Source of the DNA: Corynebacterium freneyi
GTDB taxonomy: Bacteria > Actinomycetota > Actinomycetes > Mycobacteriales > Mycobacteriaceae
NCBI RefSeq assembly: GCF_030408835.1
Contig: NZ_CP047357.1
Span: 620,001 to 684,000, forward strand
Reading direction: 5' to 3'
Length of the DNA stretch: 64,000 nt
Made by a program: the position numbers and the translations under genes
Notes under the pieces: generated by a model
The model's database searches: none
What the model was told of the DNA's origin: nothing
The model's input: only the letters and a program-made list of their open reading frames with translations
In this document: in pieces, positions 1-64,000 of the stretch
Layout of the letters: the number at the start of each line of letters is the position of its first letter
How positions within the stretch are numbered: the first letter of the stretch is position 1

Positions 1-610
1 TTATCTGTCCGCGGTGGGCGTCGGAAAGCTCACCGTCGTCGACGACGACCGAGTCGACCTGACGAACCTGCAGCGTCAGGTCATTCACCGCGTCGAGGAC
101 ATCGGCCGGCCCAAGGTCGAATCCGCGGCCGAGAAGATGGCGGCGCTCAACCCCGACATCGAGATCACGACCGTCGACGAGCGCCTGGGCCCCGACAACA
201 TCGACGCGATCATCGGCGACCACGACCTGGTCATCGACGGCACCGACAACTTCGAGACCCGCTACCTCATCGCCGACGCCTGCCAACGGCTCGGCGTCGT
301 CGAGGTGTGGGGCAGCATCCGCCAGCTGGGCGGACAGGTCAGCGTGTTCGGGCTGGACCTCGGCGGCGGCCGGCGCGTGTGGCTGCGCGACCTGTACCCC
401 GAGCCGCCCGCCCCGGAGACCGTGCTCACGGCCGAGCAGACGGGCATTCTGGGCACGGTGCCGGGCACGATCGGCACGCTGATGGCCACGGAAGCGGTGA
501 AGGTGATCACCGGTTTCGGCGAGCCGCTGTCGGGCCGCGTGCTGTTCTACGATTCGGCGGCGATGTCGTTCCGCGAGTTCCGCTTCGCGGAGGATGCGGG
601 GACCCGATGA
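1..610 (+). CDS. moeB: MoeB/ThiF-family adenylyltransferase, 5' truncated
   Basis: E1-like enzyme that adenylates the C-terminal glycine of a sulfur-carrier protein (MoaD/ThiS type) for molybdopterin or related sulfur transfer in the cytoplasm. The frame is open to the window edge, and the first residues continue the ATP-binding fold (YLSAVGVGKLTVVDDDRVD), so roughly the first 30 residues are missing. The signature NLQRQVIH follows, then the DGTDNFETRYLI segment typical of MoeB. The protein ends shortly after the adenylation domain, with no rhodanese domain, so it is MoeB-like rather than MoeZ-like. The stop overlaps the next start as ATGA, suggesting translational coupling. ThiF is the main alternative name. 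Confidence 0.85.
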   Translation, partial: YLSAVGVGKLTVVDDDRVDLTNLQRQVIHRVEDIGRPKVESAAEKMAALNPDIEITTVDERLGPDNIDAIIGDHDLVIDGTDNFETRYLIADACQRLGVVEVWGSIRQLGGQVSVFGLDLGGGRRVWLRDLYPEPPAPETVLTAEQTGILGTVPGTIGTLMATEAVKVITGFGEPLSGRVLFYDSAAMSFREFRFAEDAGTR

Positions 611-1440
611 CCCGCATGCCCCCGGCCCACGTCTCCGACGCCTTCGGCGCGTCCGGCACCCCCGTGCCCGCCGGCCCCGCGTGGGACGACGGCTGGCTCT
701 ACGGCGACACCGTGATTTCCGCGGTGGCCGACCCGTCGCGTGCGGCGTGGTCGGCGAAGGTGCTGGAATCGCTGGCGGTCGACGGGGCGGAGGTGGCGCA
801 CCCGGTGCGCACCAGCGACGGCCGCCACGTCCTGTCCGGGTGGCGGGCCCGCCAGCACCGTCCGGGCCGCCCGGAACCGCGGGCGGACGAAACCATCGTC
901 GCCTGCGGCAGGTTGGAGGAGGCCCTGGCGGACGTCGAACGTCCCCGCTTCCTCGCCCGCGGCGGCGGCGACGTCTTCGACGTGTGCGATCGCGCCGCGT
1001 GGGCGGAGGATCCGATCGCGCAGCTCGAGGAATTCCTCGACCCGGATGCGGTGCCGCGCGGAGATGCGGCGGAGGCCCTCGCCGCAGCCGGCGGGATGAT
1101 CGGCCTGCGCGGCCAGGTGGGCGCCGAGGGGCAGCTCGTGCACGGGGATCCGGTCGGCACCGTGCTGTACGACGGGTCGGCGCCGCCGCTGTTCGTCGAT
1201 CTCGTTCCGCGCTGGCATCCCGCCGGGTGGACGCGGGCCGTCGCCGCCGTCGACGCCGTGGCTTGGGGAGGGGCGGACGAGGACCTGCTCGGGCGGTTCG
1301 ACCATGTGCCGCATTGGGATGGCCTGCTGGCGCGGGTGATCTGCAACCGGCTGTTCCTCCATGCGGCGCATCCGGAGTCCCGGCCCGCCGCGTGGCGCGG
1401 TCTGGCGCGGGCGACCGAGATGGTCCGCGCGCGCCTGTAG
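607..1440 (+). CDS. TIGR02569-like conserved actinobacterial protein
   Basis: A 277-residue protein of unknown function. It starts at the ATG that overlaps the moeB stop. It has a phosphotransferase-like feel: a VHGDP motif is followed by FVDLVPRWHPAGW, reminiscent of the HGD/D pair of aminoglycoside-phosphotransferase-fold proteins. By composition and position beside moeB and the adnAB genes it matches the TIGR02569 family found at this place in mycobacteria. That family assignment rests on synteny and motif memory, not a search. No signal peptide or membrane segment is seen. Confidence 0.6.
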   Translation: MTRMPPAHVSDAFGASGTPVPAGPAWDDGWLYGDTVISAVADPSRAAWSAKVLESLAVDGAEVAHPVRTSDGRHVLSGWRARQHRPGRPEPRADETIVACGRLEEALADVERPRFLARGGGDVFDVCDRAAWAEDPIAQLEEFLDPDAVPRGDAAEALAAAGGMIGLRGQVGAEGQLVHGDPVGTVLYDGSAPPLFVDLVPRWHPAGWTRAVAAVDAVAWGGADEDLLGRFDHVPHWDGLLARVICNRLFLHAAHPESRPAAWRGLARATEMVRARL

Positions 1441-1561
1441 CGCGTTTGGGAAGGGCTGGCGACGGGCCGGCGACCGGTCGGCGACGAACCCGTGGCCGGG
1501 GTCGACGGAGCGTGGGGAACGCCCGTTCGAACGATTCCGGGGCGTGTGCGATGATGTCGCC

Positions 1562-4500
1562 ATGAATCAGATGCCCGCCGTGCGCTTGACCGAGCCGGAG
1601 GCCCCGGCCCGTCGAACCTGGGAGGGGCCGGTCGCCGCGTTGTTCCCGGGCGACGACCGACTGGCGGAGCTGAAGGCCCCGGGTGCGGCCTGGCAGGTCG
1701 TCGGCGGGCCGGGCACGGGGAAGTCCGCGTTGCTGGTGGATCTTGCTGCGGCGCATGTCGCGGCGGGGTGGCCGGCGGATTCGGTGCAGGTGCTCGCACC
1801 GTCGAAGGAGGCGGCGTCGAGGTTGCGCGACGACGTGGCCCGGAGGTTGCCGCGCTCGTCGGGCGCCGGGTCGGGCGGCATGGTCCGCGCGGTGCATTCG
1901 CTGGCGTTCGCGCTGGTTCGTGCGGCTGCGGTTCGTGCGGGCAAGCCGGAGCCGGCGTTGGCCACGGGTGCCCGGCAGGATGCGGTGATCCGCGAGTTGC
2001 TCGAGGGCCACGCGGATGCGGGCGGGGCGTATTGGCCGGAGCGGCTCGTCCCCGCGCTGCGGTTGCGCGGCATGGCCCGGCAGCTGAGGGATCTGCTGCT
2101 GCGGGCCGCCGAGCGTGGCGTCGGCGCCGACGAGCTCGAGCGCCTGGGACGCGAACACGGCGTCGCCGAGTGGGTGGCCGCGGGGACGTTCCTCCGGGAA
2201 TACCGCCAGGTGACGCGGCTGTCGTGGCACGAGGAGCTCAACGCCGCCGAGCTGGTGTCGGCGGCGGTCGCCGCGATCGACGACGATCCGTCGTTGGTGG
2301 CGGAGGCGGGCATCCGGGTGCTGCTCGTCGATGACGCGGAGCACCTGGACCCGCAGTCGGCGGAGTTGATCCGCAGGCTGTTGCCGGGCGTCGACCTGGC
2401 GGTGGTCACGGGCGATCACGACCAATCGGTGCTGCGTTTCCGCGGCGCGGATTCGGCGTTCCTCGATTCGGTGGCGGATCCGCGGCGGCGCATCGTGCTG
2501 CATTCGTCGTGGCGGACGACGCCGGAGATCGCGGTGGCGGCGAACCGGGTGTCGTCGCGGTTGCCGGGCACTCCGCCGGAGCGCGGCATTCGGGGCATGC
2601 GCGTCGGCGGGGAGCGTCCGGCCGCCCGCGTCGTCGTCCACGACACGGGGATGGGGGAGCAGGCGACCATCGCGGATTTCCTGCGCCGCGCGCACCTGGA
2701 GGACGGCGTGGCGTGGAAGGACATGGCGGTGCTCGTGCGTTCGGGGGCGGGCGATTCCGCGTTGCACCGATCTCTGGCCCGCGCGGGCGTGCCGGTGCGC
2801 ATGGACCCCACCGACGTCGTGCTCGGCGAGCAACGCATGGTCGCCGCGCTGGTCCTTGCGTTGCGGGCGGTCGACGAAGGGTTGTCGCCGTCGGAGTGGG
2901 AGCGCCTGCTCGCCGGACCGTTGGGCAACGCCGACCCGGTGACCCTGACCCGCCTGATCCGGGGCGTGCGCCGCGCGGATCTCGCCGGCGGCCGTGCGAT
3001 GGACCGCATCGTCGGGTTGCTCGCGGCGGAGGAGCGCACGCCGGAGCAGGGGGAGCTCATCGCGGGGCTGCCGGAGCGCGAGCGCGACGTGCTCGCCGGC
3101 CCGCTGCGCATTCTCGATGCCGGCCGCGCCGCTCGAGCCGAGGGCGTGGAGGCGGCCGCCTGGGCTCTGTGGGAGTCGTCGGGTCTGGCCGATCACCTCA
3201 TGGCGGCGTCGCTGCGCGGTGGCGCGGCGGGATCGGCGGCGGACCGGGACCTCGATGGGGTCATGACGTTCTTCGACTTCCTCGGCGACCTCGTCGAGGG
3301 CGATCCGTCGGTGACCATCGCGGGCGTCGTCCGCGAGATCGCCGCCCACGAGTTGCCGACGGGCGCCCGCGATCGCCGGGGCGCGGAACGCGAGGCCGTG
3401 GTCATCTTGTCGGCCCACGCGGCGTTGGGCCGCGAGTGGGAGGCGGTGGCCGTCGCCGGGGTGCAGGAAGACGTGTGGCCGTCGCTGGGGCGGACGGGGT
3501 CGGTGGTCGGCCAGGGCGAGCTCGTCGATCTCCTCGACGACGGCATCGAGCCGGGCACCCCGGTGTCGCATGCGGCCGAGCGGTTGGCGGAGGAGCGTCG
3601 CCTGTTCCACGTGGCGGTGTCCCGCGCCCGGCGTCGGCTGCTGGTCACGGCGGTCGACGCCCCGGACGACGAGGGGTCGCCGAGCCGTTTCCTCGCGGAG
3701 TTGGGCGCCGACGTCGAGGTGAAGTCGGGTGCCGACGCGGCCGCGGCAACGCCGGAGTCGCCCGTCGCCGAGACGGCGCGGGACGTCACGCGGGTGCTGT
3801 CGATGGGGTCGTTGCTGGCGGAGTTGCGTGCCGCGGTGCTGTCGGAGTCGGCGGGCCCGGTGCGCCGGGAGCAGGCGGCCCGGCAGTTGGCGCGGCTGGC
3901 CGCCGACGGCGTGCCCGGCGCCGATCCGTCCGAGTGGTGGGGCCTGGCCGATCCGAGCACCGACGAGCCGGCGGAGTCGTCGCCGGTGCGGGTGAGTCCG
4001 TCGAAGGCGGGCAAGGTTCTCGAGTGTCCGTTGCGGGCGCTGCTGGAGCAGCCGGCGTCGTCGGATCAGATGGCGTTGGGCACGGCGTTTCACCGAGTCG
4101 TCGAGGCGTTGGAGGATGGCGTCGCCGTCGAGGACGCGGTGCAGTCGTTTGTGCGGGCGTTGCCCGGGATCGTCGACGAACCCGCGTGGCGCATCGAGTC
4201 GATGCAGCGTGAGTGGGCTGCGGCGGTTCAGACGTGGGCGGACTGGGCGGCGGGATCGCGTGCGGTGGGCACGGAGATCGGGGTCAGGGTTCCGCTTGAC
4301 GACGACGCGGTGATCGCCGGGCGCATCGACAGGCTGGAGGAACACCCGGAGGGCGGCTACGTCATCGTCGACGTCAAGACCGGGGCGACCGTGCCCTCGG
4401 CGGCGGAGGTCGAGAAGAATCCGCAGTTGGCGACGTACCAGCTGGCGTTGGCGGAGGGCGGCGTCGACGGGTCGGGGCCGATGGAGTCGTCGGGCGGCAA

Positions 4501-4708
4501 GTTGGTGTACCCGCGCAAACCCGTCGCCGACGGCCCGTCGGTGCGGGTGCAGTCGGGTCTGACGTCGGACCAGTTGAAGCAGTGGCGGGCCACGGTGCTC
4601 GACGTCGCCGCCGCCCTGCGGGGACCGGGGTCGTTGGCCACGCCCGGCCGCCATTGCGATCACTGCGGGGTGCGCCTGGCGTGCCCGGCGAAGGAGGGGA
4701 GCCGATGA
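1562..4708 (+). CDS. adnA: AdnA-like ATP-dependent helicase-nuclease subunit
   Basis: One subunit of the heterodimeric AdnAB motor-nuclease that resects double-strand breaks in Actinobacteria. The 1,048-residue protein has a Walker A motif (GGPGTGKS, about residues 48-55), UvrD/AddB-like helicase motifs (LLVDDAEHLDP; VAVSRARRRLLVT) and a C-terminal RecB-like nuclease domain with IVDVKTG. A cysteine near residue 822 plus a CDHCGVRLACP cluster near the C-terminus resemble the four cysteines that hold an iron-sulfur cluster in AddB-type nucleases. The start at 1562 is chosen because the open frame upstream overlaps the previous gene and has no family-like sequence. The stop overlaps adnB by ATGA, so the two subunits are probably coupled. 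Confidence 0.88.
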   Translation: MNQMPAVRLTEPEAPARRTWEGPVAALFPGDDRLAELKAPGAAWQVVGGPGTGKSALLVDLAAAHVAAGWPADSVQVLAPSKEAASRLRDDVARRLPRSSGAGSGGMVRAVHSLAFALVRAAAVRAGKPEPALATGARQDAVIRELLEGHADAGGAYWPERLVPALRLRGMARQLRDLLLRAAERGVGADELERLGREHGVAEWVAAGTFLREYRQVTRLSWHEELNAAELVSAAVAAIDDDPSLVAEAGIRVLLVDDAEHLDPQSAELIRRLLPGVDLAVVTGDHDQSVLRFRGADSAFLDSVADPRRRIVLHSSWRTTPEIAVAANRVSSRLPGTPPERGIRGMRVGGERPAARVVVHDTGMGEQATIADFLRRAHLEDGVAWKDMAVLVRSGAGDSALHRSLARAGVPVRMDPTDVVLGEQRMVAALVLALRAVDEGLSPSEWERLLAGPLGNADPVTLTRLIRGVRRADLAGGRAMDRIVGLLAAEERTPEQGELIAGLPERERDVLAGPLRILDAGRAARAEGVEAAAWALWESSGLADHLMAASLRGGAAGSAADRDLDGVMTFFDFLGDLVEGDPSVTIAGVVREIAAHELPTGARDRRGAEREAVVILSAHAALGREWEAVAVAGVQEDVWPSLGRTGSVVGQGELVDLLDDGIEPGTPVSHAAERLAEERRLFHVAVSRARRRLLVTAVDAPDDEGSPSRFLAELGADVEVKSGADAAAATPESPVAETARDVTRVLSMGSLLAELRAAVLSESAGPVRREQAARQLARLAADGVPGADPSEWWGLADPSTDEPAESSPVRVSPSKAGKVLECPLRALLEQPASSDQMALGTAFHRVVEALEDGVAVEDAVQSFVRALPGIVDEPAWRIESMQREWAAAVQTWADWAAGSRAVGTEIGVRVPLDDDAVIAGRIDRLEEHPEGGYVIVDVKTGATVPSAAEVEKNPQLATYQLALAEGGVDGSGPMESSGGKLVYPRKPVADGPSVRVQSGLTSDQLKQWRATVLDVAAALRGPGSLATPGRHCDHCGVRLACPAKEGSR

Positions 4709-7700
4709 ACGCCGGCCGGAAGATCATCGACCCGGTGACGCTGTCGCGCATGATCGGGCAGCCGCACCAGCCGACCCCGGCGCAGGCCGAGGTGATCGGC
4801 GCGCCGCCGGAGCCGCTTCTGGTGGTGGCGGGCGCGGGCGCCGGCAAGACGGAGACGATGGCCGCCCGCGTCGTGTGGCTGGTGGCCAACGGGTTCGTGC
4901 GGCCGGAGGAGGTCCTGGGCCTGACGTTCACGCGCAAGGCGGCGCGCGAGTTGGGTCAGCGCATCCGCGAACGGTTGGCGTCGTTGGCGGCCAGTCGAGC
5001 CTTCGACGCCGTCGCCTCCCCGCAGGTCCGCGAGGCGCTGCAGGTGATCACCCCGGAGGTGTCCACCTACGACGCCTACGCGGGTTCGCTGGTGCGCGAA
5101 TACGGGCTGTTGCTGCCCGCCGAACCGGGGGCGGAGGTCCTCGACGGCGCCACGCAGTGGCAGATGGCCTGGGAGCTCGTCCGAGATCGGGGATCCATTG
5201 CGACGGATCTCGGGGTGGCCGACCTCGTCGGCAAGCTCATGACGCTGTCGGAGGAAATCGACTCGAACCTCGCCTCCGTCGACGAGGTGCGGGAACAGAC
5301 CGAAGCGTTCATCGCGAACGTCATGCAGACGCCGAAGGCGCCGCGGCAGCGCAAGGACCTGCACTCCAAGCTGGAGGGCCCGCTGCGCGCCCAGCGGGAC
5401 CGGCTGGCGATGCTGCCGCTGGTCGGGGAACTGCGGCGGCGGCACGAGGATGCGGGGGCGGTGACGTTCGGCCGGCAGATGGCCATGGCCGCGCGGCTTG
5501 CCGACGGCATCGGGGAAGTCGGGGAGTCTGAGCGGGCGCGGTTCCGGGTGGTGATGCTCGACGAATACCAGGACACCTCCCACGCCCAGCGGGTGTTGCT
5601 GCGCGCCCTGTTCGCGGGCACGGCGGTCACGGCCGTCGGCGATCCGATGCAGGCGATCTACGAATGGCGGGGCGCCACGGCGGCGAACCTGACGCGGTTC
5701 GTCACGGACTTTCCGCGCCCCGACGGGCGCCCGGCGGAGAAGAAGCAGCTGCTGACGTCGTGGCGCAACCCGTCGGCGGTGCTGGAGCTGGCCAACGACG
5801 TCTCCTCCCGCGCATTCGGCGACGGCCCCCGCACCGTCGAGGAATTGGCGCCGCGTGCGGGGGCGGAGCGCGGCACGGTGCGGTTGGCGTTGCACTCCAC
5901 CGCCGACGACGAATTGGCGTGGGTGGCCGAGCACATGGCCGAGGAGTTCCGCGCCGCCCGCGAGGAGGGCCGGTCGATCACCGCGGCGGTTCTGGTGCGC
6001 AAGAACAAGCATTCCGCCGCCATCCTCGACTCGCTGACCGCCGCCGGGGTGCCCGCCGAAATCGTGGGGCTGGCGGGGCTGCTGACCCTGCCGGAGATCC
6101 TCGACGTCATCGCCTGCCTGCGCGTGTTGGCGGACCCGGCCGACGATCGGGCGATGCTGCGCATCCTCACGTGGCCCCGCGCACCGCTCGGCGCGTCGGA
6201 CATCAAGGCCCTGGGGCGTCGCGCCCGGCAGCTCGCCCGGTACGCGGGGGAGACGGAAGTCGAGGCGGAGGTCGACGGCCCCCTGTCGGCCCTCGACGCG
6301 GACCTGGCGGAGATCGCGGCGCAGCGGGTGACGCCGCCGACCGGTCTCGGCCACGCGGTCGCGGACCCGGCCCTCGACGACGATGGCGACGCCGCGCCGG
6401 GCTACTCGGAGGAGGGTCGCCGGCGCATCGCGGATCTGTCGGCGAAGCTCCGCAACCTGCGGCGGTTTTCGCTGCGTAAGCCGTTGCCGGAGCTCATCGC
6501 GGATGTGGAGGAGGCGTTCGGCATTCGCGTGGAGGCCGCGGTCAGCGAGGTCGGCACGGTGCACCTGGACCGGTTCACCGAGGTCGCGGCGGATTTCTCC
6601 CGGCGGCTCGGCGGCGAGTTGCCGGCGTTTCTGGGATACCTCGATCGCGCGGCGGTCCACGACAAGGGGCTGGAGCCCGGCAAGACCCGGATGCGCGGCG
6701 ACCGGGTGGAGATCATGACCGTCCACAAGGCCAAGGGCCTGGAGTGGAACGTCGTGGCGGTGCCGCACGTGTGCGCGTCGGTGTACGACGAGGTTCAGGT
6801 GGACACGTGGTTGACCAAGGCGCAGCTGTTGCCGTCGGACGTCGTCGGCGAGGACGAGGCCGGGCACGGCGAGTCGGGGGACGGCGCCCCCGTGCTGGAC
6901 ACGTCGGGGGCGGAGAACCAGAGCGAGCTGGCCGCCGCACTCGAGGAGCACAAGGCGCAGTACCGCACGGCGAAGATCGCCGAGGCCGACCGCCTGTTCT
7001 ACGTCGCCGTCACCCGCGCGGAGGACGTGCTGCTGGTGTCGGGAAGTCAGCGGATGACGCCGGGGCGCAAGAAGCCCGATGGGCCGTCGGAGCATCTGAC
7101 GGCGCTGCGGGCGCTGCGTCCCGACGCGGTGGAGACGTGGGTCGACGAGGTCTCCGCCGAGCCCCTGCCCATCCCGGATGCCGAAGGGGTGCGCTGGCCC
7201 GCGGCGCCCGATCCCGCGCGCCGGGAGGTGCTGGAACGGGCCGCGGGGCTGGTCCGCTCCTTCGCCGATCCGGATTCCCCGGACGCGTTGTCGGCCCCGG
7301 ATTCTTCCCGCCCGGTGCCGGGCGACCTGTCGCAGGTGTGGGAGGACGAGGTGTCCATGCTTCTGGAGGAGCGCCGCCGCGCCCGCACCGAGGCGGTGTC
7401 GGTGCCGATGCCGGTGCAGTTGTCCACCAGCGAGTACCAGGCCCTGCGAGCCGACCCGGAGGCGTTCGCCCGTCGTCGCGCCCGGCCGGTGCCGTACAAG
7501 CCGAACCGGTTCGCGCGTCGCGGCACCGCGTTCCACGCCTGGTTGGAGAATCGTTTCGGCACGTCGGCATTGCTTGACGACGACGACCTGTTCGCCGTCG
7601 TCGACGAGGACGGCGAAATGGTTGACGCGGACGTCGAAAAGCTCAAGGCGAAGTTCTCCGCGAGCCAGTGGGCGGATCGGACGCCGGAGTTCGTGGAGGA

Positions 7701-8046
7701 GCCGTTCGACATCGGCGTCGGCGGCCGGCGCATCGTCGGGCGCATCGACGCGGTGTTCCGCATCGACGGTACGTGGATGGTCGTGGACTGGAAGACGGGG
7801 CGCAGGCCGGTCGGTGAGAAGGCCCGGCAGGCGGCGCTGCAGCTGGCGGTGTACCGCATCGCCTGGGCGGATCGTCGCCGCGCGGCGGGCGAGGACATCG
7901 ACCCCGGGGACGTGCGGGCGGCGTTCCATTACATCGTCGACGACGTCACCGTGGAACCGGCGGGGAAGGACCTGCCCGACCGGCTAGAGTTGGACGAGGC
8001 GATGCGCGAGCTCGTCGCGGACACGACGACGCGGAAGGGTGGCTGA
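4705..8046 (+). CDS. adnB: AdnB-like ATP-dependent helicase-nuclease subunit
   Basis: Second subunit of the AdnAB break-resection enzyme, 1,113 residues. Motifs in order: Walker A AGAGAGKT (residues 42-49), LTFTRKAARELGQRI, Walker B/motif II DEYQDTS (about residue 285), GDPMQAIYEWRGA, the late helicase motif MTVHKAKGLEWNVVAVPHV, YVAVTRAEDVLL, and a C-terminal RecB-like nuclease with GRIDAVF and MVVDWKTGR. It starts at the ATG overlapping the adnA stop. The complete set of SF1 helicase motifs makes this the better-conserved motor of the pair. It is followed after 2 bp by the K+ channel gene, as in the mycobacterial cluster. Confidence 0.92.
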   Translation: MNAGRKIIDPVTLSRMIGQPHQPTPAQAEVIGAPPEPLLVVAGAGAGKTETMAARVVWLVANGFVRPEEVLGLTFTRKAARELGQRIRERLASLAASRAFDAVASPQVREALQVITPEVSTYDAYAGSLVREYGLLLPAEPGAEVLDGATQWQMAWELVRDRGSIATDLGVADLVGKLMTLSEEIDSNLASVDEVREQTEAFIANVMQTPKAPRQRKDLHSKLEGPLRAQRDRLAMLPLVGELRRRHEDAGAVTFGRQMAMAARLADGIGEVGESERARFRVVMLDEYQDTSHAQRVLLRALFAGTAVTAVGDPMQAIYEWRGATAANLTRFVTDFPRPDGRPAEKKQLLTSWRNPSAVLELANDVSSRAFGDGPRTVEELAPRAGAERGTVRLALHSTADDELAWVAEHMAEEFRAAREEGRSITAAVLVRKNKHSAAILDSLTAAGVPAEIVGLAGLLTLPEILDVIACLRVLADPADDRAMLRILTWPRAPLGASDIKALGRRARQLARYAGETEVEAEVDGPLSALDADLAEIAAQRVTPPTGLGHAVADPALDDDGDAAPGYSEEGRRRIADLSAKLRNLRRFSLRKPLPELIADVEEAFGIRVEAAVSEVGTVHLDRFTEVAADFSRRLGGELPAFLGYLDRAAVHDKGLEPGKTRMRGDRVEIMTVHKAKGLEWNVVAVPHVCASVYDEVQVDTWLTKAQLLPSDVVGEDEAGHGESGDGAPVLDTSGAENQSELAAALEEHKAQYRTAKIAEADRLFYVAVTRAEDVLLVSGSQRMTPGRKKPDGPSEHLTALRALRPDAVETWVDEVSAEPLPIPDAEGVRWPAAPDPARREVLERAAGLVRSFADPDSPDALSAPDSSRPVPGDLSQVWEDEVSMLLEERRRARTEAVSVPMPVQLSTSEYQALRADPEAFARRRARPVPYKPNRFARRGTAFHAWLENRFGTSALLDDDDLFAVVDEDGEMVDADVEKLKAKFSASQWADRTPEFVEEPFDIGVGGRRIVGRIDAVFRIDGTWMVVDWKTGRRPVGEKARQAALQLAVYRIAWADRRRAAGEDIDPGDVRAAFHYIVDDVTVEPAGKDLPDRLELDEAMRELVADTTTRKGG

Positions 8047-8048
8047 CG

Positions 8049-9134
8049 ATGCGCGACAGGATCCGCGATCGGTTGGGCTCCGACATCGAATTGGACGACC
8101 TGCCGGATCATGCCCTGCTGGGCGTCATCCGCATGCCGCAGGCGGCGCGGCGGGACCCGTGGCGGCTCATCGCCCGGCGCCTGGGCTACGCGTTGGCGAT
8201 GATGCTCATCGCGACGTTCGTCGTGTACCTCGACAAGGACGGCTACACCGAGCCCCTGACCTTCGTCGACGCCCTGTACTACTCGGCGGTGTCCCTGTCG
8301 ACGACGGGGTACGGCGACATCACGCCCGTGACGGAACGCGCCCGCATCATGAACATCTTGATCATCACGCCGCTGCGCGTGGTGTTCCTGGCCCTCTTGG
8401 TCGGCACGACCCTGACGGTGCTGACGGAGGAATCCCGCCGGGCACTGCAGATCCAGCGTTGGAGGAAGCAAATGCGCAACCACACCGTCGTCATCGGTTA
8501 CGGCACGAAGGGCCGTTCCGCCATTGCGGCGCTGCTCGCCGACGGCGTCGACCCGTCGCAGATCGTCGTGGTGGACAAGGACCAGCAGGCCCTCGACCAG
8601 GCCAGCGTGCGCGGGCTGGTGACCGTCCACGGGTCGGCGACGAAGGCCGACGTGCTCAAACTCGCCGGCGTGCCCCGCGCCCGGTCGGTCGTCGTGGCCC
8701 CGAACAAGGACGACACGGCGGTGCTGGTGACCCTGTCGGTGCGGGAGATCGCCCCCGGCGCGACCATCGTGGCGTCGGTGCGCGAGTCGGAGAACCGCCA
8801 CCTGCTCACCCAGTCCGGCGCCGACCAGGTGGTCATTTCCTCCGAAACCGCCGGCCGCATGCTCGGCCTGGCCACGGTGACGCCGTCGGTCGTGGAGATG
8901 ATGGAGGACCTGCTCAGCCCCGACGAGGGCTTCTCGGTCGCCGAGCGTCTGGTCACCGAGGAGGAGATCGGCGCCAACCCGCGTCACCTCGCGGACATCG
9001 TCCTGGGCGTCGTGCGCTCCGGCGAGCTGTACCGCATCGATTCGCCGGAATGCGAGTCCGTCGAGCCGGGCGACCGGCTGCTGTACGTCCGCCGCGTGCT
9101 CAAGGAGGATTCCGATCCGGATGTCGTCAAGTAA
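8049..9134 (+). CDS. Potassium channel with RCK (TrkA-N) domain
   Basis: Two-TM ion channel of 361 residues. A hydrophobic segment at about residues 45-60 precedes the pore loop with selectivity filter STTGYGD (84-90) and a second hydrophobic helix (LIITPLRVVFLALLVG). A cytoplasmic RCK domain follows: a Rossmann-like VIGYGTKGRSAIAALL nucleotide-binding motif and a C-terminal TrkA-C-like part. It would pass K+ under control of a ligand bound to the RCK ring. Its 3' end overlaps uvrD2 by 14 bp. In mycobacteria a similar channel gene sits in the same cluster, with nudC between it and uvrD2; here nudC is absent. Confidence 0.9.
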   Translation: MRDRIRDRLGSDIELDDLPDHALLGVIRMPQAARRDPWRLIARRLGYALAMMLIATFVVYLDKDGYTEPLTFVDALYYSAVSLSTTGYGDITPVTERARIMNILIITPLRVVFLALLVGTTLTVLTEESRRALQIQRWRKQMRNHTVVIGYGTKGRSAIAALLADGVDPSQIVVVDKDQQALDQASVRGLVTVHGSATKADVLKLAGVPRARSVVVAPNKDDTAVLVTLSVREIAPGATIVASVRESENRHLLTQSGADQVVISSETAGRMLGLATVTPSVVEMMEDLLSPDEGFSVAERLVTEEEIGANPRHLADIVLGVVRSGELYRIDSPECESVEPGDRLLYVRRVLKEDSDPDVVK

Positions 9135-11244
9135 CCTCGCCGCCGGCGGGGCCATCTCCCTCGACCCGGACCAGCTCGAGGCGGCCACCGCGCCGTTGGG
9201 GCCGGTGTGCATTCTCGCGGGCGCCGGCACCGGCAAGACCCGCACCATCACCCACCGCATCGACCATCTGATCCGGTCGGGGTTCGTGCAGCCGCAGAAG
9301 ATCCTCGCCGTGACGTTCACGGCCCGCGCGGCCGGCGAGATGCGCGACCGGCTCACCGCGATGGGGTCGACGGGCGTGCAGGCCCGCACGTTCCACTCGG
9401 CGGCGCTGCGCCAGCTGCGGTACTTCTGGCCGCAGGTCGCCGGTGATCTGCCGTGGCGGCTGCTGGACAACAAGTTTTCCGTCGTCGCCCGCGCCGTCCG
9501 CGCCACCGGACTGGACTCCGGCAAGGAGACCATCCGCGACGTCATGGGGGAGATCGAGTGGGCGAAAGCCTCGTTGGTGACTCCCGAGGGCTACGCGGAA
9601 GCCGTCGACAAGCATGGACGCGTCGCACCGGTCCCGGCCGAGAAGCTGGCGGCCGCCTACCGCGCGTACGAGGACATGAAGACCTCGCCCGACGGGATGC
9701 TGCTGGATTTCGACGACCTGCTGCTGCACACCGCCGGGGCGATGGAGAATTCGCTCGCCGTGGCGGAGGAATTCCGCGCGCAATACCGTAGCTTCGTCGT
9801 CGACGAGTACCAGGACGTCACCCCGCTGCAGCAGCGGGTGCTCGACGCGTGGCTCGGCGAACGCGACGACCTCACCGTCGTCGGCGACGCGAACCAGACC
9901 ATCTACTCCTTCACCGGCGCGACCCCCGAGTACCTGATGGGCTTTTCGCGGCGCTTCCCCGACGCGACGGTAGTGCGGCTGCAACGCGACTACCGGTCGA
10001 CGCCGCAGGTGGTGCGTTTGGCCAACGAGGTCATCGGCATGGCGAAGGGGCGTCTGGCAGGGTCGCGCCTGCAGCTGATCGGCCAGCGTCCCGACGGCCC
10101 GGAGCCGGGGTACACCGAGTTCGACGACGAGCCCCAGGAGGCGCGCGTCGTCGCCCGGCAGATCCGGCGGTTGCTGGACTCGGGCGTGCCGGCGTCGGAG
10201 ATCGCGGTGCTCTACCGCGTCAACGCCCAGTCGGCGGTGTTCGAGCAGGCGTTGAGCGAAGCCGGGATCCCGTACCAGGTGCGCGGCGGCGAGGGCTTCT
10301 ACCAGCGCCCGGAGATCAAGCAGGCCGTCACCGAGTTGATCCGGGTGGCGCGGCGGCCGGACGTGGCCACCGCCGGCGACGGTTCGGCGGGGGACACCGG
10401 AGCGCCGCTGGTGGGCAGGAAATTGTCGGAGCTGGTGCGGGCCACCCTCGTGCCGCTGGGCCTGACCCGGGAGGAACCGGAGGGCGCCCAGGCCCGCGAA
10501 CGGTGGCAGTCGTTGGGTGCCTTGGCGGACCTGTGCGAGGAACTCGTCCACACCGACCCGGAGTTGCGCATCGAGGGACTGCTGGGGCAGTTGCGCACCC
10601 GTCAGCAGGCGAAGCAGCCGCCGACGGTGCAGGGCGTGACGCTGGCCAGCCTCCACGCCGCGAAGGGCCTGGAGTGGGACGCGGTGTTCCTCGTCGGCCT
10701 GACCGACGGCAACATCCCCATCCAGCATGCGTTGAAGAAGGGCGACGATTCCCAGGACGTCGAGGAGGAGCGCCGTCTGCTCTACGTCGGCGTCACGCGC
10801 GCCCGCGAGCATCTCGAGTTGTCGTGGTCGTTGTCGCGGCAGGAGGGCGGCCGCCGCACCCGCCGCCGCAGTCGTTTCCTGGAGGGGCTCGACGTTCCGG
10901 GCCTGGTCGCGGCGGCCCCCGCCCAGCCGGCGAAGAAGAAGGCCGTCACGTGCCGCACCTGCGGCGGGCGTCTGGCCACGAACGCCGAGCGGATCATCGG
11001 CCGGTGTTCGTCGTGCCCGTCGGACGTCGACCCGCAGCTGGTGGAGACCATCCGGGCATGGCGGGCCGAGACCGCCCGCGAGATGTCCGTCCCCGCCTAC
11101 GTGGTGTTTTCCGATGCGACGTTGGCGGCCATCGCCGAGGCGCGTCCGTCGGAGCCGTCGGAGTTGTTGGCGGTGCCGGGGATCGGTCCCGTGAAGGTCG
11201 AGAAGTTCGGGGCCGAGTTGCTGGCGTTGATCGCGTCGTCGTAA
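9121..11244 (+). CDS. uvrD2: UvrD2-like ATP-dependent DNA helicase with HRDC domain
   Basis: SF1A helicase of 707 residues. Motifs: Walker A AGAGTGKTR (about residues 32-40), LAVTFTARAAGEMRDRL, DEYQDVTPLQ, GDANQTIYSFTGA, SLHAAKGLEWDAVFLVGL, and YVGVTRAREHL. After the helicase core comes a four-cysteine cluster (CRTCGG...CSSC, about residues 609-628), then a C-terminal HRDC domain (SDATLAAIAEARPSEPSELL, ending in a GIGPVKVEKFG turn). That arrangement is characteristic of actinobacterial UvrD2 and separates it from UvrD1/PcrA. The start overlaps the channel gene, implying coupling. Role: DNA unwinding in repair and replication. Confidence 0.92.
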   Translation: MSSSNLAAGGAISLDPDQLEAATAPLGPVCILAGAGTGKTRTITHRIDHLIRSGFVQPQKILAVTFTARAAGEMRDRLTAMGSTGVQARTFHSAALRQLRYFWPQVAGDLPWRLLDNKFSVVARAVRATGLDSGKETIRDVMGEIEWAKASLVTPEGYAEAVDKHGRVAPVPAEKLAAAYRAYEDMKTSPDGMLLDFDDLLLHTAGAMENSLAVAEEFRAQYRSFVVDEYQDVTPLQQRVLDAWLGERDDLTVVGDANQTIYSFTGATPEYLMGFSRRFPDATVVRLQRDYRSTPQVVRLANEVIGMAKGRLAGSRLQLIGQRPDGPEPGYTEFDDEPQEARVVARQIRRLLDSGVPASEIAVLYRVNAQSAVFEQALSEAGIPYQVRGGEGFYQRPEIKQAVTELIRVARRPDVATAGDGSAGDTGAPLVGRKLSELVRATLVPLGLTREEPEGAQARERWQSLGALADLCEELVHTDPELRIEGLLGQLRTRQQAKQPPTVQGVTLASLHAAKGLEWDAVFLVGLTDGNIPIQHALKKGDDSQDVEEERRLLYVGVTRAREHLELSWSLSRQEGGRRTRRRSRFLEGLDVPGLVAAAPAQPAKKKAVTCRTCGGRLATNAERIIGRCSSCPSDVDPQLVETIRAWRAETAREMSVPAYVVFSDATLAAIAEARPSEPSELLAVPGIGPVKVEKFGAELLALIASS

Positions 11245-11286
11245 AGCGGGGAAGCGTCGGCGGCGCCACGTCGGTAGCGTGGGGCC

Positions 11287-11949
11287 ATGCGAATCCACGT
11301 CATCGGAGCACACGGAAAAGTCGCGCTGCGGGCGCTGCCGCTGTTGGCGGGCGCGGGGCATGAGGTCATCGGGGTGATCCGCAACCCGGGGCACGCCGAC
11401 GAGGTGGAGGCCACGGGCGCGGTGCCGCACGTCGTCGACATCGAGCGGCTCGATGCGGACGGGTGGGCGGCCCTGTTGGCGGGGACGGATCTGGTCGTGT
11501 GGTCGGCGGGCGCCGGCGGCGGGGATCCGGCGCGGACGAAGGCGGTCGACGAGGTCGCGGCGATCGCGTCGATGGACGCCTGCCCGCGCGACGCCGGGTA
11601 CGTGATGGTGTCGTACTGGGGCGCGCGGCGTGACCACGGCGTGCCGGCGGACAATCCGTTCGTGCATTACGCGGATGCGAAGGCCGCGGCGGACGAGCAT
11701 CTGCGCGAGTCGGGGTTGCGGTACGTGATCCTGAAGCCGGGTGCGTTGACGGAGGAGCCGGCCGGCAACGTGTACGTCGGCGATGATTCCGAGGTGCCCG
11801 AGGGCGTCGAGCGCACCACGTCGCGTGCGACGGTTGCGGCGATGATCGCGCATGTGGTCGGGCGGTTCGACGAGCTCGGCGGTCGGCGCGAGATCGCGTT
11901 CCTCGACGGCGATGTGCCGCTCGGTGAGGCCGTTTCCGCCCGGTCGTAG
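11287..11949 (+). CDS. NAD(P)-binding SDR-like oxidoreductase
   Basis: Small Rossmann-fold protein (220 residues) beginning MRIHVIGAHGKVALRALPLL. This is the nucleotide-binding motif of atypical short-chain dehydrogenases (NAD(P)H-binding family, YwnB/YhfK-like). Conserved features include DLVVWSAGAGGG, a YADAKAAADEHLRESGLRY segment that could hold the Tyr/Lys pair, and LKPGALTEEP. The substrate is unknown. It lies 42 bp after uvrD2 and may be its own unit. A hairpin just downstream probably ends transcription. Confidence 0.8.
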   Translation: MRIHVIGAHGKVALRALPLLAGAGHEVIGVIRNPGHADEVEATGAVPHVVDIERLDADGWAALLAGTDLVVWSAGAGGGDPARTKAVDEVAAIASMDACPRDAGYVMVSYWGARRDHGVPADNPFVHYADAKAAADEHLRESGLRYVILKPGALTEEPAGNVYVGDDSEVPEGVERTTSRATVAAMIAHVVGRFDELGGRREIAFLDGDVPLGEAVSARS

Positions 11950-11964
11950 GCCGCCCCGGGTTCG

Positions 11965-12000
11965 GGCCCGCGACCGCTGCGTCTGCGGTGGGTGCGGGCC
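11965..12000 (+). terminator. Hairpin, possible terminator of the oxidoreductase gene
   Basis: Two nested stems: GGCCCGC pairs with GCGGGCC and inside it ACCGC pairs with GCGGT. A weak T-containing tail (TTGTTG) follows. It lies 15 bp after the stop codon. The poor T-run makes intrinsic termination plausible, not certain. Confidence 0.45.
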
Positions 12001-12125
12001 TTGTTGCGTGTGGGGTGCGCTTGCTTTGCTTGACGACGGCGGCGGGTACGCATGCGCCCTGATGCACATGTGAACGGTGGGGCGAAACGAGCCCGAATCG
12101 TTACCCAATGTTCGAAGGAATCGAC

Positions 12126-12141
12126 TCGAACACTTGTATGA
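12126..12141 (+). promoter_or_regulatory. SOS-box-like site and -10 element upstream of the DUF222/HNH gene
   Basis: TCGAAC-ACTT-GTATGA resembles the actinobacterial LexA box (TCGAAC-N4-GTTCGA), with an intact left half and two changes in the right half. A TATGAT -10-like hexamer (12137-12142) overlaps it, where LexA binding would block RNA polymerase. Some members of the mycobacterial 13E12 (DUF222) family are known to be under LexA control, which makes this reading plausible. The rest of the 11950-12253 interval shows no gene. Confidence 0.45.
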
Positions 12142-12253
12142 TGAATGGTGACGGCGGGGCCGGGGGAGGCTGCCGCATCGGGGCAGATCAGCAGCAGCGA
12201 TCACGCGACACAGTCACTTTCGACACGCGCATCCAGCGCCGGGGGGAATCGAC

Positions 12254-13921
12254 ATGGCATTCGACCATGACGCAACCAACAACCACCACCATCACGATCA
12301 CGATCATCACGACACCGAGCCGCCACCTGCGCGGAAGCGGTGGGCCACCGAACGCGATGAGCCGGTGAGCAACCTCGCCCGGCGGCGCAACATCGTCGAC
12401 ATCGACATCTGCCTTGCAGTTACCCCCGACGGTGACGACGACGTCGACTCCCACCTCGCCTGCGTGGCCACGCGCCTGGGCCTGTCACGCGGCAAAGCCG
12501 CCCGATACTGCGACGTCGGGGTGATGCTGCGCCGCATGCCCAAAGTCTTGGGCGTATGCCGGTCGGGGGCGTGGCCGCATGAGCGCCTGGCCACGATTGC
12601 CGCGGCCATTGCCGCGGTATCCGACGACAATCTCGCTGCGGTGGAAGACAAGTTCGTCGCCTACCTGTGTCCGAGGAAGGACTTCCAGGCCCTGCCCGGG
12701 CCGAGGGTCTTCGCCCGGGAGTTGCGCCGCATCGTCGAAGCCATCGAACCGGTGTCGACCCCACCCGACGACGAGCCGAGGCCGATTGTCGGTGAGTCGT
12801 ACGGGGTCGACAATGAGGGAGCTGGTGATTTCGGGCAGTTGATCGTGGTGTTGCGCAAAGACCGCCTCGCCGAGCTCGACGCCACCGTGCGGGCGATTAG
12901 GGATGCGAAGGCCAACGACGGCAACGATGGCAATGAGTGTTCTTTGCCCGATGCGCTCATCGCGTTGTGTCGTGGTGAGGGTGAGGGGGTGTCGGTGACG
13001 ATGAACGTCTACGTCGACGGCACCAACACCACCGGCACTGCTGATGAGGGCGATGTGCAGGTGTGGCTCGATGGTGCCGGCTGGTTGCCGAAGTACCTGA
13101 CCAAGGCGTGGCTGTCCCGGGCGGCGACTGTTCGGTTGTCGTCGGACTCGGCCACCGGTGGGTATGTGCCCACCGACGCACAAAAAGCGCGGGTACGCGG
13201 CCGTGATGGTCAGTGTCGGTTCCCGGGGTGTGATGTGCCGGCGCATCGATGTCAGATCGACCATGTCATCGACTACGACCCCACCCACACCACCAGTGAC
13301 GGTGACGGTGGCGGCAGTGGTTATGGGTTGGGGGTGACGGCGACGTGGAATCTGCAGTGCTTGTGCCAGCGCCACCACAACCTGAAGACCTCGAAGCATT
13401 GGCGCGCGGTGATGCATGCCGATGGGTCGGTGACGTGGGTCGACCATGCCGGACATGTGTTTGCCACCACGGTGGCTCATGGTCCGATTGCCCATATCGG
13501 CCGGCAGACGTTTTCCCAGCGGGCCACCCGTCGGGCGTCGACGATTCACGGGGATAATCTGCGGCGGATGAAAGCCGAAGCCGACAGGCAGGCGGCGATG
13601 GAGCAGGCCGATATCGATGCCGCACTGCGCACACACGCCCGTCAGACCAGACGGTACGAGGAGGAGTTGGCTGATTTCGTTGCCGGGCCGCTCAACTCCG
13701 ATGACCCGGATGTGCGGCAACAGGCCGGTGGGTTGGTGGTCGCGGCTGATGATGGGTGGCCGTGTGTCGATGATGAGTTGTGGTCGCGGCAGCAGGTCTC
13801 GGCGCGGGTGGCCAGGCGTCGGCGTGAGCAGGGGTCTGGGTGGTGTCGGGCTGATGTGGATGCCCACCGCGTGCCGCAGCCGCCGAAGCCGCTGGGGCCG
13901 CGACCGGGCATTCCCTTCTGA
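12254..13921 (+). CDS. DUF222 / HNH endonuclease domain protein (13E12 family)
   Basis: A 555-residue protein of the abundant actinobacterial 13E12 repeat family. The N-terminus is histidine/aspartate-rich (ten His within residues 5-18). A DUF222-like helical region follows, then a C-terminal HNH nuclease: CRFPGCDVPAHRCQIDHVID, a gap, then WNLQCLCQRHHNLKTSKHW. Start 12254 is supported by a GGGGGG tract just upstream. Biological role is unsettled; members are often multicopy and sometimes treated as mobile or damage-inducible. The upstream SOS-like box and the downstream tandem repeat fit a semi-autonomous unit. Confidence 0.85.
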   Translation: MAFDHDATNNHHHHDHDHHDTEPPPARKRWATERDEPVSNLARRRNIVDIDICLAVTPDGDDDVDSHLACVATRLGLSRGKAARYCDVGVMLRRMPKVLGVCRSGAWPHERLATIAAAIAAVSDDNLAAVEDKFVAYLCPRKDFQALPGPRVFARELRRIVEAIEPVSTPPDDEPRPIVGESYGVDNEGAGDFGQLIVVLRKDRLAELDATVRAIRDAKANDGNDGNECSLPDALIALCRGEGEGVSVTMNVYVDGTNTTGTADEGDVQVWLDGAGWLPKYLTKAWLSRAATVRLSSDSATGGYVPTDAQKARVRGRDGQCRFPGCDVPAHRCQIDHVIDYDPTHTTSDGDGGGSGYGLGVTATWNLQCLCQRHHNLKTSKHWRAVMHADGSVTWVDHAGHVFATTVAHGPIAHIGRQTFSQRATRRASTIHGDNLRRMKAEADRQAAMEQADIDAALRTHARQTRRYEEELADFVAGPLNSDDPDVRQQAGGLVVAADDGWPCVDDELWSRQQVSARVARRRREQGSGWCRADVDAHRVPQPPKPLGPRPGIPF

Positions 13922-13930
13922 CGCATCCCC

Positions 13931-14040
13931 GTTCTAGGACAACACCTCCTGAGGACAACACCGTTCGAGGACAACCCGTTCTGGGGCAGCCCTTTCTAAG
14001 CGCACCGGATTCTCGGACCACCGGATTCCGCGACGATCCG
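13931..14040. repeat. Degenerate ~15-16 bp tandem repeat after the DUF222 gene
   Basis: About seven imperfect units start 9 bp after the stop codon: GTTCTAGGACAACACC, TCCTGAGGACAACACC, GTTCGAGGACAACCC, GTTCTGGGGCAGCCC, TTTCTAAGCGCACCG, GATTCTCGGACCACCG, then GATTCCGCGACGATCCG. The shared core is TTC-N-(A/G)GGAC-A-AC. It is noncoding and ends at the stop of the convergent gene. Confidence 0.6.
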
Positions 14041-14044
14041 GGGG

Positions 14045-14311
14045 CTACCCGCCGTCGCCGATGCGGGAACTGGCGGACCAGGCGGCCTCGGCATGCCCGA
14101 TCGCCAGGTCGAGGGCGTCGGCGCAGGCGCGGAGATCATCGACGACGGCATCCGCGGCTTCGGCGGGCGTGATCACCGCGGAATCATCGACGGTCAGCGT
14201 CGCCCGATCCCACACCTCCGCCGACGCCACCAACTGGCGCACCTGGTCGACGATGCCGGACAGTCCCTCATGGGTCATGCCCACCTGGTGGTACAACTCC
14301 TGCGGTCGCAT
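14045..14311 (-). CDS. Small conserved-type hypothetical protein
   Basis: An 88-residue helical protein (MRPQELYHQVGMTHEGLSG...) with no recognised motif, membrane segment or signal peptide. Its size and pattern (two predicted amphipathic helices, tryptophan in the second half) recall small WXG-like or PE-adjacent helical proteins, but no WXG motif is present. It starts 10 bp after the ABC1 kinase stop and is probably its operon partner. An upstream in-frame start (14344) would overlap the kinase gene. Function unknown. Confidence 0.55.
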   Translation of the reverse strand: MRPQELYHQVGMTHEGLSGIVDQVRQLVASAEVWDRATLTVDDSAVITPAEAADAVVDDLRACADALDLAIGHAEAAWSASSRIGDGG

Positions 14312-14321
14312 GACCGAGACG

Positions 14322-15641
14322 CTACCGCCCGGGATCCAACCCAACCATTTCGGGATAATGCTCCGCGATCACCTGCCGATACGGAGCCGGTGCCGACAAC
14401 TGCGCCAACACCGCGACGGCGCCGGCGAGGATCCGGTGAATCATGATGTACCGCTTCGGCATGCCGAACTTGCGGCTCAACTTCGACTGCGGCGACGACG
14501 GATCCAGGAACGGGGCCATCACCCGCTTCAACCAGTCCACCGTGAACACGAAATCGTCGTGCGACAACGGCTCGGCGAACGGAAGGAGGAACGCCTCGAC
14601 CTCCTCGGGCGTCAGATCTTTCTCGCGGCCGCCGGTGACGTACCCGTGCTCCACCGCCAAATCCAGCAGATCCTCCTTGCGGCCATCGACGACCGCCGCG
14701 ACCAACTCGATCAGGGGCCGTGGCAACCCCTCGGGCAGATGAATGCACGCGCCGAAGTCGATGACGGTGAGGACGCCGTCGTCGGAAAGCAAAAAGTTAC
14801 CGGGATGCGGGTCCGTGTGCATTCGATGCACCAAGTCGGGCGACGCAAACTCGAACACGGTCAGCGCCTCCGCGGCACACGACCGCTGGTCCTGCGTGCC
14901 GTGCTCGATGATCTCGCCGAGGCGCACACCCTCGACCCACTCGCTGACCAGCACCTTCGGCGCCGACGCGTACACCTTCGGCACATGCAGGCGCGGCTCC
15001 TGGCCACCGCCGAACGCCGCATGGAACGCACGCTGGTGATCGGCCTCGATGCGGTAATCCAACTCGTCGAGAACGTTGTCGGCGATCTCGTCGACGAGGT
15101 CCGTCATGTTCATGCCGTCCTCGAATTGCTGGAGAATCGGCGTGATCATCTTCAACTGGCGCAGATCCGCCTTGATCGCCTTGTCCGCACCCGGGTACTG
15201 CACCTTCACGGCGACGGTCGAACCATCCGACCACACCGCCTTGTGCACCTGGCCGATCGACGCCGCGGCGACGGGCACGTCGTCGAACTCGCGGAAACGG
15301 GTGCGCCACGCGGTGCCCAACTGCCGGTCCAACACGCGGTGCACCGACGCCGCCGGCAGGGGAGGGGCCTCCGCCTGCAGGGACCGCAACGTGCCCGCCA
15401 ACGGCTCGGCGAACTCGTCGGGCAGGATCGGCGCGAAAATGCTCAGAGCCTGCCCGACCTTCATCGCCCCGCCCTTGAGCTCGCCGAGCACCGACGCCAA
15501 CTGCTCGGCGGTCTTGCGCGGATTGGCCTCCCGGCTGCGGGGATTCAACGCCCGCGCCCCCGCCGACAGCGGCACCGACGCCAACCGGGCGGCGCGGCGG
15601 AACGGGGACCCGGAGACCGAATCTTCACTCATGGTGGCCAT
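14322..15641 (-). CDS. ABC1/UbiB-family atypical kinase
   Basis: Protein-kinase-like fold of the ABC1/UbiB/ADCK family, 439 residues. Seen in order: KGGAMKVGQALS (the KxGQ motif region that replaces the usual P-loop), AAASIGQVHKA (family-specific A-rich loop), VAVKVQYPG (nucleotide-binding lysine), MHTDPHPGNFLL (catalytic loop), VIDFGACIHLP (DFG). The family is tied to isoprenoid quinone or lipid homeostasis, though substrates are mostly unknown. Start 15641 is preferred over the ATG three codons later because AGGGGG lies just upstream. It matches the mycobacterial ABC1 gene next to uvrD2. Confidence 0.88.
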   Translation of the reverse strand: MATMSEDSVSGSPFRRAARLASVPLSAGARALNPRSREANPRKTAEQLASVLGELKGGAMKVGQALSIFAPILPDEFAEPLAGTLRSLQAEAPPLPAASVHRVLDRQLGTAWRTRFREFDDVPVAAASIGQVHKAVWSDGSTVAVKVQYPGADKAIKADLRQLKMITPILQQFEDGMNMTDLVDEIADNVLDELDYRIEADHQRAFHAAFGGGQEPRLHVPKVYASAPKVLVSEWVEGVRLGEIIEHGTQDQRSCAAEALTVFEFASPDLVHRMHTDPHPGNFLLSDDGVLTVIDFGACIHLPEGLPRPLIELVAAVVDGRKEDLLDLAVEHGYVTGGREKDLTPEEVEAFLLPFAEPLSHDDFVFTVDWLKRVMAPFLDPSSPQSKLSRKFGMPKRYIMIHRILAGAVAVLAQLSAPAPYRQVIAEHYPEMVGLDPGR

Positions 15642-15649
15642 TGTGCCCC

Positions 15650-16504
15650 CTACCGGGCCATCGCCGCCGCGCCGGTGCACACCGGGCACCTCGGATGCGG
15701 CAGCAGCGGGCGCACCCGGCCGCCGAGGCCATGCGGGTCGACGACGACGTCCGCGCCGCGCAACAGCGACCCGTCGCCGGCGGTGATCGACCCCAGCTGC
15801 GCGATGACCGTGGCGATCGTCGCGGTCACCGTCTCCGGCGGGGCGGTGCCGACCCTGCCCGCCAGCTGCAGCGCGAGCATCCGGCGGGCGGGATCGTCGT
15901 CGACGCGGTGTTCTTCGGCGCAGGCGGGGCACGGGGCGGCGGAGTCGGGGACCCAGGGGCCGACCACGCCGACGCCGTCGCGAAGCACGACCGACAGGTG
16001 CGCGATCCCGCGGCCGCGGAGAGTCCCCAGCAGGGTCACGTCCGGCACCTCGAACCCGGTGAGCACGACCGTCCCCACCGAGGCGACGGGAGCGCGGGTG
16101 ATCCAGGCGGCGGTGGCCGGGCCCGGGATGCGCGAGGTCGGGGACCAGCCGCGCAGGCGCAGCGCGTCGGCCAGCCGCGGGCGCAGGCCGTCGCGTCCGA
16201 TGAGGGCGACGGGCCCGGGTTGGCGGTGCTTGTCGACGAACCCCGCCCTGCGCAGTTCACCCACCAGCTGGTGCGCCGTCGCGGCGGGCAGTTCGGTGCC
16301 GGCCAGGCCCTCGGAGATGCAGGCGCCGCGGGTGCCGGCGAGCAGGGCGGCGAAGACGGGGCCGGGGGCGACGCCGTCGGGGATGGGGAACACCAGGCAC
16401 GTGCGCGCGTCCGCCCCGAATTGGACGCGCCCGCCCGGCCGCAGCAGCACAGGCACGTGGCGATGCAGCAGCACCGGCGCGGATTCCCCGATCCCAACCC
16501 CCAT
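15650..16504 (-). CDS. TOMM-type leader-peptide-binding / ThiF-like protein
   Basis: About 284 residues from the ATG at 16504; a GTG at 16561 would add 19 residues. The N-terminal part (VLLRPGGRVQFGAD; SEGLAGTELPAATAHQLVG; LRRAGFV) resembles the winged-helix peptide-clamp domain of azole-forming cyclodehydratase partner proteins. The C-terminal part carries CPACAEEHRVDDDP and a final PHPRCPVC, cysteine pairs in the positions of a structural zinc site of E1-like TOMM proteins. No YcaO or precursor peptide is visible nearby, so it may have another role. It ends 8 bp before the ABC1 kinase gene, so the two are probably co-transcribed. Confidence 0.6.
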   Translation of the reverse strand: MGVGIGESAPVLLHRHVPVLLRPGGRVQFGADARTCLVFPIPDGVAPGPVFAALLAGTRGACISEGLAGTELPAATAHQLVGELRRAGFVDKHRQPGPVALIGRDGLRPRLADALRLRGWSPTSRIPGPATAAWITRAPVASVGTVVLTGFEVPDVTLLGTLRGRGIAHLSVVLRDGVGVVGPWVPDSAAPCPACAEEHRVDDDPARRMLALQLAGRVGTAPPETVTATIATVIAQLGSITAGDGSLLRGADVVVDPHGLGGRVRPLLPHPRCPVCTGAAAMAR

Positions 16505-16586
16505 GCCGACACTGAAGCACGGCCGCGGCACGCGCGCACCCGGCGAATCGGCCCGTTTCACCCCCGAAGCCGTCTACGCTGGGGGC

Positions 16587-17123
16587 ATGGACCGCACGCG
16601 CCCGAATCGCGACCGCCCCGACTACGGGCCGGACGTTGACGTGCGCCGTTCGAAGCGACGTCGGCGCACCGTGTCCGCCCGCGCGGAGGGCAGCCGCATC
16701 GTGGTCATGATCCCCGACGACCTGCCGGAGGCGGAGGAGCGCCGCCAGGTCGCCGACATCGTCGAACGCGTCCGCCGCAAGGTGGGCAACAATCTCGACG
16801 ACGCCGCGTTGGACAAGCGCGCCCGCCATCTCGCCCGCACGGTTCTGGAGGGCCGGCCGCGGATGGAGTCCATCAAGTGGGTGCGCAACATGTCGCGCCG
16901 GTGGGCGTCGGTGACGGGGGATCCGGGGCGGATCCGCGTGTCGCACAGGCTTGCCGACGTCCCGGCGTACGTCCTCGACGACGTCATCGTCCATGAGCTC
17001 GTGCACACCTTCATCGACGACGGCCACTCGGACGAGTTTTGGGCATGGGCGTCGAAGGCCCCGCACCACGAGCGGGCGCGGGGCTATCTGGAGGCGTATC
17101 AGCGGTGGGGAGTGCGGTCGTAG
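16587..17123 (+). CDS. YgjP/WLM-type zinc metallopeptidase
   Basis: A 178-residue protein. The strongly basic N-terminus (SKRRRRTVSAR) precedes a compact gluzincin-like domain containing HELVHTFIDDGHSDEFW, i.e. HExxH plus a downstream GHxxxFW, as in YgjP (DUF45) and WLM metallopeptidases. Substrate unknown. It is divergent from the TOMM-like gene, with 82 bp between the two ATG codons. Confidence 0.8.
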   Translation: MDRTRPNRDRPDYGPDVDVRRSKRRRRTVSARAEGSRIVVMIPDDLPEAEERRQVADIVERVRRKVGNNLDDAALDKRARHLARTVLEGRPRMESIKWVRNMSRRWASVTGDPGRIRVSHRLADVPAYVLDDVIVHELVHTFIDDGHSDEFWAWASKAPHHERARGYLEAYQRWGVRS

Positions 17124-17133
17124 CGGCCGGGTC

Positions 17134-18573
17134 CTAGTTCTCCCCGTCCGGCTGGTCGCGTTCGTCGCCTTCTTCGGCTTCCTTGCGCAGCTGGTCCTCC
17201 AGTTCCGCGATGGGGTCGAAGTCGTCGGAGGCGTCGCCGCCGAGCACGCCGTCGATGAATTCGGCGGAGTTGTCCAGGTCTTCGGCCACCGGCAGGAAGT
17301 CGGGGTGGTCCCAGACGCCGTCGCGGCGGTCGACGCCGACGGCGGTGGTCAGGCGGCGCCACAGGTCGGCGGCTTCGCGGATCTTCGGGGCGCCGAGGTT
17401 GATGCCGGTGGCCTTTTCCAGGGCCTTCTCCGCGCCACCGGAGGCGCGGCGGCGGCGCCAGGCTTCGTCGAGCTGGGCGGCGCCGGGCAGGCGTTCGCCG
17501 AGGGCGTCGTCGACGACGACTTCGACCCAACCCTCGACCAGCGCCAGGAGGGTTTCCAGGCGGGTGCGGGCGTGCTGGTTGGACGAGGTGATCTTCGGCG
17601 ACAGGTCCATGTTCTGCATGGCGGACATCGCCTCCTGCAGCTTCGCCGGGTCCTGCATCGACTCCAGGTCCAGGCCGCGGGCGGCGTCTTCGATGCCGGA
17701 GTAGTCCAAGACCAGGCCGGCGGCGTACTCCTCGACCGACGAGATCATCCGCTCGGCCAGCCACGGCACCCGGTCGTACAGGCGCTGGTGGGCGGCTTCG
17801 CGGGCGGCGGCGTAGACGTAGAGCTCGCGGGCGGGCAGCTCCAGTTCCTCCGCCAGGGCGGTCAGGTGCGTCGGCAGCAGCGCGGCGGCGCCGGTGGTGT
17901 GCAGCGGCAGGCCCAGGTCGGAGCCGGTCAGCGCGTCCTTGGCCAGGTCGGCCAGGGCGCCGCCGAGCTGAACCCCGAAGTTCATGGAGTTCATGCGGCT
18001 CATCATGCCGAGCAGGGGGCCCATCATTTCGCGGGCCTCCTCCGGCATGGCGGCGACGGAGGCCTCCGCCATCTGCTCGGCGACGGGGTCGACGATGCGC
18101 TTCCACGTCGGCAAGGTGTGCTCCAGCCACTGCAGGGAATTCCACCCTTCGGCGCGGTTGGCGCCGGCGGGCAGCGTCGTGGCGTCGTCGAGCCACAGTT
18201 CGGCCAGGCGCAGGGCGTCGGTCAGCGCCTCCCGCTCCGAATCGCGAACCGGGGCGACCTGGCCGATGCGCTGCCGGGCGATGCGCTCGGTGACGGAATG
18301 GTCGACCGGCGCGCCGTCCTGCGCGTTCATCTGCTGGCCCATGCCGGACATCATCTGTCCCAGCTGGTTGAGGAAATCACCCAAGCCACCCTGGCCGCCG
18401 GGACCCCCCTGGCCGCCGGGACCGCCCTGGCCGCCCTGTCCGGCTCCGCCCATCGGGAACCCGAAGAATCCGAAGCCGCCGAAGGGGTTCTGGCCCTGGC
18501 CGCCGCGGCCGTCATCGCGGTCGTCGCGGTCGTCATCGTCGCCGGGCGTGAATCCGAATCCCTGTCCACTCAT
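17134..18573 (-). CDS. DUF2342 zinc-dependent metalloprotease/hydrolase family protein
   Basis: A 479-residue protein of the actinobacterial DUF2342 family (annotated as putative hydrolase or F420-associated). The N-terminus is low complexity: an acidic DDDDRDDRDD run, then a GGQGGPGG repeat to about residue 65. The family core includes LTALAEELELPARELYVYAA followed by REAAHQRLYDRVPWL, with the conserved ExxH. The C-terminus is acidic. Start 18573 (MSGQGFGFTPG) is chosen over an upstream frame lacking family-like sequence. It converges with the metallopeptidase gene and diverges from the PDZ protease gene, the same order as in mycobacteria. Confidence 0.82.
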   Translation of the reverse strand: MSGQGFGFTPGDDDDRDDRDDGRGGQGQNPFGGFGFFGFPMGGAGQGGQGGPGGQGGPGGQGGLGDFLNQLGQMMSGMGQQMNAQDGAPVDHSVTERIARQRIGQVAPVRDSEREALTDALRLAELWLDDATTLPAGANRAEGWNSLQWLEHTLPTWKRIVDPVAEQMAEASVAAMPEEAREMMGPLLGMMSRMNSMNFGVQLGGALADLAKDALTGSDLGLPLHTTGAAALLPTHLTALAEELELPARELYVYAAAREAAHQRLYDRVPWLAERMISSVEEYAAGLVLDYSGIEDAARGLDLESMQDPAKLQEAMSAMQNMDLSPKITSSNQHARTRLETLLALVEGWVEVVVDDALGERLPGAAQLDEAWRRRRASGGAEKALEKATGINLGAPKIREAADLWRRLTTAVGVDRRDGVWDHPDFLPVAEDLDNSAEFIDGVLGGDASDDFDPIAELEDQLRKEAEEGDERDQPDGEN

Positions 18574-18677
18574 GATCCCAACCGTACCGGCGCGGGGGTG
18601 CCCGGTCACTGATCGCGGGCGGGTTCGCGGCGATGCTCGCGCAGGGCGAACACGAAGCACCGGTAGGGTTGGCGATC

Positions 18678-19700
18678 GTGCACCGCCGTACCAGAACCCT
18701 CCTCGTCGGCGCCGCGCCGATCGTGGCGTTGGCCGCCGTGCTGTCGTCGCCGTCCGTTCCCGTGCCGTTCGCGGCCGAAGGACCGGGCCCGCTTTTCGAC
18801 GTTCTCGGCGAGATCGACGGAGATGAGGCGGTCGTCGTCACGGGCGGGGACCCCGACCCGTCGGAGGGCGAGCTGAACATGACCACCGTCGCCGTGTCGC
18901 ACAACCTGTCGTTGGCGCAGGCGATGGGGATGTGGGCCGACCCGAATCAGAAGGTCGTGCCCATCGAGGCGATTTTCCCGCCGGGATTGAGCCGGGAGGA
19001 CGTCAACGAGCGCAATGCGCTGATGTTCTCCGACTCGGAGGCCAACGCCACCGCGTCGGCGCTGCGTCAGCTGGGGCTGCCCATCGAGGTCACCGTCGCG
19101 ATGATCACCGAGGGCGCCGCCGCCGAGGGGGTCCTGGAGGAGGGCGACGTGCTCGTCGCCGTCGACGGCGAGGAGATCGACCGTCCGGAAACCCTTCAGG
19201 CCGCCGTCGTCGGCCATGCGCCGGGGGACCGGGTCACCCTCGACATCGTTCGCGACGGCGAGGAGAAGCAGGTCGAGGTCGAGTTGGGGTCGCATCCGGA
19301 TGACGACGACGCCGCGTTCCTCGGCATCGGCATGGCCGCCCAGCCCGAAGGCGACGTCGAGGTGGAGTACCACGTCTCCGGCGTCGGTGGGCCGTCCGCG
19401 GGCCTGATGCTGTCGCTGGCGGTGGTGGACAAGCTCAGCCCGGGCGATCTCACCGGGGGCCGGACCATCGCCGGCACCGGGTCCATCGACGGCGTCGGCG
19501 TGGTCGGCCCGATCGGCGGCATCACGCACAAGATCGCCGCCGCCCGCGCGGGTGGTGCGGAGATGTTCCTGGTGCCCGCCGACAATTGCTCGGAGGCGTT
19601 GACGGCGGATGCCGGGGACATGAAGCTGGTCAGCGTCGGCACGCTCGGCGATGCGGTCGAGGCGCTCGACGACCCCGACGCGGCGCCTACCTGCGGCTGA
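18678..19700 (+). CDS. YlbL-like PDZ-domain protein with Lon-type (S16) protease domain
   Basis: About 340 residues, probably anchored by an N-terminal signal segment (RTRTLLVGAAPIVALAAVLS). A PDZ domain (LEEGDVLVAVDGEEIDRPET) is followed by a Lon-like serine protease domain with GGPSAGLMLSLAVVD (catalytic Ser) and GGITHKIAAARAGGAEMFLV (catalytic Lys). The predicted location is the outer face of the membrane, with a likely role in envelope protein quality control. The GTG at 18678 gives the usual short N-terminus before the membrane segment; an ATG at 18633 is the alternative. Confidence 0.85.
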   Translation: MHRRTRTLLVGAAPIVALAAVLSSPSVPVPFAAEGPGPLFDVLGEIDGDEAVVVTGGDPDPSEGELNMTTVAVSHNLSLAQAMGMWADPNQKVVPIEAIFPPGLSREDVNERNALMFSDSEANATASALRQLGLPIEVTVAMITEGAAAEGVLEEGDVLVAVDGEEIDRPETLQAAVVGHAPGDRVTLDIVRDGEEKQVEVELGSHPDDDDAAFLGIGMAAQPEGDVEVEYHVSGVGGPSAGLMLSLAVVDKLSPGDLTGGRTIAGTGSIDGVGVVGPIGGITHKIAAARAGGAEMFLVPADNCSEALTADAGDMKLVSVGTLGDAVEALDDPDAAPTCG

Positions 19701-19742
19701 GCGGCAGGTAGGCGCCCCCGGTGACCCCGGCGGCGGCGTGCG

Positions 19743-21152
19743 TCACCTGCCGGAGAGGGCGCGGTTGCGCTCCCATTCGGCGACCTCCCGGGCCGACGCG
19801 CGCAGCTGCGGGTCGAAGTCCAGGTATGCCTTGGTTTCGCGGGCGATGAGGCCCGACAGGACGATCAGGCCGATGAGGTTCGGCAGGGCCATCAGGCCGT
19901 TGAGGGCGGAGGCGAAGGCCCACACGGTCTCCAGCTCGGTGACGGCGCCCAGGTAGACGACGCAGGTGAAGACGAAGCGGTAGGGGATCGTGCCGCGACG
20001 GCCGACGATGGACTCGAAGGCGCGCTCGCCGTAATACGACCAGCCCAGCATCGTGGAGAAGGCGAAGAACACGATGGCCATGGCCACCAGGTCGCCGCCG
20101 AAGTCGCCCGGCAGGCCCGCCGAGAACGCGTGGGCGGTCATGGCCCCGGCGTCGTCGGCGCCCTCCTCCCACGTGCCGGTGGTGATGATGACCAGACCGG
20201 TGAAGGACACGACGATGAGGGTGTCGATGAAGGTCTGGGTCATGGAGACCAGGCCCTGGCGCACCGGGTGGGTGGTCGTCGCGGCCGCGGCGGCGATGGC
20301 GCCCGAACCCATGCCGGACTCGTTGGAGAACAGGCCGCGGGCGACGCCCATCTGGATGACCAGGATGATGCCCGCGCCGGCGAAACCGCCCACGGCGGAG
20401 GTGCCGGTGAACGCGTCGGTGAAGATCAGGGCCAGCGCGCCCGGAATGCCGGAGATGTTGGCCACGAGTACCCAGATCGCGGCGCCGATGTACAGGATGA
20501 TCATCATAGGCACGAACGTGGCGGTGAACCGGCCGATGGACTTGATGCCGCCGATGAGAACCGCGCCGACCAGCACGAACATGAGGGCGCCGGTGGCCTC
20601 CAGAGGCATGCCGAACGCGGTGTTCAGGTTCGTGGCCACGGCGTTGCCCTGGGTGAGGTTGCCGATGCCGAACGCCGCGATCGCCGCGAAGACGGCGAAC
20701 ACGTAGGCCAGGACCTTGCCGAAGGTGTTCGGGATGGCCTTCTTCAGGTAGTACTGCGGGCCGCCGGACTGCTCGCCGGCGGCGTCGACGGTGCGGTACT
20801 TCACGCCGAGGAACGCCTCGCCGTACTTCGACGCCATGCCGACCAGGCCCGTCACCCACATCCAGAACAGCGCACCGGGGCCGCCGATGCCGATGGCCGT
20901 GGCGACGCCGACGATGTTGCCGACGCCGACGGTGGCGGCCAAAGCGGTGGCCAGCGCCTGGTATTGGGAGATGTCGCCCTCGCCGCCGTCGTCCTCGCGG
21001 TCGATGAGGCCAAGTCGCAACGCCGGGCCGAGCATGCGCAGCTGCACTGCGCCGAGGCGGATGGTCAGCCACAGGCCGGTGCCCAGCAGCACCGGGATCA
21101 GCAGGAAGGGGCTCCAGACGAATGAGTCGAGAGCACTGAAGAATTCGTTCAT
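19743..21152 (-). CDS. Sodium:alanine/glycine symporter (AGCS family)
   Basis: Integral membrane protein of 469 residues with about ten or more hydrophobic segments, importing alanine or glycine with Na+. Family signatures include ATVGVGNIVGVATAIGIGGPG and the region around FANESG-like FSNESGMGSGAIAAAAA. The N-terminus (FVWSPFLLIPVLLGTGLWLTIR) is the typical first membrane helix. It is transcribed alone, convergent with the PDZ protease gene. Confidence 0.93.
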   Translation of the reverse strand: MNEFFSALDSFVWSPFLLIPVLLGTGLWLTIRLGAVQLRMLGPALRLGLIDREDDGGEGDISQYQALATALAATVGVGNIVGVATAIGIGGPGALFWMWVTGLVGMASKYGEAFLGVKYRTVDAAGEQSGGPQYYLKKAIPNTFGKVLAYVFAVFAAIAAFGIGNLTQGNAVATNLNTAFGMPLEATGALMFVLVGAVLIGGIKSIGRFTATFVPMMIILYIGAAIWVLVANISGIPGALALIFTDAFTGTSAVGGFAGAGIILVIQMGVARGLFSNESGMGSGAIAAAAATTTHPVRQGLVSMTQTFIDTLIVVSFTGLVIITTGTWEEGADDAGAMTAHAFSAGLPGDFGGDLVAMAIVFFAFSTMLGWSYYGERAFESIVGRRGTIPYRFVFTCVVYLGAVTELETVWAFASALNGLMALPNLIGLIVLSGLIARETKAYLDFDPQLRASAREVAEWERNRALSGR

Positions 21153-21221
21153 GGGGGAGAAGTTACAGCCCCCTCATGCCTTTTCGGGCATGGATCGGCC
21201 CGCTCAACTCAAAAACGTCGC

Positions 21222-21590
21222 TCAACTCAAAAACAGCGAAGCCGTCGCCGCTCCCGTGACGACGGTCAGCACGGGGTAGCCCACCGTCCACCACGATCGG
21301 GTGCGGTACAGCTCGCCGATTTCCCGGGCCAGCGTCGACCACGTGGACAGGGCCCCCGCGTACCCGGCGCCGAGGACCGCCCATCCGAATCCGCCGCCGT
21401 CCCACGTCGACCAGGCCAGGCCCGCGATGCCGCAGGCGACGACGTTGGCGAAGAACGTGCCCGGCAACGCGCTGCAGGCCACGCGGGAGGAGACCGCGCC
21501 GAACCAGAACCGGGTCATGCCGCCCAACGCCGCACCCGCTGCGACGAGCAGGATGGTCATCAGGGCGGTGGCGGGGGACTCAGGAACCAC
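21222..21590 (-). CDS. crcB: CrcB/Fluc fluoride channel, second copy
   Basis: Four-helix fluoride exporter subunit of 122 residues with [27 protein letters not shown] and [13 protein letters not shown], the conserved Fluc motifs. The GTG at 21590 has an AAGG ribosome-binding tract and overlaps the upstream crcB by 11 bp; the ATG at 21560 is an alternative. Adjacent crcB pairs in Gram-positives form heterodimeric or dual-topology channels that expel F-. The last 18 bp including the stop are tandemly duplicated just downstream. Confidence 0.88.
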
Positions 21591-21984
21591 GGGTCACCGC
21601 CTTCTCGCCCAGCAGGGCGGCCAGGGGACACAGCCCCAGCGTTGCGACGACGACGAACGCAGCCTCGGCCACCGAGAGATCGTCGAGCAGCACGACGAAC
21701 GCCGAAAACGTGGTGAAACCCCCCAACGCTCCCGGGCCGACGAGGGGCCACCACCGTTCCATCGCCGCCGACGAGGCCATCACGCCGGCGGCGACGCCGA
21801 TGGCCAAACATCCGAGGACGTTGATCACCACGGTGGACCAGGCGTCGTCAAGCAGCGGAGCCGCAAACCACCCCACCAGGACCCGCGCAACCGCGCCCGC
21901 CGCCGACCCCGCGGCGACCAACCCGTACGCGCGCACGCGCCCGAACCGACGGGGAGGGGGAGGGGAAGCCGGGCAGGAGGTCAC
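21580..21984 (-). CDS. crcB: CrcB/Fluc fluoride channel, first copy
   Basis: A 134-residue Fluc subunit containing [26 protein letters not shown] and [17 protein letters not shown], with four hydrophobic segments. The GTG start at 21984 is preferred because the upstream continuation is antisense to pgm and unlike the family. It is translationally coupled to the second crcB. No fluoride riboswitch is evident in the 108 bp between it and pgm. Confidence 0.88.
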
Positions 21985-22092
21985 GGGGTGGATCGTACCT
22001 CCCCCGGATGGCCGGTCCCGCGCTGCGGCGACCCGCGAAAAGGGGAACACTGGAAGGGAAACGGTTCCACCCCGAGTCCAGGAGGACACCCC

Positions 22093-23748
22093 ATGGCCCA
22101 CGATCGCGCCGGGCAGCTGGCCCAGCCCCAGGATCTGATCGACGTCGCCGAACTGGTGACCGCGTACTACACGCGCCACCCCGAGCCGGGCAACCCCGAC
22201 CAGGCGGTGTCCTTCGGCACCTCCGGTCACCGCGGATCGTCGCTGGACACGGCCTTCAACGAGGACCACATCCACGCCACCACCCAGGCCATCGTCGACT
22301 ACCGCACCGGCCAGGGCATCGAGGGCCCGCTGTACATCGGCCGCGACACCCACGGCCTGTCCGAGCCCGCCATGATCTCCGCGCTGGAGGTGCTCACCGC
22401 CAACGGCGTCACCGTCATGGTCGACGCCCAGGGCCGCTACACCCCGACCCCGGCGGTGTCCCACGCCATCCTGCGGCACAACCGCGACCTCGACGGCGGC
22501 CCCGCCGGCACCGACAAGCGCCGCGCCGACGGCATCGTGGTCACGCCGTCGCACAACCCGCCGCGCGACGGCGGCTTCAAGTACAACCCGCCCACCGGCG
22601 GCCCCGCCGACGCCGACGCCACCGACTGGATCGCCGCCCGCGCCAACGACTACCTGGCCAAGGGGCTCGACGGCGTCAAGCGCCAGTCCGTGGAGAAGGC
22701 CGGCGACCTTCTGGTCAAGCACGACTACCTGAACAACTACGTCGCCGATCTGCCCAACGTGGTCAACATCGCGGCGATCCGCGACGCCGGCGTGAAGATC
22801 GGCGCCGACCCCATGGGCGGCGCGTCCGTCGACTACTGGGGCGCCATCGCCGACGCCCACGGCCTCGACCTCACCGTGGTCAACCCGCTGGTCGACGCGA
22901 CCTGGCGGTTCATGACGCTGGACACCGACGGCAAGATCCGGATGGACTGCTCCAGCCCCGACGCCATGGCGTCGCTGATCGGCAACCGCGACAAGTTCGA
23001 CGTCTCCACCGGCAACGACGCCGACGCCGACCGCCACGGCATCGTCACCCCCGACGCGGGCCTGATGAACCCGAACCACTACCTGGCCGTCGCCATCGAC
23101 TACCTCTTCGCCAACCGTCCCGGCTGGGCCTCCGACACGGCCGTGGGCAAGACGCTGGTGTCCTCGTCGATGGTCGACCGCGTCGTCGCCGACCTGGGCC
23201 GCAAGCTCGTCGAGGTGCCCGTCGGCTTCAAGTGGTTCGTGCCGGGCCTCATGGACGGCAGCGTCGGCTTCGGCGGCGAGGAATCCGCCGGCGCGTCCTT
23301 CCTGCGTCACGACGGCACCGTCTGGTCCACCGACAAGGATGGCCTGATCATGGACCTGCTCGCCGCGGAGATCATCGCCGTGACCGGCAAGACCCCGTCG
23401 CAGCGCTACGCGGAACTGGCCGACAAGTTCGGCGCCCCCGCCTACGCCCGCACCGACGCCGACGCCAACCGCGAGCAGAAGGCGATCCTGAAGAAGCTGT
23501 CGCCCGAGCAGGTCACCGCCGACGTCCTCGCCGGCGAGCCCATCACCGCCAAGCTCACCGAGGCGCCCGGCAACGACGCGGCCATCGGCGGCCTGAAGGT
23601 GACCACGGAAAACGCCTGGTTCGCCGCCCGCCCGTCCGGCACCGAGGACAAGTACAAGATCTACGCCGAATCCTTCAAGGGCACCGACCACCTCAAGCAG
23701 GTGCAAAACGAAGCAACTGCCCTGGTCAACGACGTATTGGGGGACTAG
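22093..23748 (+). CDS. pgm: Phosphoglucomutase (alpha-D-glucose phosphate-specific)
   Basis: Interconverts glucose-1-phosphate and glucose-6-phosphate. The 551-residue length is normal for the family. Seen: TSGHRGSSL near the N-terminus, the phosphoserine loop [17 protein letters not shown], the metal loop [10 protein letters not shown], the sugar-binding loop [10 protein letters not shown], and the phosphate-binding [14 protein letters not shown]. It starts after an AGGAGGA ribosome site. The final ~16 codons (from about 23701) use CAA, GAA, GCA, ACT, GTA and TTG, unlike the strongly C/G-ending codons before, and the stop shares CTAG with the prophage integrase stop. This suggests the 3' end was replaced on prophage integration. 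Confidence 0.95.
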
Positions 23749-23750
23749 CC
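23700..23750. other. Candidate prophage attachment site (attL) at the pgm 3' end
   Basis: Integrase and pgm converge and overlap by CTAG. Codon use in the last part of pgm shifts abruptly toward A/T-ending codons. Phage-borne core sequences that restore the end of a host gene behave like this. The matching attR is not in the window, so the core cannot be defined. Confidence 0.4.
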
Positions 23751-24872
23751 CGACTCTGCGGGACGGCCCCCAAAATCCCCGCCGTCCCGCACCAGTCCCG
23801 CAACAGCATCCACACCAGCCCGCGCCGCGTCCCACTGATCCGGCAAATGGTGCGAGTAAATCCGCGCCGTCACCGCCGGCGACGAATGCCCCAGCATCGC
23901 ACTCACCGTCGGCAGCGGCACCCCAGCGGCAAGCATCCGCGACGCGTAGAAATGCCGCAGGCAATGGAAATGCACCTCATCGGGCACCCCGGCGGCCTTT
24001 CTGGTCTCCGACATGAGGTGCGACACCCGCGCCGAATACAGCGGCCGCCCCCACGCACCAACCAGCACCCGCGCATCAAGGTCATCACCGCGCCCCTCCA
24101 GCGCCCGGGCGATGTCCAACGCCAGCCCCTCACTGATGGGCACATCCCGGCGCGACTTCTTCGTCTTCAGCTCGCGCAAGTCATCGCCGGCCTTTTCACC
24201 GGCTTGCACCCGCACGTGAATCGCCCGGCGCATCACATCAACGTCCCGCACCCGCAGGCCGCACACCTCCCCCGCGCGTAGCCCGGTTTCGGAGGCGATC
24301 TTCACCGCAAGTTTGAACCATGGGGCGTGCGCGTGTTCGACCAGTGCCCGCACCTGATCGATGCCTGGCACGACGATGTCGGCGGTTTCACCTACTGGGA
24401 AGCGCTTGAGCACGTCGCCGGGGTTGACGGAGATCAGCCCATCGGCCACCGCCCGCGACAGCAAGGTGCGCATCATCCCGACCCGCACCTGCACCGCCGA
24501 CGGTGACAGTGGCGTGCCACCTGCCCACGGCCTGCCGTCGCGTAGCTGCAGCGCCCACGATTCGAGGTGTGATCGGCGCACCGACGTCACAGGCATGGCC
24601 CCAAGGTCTCCGAGATTGATGCGCAGCTGGTACCGGTCGCGGCGGGTGCCGGGTTTGACTGCCAGCGCCTCATACTCGCGCACCAGCTGCTCGACGGTCG
24701 GGGCACCACGGGGATCGACCCATTCGCCGCGCCGTATCTCGCGCTCACGCTCCGCTTCCCATGCGGCGGCTTCGCGGCGGGTGTCGAAGGTTTTGCTGCG
24801 TTCGCGGCCTGCGGGGTCGCGGTAGCGGCCCACCCACCGTGTTTTGCCGTTTCGGATTCGTTTCTGCGGCAT
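23745..24872 (-). CDS. int: Tyrosine-type site-specific integrase
   Basis: Prophage integrase, 375 residues. An N-terminal arm-binding region ([18 protein letters not shown], the AP2-like start seen in actinophage integrases) and a SAM-like core-binding domain precede the catalytic domain. Its key residues are R199 ([13 protein letters not shown]), H303/R306 (HCLRH), H329 (LGHSS) and the nucleophile Y339 (ARIYSHH). It catalyses integration and, with a directionality factor, excision. It is the first gene of the prophage, on the minus strand and convergent with pgm. Confidence 0.95.
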
Positions 24873-24911
24873 GGCTATACTTCTCCTTGCTGCCCACCTC
24901 GTGGGCGGTCA

Positions 24912-24965
24912 CCCCGGCCCCCGCCGCGCATCGCTATCCAGGCATGCGGCGCGGGCCGGGCTTTT
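24912..24965. terminator. Long imperfect hairpin between integrase and lipoprotein genes
   Basis: CCCCGGCCCCCGCCGCGCAT pairs imperfectly with ATGCGGCGCGGGCCGGG, followed on the plus strand by CTTTTCG. It could end lipoprotein transcripts before int or block antisense reading. The direction is uncertain because the T-run is on the plus-strand side and no plus-strand gene precedes it. Confidence 0.35.
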
Positions 24966-24972
24966 CGTCGTT

Positions 24973-25527
24973 CTAGGGCATTTCCCACTGCCAGTGGGTA
25001 CCGCCTATCTGATCCATCAGCTGAATGCTCCCGGTTTCCTCAGGCATCTTGTAGAGCGTTGTGCGCTCTATCGTCATCCCCGGTGCTGTCGCCTGCGCCC
25101 ACGAGTCGTTGGGGTCGATGTCATCTCCAATGCACAGGTACTCCTCATCGAGTGGTCGAGATACGCCGTCTGCGCCGACCATCATCCACTGCGAGTTGGT
25201 GCCGAAGTTCTGGTCGATCTCGTCAGCTTCGCCGGTCATCTTGATGGTCGTCCCGATACGCACGTAATCGGCGGTGTCGTCGGCAGGGTCGTCATGATGA
25301 GACGCGTAGCCGAACCCGGCGCATCCGGTGGCAGTGTCGATCGAGTCGACCTTGAACTGCACCTTGCAATCCTCGATGGCATCGCCTGCACAGTTCGCGC
25401 CGGCCCACTGCCCGAGCTGTTTGACGAGCGCCCCACCTTCCGTGGTCGGGGGTTCCTCATCGCCTCCGCATGCGGTGAGGGTGAGTGCCGCGCATGCGGC
25501 GAGGGTGAGGGTGGTGAGGTTCTTCAT
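24973..25527 (-). CDS. Prophage-encoded lipoprotein
   Basis: A 184-residue secreted lipoprotein with a classic signal: MKNLTTLTLAACAALTLTAC, where LTAC is the lipobox and the cysteine would be lipidated. The mature part is acidic, with four further cysteines (CAGDAIEDC; CAGFG; YLCIG) that could form disulfides. The start overlaps the upstream ImmA-like gene as ATGA, so it is part of the lysogenic operon and expressed in the lysogen. Surface lipoproteins expressed from prophages often block superinfection; that role here is inference. Confidence 0.75.
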   Translation of the reverse strand: MKNLTTLTLAACAALTLTACGGDEEPPTTEGGALVKQLGQWAGANCAGDAIEDCKVQFKVDSIDTATGCAGFGYASHHDDPADDTADYVRIGTTIKMTGEADEIDQNFGTNSQWMMVGADGVSRPLDEEYLCIGDDIDPNDSWAQATAPGMTIERTTLYKMPEETGSIQLMDQIGGTHWQWEMP

Positions 25528-25913
25528 GCTGGTGTCCTTTCGTGGTGTCCGCGCCATACGCGGATGTAGTGGGGTGTGACGTCGAGTGCATGGGCGAGGG
25601 CCCCGGTGTGGGGCCCGTGCTCGCGTTCGGCGGTGGCGTATTCGCGCGCCCCGATGAGGATGAGCGCGGCGAACGCGTCGGCCTGCCGTTCCATGCGGGC
25701 GTCGAGGTGGGGGATTCCGGTGAGTTCGTGACGGTGGTGGGCGTGTCCGATTTCGTGGGCGAGGGTGCATCTGTGGGTAATCCAGTCCATGTCGTGCCGC
25801 AGGATGATGCGGTGCTGGTCGGGGATCCATAGGCCGTTGGGCCAATCCGTGGGGACGGGGAGCTCGTCGACGCGCAGGCCCATGGCGGCGGCGATCTGGT
25901 CCGGGATGTCCAA
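25524..25913 (-). CDS. ImmA/IrrE-family metallo-endopeptidase
   Basis: A 129-residue zinc peptidase with LAHEIGHAHH (HExxH at residues 53-57) and a second conserved stretch ERQADAFAALILIG carrying the third zinc ligand. ImmA-type proteases cleave or inactivate the neighbouring phage repressor to trigger induction. The start is TTG at 25913, supported by an ideal AGGAGG ribosome site 5 bp upstream; no ATG fits. It lies between the repressor gene (9 bp away) and the lipoprotein gene (ATGA overlap). Confidence 0.85.
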   Translation of the reverse strand: MDIPDQIAAAMGLRVDELPVPTDWPNGLWIPDQHRIILRHDMDWITHRCTLAHEIGHAHHRHELTGIPHLDARMERQADAFAALILIGAREYATAEREHGPHTGALAHALDVTPHYIRVWRGHHERTPA

Positions 25914-25922
25914 GCTGGCCTC

Positions 25923-26396
25923 CTACGGGGTGGGGTTGTCCTCTTCAAGGTTTTCAGTCCGCGGATGCGCGGCGTACTTCGTGGGGTCGATGCCGGCAAG
26001 CGGGTCGTCATCATCCACCACCGGCCGGATCGGAGTGACGTTGCTGTTCGAACCCCCGCCCATCGCCTCGTCAAAGGGCATGTCCCAGCGGTCCCGGTTG
26101 GCGTGGATACGCCTAGCGATCTCGTCCAGGAACGCCTGATCTGGCGCAATTTGCAGGGCGTGCTCGGGGCTGATGCTGGCCCCGCTTTCCTCAGCGTCGA
26201 GGTAGCCGGTGGCGATGAGCGCTGCGACCGGGTTCTGCCCGTAGGCGCGGGCTAGGGCGATCACCGTCTCGGGGCGGAGTGTCCCCTTGCTGTACTGGAG
26301 GTTCAGCGTGCTTGTGGGGATTCCGGCGCGCTCGGCAGCCGCTTTTCGGGGCGTGTGGCTCGTGAGGTCGTCGTACCAGTCTGTGTGCGTGCTCAT
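25923..26396 (-). CDS. Helix-turn-helix prophage repressor (CI-like)
   Basis: A 157-residue protein with an N-terminal HTH (TPRKAAAERAGIPTSTLNLQ) and ETVIALARAYGQNPVAALIATGYL, typical of corynebacterial and actinophage immunity repressors paired with ImmA. The C-terminus is acidic and proline-rich. It is divergent from the Cro-like gene, with an inverted-repeat operator between them. Confidence 0.8.
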   Translation of the reverse strand: MSTHTDWYDDLTSHTPRKAAAERAGIPTSTLNLQYSKGTLRPETVIALARAYGQNPVAALIATGYLDAEESGASISPEHALQIAPDQAFLDEIARRIHANRDRWDMPFDEAMGGGSNSNVTPIRPVVDDDDPLAGIDPTKYAAHPRTENLEEDNPTP

Positions 26397-26470
26397 ACTG
26401 CCAACCTATGGCAGCGCAGCCGGGGGATGCAAGCGGGGGTAGTGGCATGAATCAGCTGGTGGGGGCCGCA

Positions 26471-26515
26471 ATTTCTTGTAATTACAGCCACCTTCTGGCA
26501 CGAATTACAAGAAAT
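26471..26515. promoter_or_regulatory. Inverted-repeat operator of the lysis/lysogeny switch
   Basis: ATTTCTTGTAATT (26471-26483) and its perfect reverse complement AATTACAAGAAAT (26503-26515) are separated by 19 bp. The AT-rich sequence stands out from the GC-rich surroundings. It overlaps both divergent promoters, as expected for repressor/Cro binding. Confidence 0.75.
26481..26510 (-). promoter_or_regulatory. Predicted repressor promoter
   Basis: Reading leftwards, TTGTAA (26510-26505), an 18 bp spacer and TGTAAT (26486-26481) make a reasonable -35/-10 pair. Both hexamers lie inside the operator arms, so repressor binding would autoregulate. Confidence 0.55.
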
Positions 26516-26517
26516 AG

Positions 26518-26547
26518 TTGACCAGACATTGGCAGACGTGCCATGAT
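26518..26547 (+). promoter_or_regulatory. Predicted early rightward promoter
   Basis: TTGACC (26518-26523), an 18 bp spacer and CATGAT (26542-26547) form a promoter whose -35 abuts the right operator arm. It would drive the Cro-like gene and the early operon. Confidence 0.55.
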
Positions 26548-26605
26548 GTGGTCATGCCGCCAGGGGGTGGCAGTCAAGCCAGAAGATGAAAACGGGAGGT
26601 GGACA

Positions 26606-26833
26606 GTGCGACAGAAGTGGCGCATCCGCCCCGAGGTCATCGACCGGGCGCGTGATCGTCTCGGGGAGACCTCCGATGAGCGCCTGGCCGTGCGTCTCGG
26701 GATGACGGGCACGACTTTGAGTCGAATCCGTTCCGGCGCGCAGCCGTCGCTGCCGAACGCGGTCAGTTTGCTGCGAGCCGCGTCGGTGTCTGTAGAGGCG
26801 GGGCTCGTTCCCGCAGAAAAGCCCGCCGCCTAG
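26606..26833 (+). CDS. Cro-like helix-turn-helix protein
   Basis: A 75-residue DNA-binding protein with an HTH: DERLAVRLGMTGTTLSRIRSG. The GTG start at 26606 follows GGGAGG at a good distance; an upstream ATG (26543) would lie inside the promoter. As the first gene rightwards of the operator it is the probable Cro/early regulator opposing the repressor. Confidence 0.7.
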   Translation: MRQKWRIRPEVIDRARDRLGETSDERLAVRLGMTGTTLSRIRSGAQPSLPNAVSLLRAASVSVEAGLVPAEKPAA

Positions 26834-26849
26834 GGCGGCAAAAGAAAAT

Positions 26850-26879
26850 CCCCGCCGCCCGGGGTCACGGGCGACGGGG
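26850..26879. other. Stable hairpin in the antirepressor leader
   Basis: CCCCG-c-CGCCCG and CGGGCG-a-CGGGG form an 11 bp stem with one mismatch and loop GGGTCA, 33 bp before the antirepressor ATG. On the minus strand it would be followed by GATTTTCTTTT, so it may stop antisense transcripts. On the plus strand it could attenuate. Confidence 0.5.
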
Positions 26880-26912
26880 AACACAAGGAATGTACGAAAA
26901 GGAGTCTACACG

Positions 26913-27683
26913 ATGTCTTCCATCGTCACCATCCCGTTCCACGGGAACCAGGTCCAGGCCGTTGATGTTGACGGCACCCCGCATGTGGTGTTCCGCCCGC
27001 TCGTTGAGTCCATCGGGCTCGACTACCGCAGCCAGTCGCGCCGACTGTCCGGCAAGTCGTGGGCCTCCATGGTCAAGATGACCATGCAGGTCCCCGGAGA
27101 TATCCAGTCCCGCGAGCACACGCTGATCGATGTCCGCACCCTCACGATGTGGCTCGCCACCATCGACGAGAACCGCGTCTCCGACGAAGCCCGCCCGCTC
27201 GTTGTCGCGTACCAGTCGGAGATCGCCGACGTCATCGAGTCGTACTGGACGCAGGGCGGCGCGATCAACCCCCGCGCCGACGAGCACCAGATGAACGCCC
27301 TCATCTTCCAGGCCCGCGCCCAGATGGAACTCGCCCAGGCTGCACGCGGCCTGATCCACCCGGATCACCTCGAAGCCCGCGCGCGGATCATCCTCGCCCG
27401 TGGACTCGGCGAAGCCCCCGAACTCGACCCCGCGTCGCGCCCCCTGTACGCGCAGGAATTCCTCAAGGAAAAGAACCTGTCGAAGAAGCAGATGGCCGCG
27501 AAGGCCGGAGTGTTCGGCAAGCGGCTGAAGAAGGCCTACGTCGAGAAGCACGGGCGGGAGCCCGAGAAGTACGACCTCAACGTCTCCAACGGCCAGGTGC
27601 GTCGCGTCAACGGCTACACGGAGGCCGACCGGCCCCTGATGGAGAAGGTGTGGCGCACCTACTTCGCCGAGGTGCCCGCGTGA
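26913..27683 (+). CDS. Phage antirepressor (P22_AR N-terminal type)
   Basis: A 256-residue protein. The N-terminal domain (IPFHGNQVQAVDVDGTPHVV, FRPLVESIGLDYRSQSRRL) and TLTMWLATIDENRV match P22 Ant-type antirepressors. The C-terminal part (KEKNLSKKQMAAKAGVFGKR, then LKKAYVEKHGREP) is a KilA-C-like DNA-binding region. Such proteins relieve repression by binding the phage repressor. The start follows AAAAGGAG. It is separated from the next gene by a 524 bp noncoding stretch with RNA-like elements. Confidence 0.85.
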   Translation: MSSIVTIPFHGNQVQAVDVDGTPHVVFRPLVESIGLDYRSQSRRLSGKSWASMVKMTMQVPGDIQSREHTLIDVRTLTMWLATIDENRVSDEARPLVVAYQSEIADVIESYWTQGGAINPRADEHQMNALIFQARAQMELAQAARGLIHPDHLEARARIILARGLGEAPELDPASRPLYAQEFLKEKNLSKKQMAAKAGVFGKRLKKAYVEKHGREPEKYDLNVSNGQVRRVNGYTEADRPLMEKVWRTYFAEVPA

Positions 27684-27793
27684 TGGTGGGCGAATCGTCA
27701 CTGTGACGTTTTTGGCCTAGGCCCGGGTATTGGCGGGCGTGGGGATTCGATGGCCCCGCTAGACACTGACCGGCCGGTTTCCGGCCGGGGTGA

Positions 27794-27811
27794 TGTTTGA
27801 GAACTGAACAG
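27794..27811 (+). promoter_or_regulatory. boxA-like element resembling actinobacterial rRNA leaders
   Basis: TGTTTGAGAACTGAACAG differs by one base from the TGTTTGAGAACTCAACAG type motif conserved in actinobacterial pre-rRNA leaders, which is linked to antitermination and processing. It sits in the 27684-28207 noncoding stretch, upstream of a later terminator, so it may let early transcripts read through. Confidence 0.45.
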
Positions 27812-27945
27812 AGGAGAGCGCTGGCGCGATTTACCGCCGCTACTGGCCCCCTGACCTGCACCAAGGGTGGCACGCGGTGGGCGTTGGAACCGTCCCGAGG
27901 GTCGCGCCCGGGACGTGGTAACCGTCAGCGCGAACACAAATCCAA

Positions 27946-28003
27946 GCCCGCGCATGGGCCCCACGCGGGAGTGGGGCGCGGTTCGAATCCGCGCGCGGGC
28001 ACC
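27946..28003 (+). ncRNA. tRNA-like element without a D-arm
   Basis: GCCCGCG (27946-27952) pairs with CGCGGGC (27994-28000), followed by A and CCA-like ACCA. A perfect T-arm (CGCGG-TTCGAAT-CCGCG) precedes the 3' acceptor strand. Between them, CCCCAC-GCGGGA-GTGGGG makes a single hairpin in the anticodon-arm position, but only ~6 nt remain where the D-arm should be. It looks like a tRNA mimic or a decayed tRNA, not a normal tRNA. The remaining noncoding DNA from 27684 to 28207 shows no convincing gene. Confidence 0.45.
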
Positions 28004-28207
28004 AGGGGCGGGGCTTCCCCAAGTCAGGAGCCCTCCTGGTTCACCCCGGCTCACTAGGCGCAACCCGCGCCACCGGGCCCCCGCCCCTACCAGCGTGCGT
28101 CAAGCGGGATGTTCGACCCCGTCAAGCAAGCCACCACAGGCCCCTTCCCCCCTTTCTGCGAGGGGCCGGCACGCTGCGCACACCAAACCCAACAAGAAGG
28201 AGAGCAA

Positions 28208-28291
28208 ATGATGTCCACCATCTTCGCGATCATCAGCGTGATCGGGGCATGCATCAGCGCCTACGCCGCATTCTCTTTGTGGAAGCGGTAA
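28208..28291 (+). CDS. Very small single-TM peptide
   Basis: A 27-residue peptide, mostly one hydrophobic helix (IFAIISVIGACISAYAAF) ending in basic LWKR. A strong AAGGAGAG ribosome site lies 4 bp upstream. The stop overlaps the next start (TAATG). Function unknown. Confidence 0.5.
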   Translation: MMSTIFAIISVIGACISAYAAFSLWKR

Positions 28292-28485
28292 TGACACCAG
28301 AAATCATCATCGCACTATCAGGGCTGGGCGGTGCCCTCCTCGGCATCGTTTTCGGCCTTGGACTCAAGGGCACGTACGCGCGCCTTCGCCTCGCGAAGCT
28401 CCGTCTGAACGCGATCTGGATGAGGGTCCTCATCCAAAGAGTGCCACACGAGAAAGGCGATGAAGACAAGCAAGTTCCCCAGTGA
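28291..28485 (+). CDS. Small membrane protein, opposite a minus-strand gene
   Basis: A 64-residue frame coupled by TAATG to the previous peptide. The N-terminal hydrophobic segment (IIIALSGLGGALLGIVFGLG) is followed by a basic region and a charged tail. The coding evidence is the coupling and the membrane segment, but the same DNA encodes part of a better-looking minus-strand membrane protein, so only one may be real. Confidence 0.35.
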   Translation: MTPEIIIALSGLGGALLGIVFGLGLKGTYARLRLAKLRLNAIWMRVLIQRVPHEKGDEDKQVPQ

Positions 28486-28719
28486 ACCTGCACAAACCGC
28501 TGCGGCGGCCGTGCTCAACCATTCCGGAACGTTCTCCTCCGGGACCGCGACCATCGTCGCGGCCACGTAGACCGCGATTAGAGCCAGCGAAACACTGATC
28601 TTCGCGAACTTCGACCGGTATCTCGTTTTCGAATACTCGCGGAGAGTCACCTTGTCGATGAGCCCAGCGACGAGGAGGACGGGCAGAACCGTCGCCATCG
28701 TCGAGAAATACGCGGCCAT
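28318..28719 (-). CDS. Membrane protein, possible moron gene
   Basis: A 133-residue protein with three predicted membrane helices (MATVLPVLLVAGLI; SVSLALIAVYVAATMV; AGSLGNLLVFIAFLVWH) and a charged, helical cytoplasmic tail. It is antisense to the early operon, as expected for a gene expressed from the lysogen. GGGTAGGG lies just upstream of the ATG. Function unknown; superinfection exclusion is one possibility. Confidence 0.55.
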   Translation of the reverse strand: MAAYFSTMATVLPVLLVAGLIDKVTLREYSKTRYRSKFAKISVSLALIAVYVAATMVAVPEENVPEWLSTAAAAVCAGSLGNLLVFIAFLVWHSLDEDPHPDRVQTELREAKARVRALESKAENDAEEGTAQP

Positions 28720-28744
28720 GCCCTACCTACCCATCTATGTGAGT

Positions 28745-28778
28745 GCCCGCCCCGGGTTGCAGCCGGGGCGGGCATTTT
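28745..28778 (+). terminator. Strong rho-independent terminator in the early region
   Basis: GCCCGCCCCGG and CCGGGGCGGGC form a perfect 11 bp stem with a 7 nt loop, followed by ATTTTC. It would stop rightward transcripts before the next early genes unless antitermination operates. Confidence 0.7.
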
Positions 28779-28802
28779 CAGTCCCTACCAAAGGAAACCA
28801 CC

Positions 28803-28982
28803 ATGAAATCTACCACCCTTGCCGGGATGCCCGGCACCATCACCGCCCGCCCGGGCGGCTACGTCGCCGTCCACCCCAACGGGCACACGAGCCACGGGCC
28901 CCTGCCCACCATGGCCGACGCCGTCGCCGCCCTGGACCATCTCGCCCAGCACGGCATGTGGCCCGAGCAGGTGGCGGCATGA
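28803..28982 (+). CDS. Small hypothetical early protein
   Basis: A 59-residue soluble protein (MKSTTLAGMPGTITARPGGY...) preceded by AAAGGAAA. No recognised motif. It is the first of a run of ATGA-overlapping small early genes. Confidence 0.6.
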   Translation: MKSTTLAGMPGTITARPGGYVAVHPNGHTSHGPLPTMADAVAALDHLAQHGMWPEQVAA

Positions 28983-29137
28983 GCAACATGTTCCGCCCCG
29001 ACCCGGAGACGCTGCAATGGGTGCACGACCTGCTCCGCCGGTACGAGTACCCGGGTGAGCCCGCCGCATCGCTGGCACGCGCCCGCCGCATCATCCGCGA
29101 CCAAGCCGACACCTACGGAATCGAGGTCACCGAATGA
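28979..29137 (+). CDS. Small hypothetical early protein
   Basis: A 52-residue, probably all-helical protein (ETLQWVHDLLRRYEYP...ARARRIIRDQADTYGI) overlapping its neighbours on both sides by ATGA. Function unknown. Confidence 0.6.
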   Translation: MSNMFRPDPETLQWVHDLLRRYEYPGEPAASLARARRIIRDQADTYGIEVTE

Positions 29138-29355
29138 GGCCTTCGACTGATGAGCGGGTCGCCGTGAAGATCGACGGTCTCGTGCAGCAGGCGCTCCCGG
29201 CGCTGCATGACGCCGCGTGCCTCGGCATCGACGGCCCCCGCGCCGACCACATCCGCGCCGTCATCACGGCGCACCTCACCGCCCTACCGGACATCATCAC
29301 CGCCGTGCGGGATGACACCACCGGCTGGGCCGATGACTTCTACCAGGAGGACTGA
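29134..29355 (+). CDS. Small hypothetical early protein
   Basis: A 73-residue helical protein with no known motif (KIDGLVQQALPALHDAACLG; HIRAVITAHLTALPDIITAV). It overlaps the previous stop by ATGA and ends next to the excisionase-like gene. Confidence 0.55.
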   Translation: MRPSTDERVAVKIDGLVQQALPALHDAACLGIDGPRADHIRAVITAHLTALPDIITAVRDDTTGWADDFYQED

Positions 29356-29356
29356 C

Positions 29357-29539
29357 ATGGCCATGCTCACCATGAAGCAGGTCGCCGAACACCTTCAGGT
29401 GTCGCACACCGGGGTGTACGCCCGCATTCACCGCACCCGCGACCCCTTGCCGGCGATTCGGACTGCGGAGCGCGGCGGGTACCGCGTCGACGAGTCCGAG
29501 CTGCACGCCTGGATCAAGCGACAGGCGGTGGCGGCATGA
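29357..29539 (+). CDS. Excisionase-like MerR/HTH_17 DNA-binding protein
   Basis: A 60-residue winged-helix protein: MLTMKQVAEHLQVSHTGVYA, RIHRTRDPLPAI, YRVDESELHAWI. This is the pattern of Xis/AlpA-type directionality factors. It is a plausible recombination directionality factor for the integrase, although a second similar protein is encoded at 41870. Confidence 0.7.
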   Translation: MAMLTMKQVAEHLQVSHTGVYARIHRTRDPLPAIRTAERGGYRVDESELHAWIKRQAVAA

Positions 29540-29733
29540 AGCGCGAAGGGATCACCGAAAACGACCTGGCCATCATGTACGCCGTCGGCGTGCTGGAGCG
29601 GCCCCGCTCGCCGCGCTGGTGGACGATCACCAAGATCGTCGTCGCCACGATCATCGCCTGCGCGGTCGTGCTGTGGATCGGCCACCAGGCAGACCAGCAC
29701 CTCGCCGCCGCCCTGGATGCGGGGTGGGGATGA
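29536..29733 (+). CDS. Small single-TM protein
   Basis: A 65-residue protein with a soluble N-terminus, one membrane helix (ITKIVVATIIACAVVLWIG) and a short tail. It overlaps both neighbours by ATGA. Function unknown. Confidence 0.55.
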   Translation: MKREGITENDLAIMYAVGVLERPRSPRWWTITKIVVATIIACAVVLWIGHQADQHLAAALDAGWG

Positions 29734-30149
29734 TGAGCACCTGCACCGCCTCCGGATGCACCGCACGGGCCGCCGCACGCGGCCTGTGCACCAAGCATCT
29801 CGGGCTCGACTCGGCAGGCAAGAAACCGGCCCGCCCCACGGTGGTGTTCGTCGACGAGCTGCCGCCGCACACCAAGGGCAAGCACGTAAGCCCCGTCGAC
29901 GTGGACGCCGCCGAAACCCTGCGGGACCAGCCCGGCAAGTGGGGGCGGTTCCCGGTCGAAGCACGATGGCCCGACGCCGGTGAAATCCCCGAACGGAAAC
30001 TCCGATCCCGCATCTGCAACGCGGCGTCGACGATCCGTCGATCACGTGGGGCGTGGCGTGGTGGGGTGTGGGAAGCGGAGACCCGGGGAACCGAGTTGTT
30101 CGTCCGCTTCATCGGCCCCGACCTCGGAGAAAGAGGTGTTTTCGTTTGA
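29730..30149 (+). CDS. Zinc-ribbon-like hypothetical phage protein
   Basis: A 139-residue protein starting with a small metal-binding motif (CTASGCTARAAARGLCTKH), a pattern common in actinophage proteins. The C-terminal part (LRSRICNAASTIRRSRGAW) may contact nucleic acid. It is translationally coupled at both ends. No function is known. Confidence 0.6.
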   Translation: MMSTCTASGCTARAAARGLCTKHLGLDSAGKKPARPTVVFVDELPPHTKGKHVSPVDVDAAETLRDQPGKWGRFPVEARWPDAGEIPERKLRSRICNAASTIRRSRGAWRGGVWEAETRGTELFVRFIGPDLGERGVFV

Positions 30150-30493
30150 CCCCTGCTGAGCAGATCACCGCCCACGTCGACCAGCTCGTGGCGGCGGGGA
30201 TGCTGCGCGCTGACATTGCCCGCGCCGCCGGGATCAGTCCGTCGATGCTGTCGAAATACGCCCGCGGCATCAGAAACCCCAGGCCTGCGACGTTGGCCAG
30301 GGTGCTGTCCATCACTCCCACGTCCACGCTGGACGACCCGGACGGCATGAGCGTGTCAGACCGGATCGTGGAGGAGTGGGAGTTCATGACCGGCACCCTG
30401 AGCCTGCCCGAAACATACGTCACCCACCGCCTGTCCGATGCTTTCGGCCTGTCCGTGCCGCACATCCGCGAGGTCGTAGGGGGTCGACGATGA
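30146..30493 (+). CDS. XRE-type helix-turn-helix regulator
   Basis: About 115 residues with an N-terminal HTH: RADIARAAGISPSMLSKYAR, GIRNPRPATLARVL. The start is TTG at 30146, overlapping the previous stop, with AAAGAGG upstream; no ATG or GTG gives a complete HTH. A probable early regulator. Confidence 0.65.
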   Translation: MTPAEQITAHVDQLVAAGMLRADIARAAGISPSMLSKYARGIRNPRPATLARVLSITPTSTLDDPDGMSVSDRIVEEWEFMTGTLSLPETYVTHRLSDAFGLSVPHIREVVGGRR

Positions 30494-31062
30494 CCACGAT
30501 GGATGACGTGCGAGCCCACATTGAGTGGCTGGGCGACCACGGCATGACCCAACGGCAAATCGCCCGGCTGCTCGGCCTGCACGATGACGTGATCTCCCGG
30601 GCACTGGCTGGACTGCGGGCACTGCCGCCACGGGTGATGGATCACGTGATGCGGATCAGCCCTGACGACGCCGAACTCGCCGAGACACGCGCCCCCAACG
30701 CCGACGAACGGGTCGAGGAGGAGTACTCCCATTTCGTCGGGCGCATGGGGTGGGACGACGCCACTTTCGCGGCGATGATGGCCGACGAACTGGACCTGAC
30801 CGTGGCGTCAGTGATGACGAAAATCCACGCCATTCAGCGACGCCGATCCCCGGTGGGGTTGTCCCGCCGGGATGTTGATCTGCTGGTGGGGGCGGAGTTC
30901 TCGGGGGATTTGCCGAGGCAGTTGGTGGGTGCTGCCCGGGCGATGGAGGCCAGGGGGTTCATCGAGGCGCACGTGTGGCGTGGCAAGGGCAACACCCGCT
31001 ACGCCGTTTTGACCGAGGAAGGTGCGGAGGCACTGAGAAAGGAACGCCAATGCCAGTCATGA
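30490..31062 (+). CDS. Helix-turn-helix protein with C-terminal winged helix
   Basis: A 190-residue protein with an N-terminal HTH (MTQRQIARLLGLHDDVISRA, LAGLRALPPR) related to the preceding regulator. A second, C-terminal winged-helix-like part ends ARGFIEAHVWRGKGNTRYAV, LTEEGAEALR. It overlaps the next (exonuclease) start by 13 bp. Likely early DNA-binding regulator; target unknown. Confidence 0.6.
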   Translation: MTTMDDVRAHIEWLGDHGMTQRQIARLLGLHDDVISRALAGLRALPPRVMDHVMRISPDDAELAETRAPNADERVEEEYSHFVGRMGWDDATFAAMMADELDLTVASVMTKIHAIQRRRSPVGLSRRDVDLLVGAEFSGDLPRQLVGAARAMEARGFIEAHVWRGKGNTRYAVLTEEGAEALRKERQCQS

Positions 31063-31922
31063 GCAACCCGCCGCGCCCCGGCACCCCGGAATGGCGCGGC
31101 ATGATCACCGCCAGCAAGGTTCCGGCGCTGTTGGGCCTGTCCCCGTGGTCATCGCCGTATGCCCTGTGGCACGAGATGTACGCCGGGCTGGAGCCGCCGG
31201 CGCTGGAGGGCGATCACCTGCGGTGGGGGCATATCGCCGAGCAGTCCCTCGTGGGCTGGTGGCTGGACGCGAATCCGGGGTGGCAGGCGGGCGCGGGGGA
31301 GATCACCTACACAGACCCCGGGCTGCCGTTCCCGAATGCGGTGACCCTCGACCGCAGGGCCAGGCGTGGGCGCAGGTTCCACATCATCGAATGCAAAACC
31401 ACCCGCGACATGGACCAATGGGGACGGCCCGGCGACCCCGACAGCATCCCCGCCCACTACCTCGCCCAGGTCATGTTCCAGATGGGAGTGTCCGGCATCC
31501 ACGAAGCCAGCGTCGTCGTCCTCGGCTACGGCACCCCGGAGATCCACGAGGTCGAGTGGGACGAGGAAGTGTGGGCGTCGATCGTCGCGGCTTGTGCCCG
31601 CTGGCACCACACCGGCCAAGCAGGCGACCCCCCGCCACTCGACGACCGGGTGGCCACCTACGACGCGGTCCGGGGCCTGCACCCCGACATCGACCGCGAC
31701 ACCGACATCCAGGTCACCCACGACCAGGCCGTCGCACTCCTCGACGCACTCGAAGAAGAAGCCGCCGCGAAAGCCACGGTCGTCGCCGCCAAAACCCGAC
31801 TGCTCGACCAGATGGGCACCGCCCGCCGCGCCCTCTCCGGCGACACCACCATCGCCACCCGCACACCCGGCCGCGGCGACTCCATCACGCTGCGCATCAA
31901 CCGGAAAGCCAACCTCACATGA
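31050..31922 (+). CDS. YqaJ-type viral recombinase / exonuclease
   Basis: A 290-residue lambda-exonuclease-fold protein. The N-terminal block (RGMITASKVPALLGLSPWSS, then PYALWHEM) and WGHIAEQSLVGWW carry the family E; an FHIIECKTT motif gives the ExK nuclease dyad; AHYLAQVMFQMGVSG follows. It resects phage DNA ends 5'-3' to feed the RecT-like annealing protein encoded downstream. The C-terminal ~80 residues form a charged helical extension. It starts inside the previous gene. Confidence 0.88.
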   Translation: MPVMSNPPRPGTPEWRGMITASKVPALLGLSPWSSPYALWHEMYAGLEPPALEGDHLRWGHIAEQSLVGWWLDANPGWQAGAGEITYTDPGLPFPNAVTLDRRARRGRRFHIIECKTTRDMDQWGRPGDPDSIPAHYLAQVMFQMGVSGIHEASVVVLGYGTPEIHEVEWDEEVWASIVAACARWHHTGQAGDPPPLDDRVATYDAVRGLHPDIDRDTDIQVTHDQAVALLDALEEEAAAKATVVAAKTRLLDQMGTARRALSGDTTIATRTPGRGDSITLRINRKANLT

Positions 31923-32011
31923 CACAGCCGGATGACGACATGCCGACGTGGCTGTCGATCCTCATCATCACCACCATTTTCGCCCTGGTCATCCTGGCCA
32001 GCCACCTCTAA
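31919..32011 (+). CDS. Very small single-TM peptide
   Basis: A 30-residue peptide overlapping the exonuclease stop by ATGA. It has a short acidic N-terminus and one membrane helix (WLSILIITTIFALVILASHL). Function unknown. Confidence 0.45.
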   Translation: MTQPDDDMPTWLSILIITTIFALVILASHL

Positions 32012-32020
32012 GGAGAACCC

Positions 32021-32122
32021 ATGCTCGACCTCATCTTGTCCCTGCTGCTCGACCCCGGCTTCGCGATCGGTTGGTTCGGCGCGATGGCCGCCCACCTGGA
32101 GGAGGTGGCCCGCGCACTGTGA
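32021..32122 (+). CDS. Very small hydrophobic peptide
   Basis: A 33-residue frame (MLDLILSLLLDPGFAIGWFG...) with an AAGGAGAA ribosome site 4 bp upstream. It overlaps the next frame by GTGA. Function unknown. Confidence 0.45.
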   Translation: MLDLILSLLLDPGFAIGWFGAMAAHLEEVARAL

Positions 32123-32202
32123 CCCGACACCGCATCCGTGGCGCGATCCTCCGACTGGAGGGCCGCGCCTTCCGTCTTCTCTGGGGCGGCAAATGTCCGT
32201 GA
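32119..32202 (+). CDS. Very small basic peptide
   Basis: A 27-residue GTG-started frame (TRHRIRGAILRLEGRAFRLL...) coupled to its neighbours by short overlaps. It is supported only by the overlap pattern. Confidence 0.35.
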   Translation: MTRHRIRGAILRLEGRAFRLLWGGKCP

Positions 32203-32414
32203 TCGACGCCGCAAAACGCCTGCACCACGCCTACGAGTGGCGCGTCTGGCGAGCCCGCCTGCCCGGCTACACCCGCCGCACCTGGGAACAGCTCGACCAC
32301 GTGTGCCGCCAAGAATTCATCGACATCGCCCAAGCCGTCCACGACGGCCACACCACATTCAACGACGCACCCATCACCGAATGGGTACGCCACCACGCAA
32401 AGGAGCCCACATGA
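32193..32414 (+). CDS. Small hypothetical early protein
   Basis: A 73-residue protein rich in Trp, Arg and His (AKRLHHAYEWRVWRARLPGY), helical, without a known motif. It overlaps both neighbours. Confidence 0.55.
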   Translation: MSVIDAAKRLHHAYEWRVWRARLPGYTRRTWEQLDHVCRQEFIDIAQAVHDGHTTFNDAPITEWVRHHAKEPT

Positions 32415-32557
32415 CCGACCCCGAGTTCCCCCGGGACTACAAGAAACTCCACGGCGCACCGTACGACCCCGACCCCGGAGTCGCCGCCTACCTCGCATTC
32501 ATCGGCGTGATCCTCATCATCGCCGTCATCACCCTCATCTTCAGCACCCTCACCTAG
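32411..32557 (+). CDS. Small C-terminal-anchored membrane protein
   Basis: A 48-residue protein with a proline-rich soluble N-terminus and a C-terminal membrane helix (AAYLAFIGVILIIAVITLIF). It overlaps the previous stop by ATGA. It ends 9 bp before the RecT-like gene. Confidence 0.5.
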   Translation: MTDPEFPRDYKKLHGAPYDPDPGVAAYLAFIGVILIIAVITLIFSTLT

Positions 32558-32566
32558 GAGACCACC

Positions 32567-33421
32567 ATGACCACCAACCTCCCCGACACCACTGATGACC
32601 TGGCCACTGACGTGGAGCTGATGCCCACGAACACGGCCAACGCCCTCGACGACCAGGCATTCGCCAGCCTCGAAAAGTACGCCCGTTCGATGGACGTCGC
32701 CGACCGCATCGCCGAAGGCATCTACCGCACCGACTACGCCGGCCCCTTCAAGGGCAAGAAGGCCGACATGGCCATCGCCATCCTCTCCGCCGCCGGGCTG
32801 GGAATTCGCCCCGAAAACGTCGGCAAGGCCATCTACGTCGTCCACGGGTCCCCGGCCCTGTACGGCAAGACCGCCCTGGCGATTGCAAAGTCGCATGGCT
32901 ACAAGATGCGCAAGACCGAGGAATCCCCGCAGGTCGTCACCTGCGTTTTCACCGCACCGGATGGGGAAGAGTACCCGGTCACCTACACCTACGAGCGCGC
33001 CGAACGCGAAGGCTTGGTGAAGGGCAACGCGGCGCAGTACAAGTCCCGGCCGGAGAAGATGCTGACGTGGAAGTGTGTCGGCGAAGCCGCGGACATGTTC
33101 TTCCCGCACATCCTCAACAACCTGCCGGTGAAGGAGGACATCGAGCAGGGAGCCCCGGTGCGGGCGACTGCGACGCGCACGGACCGCAAGGGTGGGGCGC
33201 GGGCGGCACTGGCCGCCGCCGCCCAGCAGGCAGCCCAGCCGGAACCGCAGGACACCGTCGTCGATGACGTTCTGTCGTCCATCATCGCCGAGATCCAGGA
33301 CGCCCCCGACCGGCCGGCGATCACGGAGATCATGGCACGCGACGAGGTGAAGGCCCTCGACAGCGACGACCACGATCAGGTGAGTGCCGCCGCCAACACC
33401 CGCTGGCAGGCCCTCGCATGA
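32567..33421 (+). CDS. RecT-like single-strand annealing protein
   Basis: A 284-residue protein. The core (DMAIAILSAAGLGIRPENVG, then KAIYVVHGSPALYGKTAL) and the pattern RPEKMLTWKCVGEAADMFFP match phage RecT-family recombinases, which anneal single strands exposed by the partner exonuclease. The C-terminal ~80 residues are disordered and acidic, as often in the family. The gene lies in an exonuclease-RecT-SSB module and overlaps the next gene by ATGA. Confidence 0.75.
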   Translation: MTTNLPDTTDDLATDVELMPTNTANALDDQAFASLEKYARSMDVADRIAEGIYRTDYAGPFKGKKADMAIAILSAAGLGIRPENVGKAIYVVHGSPALYGKTALAIAKSHGYKMRKTEESPQVVTCVFTAPDGEEYPVTYTYERAEREGLVKGNAAQYKSRPEKMLTWKCVGEAADMFFPHILNNLPVKEDIEQGAPVRATATRTDRKGGARAALAAAAQQAAQPEPQDTVVDDVLSSIIAEIQDAPDRPAITEIMARDEVKALDSDDHDQVSAAANTRWQALA

Positions 33422-33840
33422 CCGAGCCACTGCCGCAGATGGGTCTTTTTGACGACCCGCGCGAGGAGGACGCCCGCGCCCGGAGGGAAGCCGAGGCCAC
33501 GCGTGAACAGGAACTCGCCGCCGAGATGGAATGGCGCACCTCCCCGCAGTCATGCCCGATCTGCGGCTACCAGGAGACCAGCGGGTGGATGGTGCGCATC
33601 AACCACGGCGTGGACGAGGACGGCAGTATCGGCAGTTACCCACCCCGGGAGCATCCGATTTACGGTGCCCAGTGCCTCGCCCAAAACCTCATAACCGGGC
33701 ACCTTCGCCGCACCGCAGGAACCGGCGACCCCCACCTCGACAGCTACATCGAGCGGGGTCGTGCCCTCGGCCTCGACGTCGAACAGATCCTCGCGGACGC
33801 ACAGCGAGCTTTCCACGACCACCGGGAGACCGCGACGTGA
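33418..33840 (+). CDS. Hypothetical protein with a CPIC zinc motif
   Basis: A 140-residue protein with an acidic, charged N-terminus (FDDPREEDARARREAEATRE) and a CPICGYQETSGWMVR segment, with a further Cys downstream (YGAQCLAQNL). Possible zinc-binding protein of the replication module. It is coupled at both ends by ATGA/GTGA. Function unknown. Confidence 0.6.
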   Translation: MTEPLPQMGLFDDPREEDARARREAEATREQELAAEMEWRTSPQSCPICGYQETSGWMVRINHGVDEDGSIGSYPPREHPIYGAQCLAQNLITGHLRRTAGTGDPHLDSYIERGRALGLDVEQILADAQRAFHDHRETAT

Positions 33841-34100
33841 CCGCCCCGCAGCTCGCCCTATTCGCCCCGACGGTGATGCTGTCCGAATGCCGCCCCGGCG
33901 ACACCATCCGGTTCACCCACCAGAACTTGGCGATGACACTCCACCAGGTAGAGGTCATCGGCCCGCATGTGCGCGTGCTCGGCATGTGGCACCCGCCCGA
34001 CAAACCCCCGCCCCCGTACAACCCCGTCGCCACTGGCTCAGGGGGCCACGGCGGCGACGACACGCAAGTAGAAATCATCCATCGAAAGGAGCCCAGATGA
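33837..34100 (+). CDS. Hypothetical early protein
   Basis: An 87-residue, GTG-started protein with a small beta-rich domain (PGDTIRFTHQNLAMTLHQVE) and a proline/glycine-rich tail. It is coupled to the previous gene (GTGA) and to ssb (ATGA). Function unknown. Confidence 0.55.
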   Translation: MTAPQLALFAPTVMLSECRPGDTIRFTHQNLAMTLHQVEVIGPHVRVLGMWHPPDKPPPPYNPVATGSGGHGGDDTQVEIIHRKEPR

Positions 34101-34525
34101 GGCCCATCAACCAGATCACGATCACCGGCCGAGCCGGCCATGATGCGGAGCACCGCGCCACCGCATCAGGGAAGGACGTGATGAATGTCCGCATCGCCCA
34201 CACCCGCAGCCGCTTCAACAAGGAAACGAAGCAGTGGGAGGATCAGAACACCACGTGGTGGAACGTGTCACTGTGGGACAAGAACGCCGCCGCGATTGCC
34301 CGCGAGATTCCGAAGGGCACGAACCTTTTGGTGACGGGGCGGGCGGAGATGCGGGAGTACCAGCGCAATGACGGTTCCACTGGGGTGTCGTTGGATTTGC
34401 TGGCCGAGCATGTCGCGGTGGCGCCGGATGCCCGCCCGAAGGGGGTTGTCGGCGGGTGGGAGGAAAACCAGGCGGCGGGGGTTGTGTCCGGGCCGTGGGG
34501 TGGGGAAGGGCAGCCTCCTTTCTGA
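34097..34525 (+). CDS. ssb: Single-stranded DNA-binding protein
   Basis: A 142-residue OB-fold SSB: INQITITGRAGHDAEHRATA, WWNVSLWDKNAAAIA, and GTNLLVTGRAEMREYQ. The C-terminal tip ends QPPF rather than the acidic DDIPF, so partner binding may differ. It is the last gene of the recombination module; its stop overlaps the cas6e-like start as TGATG, which places the CRISPR-like cassette in the same transcript. Confidence 0.93.
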   Translation: MRPINQITITGRAGHDAEHRATASGKDVMNVRIAHTRSRFNKETKQWEDQNTTWWNVSLWDKNAAAIAREIPKGTNLLVTGRAEMREYQRNDGSTGVSLDLLAEHVAVAPDARPKGVVGGWEENQAAGVVSGPWGGEGQPPF

Positions 34526-35100
34526 TGCTCCTCACCACGATCACCCTCAATCGTCGCGCTCGGGGGCTCACCCGCGACTCGCAGGCTATGCACCGCACCA
34601 TCGCCCACGCCCTTGACGGGCGGGGGCTTTGGGCCACACCCACCGCCCAGTCCCTGGTCGTCCAGCACACTGCCCCCATCGACTGGGGCCAGCGACTCCC
34701 CGGCATCATCGCCCACTCCCACACCATCGAGCGCCGCGCGCATCAGCCCGGGACACAGGTCGAGTGGGCGCTGATCGCCAATCCCACCGCCGCGATCGTC
34801 CCGCCGGGATCACCGCGCGGCACCCGCGGGAAACGCCGCGCCCTGCCGCCGGAGAAGTGGAACTCCTGGGTCGAGCGGAAACTCACCCCCGCACTCGACA
34901 TTCACCGCATCGACGGCACCGCACTACCCACCGCAGTCGGAAAGCGCCACGGCGCGCGCACCATTCACCGCCGAGTCCTTTTCACCGGCCTCGCCACCGT
35001 CGCCGACCCGGACGCCCTCACCCGGCTGCAGGACACCGGTGTCGGCCCCGGTAAGGCCTACGGATGCGGGCTACTCATCACCCAGGAGGTGACCCTATGA
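34525..35100 (+). CDS. cas6e: Cas6e-like crRNA endoribonuclease
   Basis: A RAMP-fold protein of 191 residues, close in length to Cas6e (CasE/Cse3). Family features: an MHRTI motif with H23 at the position of the Cas6e catalytic histidine; TQVEWALIANPTAA; the basic stretch RGTRGKRRALP; WVERKLTPALDIHRI; ARTIHRRVLFTGLATVADPD; and the C-terminal glycine-rich loop TGVGPGKAYGCGLL (residues 171-184), diagnostic of Cas6e. Cas6e cuts CRISPR repeat hairpins to release crRNAs and stays bound. Here it is the first gene of a type IV-like cassette, TGATG-coupled to ssb. I see no CRISPR array in the window, so its substrate is unknown. No key residue appears lost. Confidence 0.85.
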   Translation: MLLTTITLNRRARGLTRDSQAMHRTIAHALDGRGLWATPTAQSLVVQHTAPIDWGQRLPGIIAHSHTIERRAHQPGTQVEWALIANPTAAIVPPGSPRGTRGKRRALPPEKWNSWVERKLTPALDIHRIDGTALPTAVGKRHGARTIHRRVLFTGLATVADPDALTRLQDTGVGPGKAYGCGLLITQEVTL

Positions 35101-35840
35101 CCGCCGCTCAGACCCTGCTGTGGGACACCGCCGGACGCCCCGGCGTCGACGGCGCAAAGGGCAAGCTGCTCAAGCCCGAGCCCGGGGTGTGCGCCATCAC
35201 CGGCGAGCACTTCGACGTCACCGCCGACGCGCGCCGCGCTCTGGGGGAGAACTTCACCGACCAGTCCCTCTGGGCCTGCCACTCCGGGCGCGTGGGGCCC
35301 GCCGCCCTGTGGTGCTGCTCCGGCACGGGGAAGAGGTCCCCCCGCCTGTGGACATGGGTCTGCGCCCCCGGCGAGGTGCTGCCCGACTCGCACGAGAAAG
35401 CCCCCTACCGGGCCCCGGGCCTGTGCCTCACCAACCGGGCGAATACCCGCCCCGTCATCGACATCCTCGCGCACCCGCCCAAAGGGGAGTGGGTCTGTGC
35501 CGTCGCCGTGTCCGGCCAAAAGCACGTCCTGCCCTACGCCACCACCAACAACGGCGACGGGGAGTGGACGGTCCGGATGGAGGACACCACCCTGACCCAC
35601 ACTCCCGGCCAGTGGCGTCACGTCCTCGGCCACGTCCTCGCACTCCGACGCCTCGGAATCCCCGCCGACGCCATCAAGACCGGGGAACCCCGATTCATCA
35701 AAACCCCCGACGCCCTCACCGAATGGCGGAACCACTCCACGGCCCTCGCCCCCTATGCCGGGGCACCCATCACCGACCTCGCGCTCTGGTGCGCGACCAA
35801 ACCCATCCTGGAGGACACCAATGCCTACCCCCACCCCTGA
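35097..35840 (+). CDS. csf1: Csf1-like large subunit of a type IV CRISPR complex
   Basis: A 247-residue protein. Near the N-terminus, VCAITGEHFD (C32) and FTDQSLWACHSGRVG (C61), with WCC (C73, C74), recall the cysteine-containing Csf1 module with the pattern CxxxG, F-T/S-D, then a second cysteine pair. The first pair is reduced to CxxT. Later segments (LTNRANTRPVIDILAHPPKG; AVAVSGQKHVLPYATTN) fit the Csf1 helical body. Position between cas6e and a Cas11/Cas7/Cas5 trio supports the call more than sequence alone. It overlaps cas6e by ATGA and the next gene by 20 bp. Confidence 0.7.
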   Translation: MTAAQTLLWDTAGRPGVDGAKGKLLKPEPGVCAITGEHFDVTADARRALGENFTDQSLWACHSGRVGPAALWCCSGTGKRSPRLWTWVCAPGEVLPDSHEKAPYRAPGLCLTNRANTRPVIDILAHPPKGEWVCAVAVSGQKHVLPYATTNNGDGEWTVRMEDTTLTHTPGQWRHVLGHVLALRRLGIPADAIKTGEPRFIKTPDALTEWRNHSTALAPYAGAPITDLALWCATKPILEDTNAYPHP

Positions 35841-36240
35841 CCAGCTCGACGCCGCGACGATCGACCTCGTCTTCGCTCTGCGCGACTCCCTCACCAGCGA
35901 CGGCCCGTCGCTGATCGACTTCTGGGCAGACCGCGCGACCACCGCCATCGCCACCGCCGCCGCCGGATCGGACACCGCCGGCCAGGCGATCACCACCGCG
36001 TGCCGGAAGCTGCAGATCGACACCCTCGCGGCGAATGCGGCCCCGGTCGCACGGCGTGCCGCCGAGATCATCGACGCCGACTACCAGGCGTGGGCACGCC
36101 ACGTCGACCAGTCACTCGTGTACATCGTCGCCCTCGCCCGGTTGGAGCGTGACAGTCGCAAGCGAGGCAAGAAGCCCACCGCCCCGACCGCCCCCACGCC
36201 CGTCCCCACCACCGACTCGTCCGAGGAGATTCCGTTCTAA
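35821..36240 (+). CDS. Small helical protein, candidate Cas11 small subunit
   Basis: A 139-residue protein that is almost entirely alpha-helical (DAATIDLVFALRDSL; GQAITTACRKLQIDTLAANA; DQSLVYIVALARLERDS) with a disordered, proline/threonine-rich tail ending SSEEIPF. The tail end resembles an SSB-type acidic tip. Size, helical make-up and position between csf1 and csf2 match the Cas11 small subunit of type IV-B cassettes. Its start overlaps csf1 and its stop overlaps csf2 (TAATG). Sequence alone does not prove the family. Confidence 0.55.
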   Translation: MPTPTPDQLDAATIDLVFALRDSLTSDGPSLIDFWADRATTAIATAAAGSDTAGQAITTACRKLQIDTLAANAAPVARRAAEIIDADYQAWARHVDQSLVYIVALARLERDSRKRGKKPTAPTAPTPVPTTDSSEEIPF

Positions 36241-37106
36241 TGGCCACCATCACTCCCACCCCGAAGACCATGATCACCCTGACCGCGACGCTCACGTCCC
36301 CGCTGCACCACGGGGCGGGGGCATCTGGCAACACCAGCCTGCTGCGCACCCAAGATGTCGTCCAGCCCGATGGGACCGTCGCTCGCGTCCCCTTCCTCTC
36401 CGCCGCATCCATCCGCCACGGCCTCCGCGACGCCCTCGCCTGGCACCTCGCCCACACCATCGGCATCAAGGAAGGCAGCCTCACGAAAACCGCCGTAGAC
36501 CTCCTGTGGACCGGAGGAGCCGTCACCTCCACCGGCGCACGCACCGACCTCGACATGATGCGCCGCGTCGAGGAACACCTCCCGGCCCTGGCGATGCTCG
36601 GCTACGCCGCCAAGAGCGACATCATCACCGGCACGCTTCGCGCATCCGACATGATCCTCGCCTGCGCCGAAAACGACCACCGCCTCCCCGAAGCCCTGCG
36701 GGGCCGCCGCCGCGCCGCCGCCTACCGCAGCGAGGAATTCGGCACCCGCCACGACCAATCCGCATCCCCCGTCGGCCGGTACCTGGACCTCGCCACCGAC
36801 ACCGGCGCGACCGCCCAGATGATCTGGGACACCCAGGTCATCGCCACCGGGGCGGAACTCCACGGCGATCTGTCCCTCACCCCCGCGGCCACCGACCAGC
36901 ACCACACCGCCCTCGGAGCAGCGCTGGCACTGTGGGCCCCCGACGGACAGGCGATGCTCGGAGCAAAGACCGGACAGGGCATGGGCCGCGCCACCATCAC
37001 CGGCCCCGACTGGGCAGAATGCGCCACCCACCTCGACACGTGGACCACCCACGTCGAAACCCACGCCGACGACATCCGGGCCCTCATCACCGACCTGGGA
37101 CAGTAA
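36240..37106 (+). CDS. csf2: Csf2 (Cas7-family) backbone subunit
   Basis: A 288-residue RAMP protein. The start (ITLTATLTSPLHHGAGASGN, residues 12-31) carries the Cas7/Csm3-like PLHxGxG motif. FLSAASIRHGLRDALAWHL is the characteristic S-I-R-x-x-L-R segment. The C-terminal MLGAKTGQGMGRATITGPDW is the glycine-rich end of the fold. In type IV complexes Csf2 forms the helical filament along the guide RNA. The start is coupled to the previous gene (TAATG). Confidence 0.85.
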   Translation: MATITPTPKTMITLTATLTSPLHHGAGASGNTSLLRTQDVVQPDGTVARVPFLSAASIRHGLRDALAWHLAHTIGIKEGSLTKTAVDLLWTGGAVTSTGARTDLDMMRRVEEHLPALAMLGYAAKSDIITGTLRASDMILACAENDHRLPEALRGRRRAAAYRSEEFGTRHDQSASPVGRYLDLATDTGATAQMIWDTQVIATGAELHGDLSLTPAATDQHHTALGAALALWAPDGQAMLGAKTGQGMGRATITGPDWAECATHLDTWTTHVETHADDIRALITDLGQ

Positions 37107-37108
37107 TC

Positions 37109-37702
37109 ATGGACGTGACAATCACCGCCCACCTCGACACCCCCGTCGTCGGCGACCTCGGCCCACTGGACGGGCCACTGTCATGGGCATCGTGGCAAGA
37201 CCACCTCGCCCGAGGACTGCCCGTCCCCGAGCTCACCGACGACCACGCCCCCGACTTCCCCCTGCCGCTGGGCCGGTGGGAGGAGGCCGGGGTGTGGGGA
37301 TGGCGCATCTCCGCCCCCATCGGGGAGCCCGTGCACTACTCGACGCACGAATCCCGCCGCCGACCAGCCACCGGCCCCATGGCCGCCTACACCAAGGCGC
37401 GGGAACACCATGCCGGCCTTGGCCCGATGAAGGCGAAAAACGTCATCCTGTCACAGGCCCACCACCTGGCCATCCAGTGGCACGCCGACACCACCGACCG
37501 CGACGAGCTCGCCCGCCTCCTCGGCATGATCACCCACCTCGGGGCCCGCCACCGAGACGGCAAGGGCCACGTCGCCCGGTGGGAGATCACCGAAGGCCCC
37601 GCCGGCGGGTGGCGCAAGCGTCCGATGCCCACCTCGGGGGGCCGGATGATGCGGGCCCGCGCACCCTACTGGCACCCCACCGAAAGGACACCATGCGCAT
37701 AG
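37109..37702 (+). CDS. csf3: Csf3 (Cas5-family) subunit
   Basis: A 197-residue RAMP protein, 2 bp after csf2. Seen: LGPLDGPLSWASW near the N-terminus (Csf3-like DGxLxW), the central YSTHESRRRPATGPMAAYTK and NVILSQAHHLAIQWHA segments, and the glycine-rich loop THLGARHRDGKGHVARWEI (142-160), which is the hallmark of Csf3. Cas5-family proteins cap the 5' end of the crRNA complex. It overlaps the methyltransferase gene by 10 bp. Confidence 0.83.
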   Translation: MDVTITAHLDTPVVGDLGPLDGPLSWASWQDHLARGLPVPELTDDHAPDFPLPLGRWEEAGVWGWRISAPIGEPVHYSTHESRRRPATGPMAAYTKAREHHAGLGPMKAKNVILSQAHHLAIQWHADTTDRDELARLLGMITHLGARHRDGKGHVARWEITEGPAGGWRKRPMPTSGGRMMRARAPYWHPTERTPCA

Positions 37703-38595
37703 CCCACGGCACCCGCGACGAGAATGGCAAATGGCACGCCGACAACCCCGCCGACTACCCACCGATGGACGTCCACGGACAGCTACCCTGGTCAGTCCTC
37801 GACCAGTCGGCAGCCCACTGGCAGACCCGCAAGTCGTGGTGGATCGACCAGGGTGTCGATGACCTCACCCCGAGGGCGCATGCGGCGTCGATGATCAACA
37901 CCGGCCGCCACGGCAAGCTCAGTGGCGGTGTCTCGCGCTTTGACCCGTTCCTGACCGAGCTACTCGTCACGTGGCTGTCCCGCCCCGGCGACAGTATCTA
38001 CGACCCGTGCGCCGGCGGGCCGGTGCGTGGCATCGTCTCCACCTACCTCGGGCGCGGGTACCTCGGCGTCGACCTGAGCGCCACTCAGCTCGACGCGAAT
38101 CGCCGGGCCGCCACTCGGTGGGGGCTGCACCCGACGTGGACCCACGGCGACGGTCGTGACCAGCATGTCCCCGACGGTTCGGCGGGCATGGTGCTGTCGT
38201 GCCCTCCGTACCACAACCTCGAAAAGTACTCGGATGACGAGCGTGACCTGTCGGCCATGCGGTGGCCCGCCTTCGTGGACGCCCACCAGGCCATCATCCA
38301 CCGCGCCGCTGATGCCCTCGCCGAGGACCGATTCCTCGCATGGGTCATCGGCGATGTCCGCGACTACAAGGGCCACCTCCGCGGACTCCCCGCGATCGCC
38401 GCCACCCATATCCGCGCTGCGGGGCTGCACATCACCAACGAGCTGATCCTCATCGCCCCGCCCGGCCTGCGAGCGAAGACGATGCGCATCCCCTGGACCG
38501 CCGCACGCACCACCACGAGGCGTCACCAGCACATCATCGTCGCCGTGAAAGGCGACCGGAAAGCCGCGACGAGGAGGATCACCGATGCTGCTTGA
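37693..38595 (+). CDS. N4/N6-type DNA methyltransferase in the csf operon
   Basis: A 300-residue AdoMet-dependent methyltransferase. Motif I is YDPCAGGPVRGIVSTYLG (103-120), with YLGVDLS as the AdoMet-ribose strand, and the catalytic loop is SCPPYHNLEKYS (169-180), an SPPY-type motif for amino-methylation of A or C. No specificity or helicase domain is attached. It sits between csf3 and the CysH-like gene with overlaps on both sides (10-11 bp), so it belongs to the cassette transcript. It could protect phage DNA or act in the system; no partner restriction enzyme is seen. Confidence 0.85.
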   Translation: MRIAHGTRDENGKWHADNPADYPPMDVHGQLPWSVLDQSAAHWQTRKSWWIDQGVDDLTPRAHAASMINTGRHGKLSGGVSRFDPFLTELLVTWLSRPGDSIYDPCAGGPVRGIVSTYLGRGYLGVDLSATQLDANRRAATRWGLHPTWTHGDGRDQHVPDGSAGMVLSCPPYHNLEKYSDDERDLSAMRWPAFVDAHQAIIHRAADALAEDRFLAWVIGDVRDYKGHLRGLPAIAATHIRAAGLHITNELILIAPPGLRAKTMRIPWTAARTTTRRHQHIIVAVKGDRKAATRRITDAA

Positions 38596-39340
38596 CTCCC
38601 CCCGTCTCAAGCGCGGCGACCGTGAGCACTGGGCGATGCTGGAGCGCTACGACCATCGCCTCGGCGTGGGCCTCGACGCCAAGGAGGAGATGGCCCTGGG
38701 CCGTATCCAGGAGTGGTGGGAAGCCGGTGGCGGGGTGTGCTCGGTGTCGTGGGGCAAGGACTCCACGGTCGTCGCGCACCTTGTCGGAATGTCGGGCCTG
38801 CCTATCCCCATCGTGTGGGTGCGCTCGGATCCATTTGAGATGCCGGAATGCGAGGACGTGCGGGACAGCCTCCTCGGCCTGCATCCGCACCTCGCTTACG
38901 AGGAGCGAATCGCGGTGCTGCGGAGCCCCAAGCGCGGGATGCCCGGCTACGAGGCCCACCAGGCCAACCCCGACCGTCGGCACCAAGACGTGCTCGGGGA
39001 GCTGATTCGCGAGCGGTACGTCTCCGGTGTCCGAGCAGAGGAGTCGGCCATGCGCCGCGCCTCCGCACGGTGGCATGGGGCGGTGTCGAAGCGGACGTGC
39101 CGGCCGATTCTCGACTGGAGCGGGGCGGATGTCTTCGCCTACATGGCGTCGCGTGGCCTGCCGGTGCACCCCGCCTACGCCATGTCCTACGCGGGGCGGC
39201 TGGACCGCAGGTGGCTGCGGGTGCATCCGCTGTGCTCTCACCACGAGGAATCAGGGGTGCATGGGCGGGATATGAGCTCGTGGGAGGACGACTACTACGG
39301 CGACGCGATCGACGACGCCCTCCGGCGAGCGTCGTCATGA
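38585..39340 (+). CDS. CysH-like (PAPS-reductase family) ATP-pyrophosphatase
   Basis: A 251-residue adenine-nucleotide alpha-hydrolase. The P-loop is VCSVSWGKDSTVVAHL (SxGKDS, residues 55-60), with IPIVWVRSDPFEMPECEDVR, GVRAEESAMRRASARWH, then RPILDWSGADVFAYMASRG and RVHPLCSHHEE. The C-terminal ECGLH motif of true PAPS reductase is missing, so classical sulfate reduction is unlikely. CysH-like proteins are the recurring accessory of type IV-B CRISPR cassettes; their role is unknown. Overlaps the methyltransferase gene by 11 bp. Confidence 0.85.
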   Translation: MLLDSPRLKRGDREHWAMLERYDHRLGVGLDAKEEMALGRIQEWWEAGGGVCSVSWGKDSTVVAHLVGMSGLPIPIVWVRSDPFEMPECEDVRDSLLGLHPHLAYEERIAVLRSPKRGMPGYEAHQANPDRRHQDVLGELIRERYVSGVRAEESAMRRASARWHGAVSKRTCRPILDWSGADVFAYMASRGLPVHPAYAMSYAGRLDRRWLRVHPLCSHHEESGVHGRDMSSWEDDYYGDAIDDALRRASS

Positions 39341-39355
39341 GAGGAGTGATTTTTC

Positions 39356-39670
39356 CTGAGCATCCGCGCTGTCGCGTGGGTGAGTGACCAAGTGCGGGAT
39401 GTGACGCCGTCGGAGCGGCTGGTGCTGTATTTCCTGGCTGACAAGGCGCGGGAGCACGGCGGGTGTCAGCAGGCGTGGCCGTCGGCGACGTACATGGCTG
39501 ACGCCCTCGGGCTGGACCGCAAGACAGTCCGGTCGGCGCTCGGGAGGCTGCAAAAGCGGGGGCTGATCTTGCGGGGGGATCAGTCCCTTGTGACTCGCCG
39601 AGGAGGGGGGAAACGTCCGATTGCTTGGGCCTTGTCGGTGCCTGACGAGGGGGCCGCGAATGGGGAATGA
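39356..39670 (+). CDS. Replication-type winged-helix protein, possible CTG start
   Basis: A protein of about 104 residues with DVTPSERLVLYFLADKAREH, SATYMADALGLDRKTVRSAL and GRLQKRGLI, the winged helix of phage replication-initiator or helicase-loader proteins. The in-frame start LSIRAVAWV matches the common actinophage N-terminus MSIRAVAWA, and its first codon would be CTG at 39356, 9 bp after AGGAG. The first standard start (GTG, 39380) removes this conserved part and has no ribosome site. The C-terminus runs into iteron-like repeats, as in lambda O with its origin. Confidence 0.65.
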   Translation: MSIRAVAWVSDQVRDVTPSERLVLYFLADKAREHGGCQQAWPSATYMADALGLDRKTVRSALGRLQKRGLILRGDQSLVTRRGGGKRPIAWALSVPDEGAANGE

Positions 39671-39756
39671 GACCCCATTCGGCCTCGGATCGAATGGGGA
39701 ATGAGGCCCTATTGAATGGGGAATGAGGCCCTATTCGAATGGGGAATGAGACCCCA
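39658..39756. repeat. Four iteron-like hairpin repeats, probable replication origin
   Basis: GAATGGGGAATGAG(A/G)CCC(C/T)AT occurs at 39658, 39692, 39714 and 39737 (start spacing 34, 22 and 23 bp). Each copy has ATGGGG and CCC(C/T)AT arms with a 7 nt loop; the changed base in copies 2 and 3 keeps a G-U pair in RNA. Spacing near two helical turns, directly after an initiator-like gene, suits iterons. Intervals are too short for a CRISPR array. Confidence 0.65.
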
Positions 39757-39790
39757 TAAAGACAGTAAGTCAACCAGTAAAGAACCCCGA

Positions 39791-39893
39791 AGCCGTGGCC
39801 GGTCGCTTCGCTCCCTAACCCACGGCTTCTGTAACTGGGGCTGACGCCCCAGACCCGAACCGGTAAGTCCCCGCAATGGGGCATCCGCCCCAT
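39791..39893. other. Three further hairpins downstream of the iterons
   Basis: AGCCGTGG/CCACGGCT (39791-39827), TGGGGC-TGAC-GCCCCA (39836-39851) and ATGGGG-CATCCG-CCCCAT (39876-39893). The last has the same arms as the iterons. Together with the iterons they fill the 300 bp gap between genes at 39671-39970; no coding sequence is evident there. Confidence 0.5.
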
Positions 39894-39924
39894 AGCGGCA
39901 CCACCCACCACCCACCACCCCACA

Positions 39925-39947
39925 GCGGCCCCAACCGGGCCGCTTTT
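39925..39947 (+). terminator. Rho-independent terminator
   Basis: GCGGCCC-CAACC-GGGCCGC (7 bp stem) followed by TTTTCTC. It ends the early operon carrying the csf cassette and separates it from the next gene block. Confidence 0.75.
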
Positions 39948-39970
39948 CTCATCCCCGAAAGGAACCCCAT

Positions 39971-40162
39971 GTGACCCCCAACGACCCCCACGCCCTCATG
40001 GCCGAAGTCATCGACATCGACCACCACCTCACCGCCTGGCGCATCTGCCCCACGGACTCCAGGCGCGACGCCGACGAGTGCCGCCGCATGCTCGCCCGCC
40101 GCGCCCACCTCGCCGCACTACTCCGCCGCCACGGCATCACCACCCCGGAGATCACCACATGA
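39971..40162 (+). CDS. Small hypothetical protein
   Basis: A 63-residue, GTG-started helical protein (ALMAEVIDIDHHLTAWRICP; ECRRMLARRAHLAALLRRHG) following an AAAGGAA tract. It is coupled to the RusA-like gene by ATGA. Function unknown. Confidence 0.55.
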   Translation: MTPNDPHALMAEVIDIDHHLTAWRICPTDSRRDADECRRMLARRAHLAALLRRHGITTPEITT

Positions 40163-40602
40163 CCTGGTTCCACGTCCGAGGCCACCCCGCCGCCCAGGGC
40201 AGCAAACGCCACATCGGCGGCGGCCGCCTCATCGAATCCTCAAAGCGACTCCCCGCATGGCGCGAGGCCGTGCAGGACGCCGCACTCCAACACCTCACCC
40301 CGATCCCTGCCGGGGTGCCGGTGCGGGTGGAGATCCACTTCGTCATGCCACGCCCGAAGTCGCTGCCGAAGTCCCGCCCAACCCCGCCGGCGGTGAAGCG
40401 CATCGGGGACCTGGACAAGCTCTGCCGGGCGATCCTCGACGGCCTGGACGGCCCGGCGTACGCCGACGACTCGCAGGTGACTGTCCTCGTGGCGGACAAG
40501 CGCATCGCCGAGCCGGGGGAGGAGCCGGGCGCGCGAATCCACGTAAGCCCCGTAGAGGCGTTGGAACCCCCGACCCCTACACAGTGTGCGGGCACCCCAT
40601 GA
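40159..40602 (+). CDS. RusA-like Holliday junction resolvase
   Basis: A 147-residue homodimeric-type resolvase: GHPAAQGSKRHIGGGRLIE at the N-terminus, VRVEIHFVMPRPKS, then the acidic active-site signature RIGDLDKLCRAILDGLDGPA with YADDSQVTVL. It resolves branched phage recombination intermediates. It overlaps its neighbours on both sides by ATGA. Confidence 0.88.
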   Translation: MTWFHVRGHPAAQGSKRHIGGGRLIESSKRLPAWREAVQDAALQHLTPIPAGVPVRVEIHFVMPRPKSLPKSRPTPPAVKRIGDLDKLCRAILDGLDGPAYADDSQVTVLVADKRIAEPGEEPGARIHVSPVEALEPPTPTQCAGTP

Positions 40603-40733
40603 ACTCCAGCGACAGGCCCCAAATAACGCCAGCAATCACCATCCCTGACCCGTGCGCCACATGCCGCATCCGCGACCACTGGTGCTGCGACCCCTGGGAA
40701 AACCCACAAGACCACGAAGGAGACGACCAATGA
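40599..40733 (+). CDS. Small cysteine-containing protein
   Basis: A 44-residue protein with CATCRIRDHWCC, a possible metal knuckle. Overlapping starts and stops on both sides. Function unknown. Confidence 0.5.
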   Translation: MNSSDRPQITPAITIPDPCATCRIRDHWCCDPWENPQDHEGDDQ

Positions 40734-40885
40734 GCCTTATCCGCCGAGGCCACCCCGACGACTACGACGACCAGGGCAACCACCAGCCCGGCCCCTGGCG
40801 CCGCACTGGCAGCACTCGCCCGCAGTGCCAGCCCGGGTGCTGCGGAATCGGCCCCCGCCTCTGCGAAGAAAGCGACGAAGAATGA
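40730..40885 (+). CDS. Small hypothetical protein with CxxxCC
   Basis: A 51-residue polar protein (RGHPDDYDDQGNHQPGPWRR; CQPGCCGIGPRLC) with four cysteines in its C-terminal third. It is coupled by ATGA on both sides. Function unknown. Confidence 0.5.
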   Translation: MSLIRRGHPDDYDDQGNHQPGPWRRTGSTRPQCQPGCCGIGPRLCEESDEE

Positions 40886-41109
40886 CCCCCACCACCCGCC
40901 GGGCGATCACCGCCGGAATGGTTGGCTCGGCGATCACCGCCACCCTCATGATGGCCGCCCAGATCGCCGCCCGTGAGCCGGCCCCCGCCCCCGCCCCCGC
41001 ACCGTCCACCACCACGATCACGACGACGGTTACCACACCTGTCGCGCCGTGCGATCACCCCGATTGCCCGCCGTGGCCCTCCCTCGACCAAGGAGACGAA
41101 GACCAATGA
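40882..41109 (+). CDS. Small membrane or secreted protein with Pro-Ala repeat
   Basis: A 75-residue protein with an N-terminal hydrophobic helix (AITAGMVGSAITATLMMAAQ), a PAPAPAPAP linker, a threonine-rich stretch and a final CDHPDCPPW. Probably membrane-anchored with the tail outside. Function unknown. Confidence 0.5.
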   Translation: MTPTTRRAITAGMVGSAITATLMMAAQIAAREPAPAPAPAPSTTTITTTVTTPVAPCDHPDCPPWPSLDQGDEDQ

Positions 41110-41873
41110 CTGACATGATCCCCGCCGACGCCGTGCGGGACATCATCGCCCGCCACCGCGACGGCGCTAGCCACCGGGGCGGAATGATCCTCGACGCCCT
41201 GAAAGCCCTACTCCCGCCCCCGCCGCGCCCGACGCTGGCGGACATGACCGACGAGGAGCGGGCCGCGTGCCAGTGGATGCAGGCAGACGTGAAGGGCGCA
41301 GATACCCGCGTCGTCATTCGTCGTCCCATTCCTCGCAAAGGTGGGGGCCGCGCCGCGCTGCTCGACCGATGGGGCGACGTGATCTACGAGGACCACGCCG
41401 ACGTGACCCCGCGCCCGGACCTCCCCCGCCTGAAATGGCCCGGCACCGAGAAGCCCGCGCCCGCCCTGCCCGGAGGCTGGCGGCTCGCCGACCACGAGAA
41501 ACGCGGTCGCGTCATCGTCACCAACCTCACCCCGAACGCCGTCGGGCACGTCGCCTATGTGCTCCCCGCCACCGACCCCCTCGGATACGACTGGTTCTTC
41601 TGCGACCCCTCCGATCTGACGTACATCGACCAGGAGACCGGCACTTCCGACGCCGTGCCACCGAACACCCTGGCCGTGGGCAGCGAGTGGGACGACGCGG
41701 ACGCGCTCACCCTGGCATGCAAGCATTCCGAGCTCGACCAGATCGTCGTGATCGACTGCGACGGCGATGCGTCTGTGTGGAGCGCGGTCGCGGAATGGTG
41801 GGAGAAGGGGTTTCCCTACTACGGGTTCGAGCCGTACACGATCATCCACACCGGACGAAAGGCCGACCAGTGA
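41106..41873 (+). CDS. Repeat-family hypothetical protein A1
   Basis: A 255-residue protein sharing long blocks with the protein at 42889: LLPPPPRPTLADMT-EERAAC, MQADV, VTPRPDLPR, GWRLADH-RGRVIV, and YVLPATDPLGYDWFFCDPS. The C-terminal ~70 residues (ALTLACKHSELDQIVVIDCD) are unique to this copy. No known domain. It is part of a duplicated, mosaic cassette region. Confidence 0.6.
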   Translation: MTDMIPADAVRDIIARHRDGASHRGGMILDALKALLPPPPRPTLADMTDEERAACQWMQADVKGADTRVVIRRPIPRKGGGRAALLDRWGDVIYEDHADVTPRPDLPRLKWPGTEKPAPALPGGWRLADHEKRGRVIVTNLTPNAVGHVAYVLPATDPLGYDWFFCDPSDLTYIDQETGTSDAVPPNTLAVGSEWDDADALTLACKHSELDQIVVIDCDGDASVWSAVAEWWEKGFPYYGFEPYTIIHTGRKADQ

Positions 41874-42088
41874 GCACCGAACCCCTGCGCGGCTGGGGCC
41901 GCCGCAGGCACGACCACGTGATGACCATCGAAGAAGCCGCCCGCCTGGTGGGGATCACCGCCCCCACGCTCCGCGCCGCCGCCCGTCGGGGCGAAGACGT
42001 GGGATTCCCCATCATCCGGGCCGGGAGGGCCTACGCCGTCCCCCGCCGCCCCCTGTACGCCCTACTCGGACTGGAGGCCGACCAATGA
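41870..42088 (+). CDS. MerR/excisionase-like HTH protein
   Basis: A 72-residue GTG-started protein with MTIEEAARLVGITAPTLRAA and RAGRAYAVPRRPLYALLGL, a winged-helix pattern like Xis/AlpA. It could be a second candidate directionality factor or an operon regulator. Confidence 0.6.
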   Translation: MSTEPLRGWGRRRHDHVMTIEEAARLVGITAPTLRAAARRGEDVGFPIIRAGRAYAVPRRPLYALLGLEADQ

Positions 42089-42468
42089 CCCCCGAAGAAG
42101 CCCGCGACCTACTCGACGGCGCGGCCCCCGGAGAATGGCAGTGGGACGATACCGGAAACGTCGCCGCCGTGGACGGCGACGGGTGGGAGCATGTCGCCGA
42201 CTACGTGTACGAGGAGGACGGGGCCTTGATCGTCGCCGCCCCGGGGATGGCCGCCATGATCGCCGGAATGCGCGCCGAATACGCCGTGCAAAACCGCGTC
42301 GGCGATAAGTGGCTGTACGAGGACGATGACGGACGCAACCTCGCCCCCTACGACAGCCACCGCATCGCGTGGTGGCCCGACCCAATCCCACAATCAGACA
42401 TCGCAGATCGCGGAGAAGGAATGGCCCGCATCGTCCGCCGTTACGTCACCACCCCGGAGGAAGTATGA
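42085..42468 (+). CDS. Repeat-family hypothetical protein B1
   Basis: A 127-residue acidic protein. The N-terminus MTPEEARDLLDGAAPGEWQW and the end ARIVRRYVTTPEEV recur in the protein at 43590; the end also recurs at 43955. This family is common in actinophages, without a known function. Confidence 0.6.
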   Translation: MTPEEARDLLDGAAPGEWQWDDTGNVAAVDGDGWEHVADYVYEEDGALIVAAPGMAAMIAGMRAEYAVQNRVGDKWLYEDDDGRNLAPYDSHRIAWWPDPIPQSDIADRGEGMARIVRRYVTTPEEV

Positions 42469-42875
42469 CCCTGCCGTACCAAGGCACCAAGCCCACCCGC
42501 GCCCACCACGACGACGCCGGCCTCGACCTCACGTCCGCCGAGACTCTGGTGATCCCCAGTGGGCAGCGTCGCACCGTCCGCCTCGGCACAGCCGTAGCGA
42601 TCCCCACCGGTCATGTCGGCCTGCTGTGCCCCCGGTCAGGGCTCGCCGCCAAGCATGGGATCACCACGCTGACGGTGCCGGGGATCATCGACTCGGGCTA
42701 TCGGGGCGAGTTGCGGATCGTGCTGTTCAACACCGACCCCGCCCCCTACCAGGTGCGACGGGGCGACCGCATCGCCCAACTCGTCATCGTGCCCTTCACA
42801 CACCTGGCCCCCGTGGCCCAACCCCTCGACACCGCCGACCGAGGGCCCCAGGGCTTCGGCTCCACCGGCACCTAG
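42465..42875 (+). CDS. dut: dUTPase, copy 1
   Basis: A 136-residue trimeric dUTPase: HDDAGLDLTS (motif 1), CPRSGLAAKHG (2), VPGIIDSGYRGELRIVLFNT (3), RGDRIAQLVI (4), and the C-terminal P-loop-like RGPQGFGSTGT (5). It hydrolyses dUTP to dUMP, keeping uracil out of phage DNA. A closely similar dUTPase is encoded at 44711. Confidence 0.93.
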   Translation: MTLPYQGTKPTRAHHDDAGLDLTSAETLVIPSGQRRTVRLGTAVAIPTGHVGLLCPRSGLAAKHGITTLTVPGIIDSGYRGELRIVLFNTDPAPYQVRRGDRIAQLVIVPFTHLAPVAQPLDTADRGPQGFGSTGT

Positions 42876-42888
42876 AAAGGACACCACC

Positions 42889-43593
42889 ATGACCAACACG
42901 GTTGACCGCGCCGCCGCCATCATCGCCCAGGAATGGGCCACGTTCTCCAACCGCGACCTGTGCGGGCATGAGATCGGCATGGCCCGCGCCCTCCATCGCG
43001 AAGGAATGCTCAACACTGCCCCGGTGGAAGGCCGGGGAGGCGCGTCCCTCAAAGACGTGGAAACGGCCCGCGAATGGGCCGACGATGTGCTCGAAGGCCG
43101 GGCCGCCGCAATCGTGCCAATCGAGGAGGCCATCGCCCGTGCTTTGCGCGCCTACCTCCCGCCCCCGCCGCGCCCGACGCTGGCGGACATGACCCGGGAG
43201 GAGCGGGCCGCATGCCGGAGAATGCAGGCCGACGTGGAAGGCCGCACCGAGCGCTACGTCATCGCCAACCCGTTCGACCGGTACGACGCCGTCGCACTGA
43301 TCGGCCCCGACTGGGAGTTCGACTGGATCGAGCCCGAGTACGTCACCCCGCGCCCGGACCTTCCCCGCATGACGTGGCCCGGTGACCAGGAGGCCGCGCC
43401 CACCCTGCCTGAAGGGTGGAGGCTCGCTGACCACAAGGAACGCGGTCGCGTCATCGTCGCCAACGACACGCCGAACCGGAATGGGCACGTCACCTATGTG
43501 CTCCCCGCCACCGACCCCCTCGGATACGACTGGTTCTTCTGCGACCCCTCCCAGCTGACGTACATCGACACCGGAAAGGAGGCCGACCAGTGA
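42889..43593 (+). CDS. Repeat-family hypothetical protein A2
   Basis: A 234-residue protein. Residues ~5-40 (VDRAAAIIAQEWATFSNRDL) recur in the protein at 45133, and the remaining two thirds match the protein at 41106. It is thus a full-length version combining both modules. Function unknown. Confidence 0.6.
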   Translation: MTNTVDRAAAIIAQEWATFSNRDLCGHEIGMARALHREGMLNTAPVEGRGGASLKDVETAREWADDVLEGRAAAIVPIEEAIARALRAYLPPPPRPTLADMTREERAACRRMQADVEGRTERYVIANPFDRYDAVALIGPDWEFDWIEPEYVTPRPDLPRMTWPGDQEAAPTLPEGWRLADHKERGRVIVANDTPNRNGHVTYVLPATDPLGYDWFFCDPSQLTYIDTGKEADQ

Positions 43594-43958
43594 CCCCCGA
43601 CGAAGCCCGAGCCCTACTCGACGGCACCACACCCGGACCCTGGCTCAGCGACCTAGACCGCAACTCCGACGAACCGCGCGGAATCTACGCCGTCGTAGCA
43701 CAAGGCGACGGGCTCACCACCCGGCTGATCGCCGAGGAAATCGTCGAAGAAGCCGACACCGCGCTGATCGCCGCCGCCCCAACCCTGGCCACCATGGCCG
43801 CCGGAATGCGCCCCGAATACCGGGCGGAGGAATGGCAGGGGCCCTATCCCGGGTGGGTGCCCACCTCCCCCTGGACGGCAGAGAAGCCTGCGGCAGGCAC
43901 CGACCCCAACGCCCGCATCGTCCGCCGCTACGTCACCGAACCGGAGGAAATCAAATGA
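43590..43958 (+). CDS. Repeat-family hypothetical protein B2
   Basis: A 122-residue GTG-started protein, paralogue of the one at 42085 (MTPDEARALLDGTTPGPWLS; DTALIAAAPTLATMAAGMR; RIVRRYVTEPEEIK). It directly follows A2, as B1 follows A1 with one gene between. Confidence 0.6.
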   Translation: MTPDEARALLDGTTPGPWLSDLDRNSDEPRGIYAVVAQGDGLTTRLIAEEIVEEADTALIAAAPTLATMAAGMRPEYRAEEWQGPYPGWVPTSPWTAEKPAAGTDPNARIVRRYVTEPEEIK

Positions 43959-44155
43959 AGTCAACGACCCCAGCCGAGGCCGTCTGTATCGAACTATCGG
44001 ACGGCACGATGCTCTACGGGACGGTGACGGACGAGTCGACCGAGATCGACGGCCATGTGCAAGTGGTAACGAAAACGATCCGCGTCCACCCCGGAGAAAG
44101 CATGACCACCACCGACCACGTCCGCCGCTACGTCACCACCCCGGAGGAAGTATGA
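43955..44155 (+). CDS. Small protein ending in the shared RRYVTTPEEV tail
   Basis: A 66-residue protein with a beta-rich body (AVCIELSDGTMLYGTVTD) joined to HVRRYVTTPEEV, the same tail as B1 and B2. Probably built by recombination at the repeated tail. Function unknown. Confidence 0.5.
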   Translation: MKSTTPAEAVCIELSDGTMLYGTVTDESTEIDGHVQVVTKTIRVHPGESMTTTDHVRRYVTTPEEV

Positions 44156-44388
44156 GTCTCAGCACCGTCGGCCCCATCGAATCCATCGGCGCGACCGTCC
44201 GGTTCTGGCGTGAGCAACACGGCTGGACGCGCACCAGGCTCGCCGCCGAAACCCGAATCCCCCTGCCCACCATCAGTGACATCGAAGCCGGGTGGGAAGG
44301 CGCGACCGCCTTCCACCTCAAGCGCATCTGGGAAGCACTCGGCATCTACTCCACCTGGATCATCACCCCGATCAAGGAGGAAGCATGA
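44152..44388 (+). CDS. XRE-family helix-turn-helix protein
   Basis: A 78-residue protein with a clear HTH: ATVRFWREQHGWTRTRLAAE, TRIPLPTISDIEAG. Likely a phage transcription regulator; target unknown. Overlaps both neighbours. Confidence 0.65.
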   Translation: MSLSTVGPIESIGATVRFWREQHGWTRTRLAAETRIPLPTISDIEAGWEGATAFHLKRIWEALGIYSTWIITPIKEEA

Positions 44389-44714
44389 CTCGCCCGGAGG
44401 CCCGCGCCGCTGAAGTTATCGACCACATCGGCGACGAGCCATCGAACGTGATCGCTGCCGCACTCGCCACGGAAGGGTTGCTCACCCCCGGGCCGCAGAT
44501 CATCCGCACCCGCGAGGAACTAGCCGCCCTCGACCCCGACACGCTCGTCACTGACGCGCTGCCGCGCCACGATGACTTCCCTTCCCCGATGATCGCCGCG
44601 CTGCCCGCCCCCGTCGCCTACCGGCTCAACCTCACCTGGCAAGGCCCAGTGGTGGTCATCGCCACGGGTGATCAGGTCCGCGCCGCACGACAAGCACTGG
44701 AGGCCACCGAATGA
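44385..44714 (+). CDS. Hypothetical protein
   Basis: A 109-residue protein; the central part (PQIIRTREELAALDPDTLVT) has the look of the small phage proteins beginning with an RT-x-EEL-x-x-LPP-x-T motif. It is coupled to the second dUTPase gene. Function unknown. Confidence 0.55.
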   Translation: MTRPEARAAEVIDHIGDEPSNVIAAALATEGLLTPGPQIIRTREELAALDPDTLVTDALPRHDDFPSPMIAALPAPVAYRLNLTWQGPVVVIATGDQVRAARQALEATE

Positions 44715-45121
44715 CCCTGCCGTTCCAGGGAACCCCGCCCACCCGCGCCCACCCGGATGACGCCGGACTCGACCTACGCGCCGCCACCGACATCACGATC
44801 CCCTCCGGCGCCCACGCCCTCGTCCCCACCGGCACCGCAGTCGCCATCCCCGCCGGCCACGTCGGCATGATCTGCCCCCGCTCCGGGCTGGCCGCCAAGC
44901 ACTGCGTCACCGTGCTGAACGCCCCCGGCATCATCGACGCCGGATATCGCGGCGAGATCGGCGTCATCCTGATCAACCACGGGCGCGCCACCGCCCGCAT
45001 CTCCCGTGGCGACCGCATCGCCCAACTCGTCATCACCCCATTCACGCACCTGACCCCCGTGGCCCAGCCACTCACCACCACCGACCGTGGGGCAGCAGGG
45101 TTCGGCTCCACCGGCACCTAG
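44711..45121 (+). CDS. dut: dUTPase, copy 2
   Basis: A 136-residue dUTPase with all five motifs: HPDDAGLDLRA, CPRSGLAAKHC, APGIIDAGYRGEIGVILINH, RGDRIAQLVI, RGAAGFGSTGT. It aligns end to end with copy 1 but with many substitutions, so the duplication is not recent or copy 2 was acquired separately. The DNA after both stops (TAGAAAGGACAC) is the same. Confidence 0.93.
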   Translation: MTLPFQGTPPTRAHPDDAGLDLRAATDITIPSGAHALVPTGTAVAIPAGHVGMICPRSGLAAKHCVTVLNAPGIIDAGYRGEIGVILINHGRATARISRGDRIAQLVITPFTHLTPVAQPLTTTDRGAAGFGSTGT

Positions 45122-45132
45122 AAAGGACACCC

Positions 45133-45465
45133 ATGCCCCACCCCGTCGACCGGGCCGCCGCCATCATCGCCCAGGAATGGGCCACCTTCTCCACCCGCGA
45201 CCTGTGCGGCCACGAGATCAGCCTCGCCCGGGCCCTGTACCACGCCGGGATGCTCGCCGCCGATGCCGACCTCCCCGACAAGTGGGACACCTGGCGCGAC
45301 CGCTACACAGCACAACGCAAACGCGCCGCCGACCTGGAGCACCTGGTGAGGGTGAAGAAGGCTGAGAACACCGCGCTGAAGAAGACGATGCATGCACTCA
45401 TCGTGGCCCTCGACTCTGATGATCCCCCGACCATCAATGATGAATCTCTGACGGAGGAACCATGA
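45133..45465 (+). CDS. Repeat-family protein, N-terminal module only
   Basis: A 110-residue protein whose first ~40 residues (VDRAAAIIAQEWATFSTRDL, CGHEISLARAL) match A2 at 42889, while the rest is a coiled-coil-like charged helix (YTAQRKRAADLEHLVRVKKA). It follows dUTPase 2 just as A2 follows dUTPase 1. Confidence 0.55.
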   Translation: MPHPVDRAAAIIAQEWATFSTRDLCGHEISLARALYHAGMLAADADLPDKWDTWRDRYTAQRKRAADLEHLVRVKKAENTALKKTMHALIVALDSDDPPTINDESLTEEP

Positions 45466-45536
45466 CCGAAGACGATCGCACCGCCCACCCCGACCACCAC
45501 GACGGGCCCGGCTGGGGTGACCGCCCATGGCACTGA
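45462..45536 (+). CDS. Very small acidic/histidine-rich peptide
   Basis: A 24-residue frame (TEDDRTAHPDHHDGPGWGDR...) after GGAGGAAC. It overlaps both neighbours. Coding status is uncertain. Confidence 0.3.
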   Translation: MTEDDRTAHPDHHDGPGWGDRPWH

Positions 45537-46162
45537 CCGACACACAGCTCGAAACGCTGTCCCGTGATCTGCTGATCATCGCGAGGTGCGCCCGCACCCT
45601 CCACGCCCAACTGCAGCCCGGCCACAACGCCGGTGATGGGGTGTGGCACCGCCCCGTCTACGGCCCCCGCCCACCCTGCAGCATCACCGTCCTGGACCTG
45701 CTGCACGAAGCGGACCAGGTACTCGCCGGGTGGCTCGGCAACCTCGCCGCGGACTACCTCGGCGAGACAGTGGACGGCGCAGACGAAACCCCGAGGGCAT
45801 GGGCCGCCCGGCGTGACCGCACCACCCACGCCAAAGCAAACCGACTGTGGGAACAACGCCACCTCCTCGCGTCGAGGGAGTACGCCACCGACGCGGCCGA
45901 CGAGATCGCCCAGCAAGCCCGCACCCTCGCCGACCGGGCAGAACCCCCACCCCCCACGAAACCGCCGACAATCCCACGCGAAGAAGTCTTCGCCACCGCC
46001 GGCGAGCTCGCCCCCGTCGTCTCCGACATCACCGGCCGCACCATCACCCGCAAGCAAATCACCTACTGGGGCGACGCCGGCCACATCACGAGGTTCAGCG
46101 ACACCACCGGGCAAAGCAAGTACCGCCTCGCCGAAGTCCTCGACCACGCCGGAAAAGAATGA
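45527..46162 (+). CDS. Hypothetical protein with C-terminal MerR-like HTH
   Basis: A 211-residue protein. The helical N-terminal two thirds (TQLETLSRDLLIIARCARTL) are followed by a C-terminal segment, TITRKQITYWGDAGHITRFS, with YRLAEVLDHAG, resembling a MerR/GntR-type DNA-binding helix pair. It is the last gene before the late-operon leader and may regulate it. Confidence 0.6.
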   Translation: MALTDTQLETLSRDLLIIARCARTLHAQLQPGHNAGDGVWHRPVYGPRPPCSITVLDLLHEADQVLAGWLGNLAADYLGETVDGADETPRAWAARRDRTTHAKANRLWEQRHLLASREYATDAADEIAQQARTLADRAEPPPPTKPPTIPREEVFATAGELAPVVSDITGRTITRKQITYWGDAGHITRFSDTTGQSKYRLAEVLDHAGKE

Positions 46163-46180
46163 CCAGCGATTATCCACCCG

Positions 46181-46186
46181 TATGAT
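46181..46186 (+). promoter_or_regulatory. Possible late-region promoter -10 element
   Basis: TATGAT lies 18 bp after a stop codon and 25 bp before a strong terminator. The -35 region (around AATGAC/TGACCA) is weak. The promoter-terminator spacing resembles a short leader RNA or an antitermination-controlled late promoter. Confidence 0.35.
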
Positions 46187-46210
46187 ATGCTCGCGGTACG
46201 CGTGAAGTGA

Positions 46211-46247
46211 ACCCCCGGGAGGCCCAGGTCTCCACGGGGGTTTTCTC
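46211..46247 (+). terminator. Rho-independent terminator at the start of the late leader
   Basis: ACCCCCG and CGGGGGT form the outer stem, GGAG and CTCC the inner stem, followed by TTTTCTC. It separates the middle region from the late genes. Confidence 0.7.
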
Positions 46248-46264
46248 ATGCGCAAAAAAAGGTT

Positions 46265-46400
46265 CCTCCCCGCTGATGAAAAGCCCCCGGGCTTAGGCGG
46301 GGAGGTCACGCGGTGGGGCCGCCAAACAAGCCCCCGGGGGGCACAACAACCCCCGGGGGCCAGCGACACCCCCCCACCAACACCACCCCCCCCAACACAA
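46265..46400 (+). other. Structured GC-palindrome region in the late leader
   Basis: CCTCCCCGC (46265-46273) pairs with GCGGGGAGG (46297-46305) and encloses AAGCCC-CC-GGGCTT. Two more CCCCCGGGGG-type palindromes follow near 46329 and 46352, then a C-rich tract. The 408 bp interval 46163-46570 holds no credible gene; the frame spanning it translates to low-complexity sequence. Confidence 0.5.
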
Positions 46401-46570
46401 CCCGGGCCCCCACCCCACCCGGGGCACAGTCGTCGACCAGCACCAGGCTGGCGCCCACTCACGACGGGACGACGACACCAGGCGCGCGTGCACGGCACAC
46501 GCCACAACAACACGGCACACCAGCGAGTCGCCCGCACCCGCGCCACACAAACCAACCAGGAGAAGCCGCA

Positions 46571-46816
46571 ATGCACGTCGCCAACCACCCAGCGACGCCG
46601 ATCCTCTATGGCATCTGGGCCGCAGGGAGGGTGCGCCGGTACGACATCGACGCGCTCGCCGAAGGCTGCCACGATCTCGTCGGCGCGCTCGCACACGTCC
46701 TCCGAACCGGAGACCGCGACGCCGTCAACAGGTGCATCGCACGCGGCGAGCTCAGCATCGACATCCTCATGCTCGCCCTCGCACACGACGCCAACCGAGC
46801 CGACACCGAGGCGTAG
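46571..46816 (+). CDS. Small hypothetical protein
   Basis: An 81-residue helical protein (DIDALAEGCHDLVGALAHVL; CIARGELSIDILMLALAHDA) with AGGAGA upstream. It is located just before the HNH nuclease. Function unknown. Confidence 0.55.
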   Translation: MHVANHPATPILYGIWAAGRVRRYDIDALAEGCHDLVGALAHVLRTGDRDAVNRCIARGELSIDILMLALAHDANRADTEA

Positions 46817-46868
46817 CCACCGGCCGCCCCGCCCCTGGGGCCCCGGAGGGGGAGAGGGGGACGGTGGC

Positions 46869-47180
46869 ATGGCATGGGCCAACGGCAGCGGTCGCACGAG
46901 CACTCGCGAATGGCGAGAACTGAAGCGAATCGCGAAACGCAAACTTCCATACGAATGCGCTCAATGCGGAATCAGCGGAACCGACGCGCCCCTCGAACTC
47001 GACCACATCATTCCCGATGCCGAGGGCGGGGCGACGGCCCTGTCCAACGTCCAGTGGATGTGCCAGCCACACCACGACCAAAAGATGCAGCGGGAAGCGA
47101 CCCGAGGGAAGCGCCGCCGGGCGGCGATGGGCCGGCATCCGGTGGAGGAGCATCCGGCACTCGCGCGGCTGCGGCGTTGA
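46869..47180 (+). CDS. HNH endonuclease next to terminase
   Basis: A 103-residue HNH nuclease: WRELKRIAKRKLPYECAQCG, PLELDHIIPDAEGG, LSNVQWMCQPHHDQKM, with the CxxC pairs and the DH/HH catalytic residues. HNH proteins beside the terminase in HK97-like phages assist cos cleavage and packaging. The start at 46869 follows a purine-rich tract and excludes the low-complexity upstream frame. Confidence 0.88.
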   Translation: MAWANGSGRTSTREWRELKRIAKRKLPYECAQCGISGTDAPLELDHIIPDAEGGATALSNVQWMCQPHHDQKMQREATRGKRRRAAMGRHPVEEHPALARLRR

Positions 47181-47437
47181 TAACGCGGCCGCGGGCGGCG
47201 TTCCACTACGGTTTCGGGGGCGGTTTTCGCCACCGGGAACCTATCGGACCCACCTATCGAAAACGTCCCACGCAGTGAGACGCGATAGGCGCGACCAATC
47301 ACCCAGGGGGGGCTCCCCCCTCGAACCTCTTAATCCGGCCACGGAAGTCACAGTCGCTAAGGCTCTGTACGGGTCTGGCGATCCCGTGGCCCGGGATTTG
47401 ATAAGTAACGTTGATAAGCGAAAGGTGGCGAAAAGCC
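47181..47437 (+). other. Noncoding interval between HNH and terminase, candidate cos region
   Basis: This 257 bp contains no convincing gene. It has short repeats (CCTATCG at two places and an inverted CGATAGG) within about 60 bp. In cos phages with an adjacent HNH gene the cohesive-end site usually lies here. The cut position cannot be told from sequence alone. Confidence 0.35.
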
Positions 47438-47902
47438 ATGGCCGGACGCGGACCCGCTCCGAAAGACCCGAAACGACGGGCGCGGCGCAATGCCGACCCC
47501 GTCGCCAGCAAGATCATCCAGATCACTCCATCCGATCAGCCCGCTTTGCCGACGATCTACACCACCGACGCGGATGGCCAGCGGCGGAAGTTCCACTGGC
47601 CGGCGGTGACCCGCCGCTGGTGGGACATGTGGGCGCGGTCGCCGCTGTCCGCGGACTTCACTGAGAATGATTGGTCTGAGCTTCTTGACACGGCCCTCGT
47701 CCATGCCCGGCATTGGTCGGGGGAGAAGGACGCGGCGGGTGAGCTGCGGATCCGTGCGGCGAAGTTCGGTGCGACGCCGGAGGATCGGGCGCGGCTGCGT
47801 ATCCAGTTCGCCCAGGCTGATGAGGCTGATGAGAAGCGTCGGACGTCGCGCGCTGGTGCGGACATGCGCGGCGCGTACAAGGGCCTGCGCGCCGTCGACT
47901 AG
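47438..47902 (+). CDS. terS: Terminase small subunit (P27-like)
   Basis: A 154-residue protein beginning MAGRGPAPKDPKRRARRNAD, the typical start of P27-family small terminases, with WWDMWARSPLSADFTENDWS and a helical C-terminus (RARLRIQFAQADEADEKRR). It recognises the packaging site and recruits the large subunit. Start 47438 follows AAAGGTGG. Confidence 0.85.
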   Translation: MAGRGPAPKDPKRRARRNADPVASKIIQITPSDQPALPTIYTTDADGQRRKFHWPAVTRRWWDMWARSPLSADFTENDWSELLDTALVHARHWSGEKDAAGELRIRAAKFGATPEDRARLRIQFAQADEADEKRRTSRAGADMRGAYKGLRAVD

Positions 47903-47920
47903 ATGGGGCGGTGATCACTG

Positions 47921-49549
47921 GTGCCGTGGAAACCGGAGCACCCGGGCGAGTGGCCGACCCTCGGGTGGGAGGCTCTCGAGTGGATGTCGGAGATGCTGGC
48001 CCAGCCGGACTGCCCGGAGTACCGTCCGCTGGTGCTCACCCGCGAGCAAGCGCAGTTCGTCCTGGACTACTACCGGCTAGACCCGGTGACGGGCCGCCGG
48101 GTGGTGCGCCGCGGCGTGCTGTCGAGGGCGAAGGGGTGGGGCAAGTCCCCCATCGTCGGCGGTCTCGGCGCACTGGAGGCGCTGGGGCCCGTCGTCCCGG
48201 ACGGGTGGGATGCGGATGGCCGTCCGGTGGGGAAGCCGTGGTCGGAGGTCCGCACGCCGCTGGTGCAGTTCGCGGCGCTCAACGAGGACCAGACCCGGAA
48301 TGCCTACGACCCGCTGCTGGAGATGCTGCGTGAGGGGCCGGTGATGGACCACTACGACCTGGACCCGATGGAGACGTTCGTCGCCCTGCCGAAGGGTCGG
48401 ATCGAGTTCATCACGGCTGCCGCGCTGTCGAAGGAAGGGCAGCGGCCTGTGTTCGCGGGCCTGGACCAAACCGAGGGGTGGACGCGAACCAATGGTGGTG
48501 TGAATCTCGCGGCGGTGCTGCGCCGTAACGCGGCGAAGGTCGGCGGGTCGACTCTGGAGACCCCGAACGCCTACCGGCCCGGCAGTGGGTCTGTGTCGGA
48601 GCAGACGTTCGAGTACTCGGCGAAGATGCGGCAGGCAGGGACAACCGCCCCGGGGCTGCTGATCGACCATCGTGAAGCGCCGGCGGATACGGACCTGTCG
48701 GACGAGAAGTCGCTGCGCGCCGGGTTGCTGCACGCCTACGGGGACAGCGCCATCGAGCGCGGCGGGTGGGTCGATATCGGCCGGTTTGTGGATGAGATTT
48801 GGGATACGGCGACGGATCCGCAGGATGCGCGGCAGTTCTACCTCAACCAGGTCACCCACGCGTCCGATTCGTGGGTGTCGCAGCCTGCGCTGCGGGCCAT
48901 CGTGGACGACGACAAGGTCATCAGCCCCGGCGACACCATCGTCCTTGGGTTCGACGGGTCGCGTGGCCGCGTGCGAGGCAAGGCCGACGCCACCGCCTTG
49001 GTCGGGATGCGCGTGGAGGACAAGCATCTGTTTGAGATCGCGGTGTGGGAGGCCGGGCCGGATGCGCCGCAGACCTGGGCACCCAACCCGCTGGAGGTCG
49101 ACGCCACGGTGCGGGACACGTTTAAGCGGTACCGCGTCGTCGGTTTCTATGCCGACCCGTCAGGGTGGACGGGGCAGGTCGCCCAGTGGGAGGCGGATTT
49201 CGGTCGGAAGCTGCGCGTCAAGGCGTCTCGTGATCAGCCGATCGCGGCGTGGCCGCGCGGCAAGGGCCTGCGTGTTGGTGAGCAGGTTGAGAAGCTCCGC
49301 CAGGCCATCGTGGCGAAGGAGGTCACCATTTCCGATTCCCCGCAGTTGATGGGGCACCTGCTCAACGCCCGCCGGCGCACGACTCGTACCGGCTACTTGT
49401 TGTACAAGGACTACCCGGAAAGCCCGGCGAAGATCGACGCAGCCTACGCGGCGGTGATGGCCTACGCGGCGTGTATCGCCGCGGTTGCGGCCGGTATTGG
49501 TACCGGGCAGCGGCGTGAGCGTCGGAAGAGGAAGGCGGTGTTCGCGTGA
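47921..49549 (+). CDS. terL: Terminase large subunit
   Basis: A 542-residue packaging motor. The ATPase domain has a Walker A-like SRAKGWGKSP (68-77) and PVFAGLDQTEGWTR (Walker B region), and the C-terminal RNase H-like nuclease has LGFDGSRGR with conserved acidic residues, GFYADPSGW, and SPAKIDAAYAAVMAY. The GTG start at 47921 gives MPWKPEHPGEWPTLGW, a common N-terminus. It overlaps the portal gene by 4 bp. Confidence 0.93.
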   Translation: MPWKPEHPGEWPTLGWEALEWMSEMLAQPDCPEYRPLVLTREQAQFVLDYYRLDPVTGRRVVRRGVLSRAKGWGKSPIVGGLGALEALGPVVPDGWDADGRPVGKPWSEVRTPLVQFAALNEDQTRNAYDPLLEMLREGPVMDHYDLDPMETFVALPKGRIEFITAAALSKEGQRPVFAGLDQTEGWTRTNGGVNLAAVLRRNAAKVGGSTLETPNAYRPGSGSVSEQTFEYSAKMRQAGTTAPGLLIDHREAPADTDLSDEKSLRAGLLHAYGDSAIERGGWVDIGRFVDEIWDTATDPQDARQFYLNQVTHASDSWVSQPALRAIVDDDKVISPGDTIVLGFDGSRGRVRGKADATALVGMRVEDKHLFEIAVWEAGPDAPQTWAPNPLEVDATVRDTFKRYRVVGFYADPSGWTGQVAQWEADFGRKLRVKASRDQPIAAWPRGKGLRVGEQVEKLRQAIVAKEVTISDSPQLMGHLLNARRRTTRTGYLLYKDYPESPAKIDAAYAAVMAYAACIAAVAAGIGTGQRRERRKRKAVFA

Positions 49550-51036
49550 ATCAGTGGCCGGATGATCTGGCGGTGATGATGCGACAGTTGGTGGGGCAGA
49601 TCACCCAGCACGAGAAGACCAACAAGCTCAAGGAACTGTTCTACCGGGGGAGCCCTCCGGTGCGGAATATGGGTATCGCGATTCCCGAGAACCTTGTGTC
49701 CGTGACTCCGGCGGCCGGGTGGCCGGCCATTTTGGTGGATTCGATTGCCGAGCGCATCGACTTCCTGGGGTTCTCGGCTACTGGTGGGCACGGTGAGGTG
49801 CTGGCGGAGATCACGCGGATGTCGGGGCTGCGGACGGAGTTCCCGAAGGCGGTGACCGACTCTTTGGTGTACGGGGTGGGTTTCCTGGAGATCCGACCCC
49901 GTGTGGTCGGCGGCATGGTGCGGGCGGTTGCTCGGGCGGTGGATCCGATGTCGGCGACGTTCCGGTGGAACGACGAGGGCACGGAGGTCGCCGCGGGTCT
50001 GGTGGTCAAGCACACCGAAGACGGCCAGATGCTGCGGACGTTGTACCTGCCCGATGAGACCTGGTGGGAGGTGCCCACCGGAGAGCGGGGGAAGGTTGAG
50101 GTCCGCCACGAGGTGCATGGCCGCGGTATCGCGGGCCTGGTTCCTATCTTGAACCGGGTTCGGTCCGGGCACGCGAGGGGGCATTCGGAGATCACCCCGG
50201 CGGTGCAGTACCTCACCGAGCATGGCGTCCGCACGCTGCTCGGCATGGAGTACAACCGGGAGATATACACCGCGCCGGGTCGGCATGTCGAGGACGCGTA
50301 CCCGGAGACGGTGGGGATGTCGGAGGAGGCGTCGCAGCGGGAGAACCGCCGGGCGGCATGGAATGCGTCGATGTCGAGCTTCACTGTGTTCCCGCCGACC
50401 GAGGTGGTCGATGAGGACGGCAACGTGACGGTGCGGACTCCGAAGGTCGGGCAGTTCACAGCGTCGTCGCCGGGCCCGTACATCGATGAGTTGAAGATGG
50501 TCACGCAGATGCTCGCCGCCGAGGGTGGCATCCCCGCCGAGTACCTCGGATTCGTGACCGACAACCCGTCGTCGGCGGAGGCGATCCAGGCTCGCGAGTT
50601 CAAGCTGGTGAAGAAGTCGGAGCTGAAGAACCGGCAGCAGGTGCCGACGCTGGTGGGGAGGGTGGCCCCGCTGATGTGGCACATCGTTTTCGGGGAGCCG
50701 ATGGCCGAGGAGGAGCAGTCCGATCTTGATGTGCTGTTCCGTAATCCGGCGATGCCGACGTTGGCGGCTGCGGCGGATGCGTGGACGAAGGCGGCTGGTG
50801 CTGGGCTGGTCCCGGGCCGGTCCGCGGTCGGCTACGAGCTGATGGGGTTCACCCCGGAGCAGATTCGCCGGATTGAGGCGGACTGGGCGCGGGATACGTC
50901 GAGGGCGCTGGTTGGTGACCTCGCGGATCGTGCGGCGAAGGCCCGCGCGGAGTCCACCCGTGTGGAGCAGTTGAAGCAGCAGACGCAGGTCGAGGGGGTG
51001 GCGTGGGATGCCGATGACGCCGCAGATGATGGCTGA
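49546..51036 (+). CDS. Portal protein (SPP1 gp6-like)
   Basis: A 496-residue portal subunit. Features: YRGSPPVRNMGIAIPENLVS near the N-terminus, the wing/stem region EIRPRVVGGMVRAVARAVDP, LTEHGVRTLLGMEYNREIYT, GIPAEYLGFVTDNPSSAEAI. Twelve copies form the DNA entry ring of the capsid. The C-terminal 29 bp overlap the MuF-type gene. Confidence 0.9.
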   Translation: MNQWPDDLAVMMRQLVGQITQHEKTNKLKELFYRGSPPVRNMGIAIPENLVSVTPAAGWPAILVDSIAERIDFLGFSATGGHGEVLAEITRMSGLRTEFPKAVTDSLVYGVGFLEIRPRVVGGMVRAVARAVDPMSATFRWNDEGTEVAAGLVVKHTEDGQMLRTLYLPDETWWEVPTGERGKVEVRHEVHGRGIAGLVPILNRVRSGHARGHSEITPAVQYLTEHGVRTLLGMEYNREIYTAPGRHVEDAYPETVGMSEEASQRENRRAAWNASMSSFTVFPPTEVVDEDGNVTVRTPKVGQFTASSPGPYIDELKMVTQMLAAEGGIPAEYLGFVTDNPSSAEAIQAREFKLVKKSELKNRQQVPTLVGRVAPLMWHIVFGEPMAEEEQSDLDVLFRNPAMPTLAAAADAWTKAAGAGLVPGRSAVGYELMGFTPEQIRRIEADWARDTSRALVGDLADRAAKARAESTRVEQLKQQTQVEGVAWDADDAADDG

Positions 51037-51700
51037 CGTCCACCAGGCGCTGGACAATACCTCGACGCTGGCGGCGGAGCAGATCTTTGCCCTGTACGAG
51101 ATGGTGTACGGCGCTGACCGGGCGGAGTTTGAACGGGTCGTCGGTGAGATTGCCCCGGAGATCCTGGCGTCGTTCCGGTCGACGTCGGTGGACATCATGG
51201 CCGGGGCGCTGGATGAGGGGACGTCGCTGGCGCTGTCGACGGACGCGATGGCGTCGGCGGCGTACCTCAATCCCAACCGGGTGACCGGGCTGACGGGGTG
51301 GGTGGCGGCGGAGTTGTCCGACCCGGAGTCGGCGCTGCGCAAGCTCGCGGGCATCGGCGTGAAACTGGTTCTCGAAGGGCCACGGAGGTACTCGACGGCG
51401 GTGGCGGAGGAGAACGACACCACCGCCAGGACGTTCGCCCAGCCGGGGGCGTGCGAGTGGTGCCGGTACATCGCGGTGCAGGGCCACCGGTACGGGGCGT
51501 ACGGCGGGGAGTGGGTGCAGCAATTCCACGAGCACTGCCGGTGCGTCCTGATCCCCGCGTCGGAGTACATCGAGCCGGACTACGTCCTGGCGTGGGACCG
51601 GCAGTTCGACCAGGCCGGCGACATGGTCGGGTCGGCGTACGGCAAGCGCACGTGGCGGCAGTACATGGCGAAGATGCGAGAGCTGAACAAGCAGATCTAG
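51008..51700 (+). CDS. MuF-type minor head / capsid maturation-associated protein
   Basis: A 230-residue protein whose C-terminal part (ACEWCRYIAVQG...FHEHCRCVLIP) carries the CxxC...HxHCxC cluster of phage MuF (VG15-type) head proteins. These are packaged in the capsid and linked to the portal. A terminator follows. Confidence 0.8.
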   Translation: MPMTPQMMADVHQALDNTSTLAAEQIFALYEMVYGADRAEFERVVGEIAPEILASFRSTSVDIMAGALDEGTSLALSTDAMASAAYLNPNRVTGLTGWVAAELSDPESALRKLAGIGVKLVLEGPRRYSTAVAEENDTTARTFAQPGACEWCRYIAVQGHRYGAYGGEWVQQFHEHCRCVLIPASEYIEPDYVLAWDRQFDQAGDMVGSAYGKRTWRQYMAKMRELNKQI

Positions 51701-51714
51701 GTAGTCACCCCGCG

Positions 51715-51739
51715 CCCGCAAATGGGCTGCGGGTTTTTT
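51715..51739 (+). terminator. Rho-independent terminator after the MuF-type gene
   Basis: CCCGCA-AATGGGC-TGCGGG followed by six T. It lies between portal/MuF and scaffold genes and may set their relative expression. Confidence 0.75.
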
Positions 51740-51773
51740 CATGCCCAAATTCGAAAAGGAGACGGCACCCACC

Positions 51774-52322
51774 ATGGGAAACCTCACCAAGAACAACGAT
51801 TCCGACGAGCAGCAGCAGGGCAATGGGCCCACCGCGGAGGCCAGTGGTGGTGCCCAGCAGGGAGGCAACGGCCCCGACAACGGCGTCGGCACGGGCGCTG
51901 GCACCGAGGCCAATGGCTCCGGTGACGGCGAGAAGATCACCGACTGGAAGCAGCACGCCCGCACCTGGGAGCAGCGCGCCAAGGACAACAAGCAGGCAGA
52001 GGAGGCCGCCATCTCCCGCGCGGCGGCCGCCGAACAGCGACTGCAGGAAATGACCGAGAGGGAAACCGCGGCGCGGCTCAACGTCCGCCGCATGACCCTC
52101 GCCGTCGACCTCGGCATGAGCCGGGAGAAGGCCGAGGAGGTCTTCACCGCCACCGACGAGGAGACGCTGGCGGCGCAGGAAGCCGCGTACCGGGCGGGCC
52201 GCGAGTCCGCCCCGAAGAGTGCGGAAAGCACTGGGACGCGCAACGAGGGCGGCACCGGGCAGCCGGGGCCGCCGAAGAAGGACTACAAGGCGATCGCTGC
52301 GGAACTCCGCAAGCGCGCATAA
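51774..52322 (+). CDS. Capsid scaffold-like protein
   Basis: A 182-residue protein with a Gly/Gln/Ala-rich disordered N-terminus, a central coiled coil (WKQHARTWEQRAKDNKQAEE; AAAAEQRLQEMTERETAARL) and a basic C-terminus (KKDYKAIAAELRKRA). This is the classic scaffold profile just upstream of the decoration and capsid genes. Start 51774 has AAGGAG upstream; the ATG at 51741 lies right after a terminator. Confidence 0.75.
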   Translation: MGNLTKNNDSDEQQQGNGPTAEASGGAQQGGNGPDNGVGTGAGTEANGSGDGEKITDWKQHARTWEQRAKDNKQAEEAAISRAAAAEQRLQEMTERETAARLNVRRMTLAVDLGMSREKAEEVFTATDEETLAAQEAAYRAGRESAPKSAESTGTRNEGGTGQPGPPKKDYKAIAAELRKRA

Positions 52323-52346
52323 CTCAATCACCGAAGGAGGCCAATC

Positions 52347-52733
52347 ATGGCTTTTTCGTTCACCCGGGAGGACATCCCGGCTGACAACCTGACCTGGCTG
52401 GGGTCGAAGCATGCGGTCGGAGACGCCCGCACGATCACCCTCGACGGCACCAAGTTCACCGCGCTCGCCGACAAGGGCATCATCCCTTCCGGCATCGCGC
52501 TGACCGAGGGCGCGGGCGGCCTGTTCGCCCCCGCCACCGACGCCACCAAGGTCGACGGGTTCCTACTGACCCAGCAGAAGCTCAAGGCCGGCAACATCGT
52601 CGCCCCGATGCTCGACCATGGCCGCATCATCGCGGCGAAGGCCCCGGAGCAGTCCGTCGACGTCAAGACCATCGATAATCCGCTTTTCGTCATCGTCGGC
52701 AAGGCTCCGGCGGGCGACGTCGTCGGCGGCTGA
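52347..52733 (+). CDS. Head decoration-like protein
   Basis: A 128-residue beta-rich protein (HAVGDARTITLDGTKFTALA; GFLLTQQKLKAGNIVAPMLD) in the position of lambda gpD-type or fusion-type decoration proteins. AAGGAGG upstream. It probably trims and stabilises the capsid. Confidence 0.65.
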   Translation: MAFSFTREDIPADNLTWLGSKHAVGDARTITLDGTKFTALADKGIIPSGIALTEGAGGLFAPATDATKVDGFLLTQQKLKAGNIVAPMLDHGRIIAAKAPEQSVDVKTIDNPLFVIVGKAPAGDVVGG

Positions 52734-52752
52734 CCCCAGGAGGGAATGAATC

Positions 52753-53772
52753 ATGGAGTTTCTCACCGATCCGTCGCCGATGGATCTCACCGGAGTCATC
52801 CGGCTGACTACGGAGGCATACGAGGCGGAGCGTTCGACGCTCGCCCAGTTCCTCCCGAACACGCACATCAACAGCAACGTCGCGAAGCTGTCCGACATCG
52901 TCGCGACGCAGGGTGACGCCGCCGAGGTGCGTTCCTACGATGCGGAAGCCCCGATCGGCAAGGCCGCGGAGAAGGTCCGCGCCATCACGTTCGAGCTGCC
53001 CCCGGTGTCGCAGAAGCTGCGCGTCACTGAAGCCAACCAGCTCACCGACATTGCGACGAGCAACCTCGGTGCGACCGTCAACCGCTACGGCAAGCAGGTC
53101 GGCGAGGCCATCGCCGACCGGCTGGAGCTGTTCCGCGGTGAGGTGCTGGCCACCGGCAAGATCGACATCCAGGGCGAGAACGGCGTCTACGTCGATGTCG
53201 ACTTCGGTCGCGATTCGGCGATGGAGCCGACCGTGGGGACGTCGTGGGAGGACGCGAGCGCGACGCCGCTGGCCGACCTTGAGGAGTGGCTGGAGGCGTA
53301 CTCCGACCACAACGATGGTGACGCCAGCACGCTCGTGCTGTCGAAGCGTGCCCTGCGCACCCTGGTGCGCAACAAGGAGATCATCGGTGCTGTCACCGAT
53401 GCCCCGGCGAAGACCCGTGTCACCCCGGCGATGGTCGTCTCCCTGCTCACCGAGTTCGGCATCACCGAGGTCGTGACCTACGACCGGAAGGTCCGTGTCG
53501 CCGGTTCGCAGAAGCGTGTCCTCGCTGAGGACACGGCGCTGCTGCTGCCGTCCGCCGCTGATCTGGCTGTCGGCCGCACGGTTTTCGGCACCACCGTCGA
53601 GGCCGCCGAGGCTGCGTACGGGTACGGCATCGCCCCGGAGGACGCGCCGGGCATTGTCGTCGGCGCGTGGCGCCAGAATGACCCTGCCGGCGTGTGGGTG
53701 CATGGCACTGCGATTGCCGCGCCGGTGCTGACCAACCCGGATCTGGCGATGGCCGCGAAGATCTCGAAGTAG
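52753..53772 (+). CDS. Major capsid protein (HK97 fold)
   Basis: A 339-residue capsid protein: an N-terminal arm (LTDPSPMDLTGVIRLTTEAY), QKLRVTEANQLTDIATSNLG, STLVLSKRALRTLVRNKEII and the C-terminal GVWVHGTAIAAPVLTNPDLA. This pattern fits the HK97-like capsid proteins of actinophages. It follows AGGAGGGAAT. Confidence 0.85.
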   Translation: MEFLTDPSPMDLTGVIRLTTEAYEAERSTLAQFLPNTHINSNVAKLSDIVATQGDAAEVRSYDAEAPIGKAAEKVRAITFELPPVSQKLRVTEANQLTDIATSNLGATVNRYGKQVGEAIADRLELFRGEVLATGKIDIQGENGVYVDVDFGRDSAMEPTVGTSWEDASATPLADLEEWLEAYSDHNDGDASTLVLSKRALRTLVRNKEIIGAVTDAPAKTRVTPAMVVSLLTEFGITEVVTYDRKVRVAGSQKRVLAEDTALLLPSAADLAVGRTVFGTTVEAAEAAYGYGIAPEDAPGIVVGAWRQNDPAGVWVHGTAIAAPVLTNPDLAMAAKISK

Positions 53773-53778
53773 CCACGC

Positions 53779-54168
53779 ATGTCCTCCATCATCAGCGTCA
53801 CTGACATTGGGGATGCTCTGGGAGAGCCGGTGCCCGCCGGCGAGTTTGGCCAGGTGGAAAACCTGATAGACCAGGCCGTCGCGGCCGTCGAGGGTTACCT
53901 CCACCCGGCCGGTATCCCGTACCCGATCCCTCGGGCGGTCCGGGCCGTGGCGGTGCGGATGGTTGTCCGGTCGCTGCGATCCGAGGATGCGGGGCTGCAG
54001 CCGGGTATGTCGGGCGAAATGCACGTCGCCGGCAGCTTCACGCATCAGCGGAACTTCTCTTCGTCGGCGTCTGACGGCGGGGTTTGGATGAACCGGCAGG
54101 ACAAGCAGATGCTGCGGCCGTTCCGGCGGCGCGGCGGCATCGTGTCGGTGCCGTACGAGATGGGGTGA
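53779..54168 (+). CDS. Head-tail connector protein (gp6-like)
   Basis: A 129-residue adaptor in the usual place after the capsid gene. Helical N-terminal half (GQVENLIDQAVAAVEGYLHP; RAVRAVAVRMVVRSLRSED) and a loop-rich C-terminus. Connects portal and tail. Confidence 0.7.
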   Translation: MSSIISVTDIGDALGEPVPAGEFGQVENLIDQAVAAVEGYLHPAGIPYPIPRAVRAVAVRMVVRSLRSEDAGLQPGMSGEMHVAGSFTHQRNFSSSASDGGVWMNRQDKQMLRPFRRRGGIVSVPYEMG

Positions 54169-54174
54169 TGCGTG

Positions 54175-54516
54175 ATGGCGTTCATTCCGATGCCGTTCGA
54201 GGTGCAGCTGCTGCGCCCCGACATCGTCGGCACCGACGAGCTCGGCAACGACGTGACCCGGAAGCAACCTCCAGTCGCGGTGCCCGCCGCCGGGTGGTCG
54301 GAGCCGTCCGACCAGGCGAAGCAGACGTTCGACGCCCCGGAGCACGTGACCTACGCCCTCGACCTCCTGGCAGAGGCTGGGCGGATCACGGTCGGCGACT
54401 CCGTGCGGGTCGACGGCGTGACCTACCGGGCGGTGGGCCGCGCTAACTACGACCACGGCCCGTTCCGATTCGAACCCGGTATTGACGTCATCAAGCTCGG
54501 AAGGAGCACAGGGTGA
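54175..54516 (+). CDS. Head closure / stopper-like protein
   Basis: A 113-residue beta-rich protein (EVQLLRPDIVGTDELGNDVT; RITVGDSVRVDGVTYRAVGR), typical of the gp16/HK97 gp7-like stopper family. A GTG directly before the ATG is an alternative start. Overlaps the next gene by 4 bp. Confidence 0.65.
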   Translation: MAFIPMPFEVQLLRPDIVGTDELGNDVTRKQPPVAVPAAGWSEPSDQAKQTFDAPEHVTYALDLLAEAGRITVGDSVRVDGVTYRAVGRANYDHGPFRFEPGIDVIKLGRSTG

Positions 54517-54758
54517 GCAACATCAGTCGAATCAAGTGGAACATGGGCACGTTCCGGGAAGTCCGTCACGACCCGGTGGCCGCCGCCATCGTCGACGGCG
54601 CTGCGCAACGCGGCGCTGCCTTTGCCGGCGACGGCTACGAAGCCGGGTCGTACGCGGGGAAGTCCCGCCACCGTGGGTCGATCATCACCGCGACACCGCG
54701 GGCGATGCGGGACAACGCGAAGAACCACACGTTGGCGAGGGTGATCGATGCGCTATGA
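54513..54758 (+). CDS. Small head-tail joining protein
   Basis: An 81-residue GTG-started protein (RHDPVAAAIVDGAAQRGAAF) in the position of HK97 gp10-type proteins, shorter than usual. Overlaps the next gene by 11 bp. Confidence 0.55.
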   Translation: MSNISRIKWNMGTFREVRHDPVAAAIVDGAAQRGAAFAGDGYEAGSYAGKSRHRGSIITATPRAMRDNAKNHTLARVIDAL

Positions 54759-55146
54759 CGACCCCCGTGCCGCCGAGGCGATGCGTGAGCTTCTGCTCAT
54801 GATCGTGGCCGGTGTGCGCGTGGTGACGCAGCTTCCGAAGGAAATGCCGGACACGCTGATCCGGATTGAGCGCGTGGGCGGAAAGCCGGATAACGCGGTC
54901 ACCGATGGGGGCCGGTTCATGGTCCAGGTGTATGCGCGCACGGATGTGGAAGCCGGGCGGCTCGCGGGGGTCATCCTCGCGGCGCTCAATGACCACTTCT
55001 GGCGAGGTATGCGCACCGACCGTGGGCACATGCTCCGCGGCTGGGTTCATGAATCGATGATGAGCCTCGCTGACCCCGACCGGCCGGGCTTTGCCCGCTG
55101 GCAGATCATGGGCCGTTTGCAGCTTTCGCTGCTGCGGCCTGACTGA
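54748..55146 (+). CDS. Tail terminator-like protein
   Basis: A 132-residue protein with the fold pattern of tail terminator/minor tail gpU-type proteins (LPKEMPDTLIRIERVGGKPD, GGRFMVQVYARTDVEAGRLA, NDHFWRGMRTDRGHM). It caps the tail tube and lies directly before the major tail protein gene. Confidence 0.65.
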   Translation: MRYDDPRAAEAMRELLLMIVAGVRVVTQLPKEMPDTLIRIERVGGKPDNAVTDGGRFMVQVYARTDVEAGRLAGVILAALNDHFWRGMRTDRGHMLRGWVHESMMSLADPDRPGFARWQIMGRLQLSLLRPD

Positions 55147-55168
55147 CGACCGCAAGTAACTACCTACA

Positions 55169-55191
55169 GCACCCTTCTGGGGTGCTTTTTT
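55169..55191 (+). terminator. Rho-independent terminator before the major tail gene
   Basis: GCACCC-TTCTG-GGGTGC followed by six T. It would lower read-through between connector and tail genes, or is overcome by late antitermination. Confidence 0.78.
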
Positions 55192-55211
55192 CATGCCACG
55201 AGGAGGCAACC

Positions 55212-56036
55212 ATGGCGAACGTCGCCAACATCACTTCTTCCAATCCGGGCCGTAATGGTGTGTTTTTCCGCGCGCCGGTCGGCACTCCGCTGCCGACCAA
55301 CGCGTCCGACGATCTCGATCCGCTGTTCGTCGACCAGGGCATCGTCGGTGAGGACGGTGTAGCTCAGGCCATTACCCGTGACCCCGAGGATGTCAAGGCG
55401 TATGGCGGTGACACCGTTTACACGTTGCAGACGGATTACGGCCAGGAGTTCACCCTGACCGTGTACGAGTCCACGAACGTCCCGACCCTCAAGACTGTTT
55501 TCGGTGACTCCAACGTCGTCGAGACCGACGAGGGCCTGAAGGTCGTCCACAACAAGACCCGACTGCCGCGCAGCTCGGCGGTGTTCGAGCACCTCATCGA
55601 CCAGGGCGTGAAGCGTCAGGTCGCTGAGCAGGCGCAGGTCGTGTCCGTCGGCGACATCGTCAACGTGCACTCGGACATCGTCAAGTACGAGCTGACGATC
55701 AAGCTGTACCCCGACTCCGAGGGCAATCTGCTGTACGAGTTCTACGCGTTCCTGGGTGGTGAGGGTCCGCTGCAGATCGTGTCGCAGGTCATCGTCGGCG
55801 GCCAGGCCGGTGTCGAGTACACCGCCAAGCTCATTGCCGCTGGTGGTGCCTCCCCGTACACCTGGGAGGCTGTCGGTGCCCTGCCGGATGGTCTGTCGCT
55901 GGCTCCGGACGGCACCCTGTCGGGCACCCCTACGGCAGAGGGCACGCACACCGTGACCGCGAAGGTCACTGACTCTGACGGCAAGGCCGTGCAGAAGCCG
56001 CTGGAACTCAAGGTTGCGCCGGCCGCTGAGGGCTAG
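55212..56036 (+). CDS. Major tail protein with C-terminal Ig-like domain
   Basis: A 274-residue tail-tube protein. Residues ~1-190 are the tube domain (RNGVFFRAPVGTPLPTNASD, EDGVAQAITRDPEDVKAYGG). Residues ~195-270 form a separate Ig-like (He_PIG-type) domain: ASPYTWEAVGALPDGLSLAP, GTLSGTPTAEGTHTVTAKVT. Such domains decorate tails and may bind cell-surface glycans. AGGAGG precedes the start. Confidence 0.85.
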   Translation: MANVANITSSNPGRNGVFFRAPVGTPLPTNASDDLDPLFVDQGIVGEDGVAQAITRDPEDVKAYGGDTVYTLQTDYGQEFTLTVYESTNVPTLKTVFGDSNVVETDEGLKVVHNKTRLPRSSAVFEHLIDQGVKRQVAEQAQVVSVGDIVNVHSDIVKYELTIKLYPDSEGNLLYEFYAFLGGEGPLQIVSQVIVGGQAGVEYTAKLIAAGGASPYTWEAVGALPDGLSLAPDGTLSGTPTAEGTHTVTAKVTDSDGKAVQKPLELKVAPAAEG

Positions 56037-56054
56037 ATCCTGGCGGGCGGTTTC

Positions 56055-56092
56055 GCGTCTCCCCGCACCCAATTGAGACGCCCCCTTTTTTT
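56055..56092 (+). terminator. Rho-independent terminator after the major tail gene
   Basis: GCGTCT pairs with AGACGC across a 15 nt loop, followed by CCCC and seven T. It is typical of the step-down after the abundant tail-tube gene. Confidence 0.65.
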
Positions 56093-56121
56093 GACCCCAC
56101 CCCGAGCCCCAGGAGGCACTT

Positions 56122-56484
56122 ATGGCACGCACGATCATTCCCGCTCATGACGAGCGGGTGCAGGTTGAGATCCTTATCCCGCAGGCCGACAAGCGGAAGA
56201 AGCCGCTGCGGTTCATCGCACCCCGTTTTGAGTTTCTGCCGCGCAATCTGGCCGAAGGGTTCGGGGAGTGGGTGTCGAAGATCCTCACGTCGGACGAGGA
56301 TGACGGCGAGGGGCAGGTGTTGACTGAGGAGCTGATGCTCAATTACTGGCTTGAGCGCCTCGGCATGGAGGATGCGGATGCGCTGCTGGATCTGACCCGC
56401 GGTGAGAAGAGGCAGATTTGGGCGGCGTGGCAGGAGGAGTCCACGTCCACGCTGGGGGAATCCGAACCCTCCTCCGATTCCTAG
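56122..56484 (+). CDS. Tail assembly chaperone G
   Basis: A 120-residue acidic protein before the tape measure gene (FIAPRFEFLPRNLAEGFGEW; LTEELMLNYWLERLGMEDAD). With the next frame it forms the G / G-T pair of siphophages, where G coats the tape measure during tail assembly. The -1 shift site lies close to its 3' end. Confidence 0.8.
   Translation: MARTIIPAHDERVQVEILIPQADKRKKPLRFIAPRFEFLPRNLAEGFGEWVSKILTSDEDDGEGQVLTEELMLNYWLERLGMEDADALLDLTRGEKRQIWAAWQEESTSTLGESEPSSDS
56454..56460 (+). promoter_or_regulatory. Predicted -1 programmed frameshift site
   Basis: GGGGGAA within CTG GGG GAA, 22 bp before the G stop. A one-base slip on GGG enters the open frame GGA ATC CGA ACC, giving the G-T fusion. 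The second frame has no start codon with a ribosome site of its own. Confidence 0.7.
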
Positions 56485-56912
56485 ACGAGGAGGGCATGGA
56501 GAAGGCGTTGGCCTTCGACCTGATGGAGCGTGGCAGGTCGATCCATGATCTGGGCAGTATTCGCATGTCGTGGGTCGAGTTGGGTGCGTTCATTGCGCAT
56601 GCCCCGCCGGACTCGGCGATCAGGATGCTGCGGGACCCCTTGAGTGCGTTTAGGACGGCGGAGTCGACGCTGCTGTCCACGGTGGTGGACACGCTTGCGG
56701 GGGCGAATTGGCAGCGCGGCGGGGGCAAGGGTGCCCGTCCGCAGCCGTTGATGAAGCGGATTCAGCAGGAGCTGGACCGGCAGAAGCAAGACGCGTCGGC
56801 CCCGGCGTCGGTGGCGCAGATGACGTCGATCCGCGAGGAGCTCGCCGCCCGTCGACGTAAATCGGTAGCTGCCACGGGCATGACCCGGGCGGTGAAGAAC
56901 ACGAAGCCTTAG
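56457..56912 (+). CDS. Tail assembly chaperone T part, expressed by frameshift
   Basis: About 151 residues read in the -1 frame (GIRTLLRFLDEEGMEKALAF, RMSWVELGAFIAHAPPDSAI), made only as a fusion to chaperone G. The C-terminus is basic (SIREELAARRRKSVAATG). It recruits tail-tube subunits to the tape measure complex. It ends 9 bp before the tape measure gene. Confidence 0.75.
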   Translation, partial: GIRTLLRFLDEEGMEKALAFDLMERGRSIHDLGSIRMSWVELGAFIAHAPPDSAIRMLRDPLSAFRTAESTLLSTVVDTLAGANWQRGGGKGARPQPLMKRIQQELDRQKQDASAPASVAQMTSIREELAARRRKSVAATGMTRAVKNTKP

Positions 56913-56921
56913 GAGGCACCC

Positions 56922-59900
56922 ATGGCGAGTGAGCTCGCGGCCGTCTATCTCTCCATCATCCCGGAGACCTCAAAAATCGCCCCCGGCGTCCATAAGGCCC
57001 TGTCCGGGGTGGACAAGGCCGCCGACGCGTCGGGCAAGTCCATGGGCAGCAAGATCACTGCCGGGCTGGGTGGTGTGCTGAAGAAGTCCGCTATCGGTGT
57101 CGGTGCCTCCGCTGGCGCGGCGCTTGGTGTGGGTCTGACGAAGGGCTTGGGGCGGCTCAATGGCATTGAGCAGGCTGAGGCGAAGCTGCGTGGTCTGGGG
57201 CATTCTGCGCAGGGCGTGGGGTCCATCATGGACAATGCCCTCGCCAGTGTGAAGGGCACCGCGTTCGGGTTGGAGGAAGCGGGTACCGCCGCTGCCGGTG
57301 CGGTCGCCGCTGGTATTAAGCCAGGCCAGGAGCTTGAGCGGACGCTGAAGATCATGGGTGATACCGCCACCATTGCGGGCACCAACCTGCAGGACATGGG
57401 CACGATCTTCAACTCGGTGGCCGCCCGGGGCAAGCTGCAGGGCGACGACATGCTGCAGTTGCTGTCCCGTGGTGTGCCGGTCCTTCAGCTGCTCGGCGAA
57501 GAGCTGGGGAAGACCTCCGAAGAGATCTCCGACATGGTGTCGAAGGGGCAGGTCGACTTCGAGACGTTCCAGTCCGCGATGGAGCGTGGCATGTCTGGAG
57601 CTGCCCTGGAGGCCGGCAATACGGTTCAGGGCGCGTTTAAGAATATGGGGGCGGCGGCCGGGCGCTTGGGCGCTACGATCGCGGGCCCGTTTTTCCGTCA
57701 GGCCGCTGGTGGTTTTGCTGGCGTGACCGCCGCGCTTGATGCGATGAATGGTCGCGTCGGGCCGGTGATGGCTGACGTGGAGGCGTGGCTGGTGGGCACT
57801 GCTGTGCCTGCTTTCCAGCGTTTCACGGAGGAGGGCAAGAAAGCGTGGGATGCGTTCTCCGGTGCCGAGCAGGCCCGGGGTGCTTTGGCGTCGACGATTT
57901 CTGCGCTTGAGTCGATGGGTGCGTTGGTCGCTGGTCTTGCCCCGGCGGTGGGTGATCTGGCGGGTGCTTTCGCTAAGGCGTCGGCTGCGCTGGGCGTCTC
58001 TACGTGGGATGTCCTGGTGACCATCCTGGATGCGACGGCGTCGATTTTGAATGTGACGCTGGTCCCTGCGCTTGAGGCTGTGGCGTCGTTGGCGCAGAAC
58101 AATCAGGGCGCGGTGACTGCGATGGTCGCGGCGTGGATGGCTTTCAAGACTGTGCCGGGGATCGTGTCGAAGGTGCAGCCTCCGCTGCAGTCGATGGTGA
58201 AGCAGATTGATGTGGGCACCATGTCGGCGCGTGCGATGGGGCAGGATTTCCGTCGTCTCGCCCCGCAGATCGGTGTCGCCGGAGCTGCGATGAAGGCGAT
58301 GGGCCAGCAGTCGTCGACGATCCGCAACATGCAGAACGCGTTCATTGGCGCTGGGACGGCGACGCAGGGGTTTGCGCAGGCGGTGCGTGTTGGCGCGGCC
58401 CCGGCTATGAGCCGGTTGCAGACTGGCGCGAAGAACGTCATTAATGCCATGGGCGGCCCCTGGGGGCTGGCGTTTATGGCCGCGACGGCGGTAGTCGCCC
58501 AAGTGACCAACAGCATCCGGAAGCAAGAGGCCGCACAGGAAGCGCTGGCCGCCCAGTCCCGCGCCACTGCAGCAGCGTCGAGCGATATGTTCCAGGCCAT
58601 CCTGGACGGTTCGTCTCAGCTTGACGCTGCGGAGCAGGCCACGGCTGACGTTGCGGCTGAGATTCAGAACTTGGCAGATAATGGCCCGGGGTGGCTGGAT
58701 AGGCTCTCGATTGCGATCAACACTGCGGGCGTGGACACCGCGCTGAAGCGCCAGTGGCGTGCGTGGCGGGACAACGCAGACGCGGCGAAGGAAGCCATCG
58801 ATGTGATGTCGGAGTTGGAGATCACCGAGCGTGATCTCGCCGCCGCTGCGATGGGGTCCGAGGCTGCGTACAGTTCGATGCGAGCCCAGCTGATGGAAAG
58901 CGGCCGGGGCGGAGAGTACCTGGCCAGCCAGCTCGACATGCTGCGGGAGTCCTTCACGTCGGCGGAGCGAGCAGCGGAGCGACTGGGCCCGGCGGGCCTG
59001 GCGGCGGCAGGTGCTCTGCATGATGTGGCTGAGAAGGCGGGCACCGCCGAGGACCGTGCGAACAAACTCCAGCGGGCGTTCATGGAGCTGGCGGGCATTG
59101 AGCTGTCGGCGACTGAGGCGTCGGCGGACCTGACGCGTGTGCTTGATAGCACGTCGAACCAAATGGATGAGTTGGTTGGCGCGACGATCGGCGCGAATGG
59201 TGCCTTTGACGCGACCACCATGGCGGGAGCGAACGCACACGACACGCTGATGGATATTGGCGACGCAATGCGCGCATCGGTGACCGCCGGCAACGACGTG
59301 AATCAGGTGTTCTCGCAGTCGGAGGCTGACCTCCGTGCGGTGGCAAACGCCGCCGGGTTGACCGAGGACCAGTACCAGGCGCTGCTCGCCGCGTATGGCC
59401 TGACGCCGGAGCAGTTGGTGACGGTTGCCGAGGTGCAGGACGATGCGGCGTTGGGGTCTATGGCGCAGCTGCAGTCCGCGTTCAAGGACTTCGACGGCAA
59501 GCCGATGACGACGACCGTCACCGTGGAGGACGCGGACGCGCGGCAGAAGCTTGAAGATCTCGGGTTCGAGCTTTCGAACTTGGATGAGGAATCCGGCGTC
59601 GTGGACATCACCGTCGACGACCAGGAGGCCCTGGACAAGCTCGACCGGTTCCTTGCCGAGGAACTGCCGAAGGTCGATGAAGCTAGGGCTGAGGCGCACG
59701 CGTTCCTGGAAGCTGATGGCCTGTTTGCCACGAATAACCTGGCGATTGCGCAGCTGGCGACGCTGGATCTGAAGCGTCCGACGCCGCTGGCGAACATGGA
59801 CGTCTCCCGACTGTCGGCGGCGCAGATTCAGGCGATGCAGGAAGTGGGTCTGCTCGATGGGCAGACTCCCACCCCGGACGCGTACCTGAACATCGACCAG

Positions 59901-62375
59901 CTGACGGCGGAGCAGCAGGCGGCGCTGGCGAAGGTGTTCAACCTGGATGCCCAGGAGCCGACGCCGTGGGCTGACATGACGAAGGAACAGCTCGACGCTA
60001 AGGGCGAGGACGCGCTGAGGAAGCTGGGCGAGATCGACCAGACGAGGCCGAACCCGCTGGTCAACGCCCAGACCTCGGCGGCAATGGAAAAGCTCGGCGG
60101 TGTCAGGCGGTTGCTTGACTCGCTGAAGGACAAGAACATCTTCGTCAACATTTTCCGCCGCAACCACGGCGATGGGAATGCGGCGGGTGGCCGGTTCGCT
60201 CGTGGTGGCCGTTACCGGTTCCCGGCGTATGCGGACGGTGACCGTCATGACGGGTACCGCCTGCCGACCTCCGGCCCCGGGACTCACACCACTGACGGGT
60301 TCCTTGCGTTCGACCAGGACGGCATGCCCGCCGCACGCCTGGACGCGGGCGAGTGGATCATCAATGGTCGCTCCTCGGAGAAGTACGACAAGGAACTGAA
60401 GGCCATCAACGCCGGGACGTTCCCGAAGCTCCCCGGCTACAACACCGGCGGGCGAGCGGGGGAGAAGCCGGAGGACGACGTGGACCCGGATGGTGTCTTC
60501 GATGACATCCGGGGCGGGTCGGACATGCCGACGGCTGCTGATTTCCTGGCGCTTGCTCGTGGCGAGATGGTCAACGGATTCCAGATGGAGCGTCCGCTGA
60601 ACGGCGCTCCATATGAGAACTTCCCGGGCCGTCAGGGCGCGTGGGGTGACTGCTCGTACACGGCGGGCAATTTCGCTGCATTCGCGTTGGGGCTTGACCC
60701 CACGTCGGGCCGGAAGTTCTCCACCGTCACCCAGCTGCAGTGGGCCCGCGAAAATGGCATGAACATTGGGCGCGGGCCGGCGGGCACCTTCCGTATGGGC
60801 TGGTACGACAACGGCGGCGGCCAGTTTGGGCATACGTCGTCGACGCTGCCGGACGGCACCAATGCGGAGATGGGCGGCGGCAACGGCGGCGGCGCACTCG
60901 GTGGCGGCGCGGTACCATGGGATCACCCCCAGTTCACCCACCACGCGTGGGCACCGGCGGGCGAAGCGGCCCCGAAGGCCACCAGTGACGGCAGCGCCCC
61001 CGCCGGCACCGACAGCGACCCCGATGAGGTCGAGCTGTCCGGCGACGCCGCGAAGGCTGCGGAAACCGTCACGGAGGCGCAGAACGACCCGAATAGCATC
61101 TTCTACGGGACGGGCGCTAACTCGTGGTCTGACCTGGCTGGCAACCTTGCGAAGGCATTCGTCGGCGGGCAGGTCGCCGCCGCACTGTCCGTATTCGACA
61201 TCCCCGACGAACTGCCGCCGCTGATCAAGGCGGGGCAGACGTGGAAGATGCAGCGGGAAGAGGGCAAGACCCAGGAGCAGCAGGAAGACGAGCTAATCTC
61301 GGCGGCGGAAGCTGTCGAATCGGCTGACGAAGCTGCTGCGGACTCCGCTGAGGAGGAGTCGGCGCTGCCCCCTGTCGGCGATTGGGGTGAGCCGTTCTTC
61401 GTGCGGGAGATTTCCCGATCCGCGAAGGACAAGGGGCTTGATCGTGAAGCCGCGATCATCGGCGTGGGCACCGCCCGCGTCGAGTCGGGTAACCCGATGC
61501 TGATGTACGCCAATCATGCTGTGCCGGAGTCGCTGAATTACCGACATGACGCGATTGGATCCGACCACGACTCCGTCGGCCTGTTCCAGCAGCGTGACAA
61601 CGGCGCTTGGGGCACCGTCGCGCAGCGAATGAACGCCTTCGAGTCCGCGGGCCTGTTCTTCGATGTGCTGAAGTCCTTTGACTGGCAGTCGATGTCGCGG
61701 GGCGCTGCTGCCCAGAAGGTGCAGCGGTCGGCGTTCCCGTCGCGGTATGAGCCGATGATGGCTGGCGCTGAAGTTGCGGTGGACAAGTACGGAGTGTTCG
61801 ACCGTGGCGGACACGCCTACGGCCGGGGCTTCATGCCGAAGGACGTCATCGAGCCGGAGCGGGTGCTGTCGCCGAAGCAGACCAAGGCGTTCGATGAGCT
61901 GGTGTACAACCAGCTGCCGCAACTGTCCGCGATCACGGGCCCCGCGGCGAAGGGCGTCATCAATGCCGGCGCTGGCGTTGCCGGGTCGGCTGCAAATGCC
62001 GTCGTCCCGGGGTCTGGTGCCGCAGTTGGTGCGGTCGCGGCCCCGGTGGCGGAGGCGGTCGGGTGGTACGTCGGGCAGGTCACCGATGGTTTGCAGACCA
62101 GTGTGGAGGAGTTCGGGCGGGACATGACCCAGATCCCCCGCTCGATGGTGGATTCGCTGGCAAGCGAGTTCATGCCCGGCGGGGCGGATCGCTTGGCGGC
62201 GATGGTGCCGTCACTTCCTCCGCTTGCCCCGCCGGCCCCGGAGCCTGTTTCCACGGGCGGTGGGGATGGCCGGGTGGTGAACAATTTCAACGGCTACGAC
62301 GAGGACTGGGCGTGGTCGAAGTTCCGGCGGCTCGAATCCGAGCGGCTGGGAGGGAAGGTAGGCGCACGTGGCTGA
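56922..62375 (+). CDS. Tape measure protein with embedded wall-hydrolase-like domains
   Basis: A 1,817-residue tail-length determinant. The N-terminal ~250 residues carry the TMP core (IPETSKIAPGVHKALSGVDK; GDTATIAGTNLQDMGTIFNS). Hydrophobic stretches lie around residues 320-560. A CHAP/NlpC-like block at about 1235-1345 (GAWGDCSYTAGNFAAFALGL; DHPQFTHHAWAP) has a candidate Cys near 1242 and late His. A lysozyme/transglycosylase-like block at about 1495-1590 (IIGVGTARVESGNP; DSVGLFQQRDNGAWGT) follows. Tail-delivered muralytic domains open the thick cell wall during infection. It overlaps the next gene by 8 bp. Confidence 0.9.
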   Translation: MASELAAVYLSIIPETSKIAPGVHKALSGVDKAADASGKSMGSKITAGLGGVLKKSAIGVGASAGAALGVGLTKGLGRLNGIEQAEAKLRGLGHSAQGVGSIMDNALASVKGTAFGLEEAGTAAAGAVAAGIKPGQELERTLKIMGDTATIAGTNLQDMGTIFNSVAARGKLQGDDMLQLLSRGVPVLQLLGEELGKTSEEISDMVSKGQVDFETFQSAMERGMSGAALEAGNTVQGAFKNMGAAAGRLGATIAGPFFRQAAGGFAGVTAALDAMNGRVGPVMADVEAWLVGTAVPAFQRFTEEGKKAWDAFSGAEQARGALASTISALESMGALVAGLAPAVGDLAGAFAKASAALGVSTWDVLVTILDATASILNVTLVPALEAVASLAQNNQGAVTAMVAAWMAFKTVPGIVSKVQPPLQSMVKQIDVGTMSARAMGQDFRRLAPQIGVAGAAMKAMGQQSSTIRNMQNAFIGAGTATQGFAQAVRVGAAPAMSRLQTGAKNVINAMGGPWGLAFMAATAVVAQVTNSIRKQEAAQEALAAQSRATAAASSDMFQAILDGSSQLDAAEQATADVAAEIQNLADNGPGWLDRLSIAINTAGVDTALKRQWRAWRDNADAAKEAIDVMSELEITERDLAAAAMGSEAAYSSMRAQLMESGRGGEYLASQLDMLRESFTSAERAAERLGPAGLAAAGALHDVAEKAGTAEDRANKLQRAFMELAGIELSATEASADLTRVLDSTSNQMDELVGATIGANGAFDATTMAGANAHDTLMDIGDAMRASVTAGNDVNQVFSQSEADLRAVANAAGLTEDQYQALLAAYGLTPEQLVTVAEVQDDAALGSMAQLQSAFKDFDGKPMTTTVTVEDADARQKLEDLGFELSNLDEESGVVDITVDDQEALDKLDRFLAEELPKVDEARAEAHAFLEADGLFATNNLAIAQLATLDLKRPTPLANMDVSRLSAAQIQAMQEVGLLDGQTPTPDAYLNIDQLTAEQQAALAKVFNLDAQEPTPWADMTKEQLDAKGEDALRKLGEIDQTRPNPLVNAQTSAAMEKLGGVRRLLDSLKDKNIFVNIFRRNHGDGNAAGGRFARGGRYRFPAYADGDRHDGYRLPTSGPGTHTTDGFLAFDQDGMPAARLDAGEWIINGRSSEKYDKELKAINAGTFPKLPGYNTGGRAGEKPEDDVDPDGVFDDIRGGSDMPTAADFLALARGEMVNGFQMERPLNGAPYENFPGRQGAWGDCSYTAGNFAAFALGLDPTSGRKFSTVTQLQWARENGMNIGRGPAGTFRMGWYDNGGGQFGHTSSTLPDGTNAEMGGGNGGGALGGGAVPWDHPQFTHHAWAPAGEAAPKATSDGSAPAGTDSDPDEVELSGDAAKAAETVTEAQNDPNSIFYGTGANSWSDLAGNLAKAFVGGQVAAALSVFDIPDELPPLIKAGQTWKMQREEGKTQEQQEDELISAAEAVESADEAAADSAEEESALPPVGDWGEPFFVREISRSAKDKGLDREAAIIGVGTARVESGNPMLMYANHAVPESLNYRHDAIGSDHDSVGLFQQRDNGAWGTVAQRMNAFESAGLFFDVLKSFDWQSMSRGAAAQKVQRSAFPSRYEPMMAGAEVAVDKYGVFDRGGHAYGRGFMPKDVIEPERVLSPKQTKAFDELVYNQLPQLSAITGPAAKGVINAGAGVAGSAANAVVPGSGAAVGAVAAPVAEAVGWYVGQVTDGLQTSVEEFGRDMTQIPRSMVDSLASEFMPGGADRLAAMVPSLPPLAPPAPEPVSTGGGDGRVVNNFNGYDEDWAWSKFRRLESERLGGKVGARG

Positions 62376-63480
62376 TGCCAGCACGCAGATCATCATCGAG
62401 ATGCACGATGGTCGCCGGTGGGTGATCCACGGGCCGGGGGCTCACCCGAACCTCCGGCTGATGCGGGGTGGACTGGGGGAGTTTTACCGCACCCCTAAGG
62501 CCACCACCTACAAGGAACGGGCCGGTGTCGGCGGCGCGTACTTCATGGGGTCTCGTGACCTGCCGATGCGGTTTTCCCTCCGCATCGACACGTGGGGCCC
62601 GGACTTCGCTGACCACATGGGCGCTTTCCTGCGTGGATTGTCCACTGAGCCGGGCCGGGAGTCGACGATCATCTACCGCACTGACCGGTGGGGGGAGCGG
62701 CACCTTCAGATCCTGCTGGAGGAGGCCGCATCCTACCGGCGTGAGGTGGACCCGGAGTCCCTGGAGTCCGCATCGTATGAGATCCCGGTGATCGCCCCCG
62801 TCCCTTACTGGGCGACGCCCACCCCGGCCCACGACGAGTGGGTTTTCCAGGGCACGGGGTTCGTCGGCGAGGTGGAGGTGTCGAATCCTGGGGATGTGCC
62901 CTTGTGGCCCCGGTGGACGCTCACGTCGCCGGCGGCGTGGATCCTCCCCGACGTGGATTTCGAAGGGGAAGGGGAGCCTCGGATGGTGCCGTTGCGGTTC
63001 GCCCCTCATGGGCGGGATCTGCTGGTGCAGACCCGCCCCGGCGAGGAGTTGATCGTGGCGACGGATGGGACGTTGGATGCGTGGATGGGGGATGGGCCGG
63101 TGCATTTCCTGCACCCGATTCCCCCGCACACGCCGCCGACTCGTATCCCGGTTGCGGTGGACCCGATTCCCGGGCTGCCGTGGCATCTGCCGATGGAGTG
63201 GAAGCAGTGGATCGCGATGCGCTTGCACCAGTTCCTGAAGGACATCGGGGTGGACGCGTTCATGCAGAAAACCCCGGATGAGATCGGCGATGAGATCGCG
63301 GGGTGGATCCGTGGGGCCACCCCGGAGTGGGTGCCGACCATCGGTGATGGGCTCATTGCCGAGCTGACGGGCACGGTGTTCGCCGACGCGATCCGTGAGC
63401 ATTACGGCACGTGGGGCAACGTCCGTGGCGTCACCGCGCAGGTGGAGCTTGAGTACAGGTGGGAGGCCCCGTGGGGATAG
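62368..63480 (+). CDS. Distal tail (Dit-like) protein
   Basis: A 370-residue GTG-started protein following the tape measure gene. The N-terminal part (GARHLDxx-type YFMGSRDLPMRFSLRIDTWG) and EVEVSNPGDVPLWPRWTLTS match siphophage distal tail proteins that form the hub ring. The C-terminal ~120 residues are an extension of unknown role. Overlaps the next gene by 10 bp. Confidence 0.8.
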   Translation: MADASTQIIIEMHDGRRWVIHGPGAHPNLRLMRGGLGEFYRTPKATTYKERAGVGGAYFMGSRDLPMRFSLRIDTWGPDFADHMGAFLRGLSTEPGRESTIIYRTDRWGERHLQILLEEAASYRREVDPESLESASYEIPVIAPVPYWATPTPAHDEWVFQGTGFVGEVEVSNPGDVPLWPRWTLTSPAAWILPDVDFEGEGEPRMVPLRFAPHGRDLLVQTRPGEELIVATDGTLDAWMGDGPVHFLHPIPPHTPPTRIPVAVDPIPGLPWHLPMEWKQWIAMRLHQFLKDIGVDAFMQKTPDEIGDEIAGWIRGATPEWVPTIGDGLIAELTGTVFADAIREHYGTWGNVRGVTAQVELEYRWEAPWG

Positions 63481-64000
63481 CGGTGGATTATGACCGGCTG
63501 CAGGCCGCTCGTGATGCGTGTCTGGCGCAGGTGCGTGACCGCCGTGGCCGTCGTCTCCGCCCGGCGGTGGTGTCGCTGTACGCGGCATCGTCGGTGGGGT
63601 GGGAGTTCCGGGGCCGAGTGACCGGCATGTTCTCGGATTCTTTCGAGTTGGTGCGTAACGACACCGGGAAGGCGGAGATCGTCCTGCCGGGCACGCATCA
63701 CCTGGCTTTGTGGGCGGCTCGGCATTGGGAGCGGGACAAGAAGAACGTCATGCTCCGCATGGATAAGGACGGCATCCGCTGGTGCGGCCTGATGGAGAAC
63801 ATCACCTACGAGGCGGAGGGCGTCGGCCGGCACGTCGCGTCGTTGGAGTTCATGCACGACTACGAGCAGTTGAAGCATCTGCCGGTGTGGTCGAACCCGA
63901 TGTCGATCCCGGAGGTGCAGGTCCCGGACCCGTGGGCGATGCTCGCCCCGGTGATCTGGAATCTGAAGCTGCTGGCGATGCTTAACCTCGTTCGCGCCTA
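63471..64000 (+). CDS. Minor tail protein (ReqiPepy6 gp37-like), 3' truncated by the window
   Basis: At least 176 residues, open at the window edge. The GTG start at 63471 follows GGGAGG; GTG at 63483 is an alternative. The sequence (FRGRVTGMFSDSFELVRNDT, GKAEIVLPGTHHLALWAARH, YEAEGVGRHVASLEFMHDYE) resembles the gp37-like tail-tip proteins that follow Dit in actinophages. Probably a tail-tip hub or tail-associated protein. Confidence 0.75.
   Translation, partial: MGIAVDYDRLQAARDACLAQVRDRRGRRLRPAVVSLYAASSVGWEFRGRVTGMFSDSFELVRNDTGKAEIVLPGTHHLALWAARHWERDKKNVMLRMDKDGIRWCGLMENITYEAEGVGRHVASLEFMHDYEQLKHLPVWSNPMSIPEVQVPDPWAMLAPVIWNLKLLAMLNLVRA

Follow-up and report, generated by a model that had tools for sequence, protein, structure and literature searches.

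What use does a prophage have for a CRISPR RNA endonuclease, and for the subunits of a CRISPR effector complex, when no array that could supply guides is found with them? The question is raised by a run of seven overlapping plus-strand open reading frames (34525–39340) in a 64,000-nucleotide stretch of Corynebacterium freneyi DNA, referred to here as the window. Guide-RNA sponging was proposed earlier for type IV-B systems, mainly for plasmids. The function of type IV-B and the RNA that it carries are an open question (PMC8175902, PMC7937560, PMC11656645). The one purified IV-B complex did not pick up crRNA (PMC7937560).

The cassette and its prophage setting

The first-pass annotation had described a prophage-borne cassette of seven genes, namely cas6e, csf1, cas11, csf2, csf3, a DNA methyltransferase gene and a cysH-like gene. 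The reading frames and profile matches agree with this gene content, and the prophage setting is borne out by integrase, terminase, portal, major head and tail genes, the right end of the prophage lying beyond the window. The integrase is encoded at 23745–24872 on the minus strand (phrog_1 1.7e-63). The early region that contains the cassette also encodes a RecE/YqaJ-type exonuclease (31062–31922, plus strand; PF09588 6e-12, phrog_434 1e-56); it is followed by a RecT-like annealing protein (32567–33421, plus strand; phrog_4171 1.6e-35). Directly upstream of cas6e is the gene for a phage single-strand DNA-binding protein (SSB; 34097–34525, plus strand), which was recognised from its sequence; each of the six further prophages in the comparison has a homologue. 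Its stop codon overlaps the cas6e start (TGATG).

The cas6e gene (34525–35100, plus strand) encodes a 191-residue protein of the type I-E family of crRNA endonucleases (Pfam PF08798 3.8e-20, above cut-off; PADLOC Cas6/Cas6e 5e-22 and 1e-21) which matches CasE/Cse3 in the PDB (6e-6). In an alignment to Thermus 1wj9, His23 sits in the MHRT context of that solved protein, and it is likely the catalytic residue. This histidine is kept in 18/19 aligned copies, and Cas6e is predicted to be active. Next come csf1 (35097–35840), cas11 (35821–36240), csf2 (36240–37106) and csf3 (37109–37702), all on the plus strand. Their products are a type IV large-subunit-like protein (PADLOC Csf1_0_IV, type IV Cas8/Csf1, 2.5e-22; NCBIfam TIGR03114 just 0.029, far under its cut-off), the small subunit (PADLOC typeIV_Cas11 8.4e-56), the Cas7 backbone subunit (PADLOC typeIV_Cas7 7e-105; PDB 7jhy Csf2 1.5e-10; TIGR03115 4e-4, under the NCBIfam cut-off) and the Cas5 subunit (PADLOC 3e-22; TIGR03116 6e-14, also under its cut-off). 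The predicted structure of Csf3 (pLDDT 82) finds type IV-A Cas5 proteins as its top PDB matches (8rc3_F, Foldseek 8.5e-13; 7xg1_B, 2.3e-11). Profile searches had been proposed as a check on these identities, and they favour all of them: PADLOC type IV models for the four Csf and Cas11 proteins, PF08798 and PADLOC for Cas6e. RAMP folds, expected for the proteins starting at 36240 and 37109, are likewise supported, for Csf3 by predicted structure and for Csf2 by sequence similarity to a solved homologue. Because the full NCBIfam cut-offs are not reached, the window copy is, as judged from its sequence, divergent.

The sixth gene (37693–38595, plus strand) encodes an accessory DNA methyltransferase with an SCPPY motif (PF01555 3.6e-6; phrog_12517 4e-72). 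The last (38585–39340, plus strand) encodes a cysH-like ATP-pyrophosphatase (CasCysH), assigned by PF01507 (5e-10), fold and alignment. Its predicted structure (pLDDT 92) matches CysH/APS reductase, FAD synthase and TtuA, with PAPS reductases nearest. A P-loop had been claimed for this protein; a loop is present, but alignment shows it to be of the ATP-pyrophosphatase type, SWG[KR]DS, and not a P-loop. The C-terminal motif of PAPS reductase is ECG[IL]H. The catalytic cysteine expected of such an enzyme is missing here: no cysteine is invariant across 18 aligned copies, and C172, which is kept in all 16 of a second alignment and is alanine in L002 and L013, falls outside that motif.

Beyond the cassette are a gene for a winged-helix replication-initiator-like protein (39380–39670, plus strand; phrog_1032 2.2e-13) and four near-palindromic repeats (39657–39760, plus strand). 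The possibility that Cas6e acts on these repeats was weighed and set aside. They are likely origin iterons and not CRISPR repeats, because a related prophage, L001, has four different palindromes at the same place, behind its RepO homologue, with a right flank identical to that of the window, CATAAAGACAGT. The repeats contain GGGGAATGAG, which resembles the ATGAG of type I-E repeats. An Rfam search of the window gave no matches, and no shared structure was seen in a hairpin listing around the cassettes.

A Csf2-type Cas7, a Csf3-type Cas5 and a Csf1-type large subunit place the cassette in type IV. Within it, cas11 and the cysH-like gene, a neighbour typical of the subtype, argue for IV-B, as does the lack of an array and of adaptation genes in the window, although one relative (G257) does have an array. 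The best PDB match of Csf2 is also IV-B Csf2. Subtype IV-B lacks both an array and a crRNA-processing enzyme (PMC8175902). As Cas6e is present, the earlier assignment to a type IV-B-like cassette stands for csf1, cas11, csf2, csf3 and the cysH-like gene, while Cas6e is not a trait of IV-B, and the cassette is therefore a type IV-B-like variant carrying Cas6e. It shares csf1, cas11, csf2 and csf3, and the absence of adaptation genes and of an effector nuclease, with the IV-B system of Mycobacterium sp. JS623 (7jhy; PMC7937560), from which it differs in that Cas6e comes first in all 19 distinct copies and the carrier is a phage rather than a megaplasmid. The Fuxivirus type IV-B system of Bathyarchaeia viruses is similarly virus-borne and accompanied by a cysH-like gene, but has a mini-array, and the text of the paper makes no mention of Cas6 (PMC10848311); here there is a Cas6e and mostly no array. 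Type IV-A (IV-A3) also joins a type IV effector to a Cas6e-family processing enzyme, in line with the structural match of Csf3. However, IV-A comes with DinG and an array of its own but without Cas11 (PMC8175902, PMC7937560), whereas here cas11 and cysH are present, no DinG is found among the cassette reading frames and the window has no array.

Relatives of the cassette and guides on the phages

Related csf loci were collected with the window's own Csf2 peptides, so that distant IV-B systems fall outside the sample; 18 other distinct loci were obtained. Cas6e precedes csf1-csf2-csf3 in 18/18, and cas11 and cysH are present in 17. Relatives of the methyltransferase occur at variable position in ten of the 18 (tblastn), and at least two distinct kinds of DNA methyltransferase adjoin csf cassettes. 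In a tree the phage Cas6e is separate from host type I-E Cas6e (support 100/100). A shared-family test of seven prophages, with C. striatum entered as three stretches and Scrofimicrobium left out, found no families common to all beyond the csf genes, cysH and SSB. In a plasmid collection the nearest Csf2 is less than 35% identical to that of the window; plasmid Cas6e matches, considered as cassette relatives, were annotated type I-E genes, and the plasmid csf2 relatives were distant. Skermania phage SPI1 has csf1-cas11-csf2-csf3, but was rejected as a further example since none of the PADLOC Cas6 models matches its orf39.

The cassette had been proposed to form a working RNA-guided complex. 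A self-contained one is unlikely in this phage, as direct-repeat scans of the window and ten related phage contigs found neither a CRISPR array nor a lone type I-E-like repeat, except in one of the contigs. The dedicated array scan covered the window, the ten phage contigs, the C. striatum and Scrofimicrobium regions and six further loci, and it returned a single array, in Phytoactinopolyspora contig G257. This array has nine 36-nt repeats that are not of type I-E and lies behind the late genes of the csf prophage contig; of its eight spacers, one is identical over 36/36 positions to a stretch of the host type I-E locus that lies upstream of cas3. The phage contig thus carries a guide against the type I-E region of its host. 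An att site bounding the array was looked for and not found; it is possible that the array sits beyond the limits of the prophage and serves another host system. None of the other csf loci examined contains its repeat, and the other six prophages share no 20-base word with the type I-E genes of their own hosts, N runs in C. striatum aside. When five host type I-E repeats were compared with the phages, they did no better, to within two bases, than reversed-repeat controls. In C. striatum a 63-base unit present in four copies, tried as an array, proved to be in-frame coding sequence. Phages in which no array was found would need another supply of guides, for which the self-targeting data suggest the host type I-E arrays.

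Host type I-E systems and self-targeting

Both cas1 and cas7e are missing from the genome of the window's own host. Cas1e is present in 10/11 csf lysogen genomes (eight intact; two split, in G195 and Frankia) versus 93/242 over the cut-off in the genus, while inside the genus alone the co-occurrence of csf and type I-E is weak (5/6 versus 95/236; Fisher p 0.08). Two of the ten lysogens with Cas1e, G005 and G195, have no readable array on the stretches examined. Among the other eight, 98 of 471 spacers match the resident csf region with at most two mismatches, and seven of the eight lysogens are hit (26/99, 27/114, 26/75, 8/28, 5/83, 5/43, 1/21 and 0/8, the last two being C. porci and Frankia). 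The count uses each host's own sequence, by which C. phocae contributes 5, against 8 when IMG/VR copies stood in for most of the csf prophages. The protospacer is preceded by AA, a type I-E-like PAM, in 60/71 cases, against a background of 4%, and the self-targeted lysogens are spread over four actinobacterial genera. The persistence of a mobile element despite perfect, PAM-flanked host spacers, a trait of anti-CRISPR carriers, is thus seen in related lysogens and not in the window's host.

Controls came from 21 csf-free Corynebacterium genomes with a type I-E cas1 over the cut-off and an SPP1-type portal, 18 of which were used (not G078, G108 and G140). Adding the second prophages of G126, G179 and C. 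ulceribovis gave 21 sets, and seven without a readable array were dropped (G047, G126 twice, G150, G157, G179 twice), leaving 14; each is a stretch of 35–40 kb around the portal with unverified prophage borders. In these sets 8/960 spacers match the csf-free prophage, and 3/14 are hit. When both groups are cut to 40 kb, the csf prophages retain 66/471 matches (lysogen-level Mann-Whitney p 0.001). The second prophage of C. ulceribovis is matched by 0/99 spacers; the csf-free prophage of G025 is self-targeted too (6/97).

A possible role for the cassette

The leading reading, still tentative, is that the cassette is a phage-borne anti-CRISPR in which Cas6e and a nuclease-less Csf complex would capture host type I-E crRNAs. 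The phage Cas6e would bind and cut host type I-E pre-crRNA, and the guides would be loaded into a Csf2/Cas11/Csf1/Csf3 complex that has no nuclease; host Cascade would be starved of guides and the resident phage tolerated. The cysH-like protein is predicted to adenylate some component of the pathway. In the window's own host, where cas1 and cas7e are absent, the cassette would be idle, and it would be useful in other hosts. We infer that tolerance comes from the Csf genes rather than another phage gene, that the Csf complex forms on host crRNA and that Cas6e is the capture step. The G257 array lowered our confidence in the anti-CRISPR reading from evenly balanced to slightly short of that, and raised that in guides of the phage's own. 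Several points count against crRNA capture, among them the missing cas1 and cas7e of the window's own host, the weak co-occurrence inside the genus, the low counts in Frankia and C. porci and the self-targeted csf-free prophage of G025. A plain crRNA sponge leaves the conservation of CysH unexplained; the evidence is one of association, and a small undetected Acr, differing between phages, could do the work; the Phytoactinopolyspora relative, with its own array, might do without host guides. The published IV-B complex, which has no Cas6 of its own, showed no enrichment of type I-E crRNA when a type I-E Cas6 was co-expressed (PMC7937560). The same paper, citing Pinilla-Redondo, also has IV-B co-occurring negatively with other CRISPR systems.

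Another phage gene could be the anti-CRISPR, with the csf cassette having an unrelated role with non-CRISPR RNA, as appeared to be the case for the plasmid IV-B complex of Mycobacterium sp. JS623. The RNA bound by the solved IV-B complex was mixed (PMC7937560). Acr genes, which are small and evolve fast, would be missed by a shared-family search, and G025 is self-targeted without csf. Such a gene is nevertheless unlikely, as it explains neither the conservation of Cas6e mostly without an array nor the focus of self-targeting on csf prophages in four genera, sparing the second prophage of C. ulceribovis. Tolerance could also follow if host type I-E interference were broken or silent, so that any prophage would tolerate matching spacers. 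The cas operon of C. phocae is truncated, Phytoactinopolyspora has no intact cse1 reading frame and cas1 is split in G195 and Frankia; in C. phocae and Phytoactinopolyspora tolerance may indeed come from broken CRISPR. As a general account it is very improbable: judged by the lengths of their reading frames, the operons of C. ulceribovis, G102, C. striatum (cas3 with unknown letters) and Scrofimicrobium look complete, with cse1, cse2, cas7, cas5, cas6e, cas1 and cas2 of C. ulceribovis each above profile cut-off, and Cas3 domains are detected in G102 and C. porci. Moreover, csf-free prophages are hardly targeted across the 14 control sets, and stacks of 26–27 spacers with PAMs point to active acquisition.

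Two further proposals keep the stolen guides. The Csf complex might use them to sit on the phage's own protospacers, which it would shield or mark chemically, the modifying enzymes being the cysH-like protein and the methyltransferase. This would explain the same facts as the sponge and suits the strict conservation of the cysH-like ATP-pyrophosphatase and the different kinds of methyltransferase beside the cassettes; with a methyltransferase in just ten of the 18 other loci, it is distinctly unlikely. Still less probable is RNA-guided self-modification, by which crRNAs against the phage would locate its protospacers for marking by the cysH-like protein, and by the methyltransferase where present. 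This would account for the mostly array-less Cas6e and the conserved CysH and, if true, would mean that more host spacers make for a better-protected phage. The least probable reading gives the Csf complex phage-encoded crRNAs as guides, for example to silence host type I-E genes, most guides being lone or degenerate and so unrecognised. The predicted activity of Cas6e and the G257 spacer upstream of host cas3 would fit it. Yet the scans of the window and nine other phages gave no array, the G257 repeat recurs in no other locus examined and its array may not belong to the phage, the other six prophages share no 20-base word with host type I-E genes (N runs in C. striatum aside), and the window repeats resemble origin iterons.

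Returning to capture of host crRNAs by Cas6e and the Csf complex, a phage clade with a mostly array-less Cas6e and stacks of host spacers would point to a definite origin, open to testing, of the guides that type IV-B lacks, and nature already provides self-targeted lysogens in which to test it. If true, a multi-subunit Cas complex would act as an anti-CRISPR; a 2024 review calls it an enigma that viruses have apparently not recruited Cas proteins, unlike pieces of CRISPR RNA, as inhibitors (PMC11656645). The RNA anti-CRISPRs (Racr; PMC10651486, PMC11656645) similarly let a phage divert the host's Cas/crRNA machinery with CRISPR parts, but there a lone repeat RNA traps Cas proteins, whereas here the trap would be made of proteins and its catch would be crRNA; scans for a lone type I-E repeat found none. 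The Acr-protected prophages of Xanthomonas albilineans (PMC10810201) are likewise tolerated despite many host spacers against them; small proteins block Cas3 there, whereas the shared candidate here is a multi-subunit Cas-like complex.

Genes and setting of the cassette

The seven ORFs at 34525–39340 on the forward strand stand as first annotated, and the identities given to them in that first-pass annotation are borne out by profile searches, which place Cas6e, Csf1, Cas11, Csf2, Csf3, an N6/N4-type DNA methyltransferase and a cysH-like protein in the cassette. The Csf2 of the window matches the solved type IV-B Csf2 (7jhy, 1.5e-10). Structure prediction suggests that Csf3 resembles type IV-A Cas5 subunits, and that the CysH-like protein resembles PAPS and APS reductases as well as other ATP-pyrophosphatases (FAD synthase, TtuA). 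Csf1, Csf2 and Csf3 all fall below the full NCBIfam cut-offs, suggesting that the clade is divergent.

The cassette is flanked by a phage SSB gene upstream and a winged-helix replication gene downstream, and the prophage setting proposed for it is confirmed by genes for an integrase, a terminase, a portal and head and tail proteins, at 620–684 kb of a complete 2.88 Mb Corynebacterium genome. Directly 3′ of the short winged-helix, RepO-like gene are four near-palindromic repeats (39657–39760); in a related prophage, four other palindromes occupy this position beside an identical right flank, which suggests rapid turnover of the origin repeats. The same prophage also carries two dUTPase genes (42465–42875 and 44711–45121), with about 2 kb between them.

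Relatives of the cassette and their Cas6e

Csf2 peptides used as queries gave 9 loci from named genomes and a further 14 from IMG/VR, of which 18 are distinct once five duplicates are removed. Cas6e, csf1, csf2 and csf3 are present in all 18, and cas11 and cysH in 17; neither of the latter gave a tblastn match in the remaining locus, L022. The block adjoins ssb/RecT in the window and in locus L001, and terminase-like genes in loci L004, L011 and L013 (gene names read by eye). This varied placing suggests that it travels as a unit. Relatives of the window methyltransferase occur in 10 of the 18 loci, at differing places, and a different methyltransferase occupies that place in locus L003. The cysH-like protein keeps S-W-G-[KR]-D-S in 18/18 copies with no cysteine common to all, in line with CasCysH as described in the accessible text of PMC8175902. 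No csf cassette is found among the annotated genes at the corresponding place in the related Corynebacterium phage Bran. In the isolated Skermania phage SPI1 (KR011061, L168), orf40–43 correspond to csf1-cas11-csf2-csf3 and carry hypothetical-protein annotations throughout; the preceding orf39 was matched by no PADLOC Cas6 model.

The histidine that aligns with M-H-R-T in Thermus Cse3, which we take to be catalytic, is kept in 18 of 19 Cas6e copies. The copy of locus L020 has R at this position, and that of L022 aligns poorly at its N-terminus. The phage Cas6e proteins separate from the type I-E Cas6e of their hosts (tree split 100/100), so the gene is not a recent acquisition from a host. Two of them (L009, 5710–6789; L021, 729–1784) are extended at the C-terminus by a cysteine-rich, zinc-ribbon-like domain of some 150 residues.

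In the accessible text of PMC8175902, PMC7937560 and PMC11656645, IV-B systems are described as having neither processing enzyme nor array, whereas Cas6e is present here. In the accessible text of the open-access collection searched, which does not include the central papers Pinilla-Redondo 2020 and Moya-Beltran 2021, we found neither a IV-B cassette with Cas6e described nor such a cassette linked to type I-E self-targeting. Type IV systems in some prophages are already in print (PMC11656645, accessible text). PADLOC includes type IV Cas6 models, and a IV-B locus with Cas6 may therefore have been tabulated before.

Self-targeting of csf prophages

The arrays of eight csf lysogens, bacteria with a resident prophage bearing these type IV genes, were compared with the csf region in their own genomes (≤2 mismatches, 40–74 kb scanned per host). 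Own spacers matched the resident region in C. ulceribovis (26/99), Corynebacterium G102 (27/114), C. striatum (26/75), Scrofimicrobium (8/28), C. phocae (5/83), Phytoactinopolyspora (5/43) and Cutibacterium porci (1/21), and in Frankia none of 8 did so. AA precedes the protospacer in 60 of 71 cases outside G102, against 4% by chance, and A-C precedes it in 22/27 within G102; the csf-directed spacers resemble genuine type I-E acquisitions. When seven hosts were tabulated against one another's csf prophages, spacers of six matched the prophage resident in that host and those of Scrofimicrobium (17 kb compared) did not; at the same threshold, no host's spacers matched the csf prophage of another. 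Three genomes (G102, loci L077 and L092; G235, locus L081; G220, locus L080) each direct 26–27 own spacers at one resident prophage, and stacks of this size are unusually dense natural self-targeting.

In Corynebacterium with type I-E, csf-free prophages are matched by 8 of 960 spacers (14 array/prophage sets), as against 66/471 for csf prophages when the stretches are trimmed to an equal 40 kb; in the literature, 0.4% of spacers is given as a general figure (Stern et al., cited in the accessible text of PMC6990116). Because spacers are not independent, the tests that matter are those at the level of the lysogen (Mann–Whitney p 0.001; 7/8 csf versus 3/14 csf-free sets targeted, p 0.006). A second prophage of C. 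ulceribovis is matched by 0/99 own spacers, and spacers of the control hosts do not match the seven csf prophages of other hosts. One of 1325 tested spacers comes near the window prophage (control G058, 3 mismatches). Six of the eight csf-free matches fall in one control, G025, where 6/97 own type I-E spacers (array L107) match the resident prophage (L108–L109), a candidate carrier of another anti-CRISPR.

The window's own host genome lacks both cas1 and cas7e. Cas1e is found in 10/10 other lysogen genomes of the clade (8 intact, 2 split), compared with 93/242 over cut-off in the genus, and in neither of two more distant Csf2 genomes of the class sample (G475, a fragment, and G645). Within the genus alone, with split genes counted, 5/6 csf lysogens and 95/236 others have it (p 0.08), so that co-occurrence by itself is only suggestive. 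Seven type I-E genes exceed profile cut-offs in C. ulceribovis, and Cas3 domains are present in G102 and C. porci. Judged by ORF length, the operons look complete in G102, C. striatum and Scrofimicrobium, and not in C. phocae and Phytoactinopolyspora.

The anti-CRISPR reading and a phage-contig array

When a prophage persists despite numerous perfectly matching, PAM-flanked spacers, this is accepted as a sign of an anti-CRISPR (accessible text of PMC6990116 and PMC10810201). The window prophage and the six targeted by their own host's spacers have only Cas6e, Csf1, Cas11, Csf2, Csf3, CysH and SSB in common (blastp, E 1e-4, queried with C. ulceribovis prophage ORFs, overlapping antisense ORFs left out), and the cassette is the simplest candidate for what underlies the tolerance. 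Its parts fit a crRNA trap, in which the Cas6e family member would bind host type I-E stem-loops and the nuclease-less Csf filament would hold the crRNA; that the trap works in this way we infer. A published IV-B complex ignored type I-E crRNA, but it had no Cas6 of its own, although it was supplied with a type I-E Cas6 (PMC7937560, accessible text), a negative result with which a trap carrying its own Cas6e is consistent. The trap does not account for the cysH-like protein, which leaves room for a bolder reading, whereby stolen crRNAs would guide modification of the phage's own protospacers with the participation of this protein.

Repeat scans found no CRISPR array in the window or in 9 of 10 phage contigs, and no type I-E repeat clearly above control in the window or any of the ten. 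Apart from runs of N in C. striatum, the six prophages compared other than that of Phytoactinopolyspora share no 20-base word with their own host's cas genes. The Phytoactinopolyspora csf prophage contig (G257) has, at its late end, an array of nine 36-nt repeats and eight spacers after endolysin, holin and tail-fibre genes (L063, 12875–13493; host genome G007, contig C1, ~88.67–89.28 kb). No att site was found at this prophage, and the array may therefore lie just outside it. The array's repeat differs in form from type I-E repeats. In the stretches searched for matches, one of the eight spacers is identical over 36/36 bases to the host type I-E locus, in a function-unassigned ORF 0.8 kb upstream of cas3, which leaves scope for the csf phage to silence the cas genes of its host with guides.
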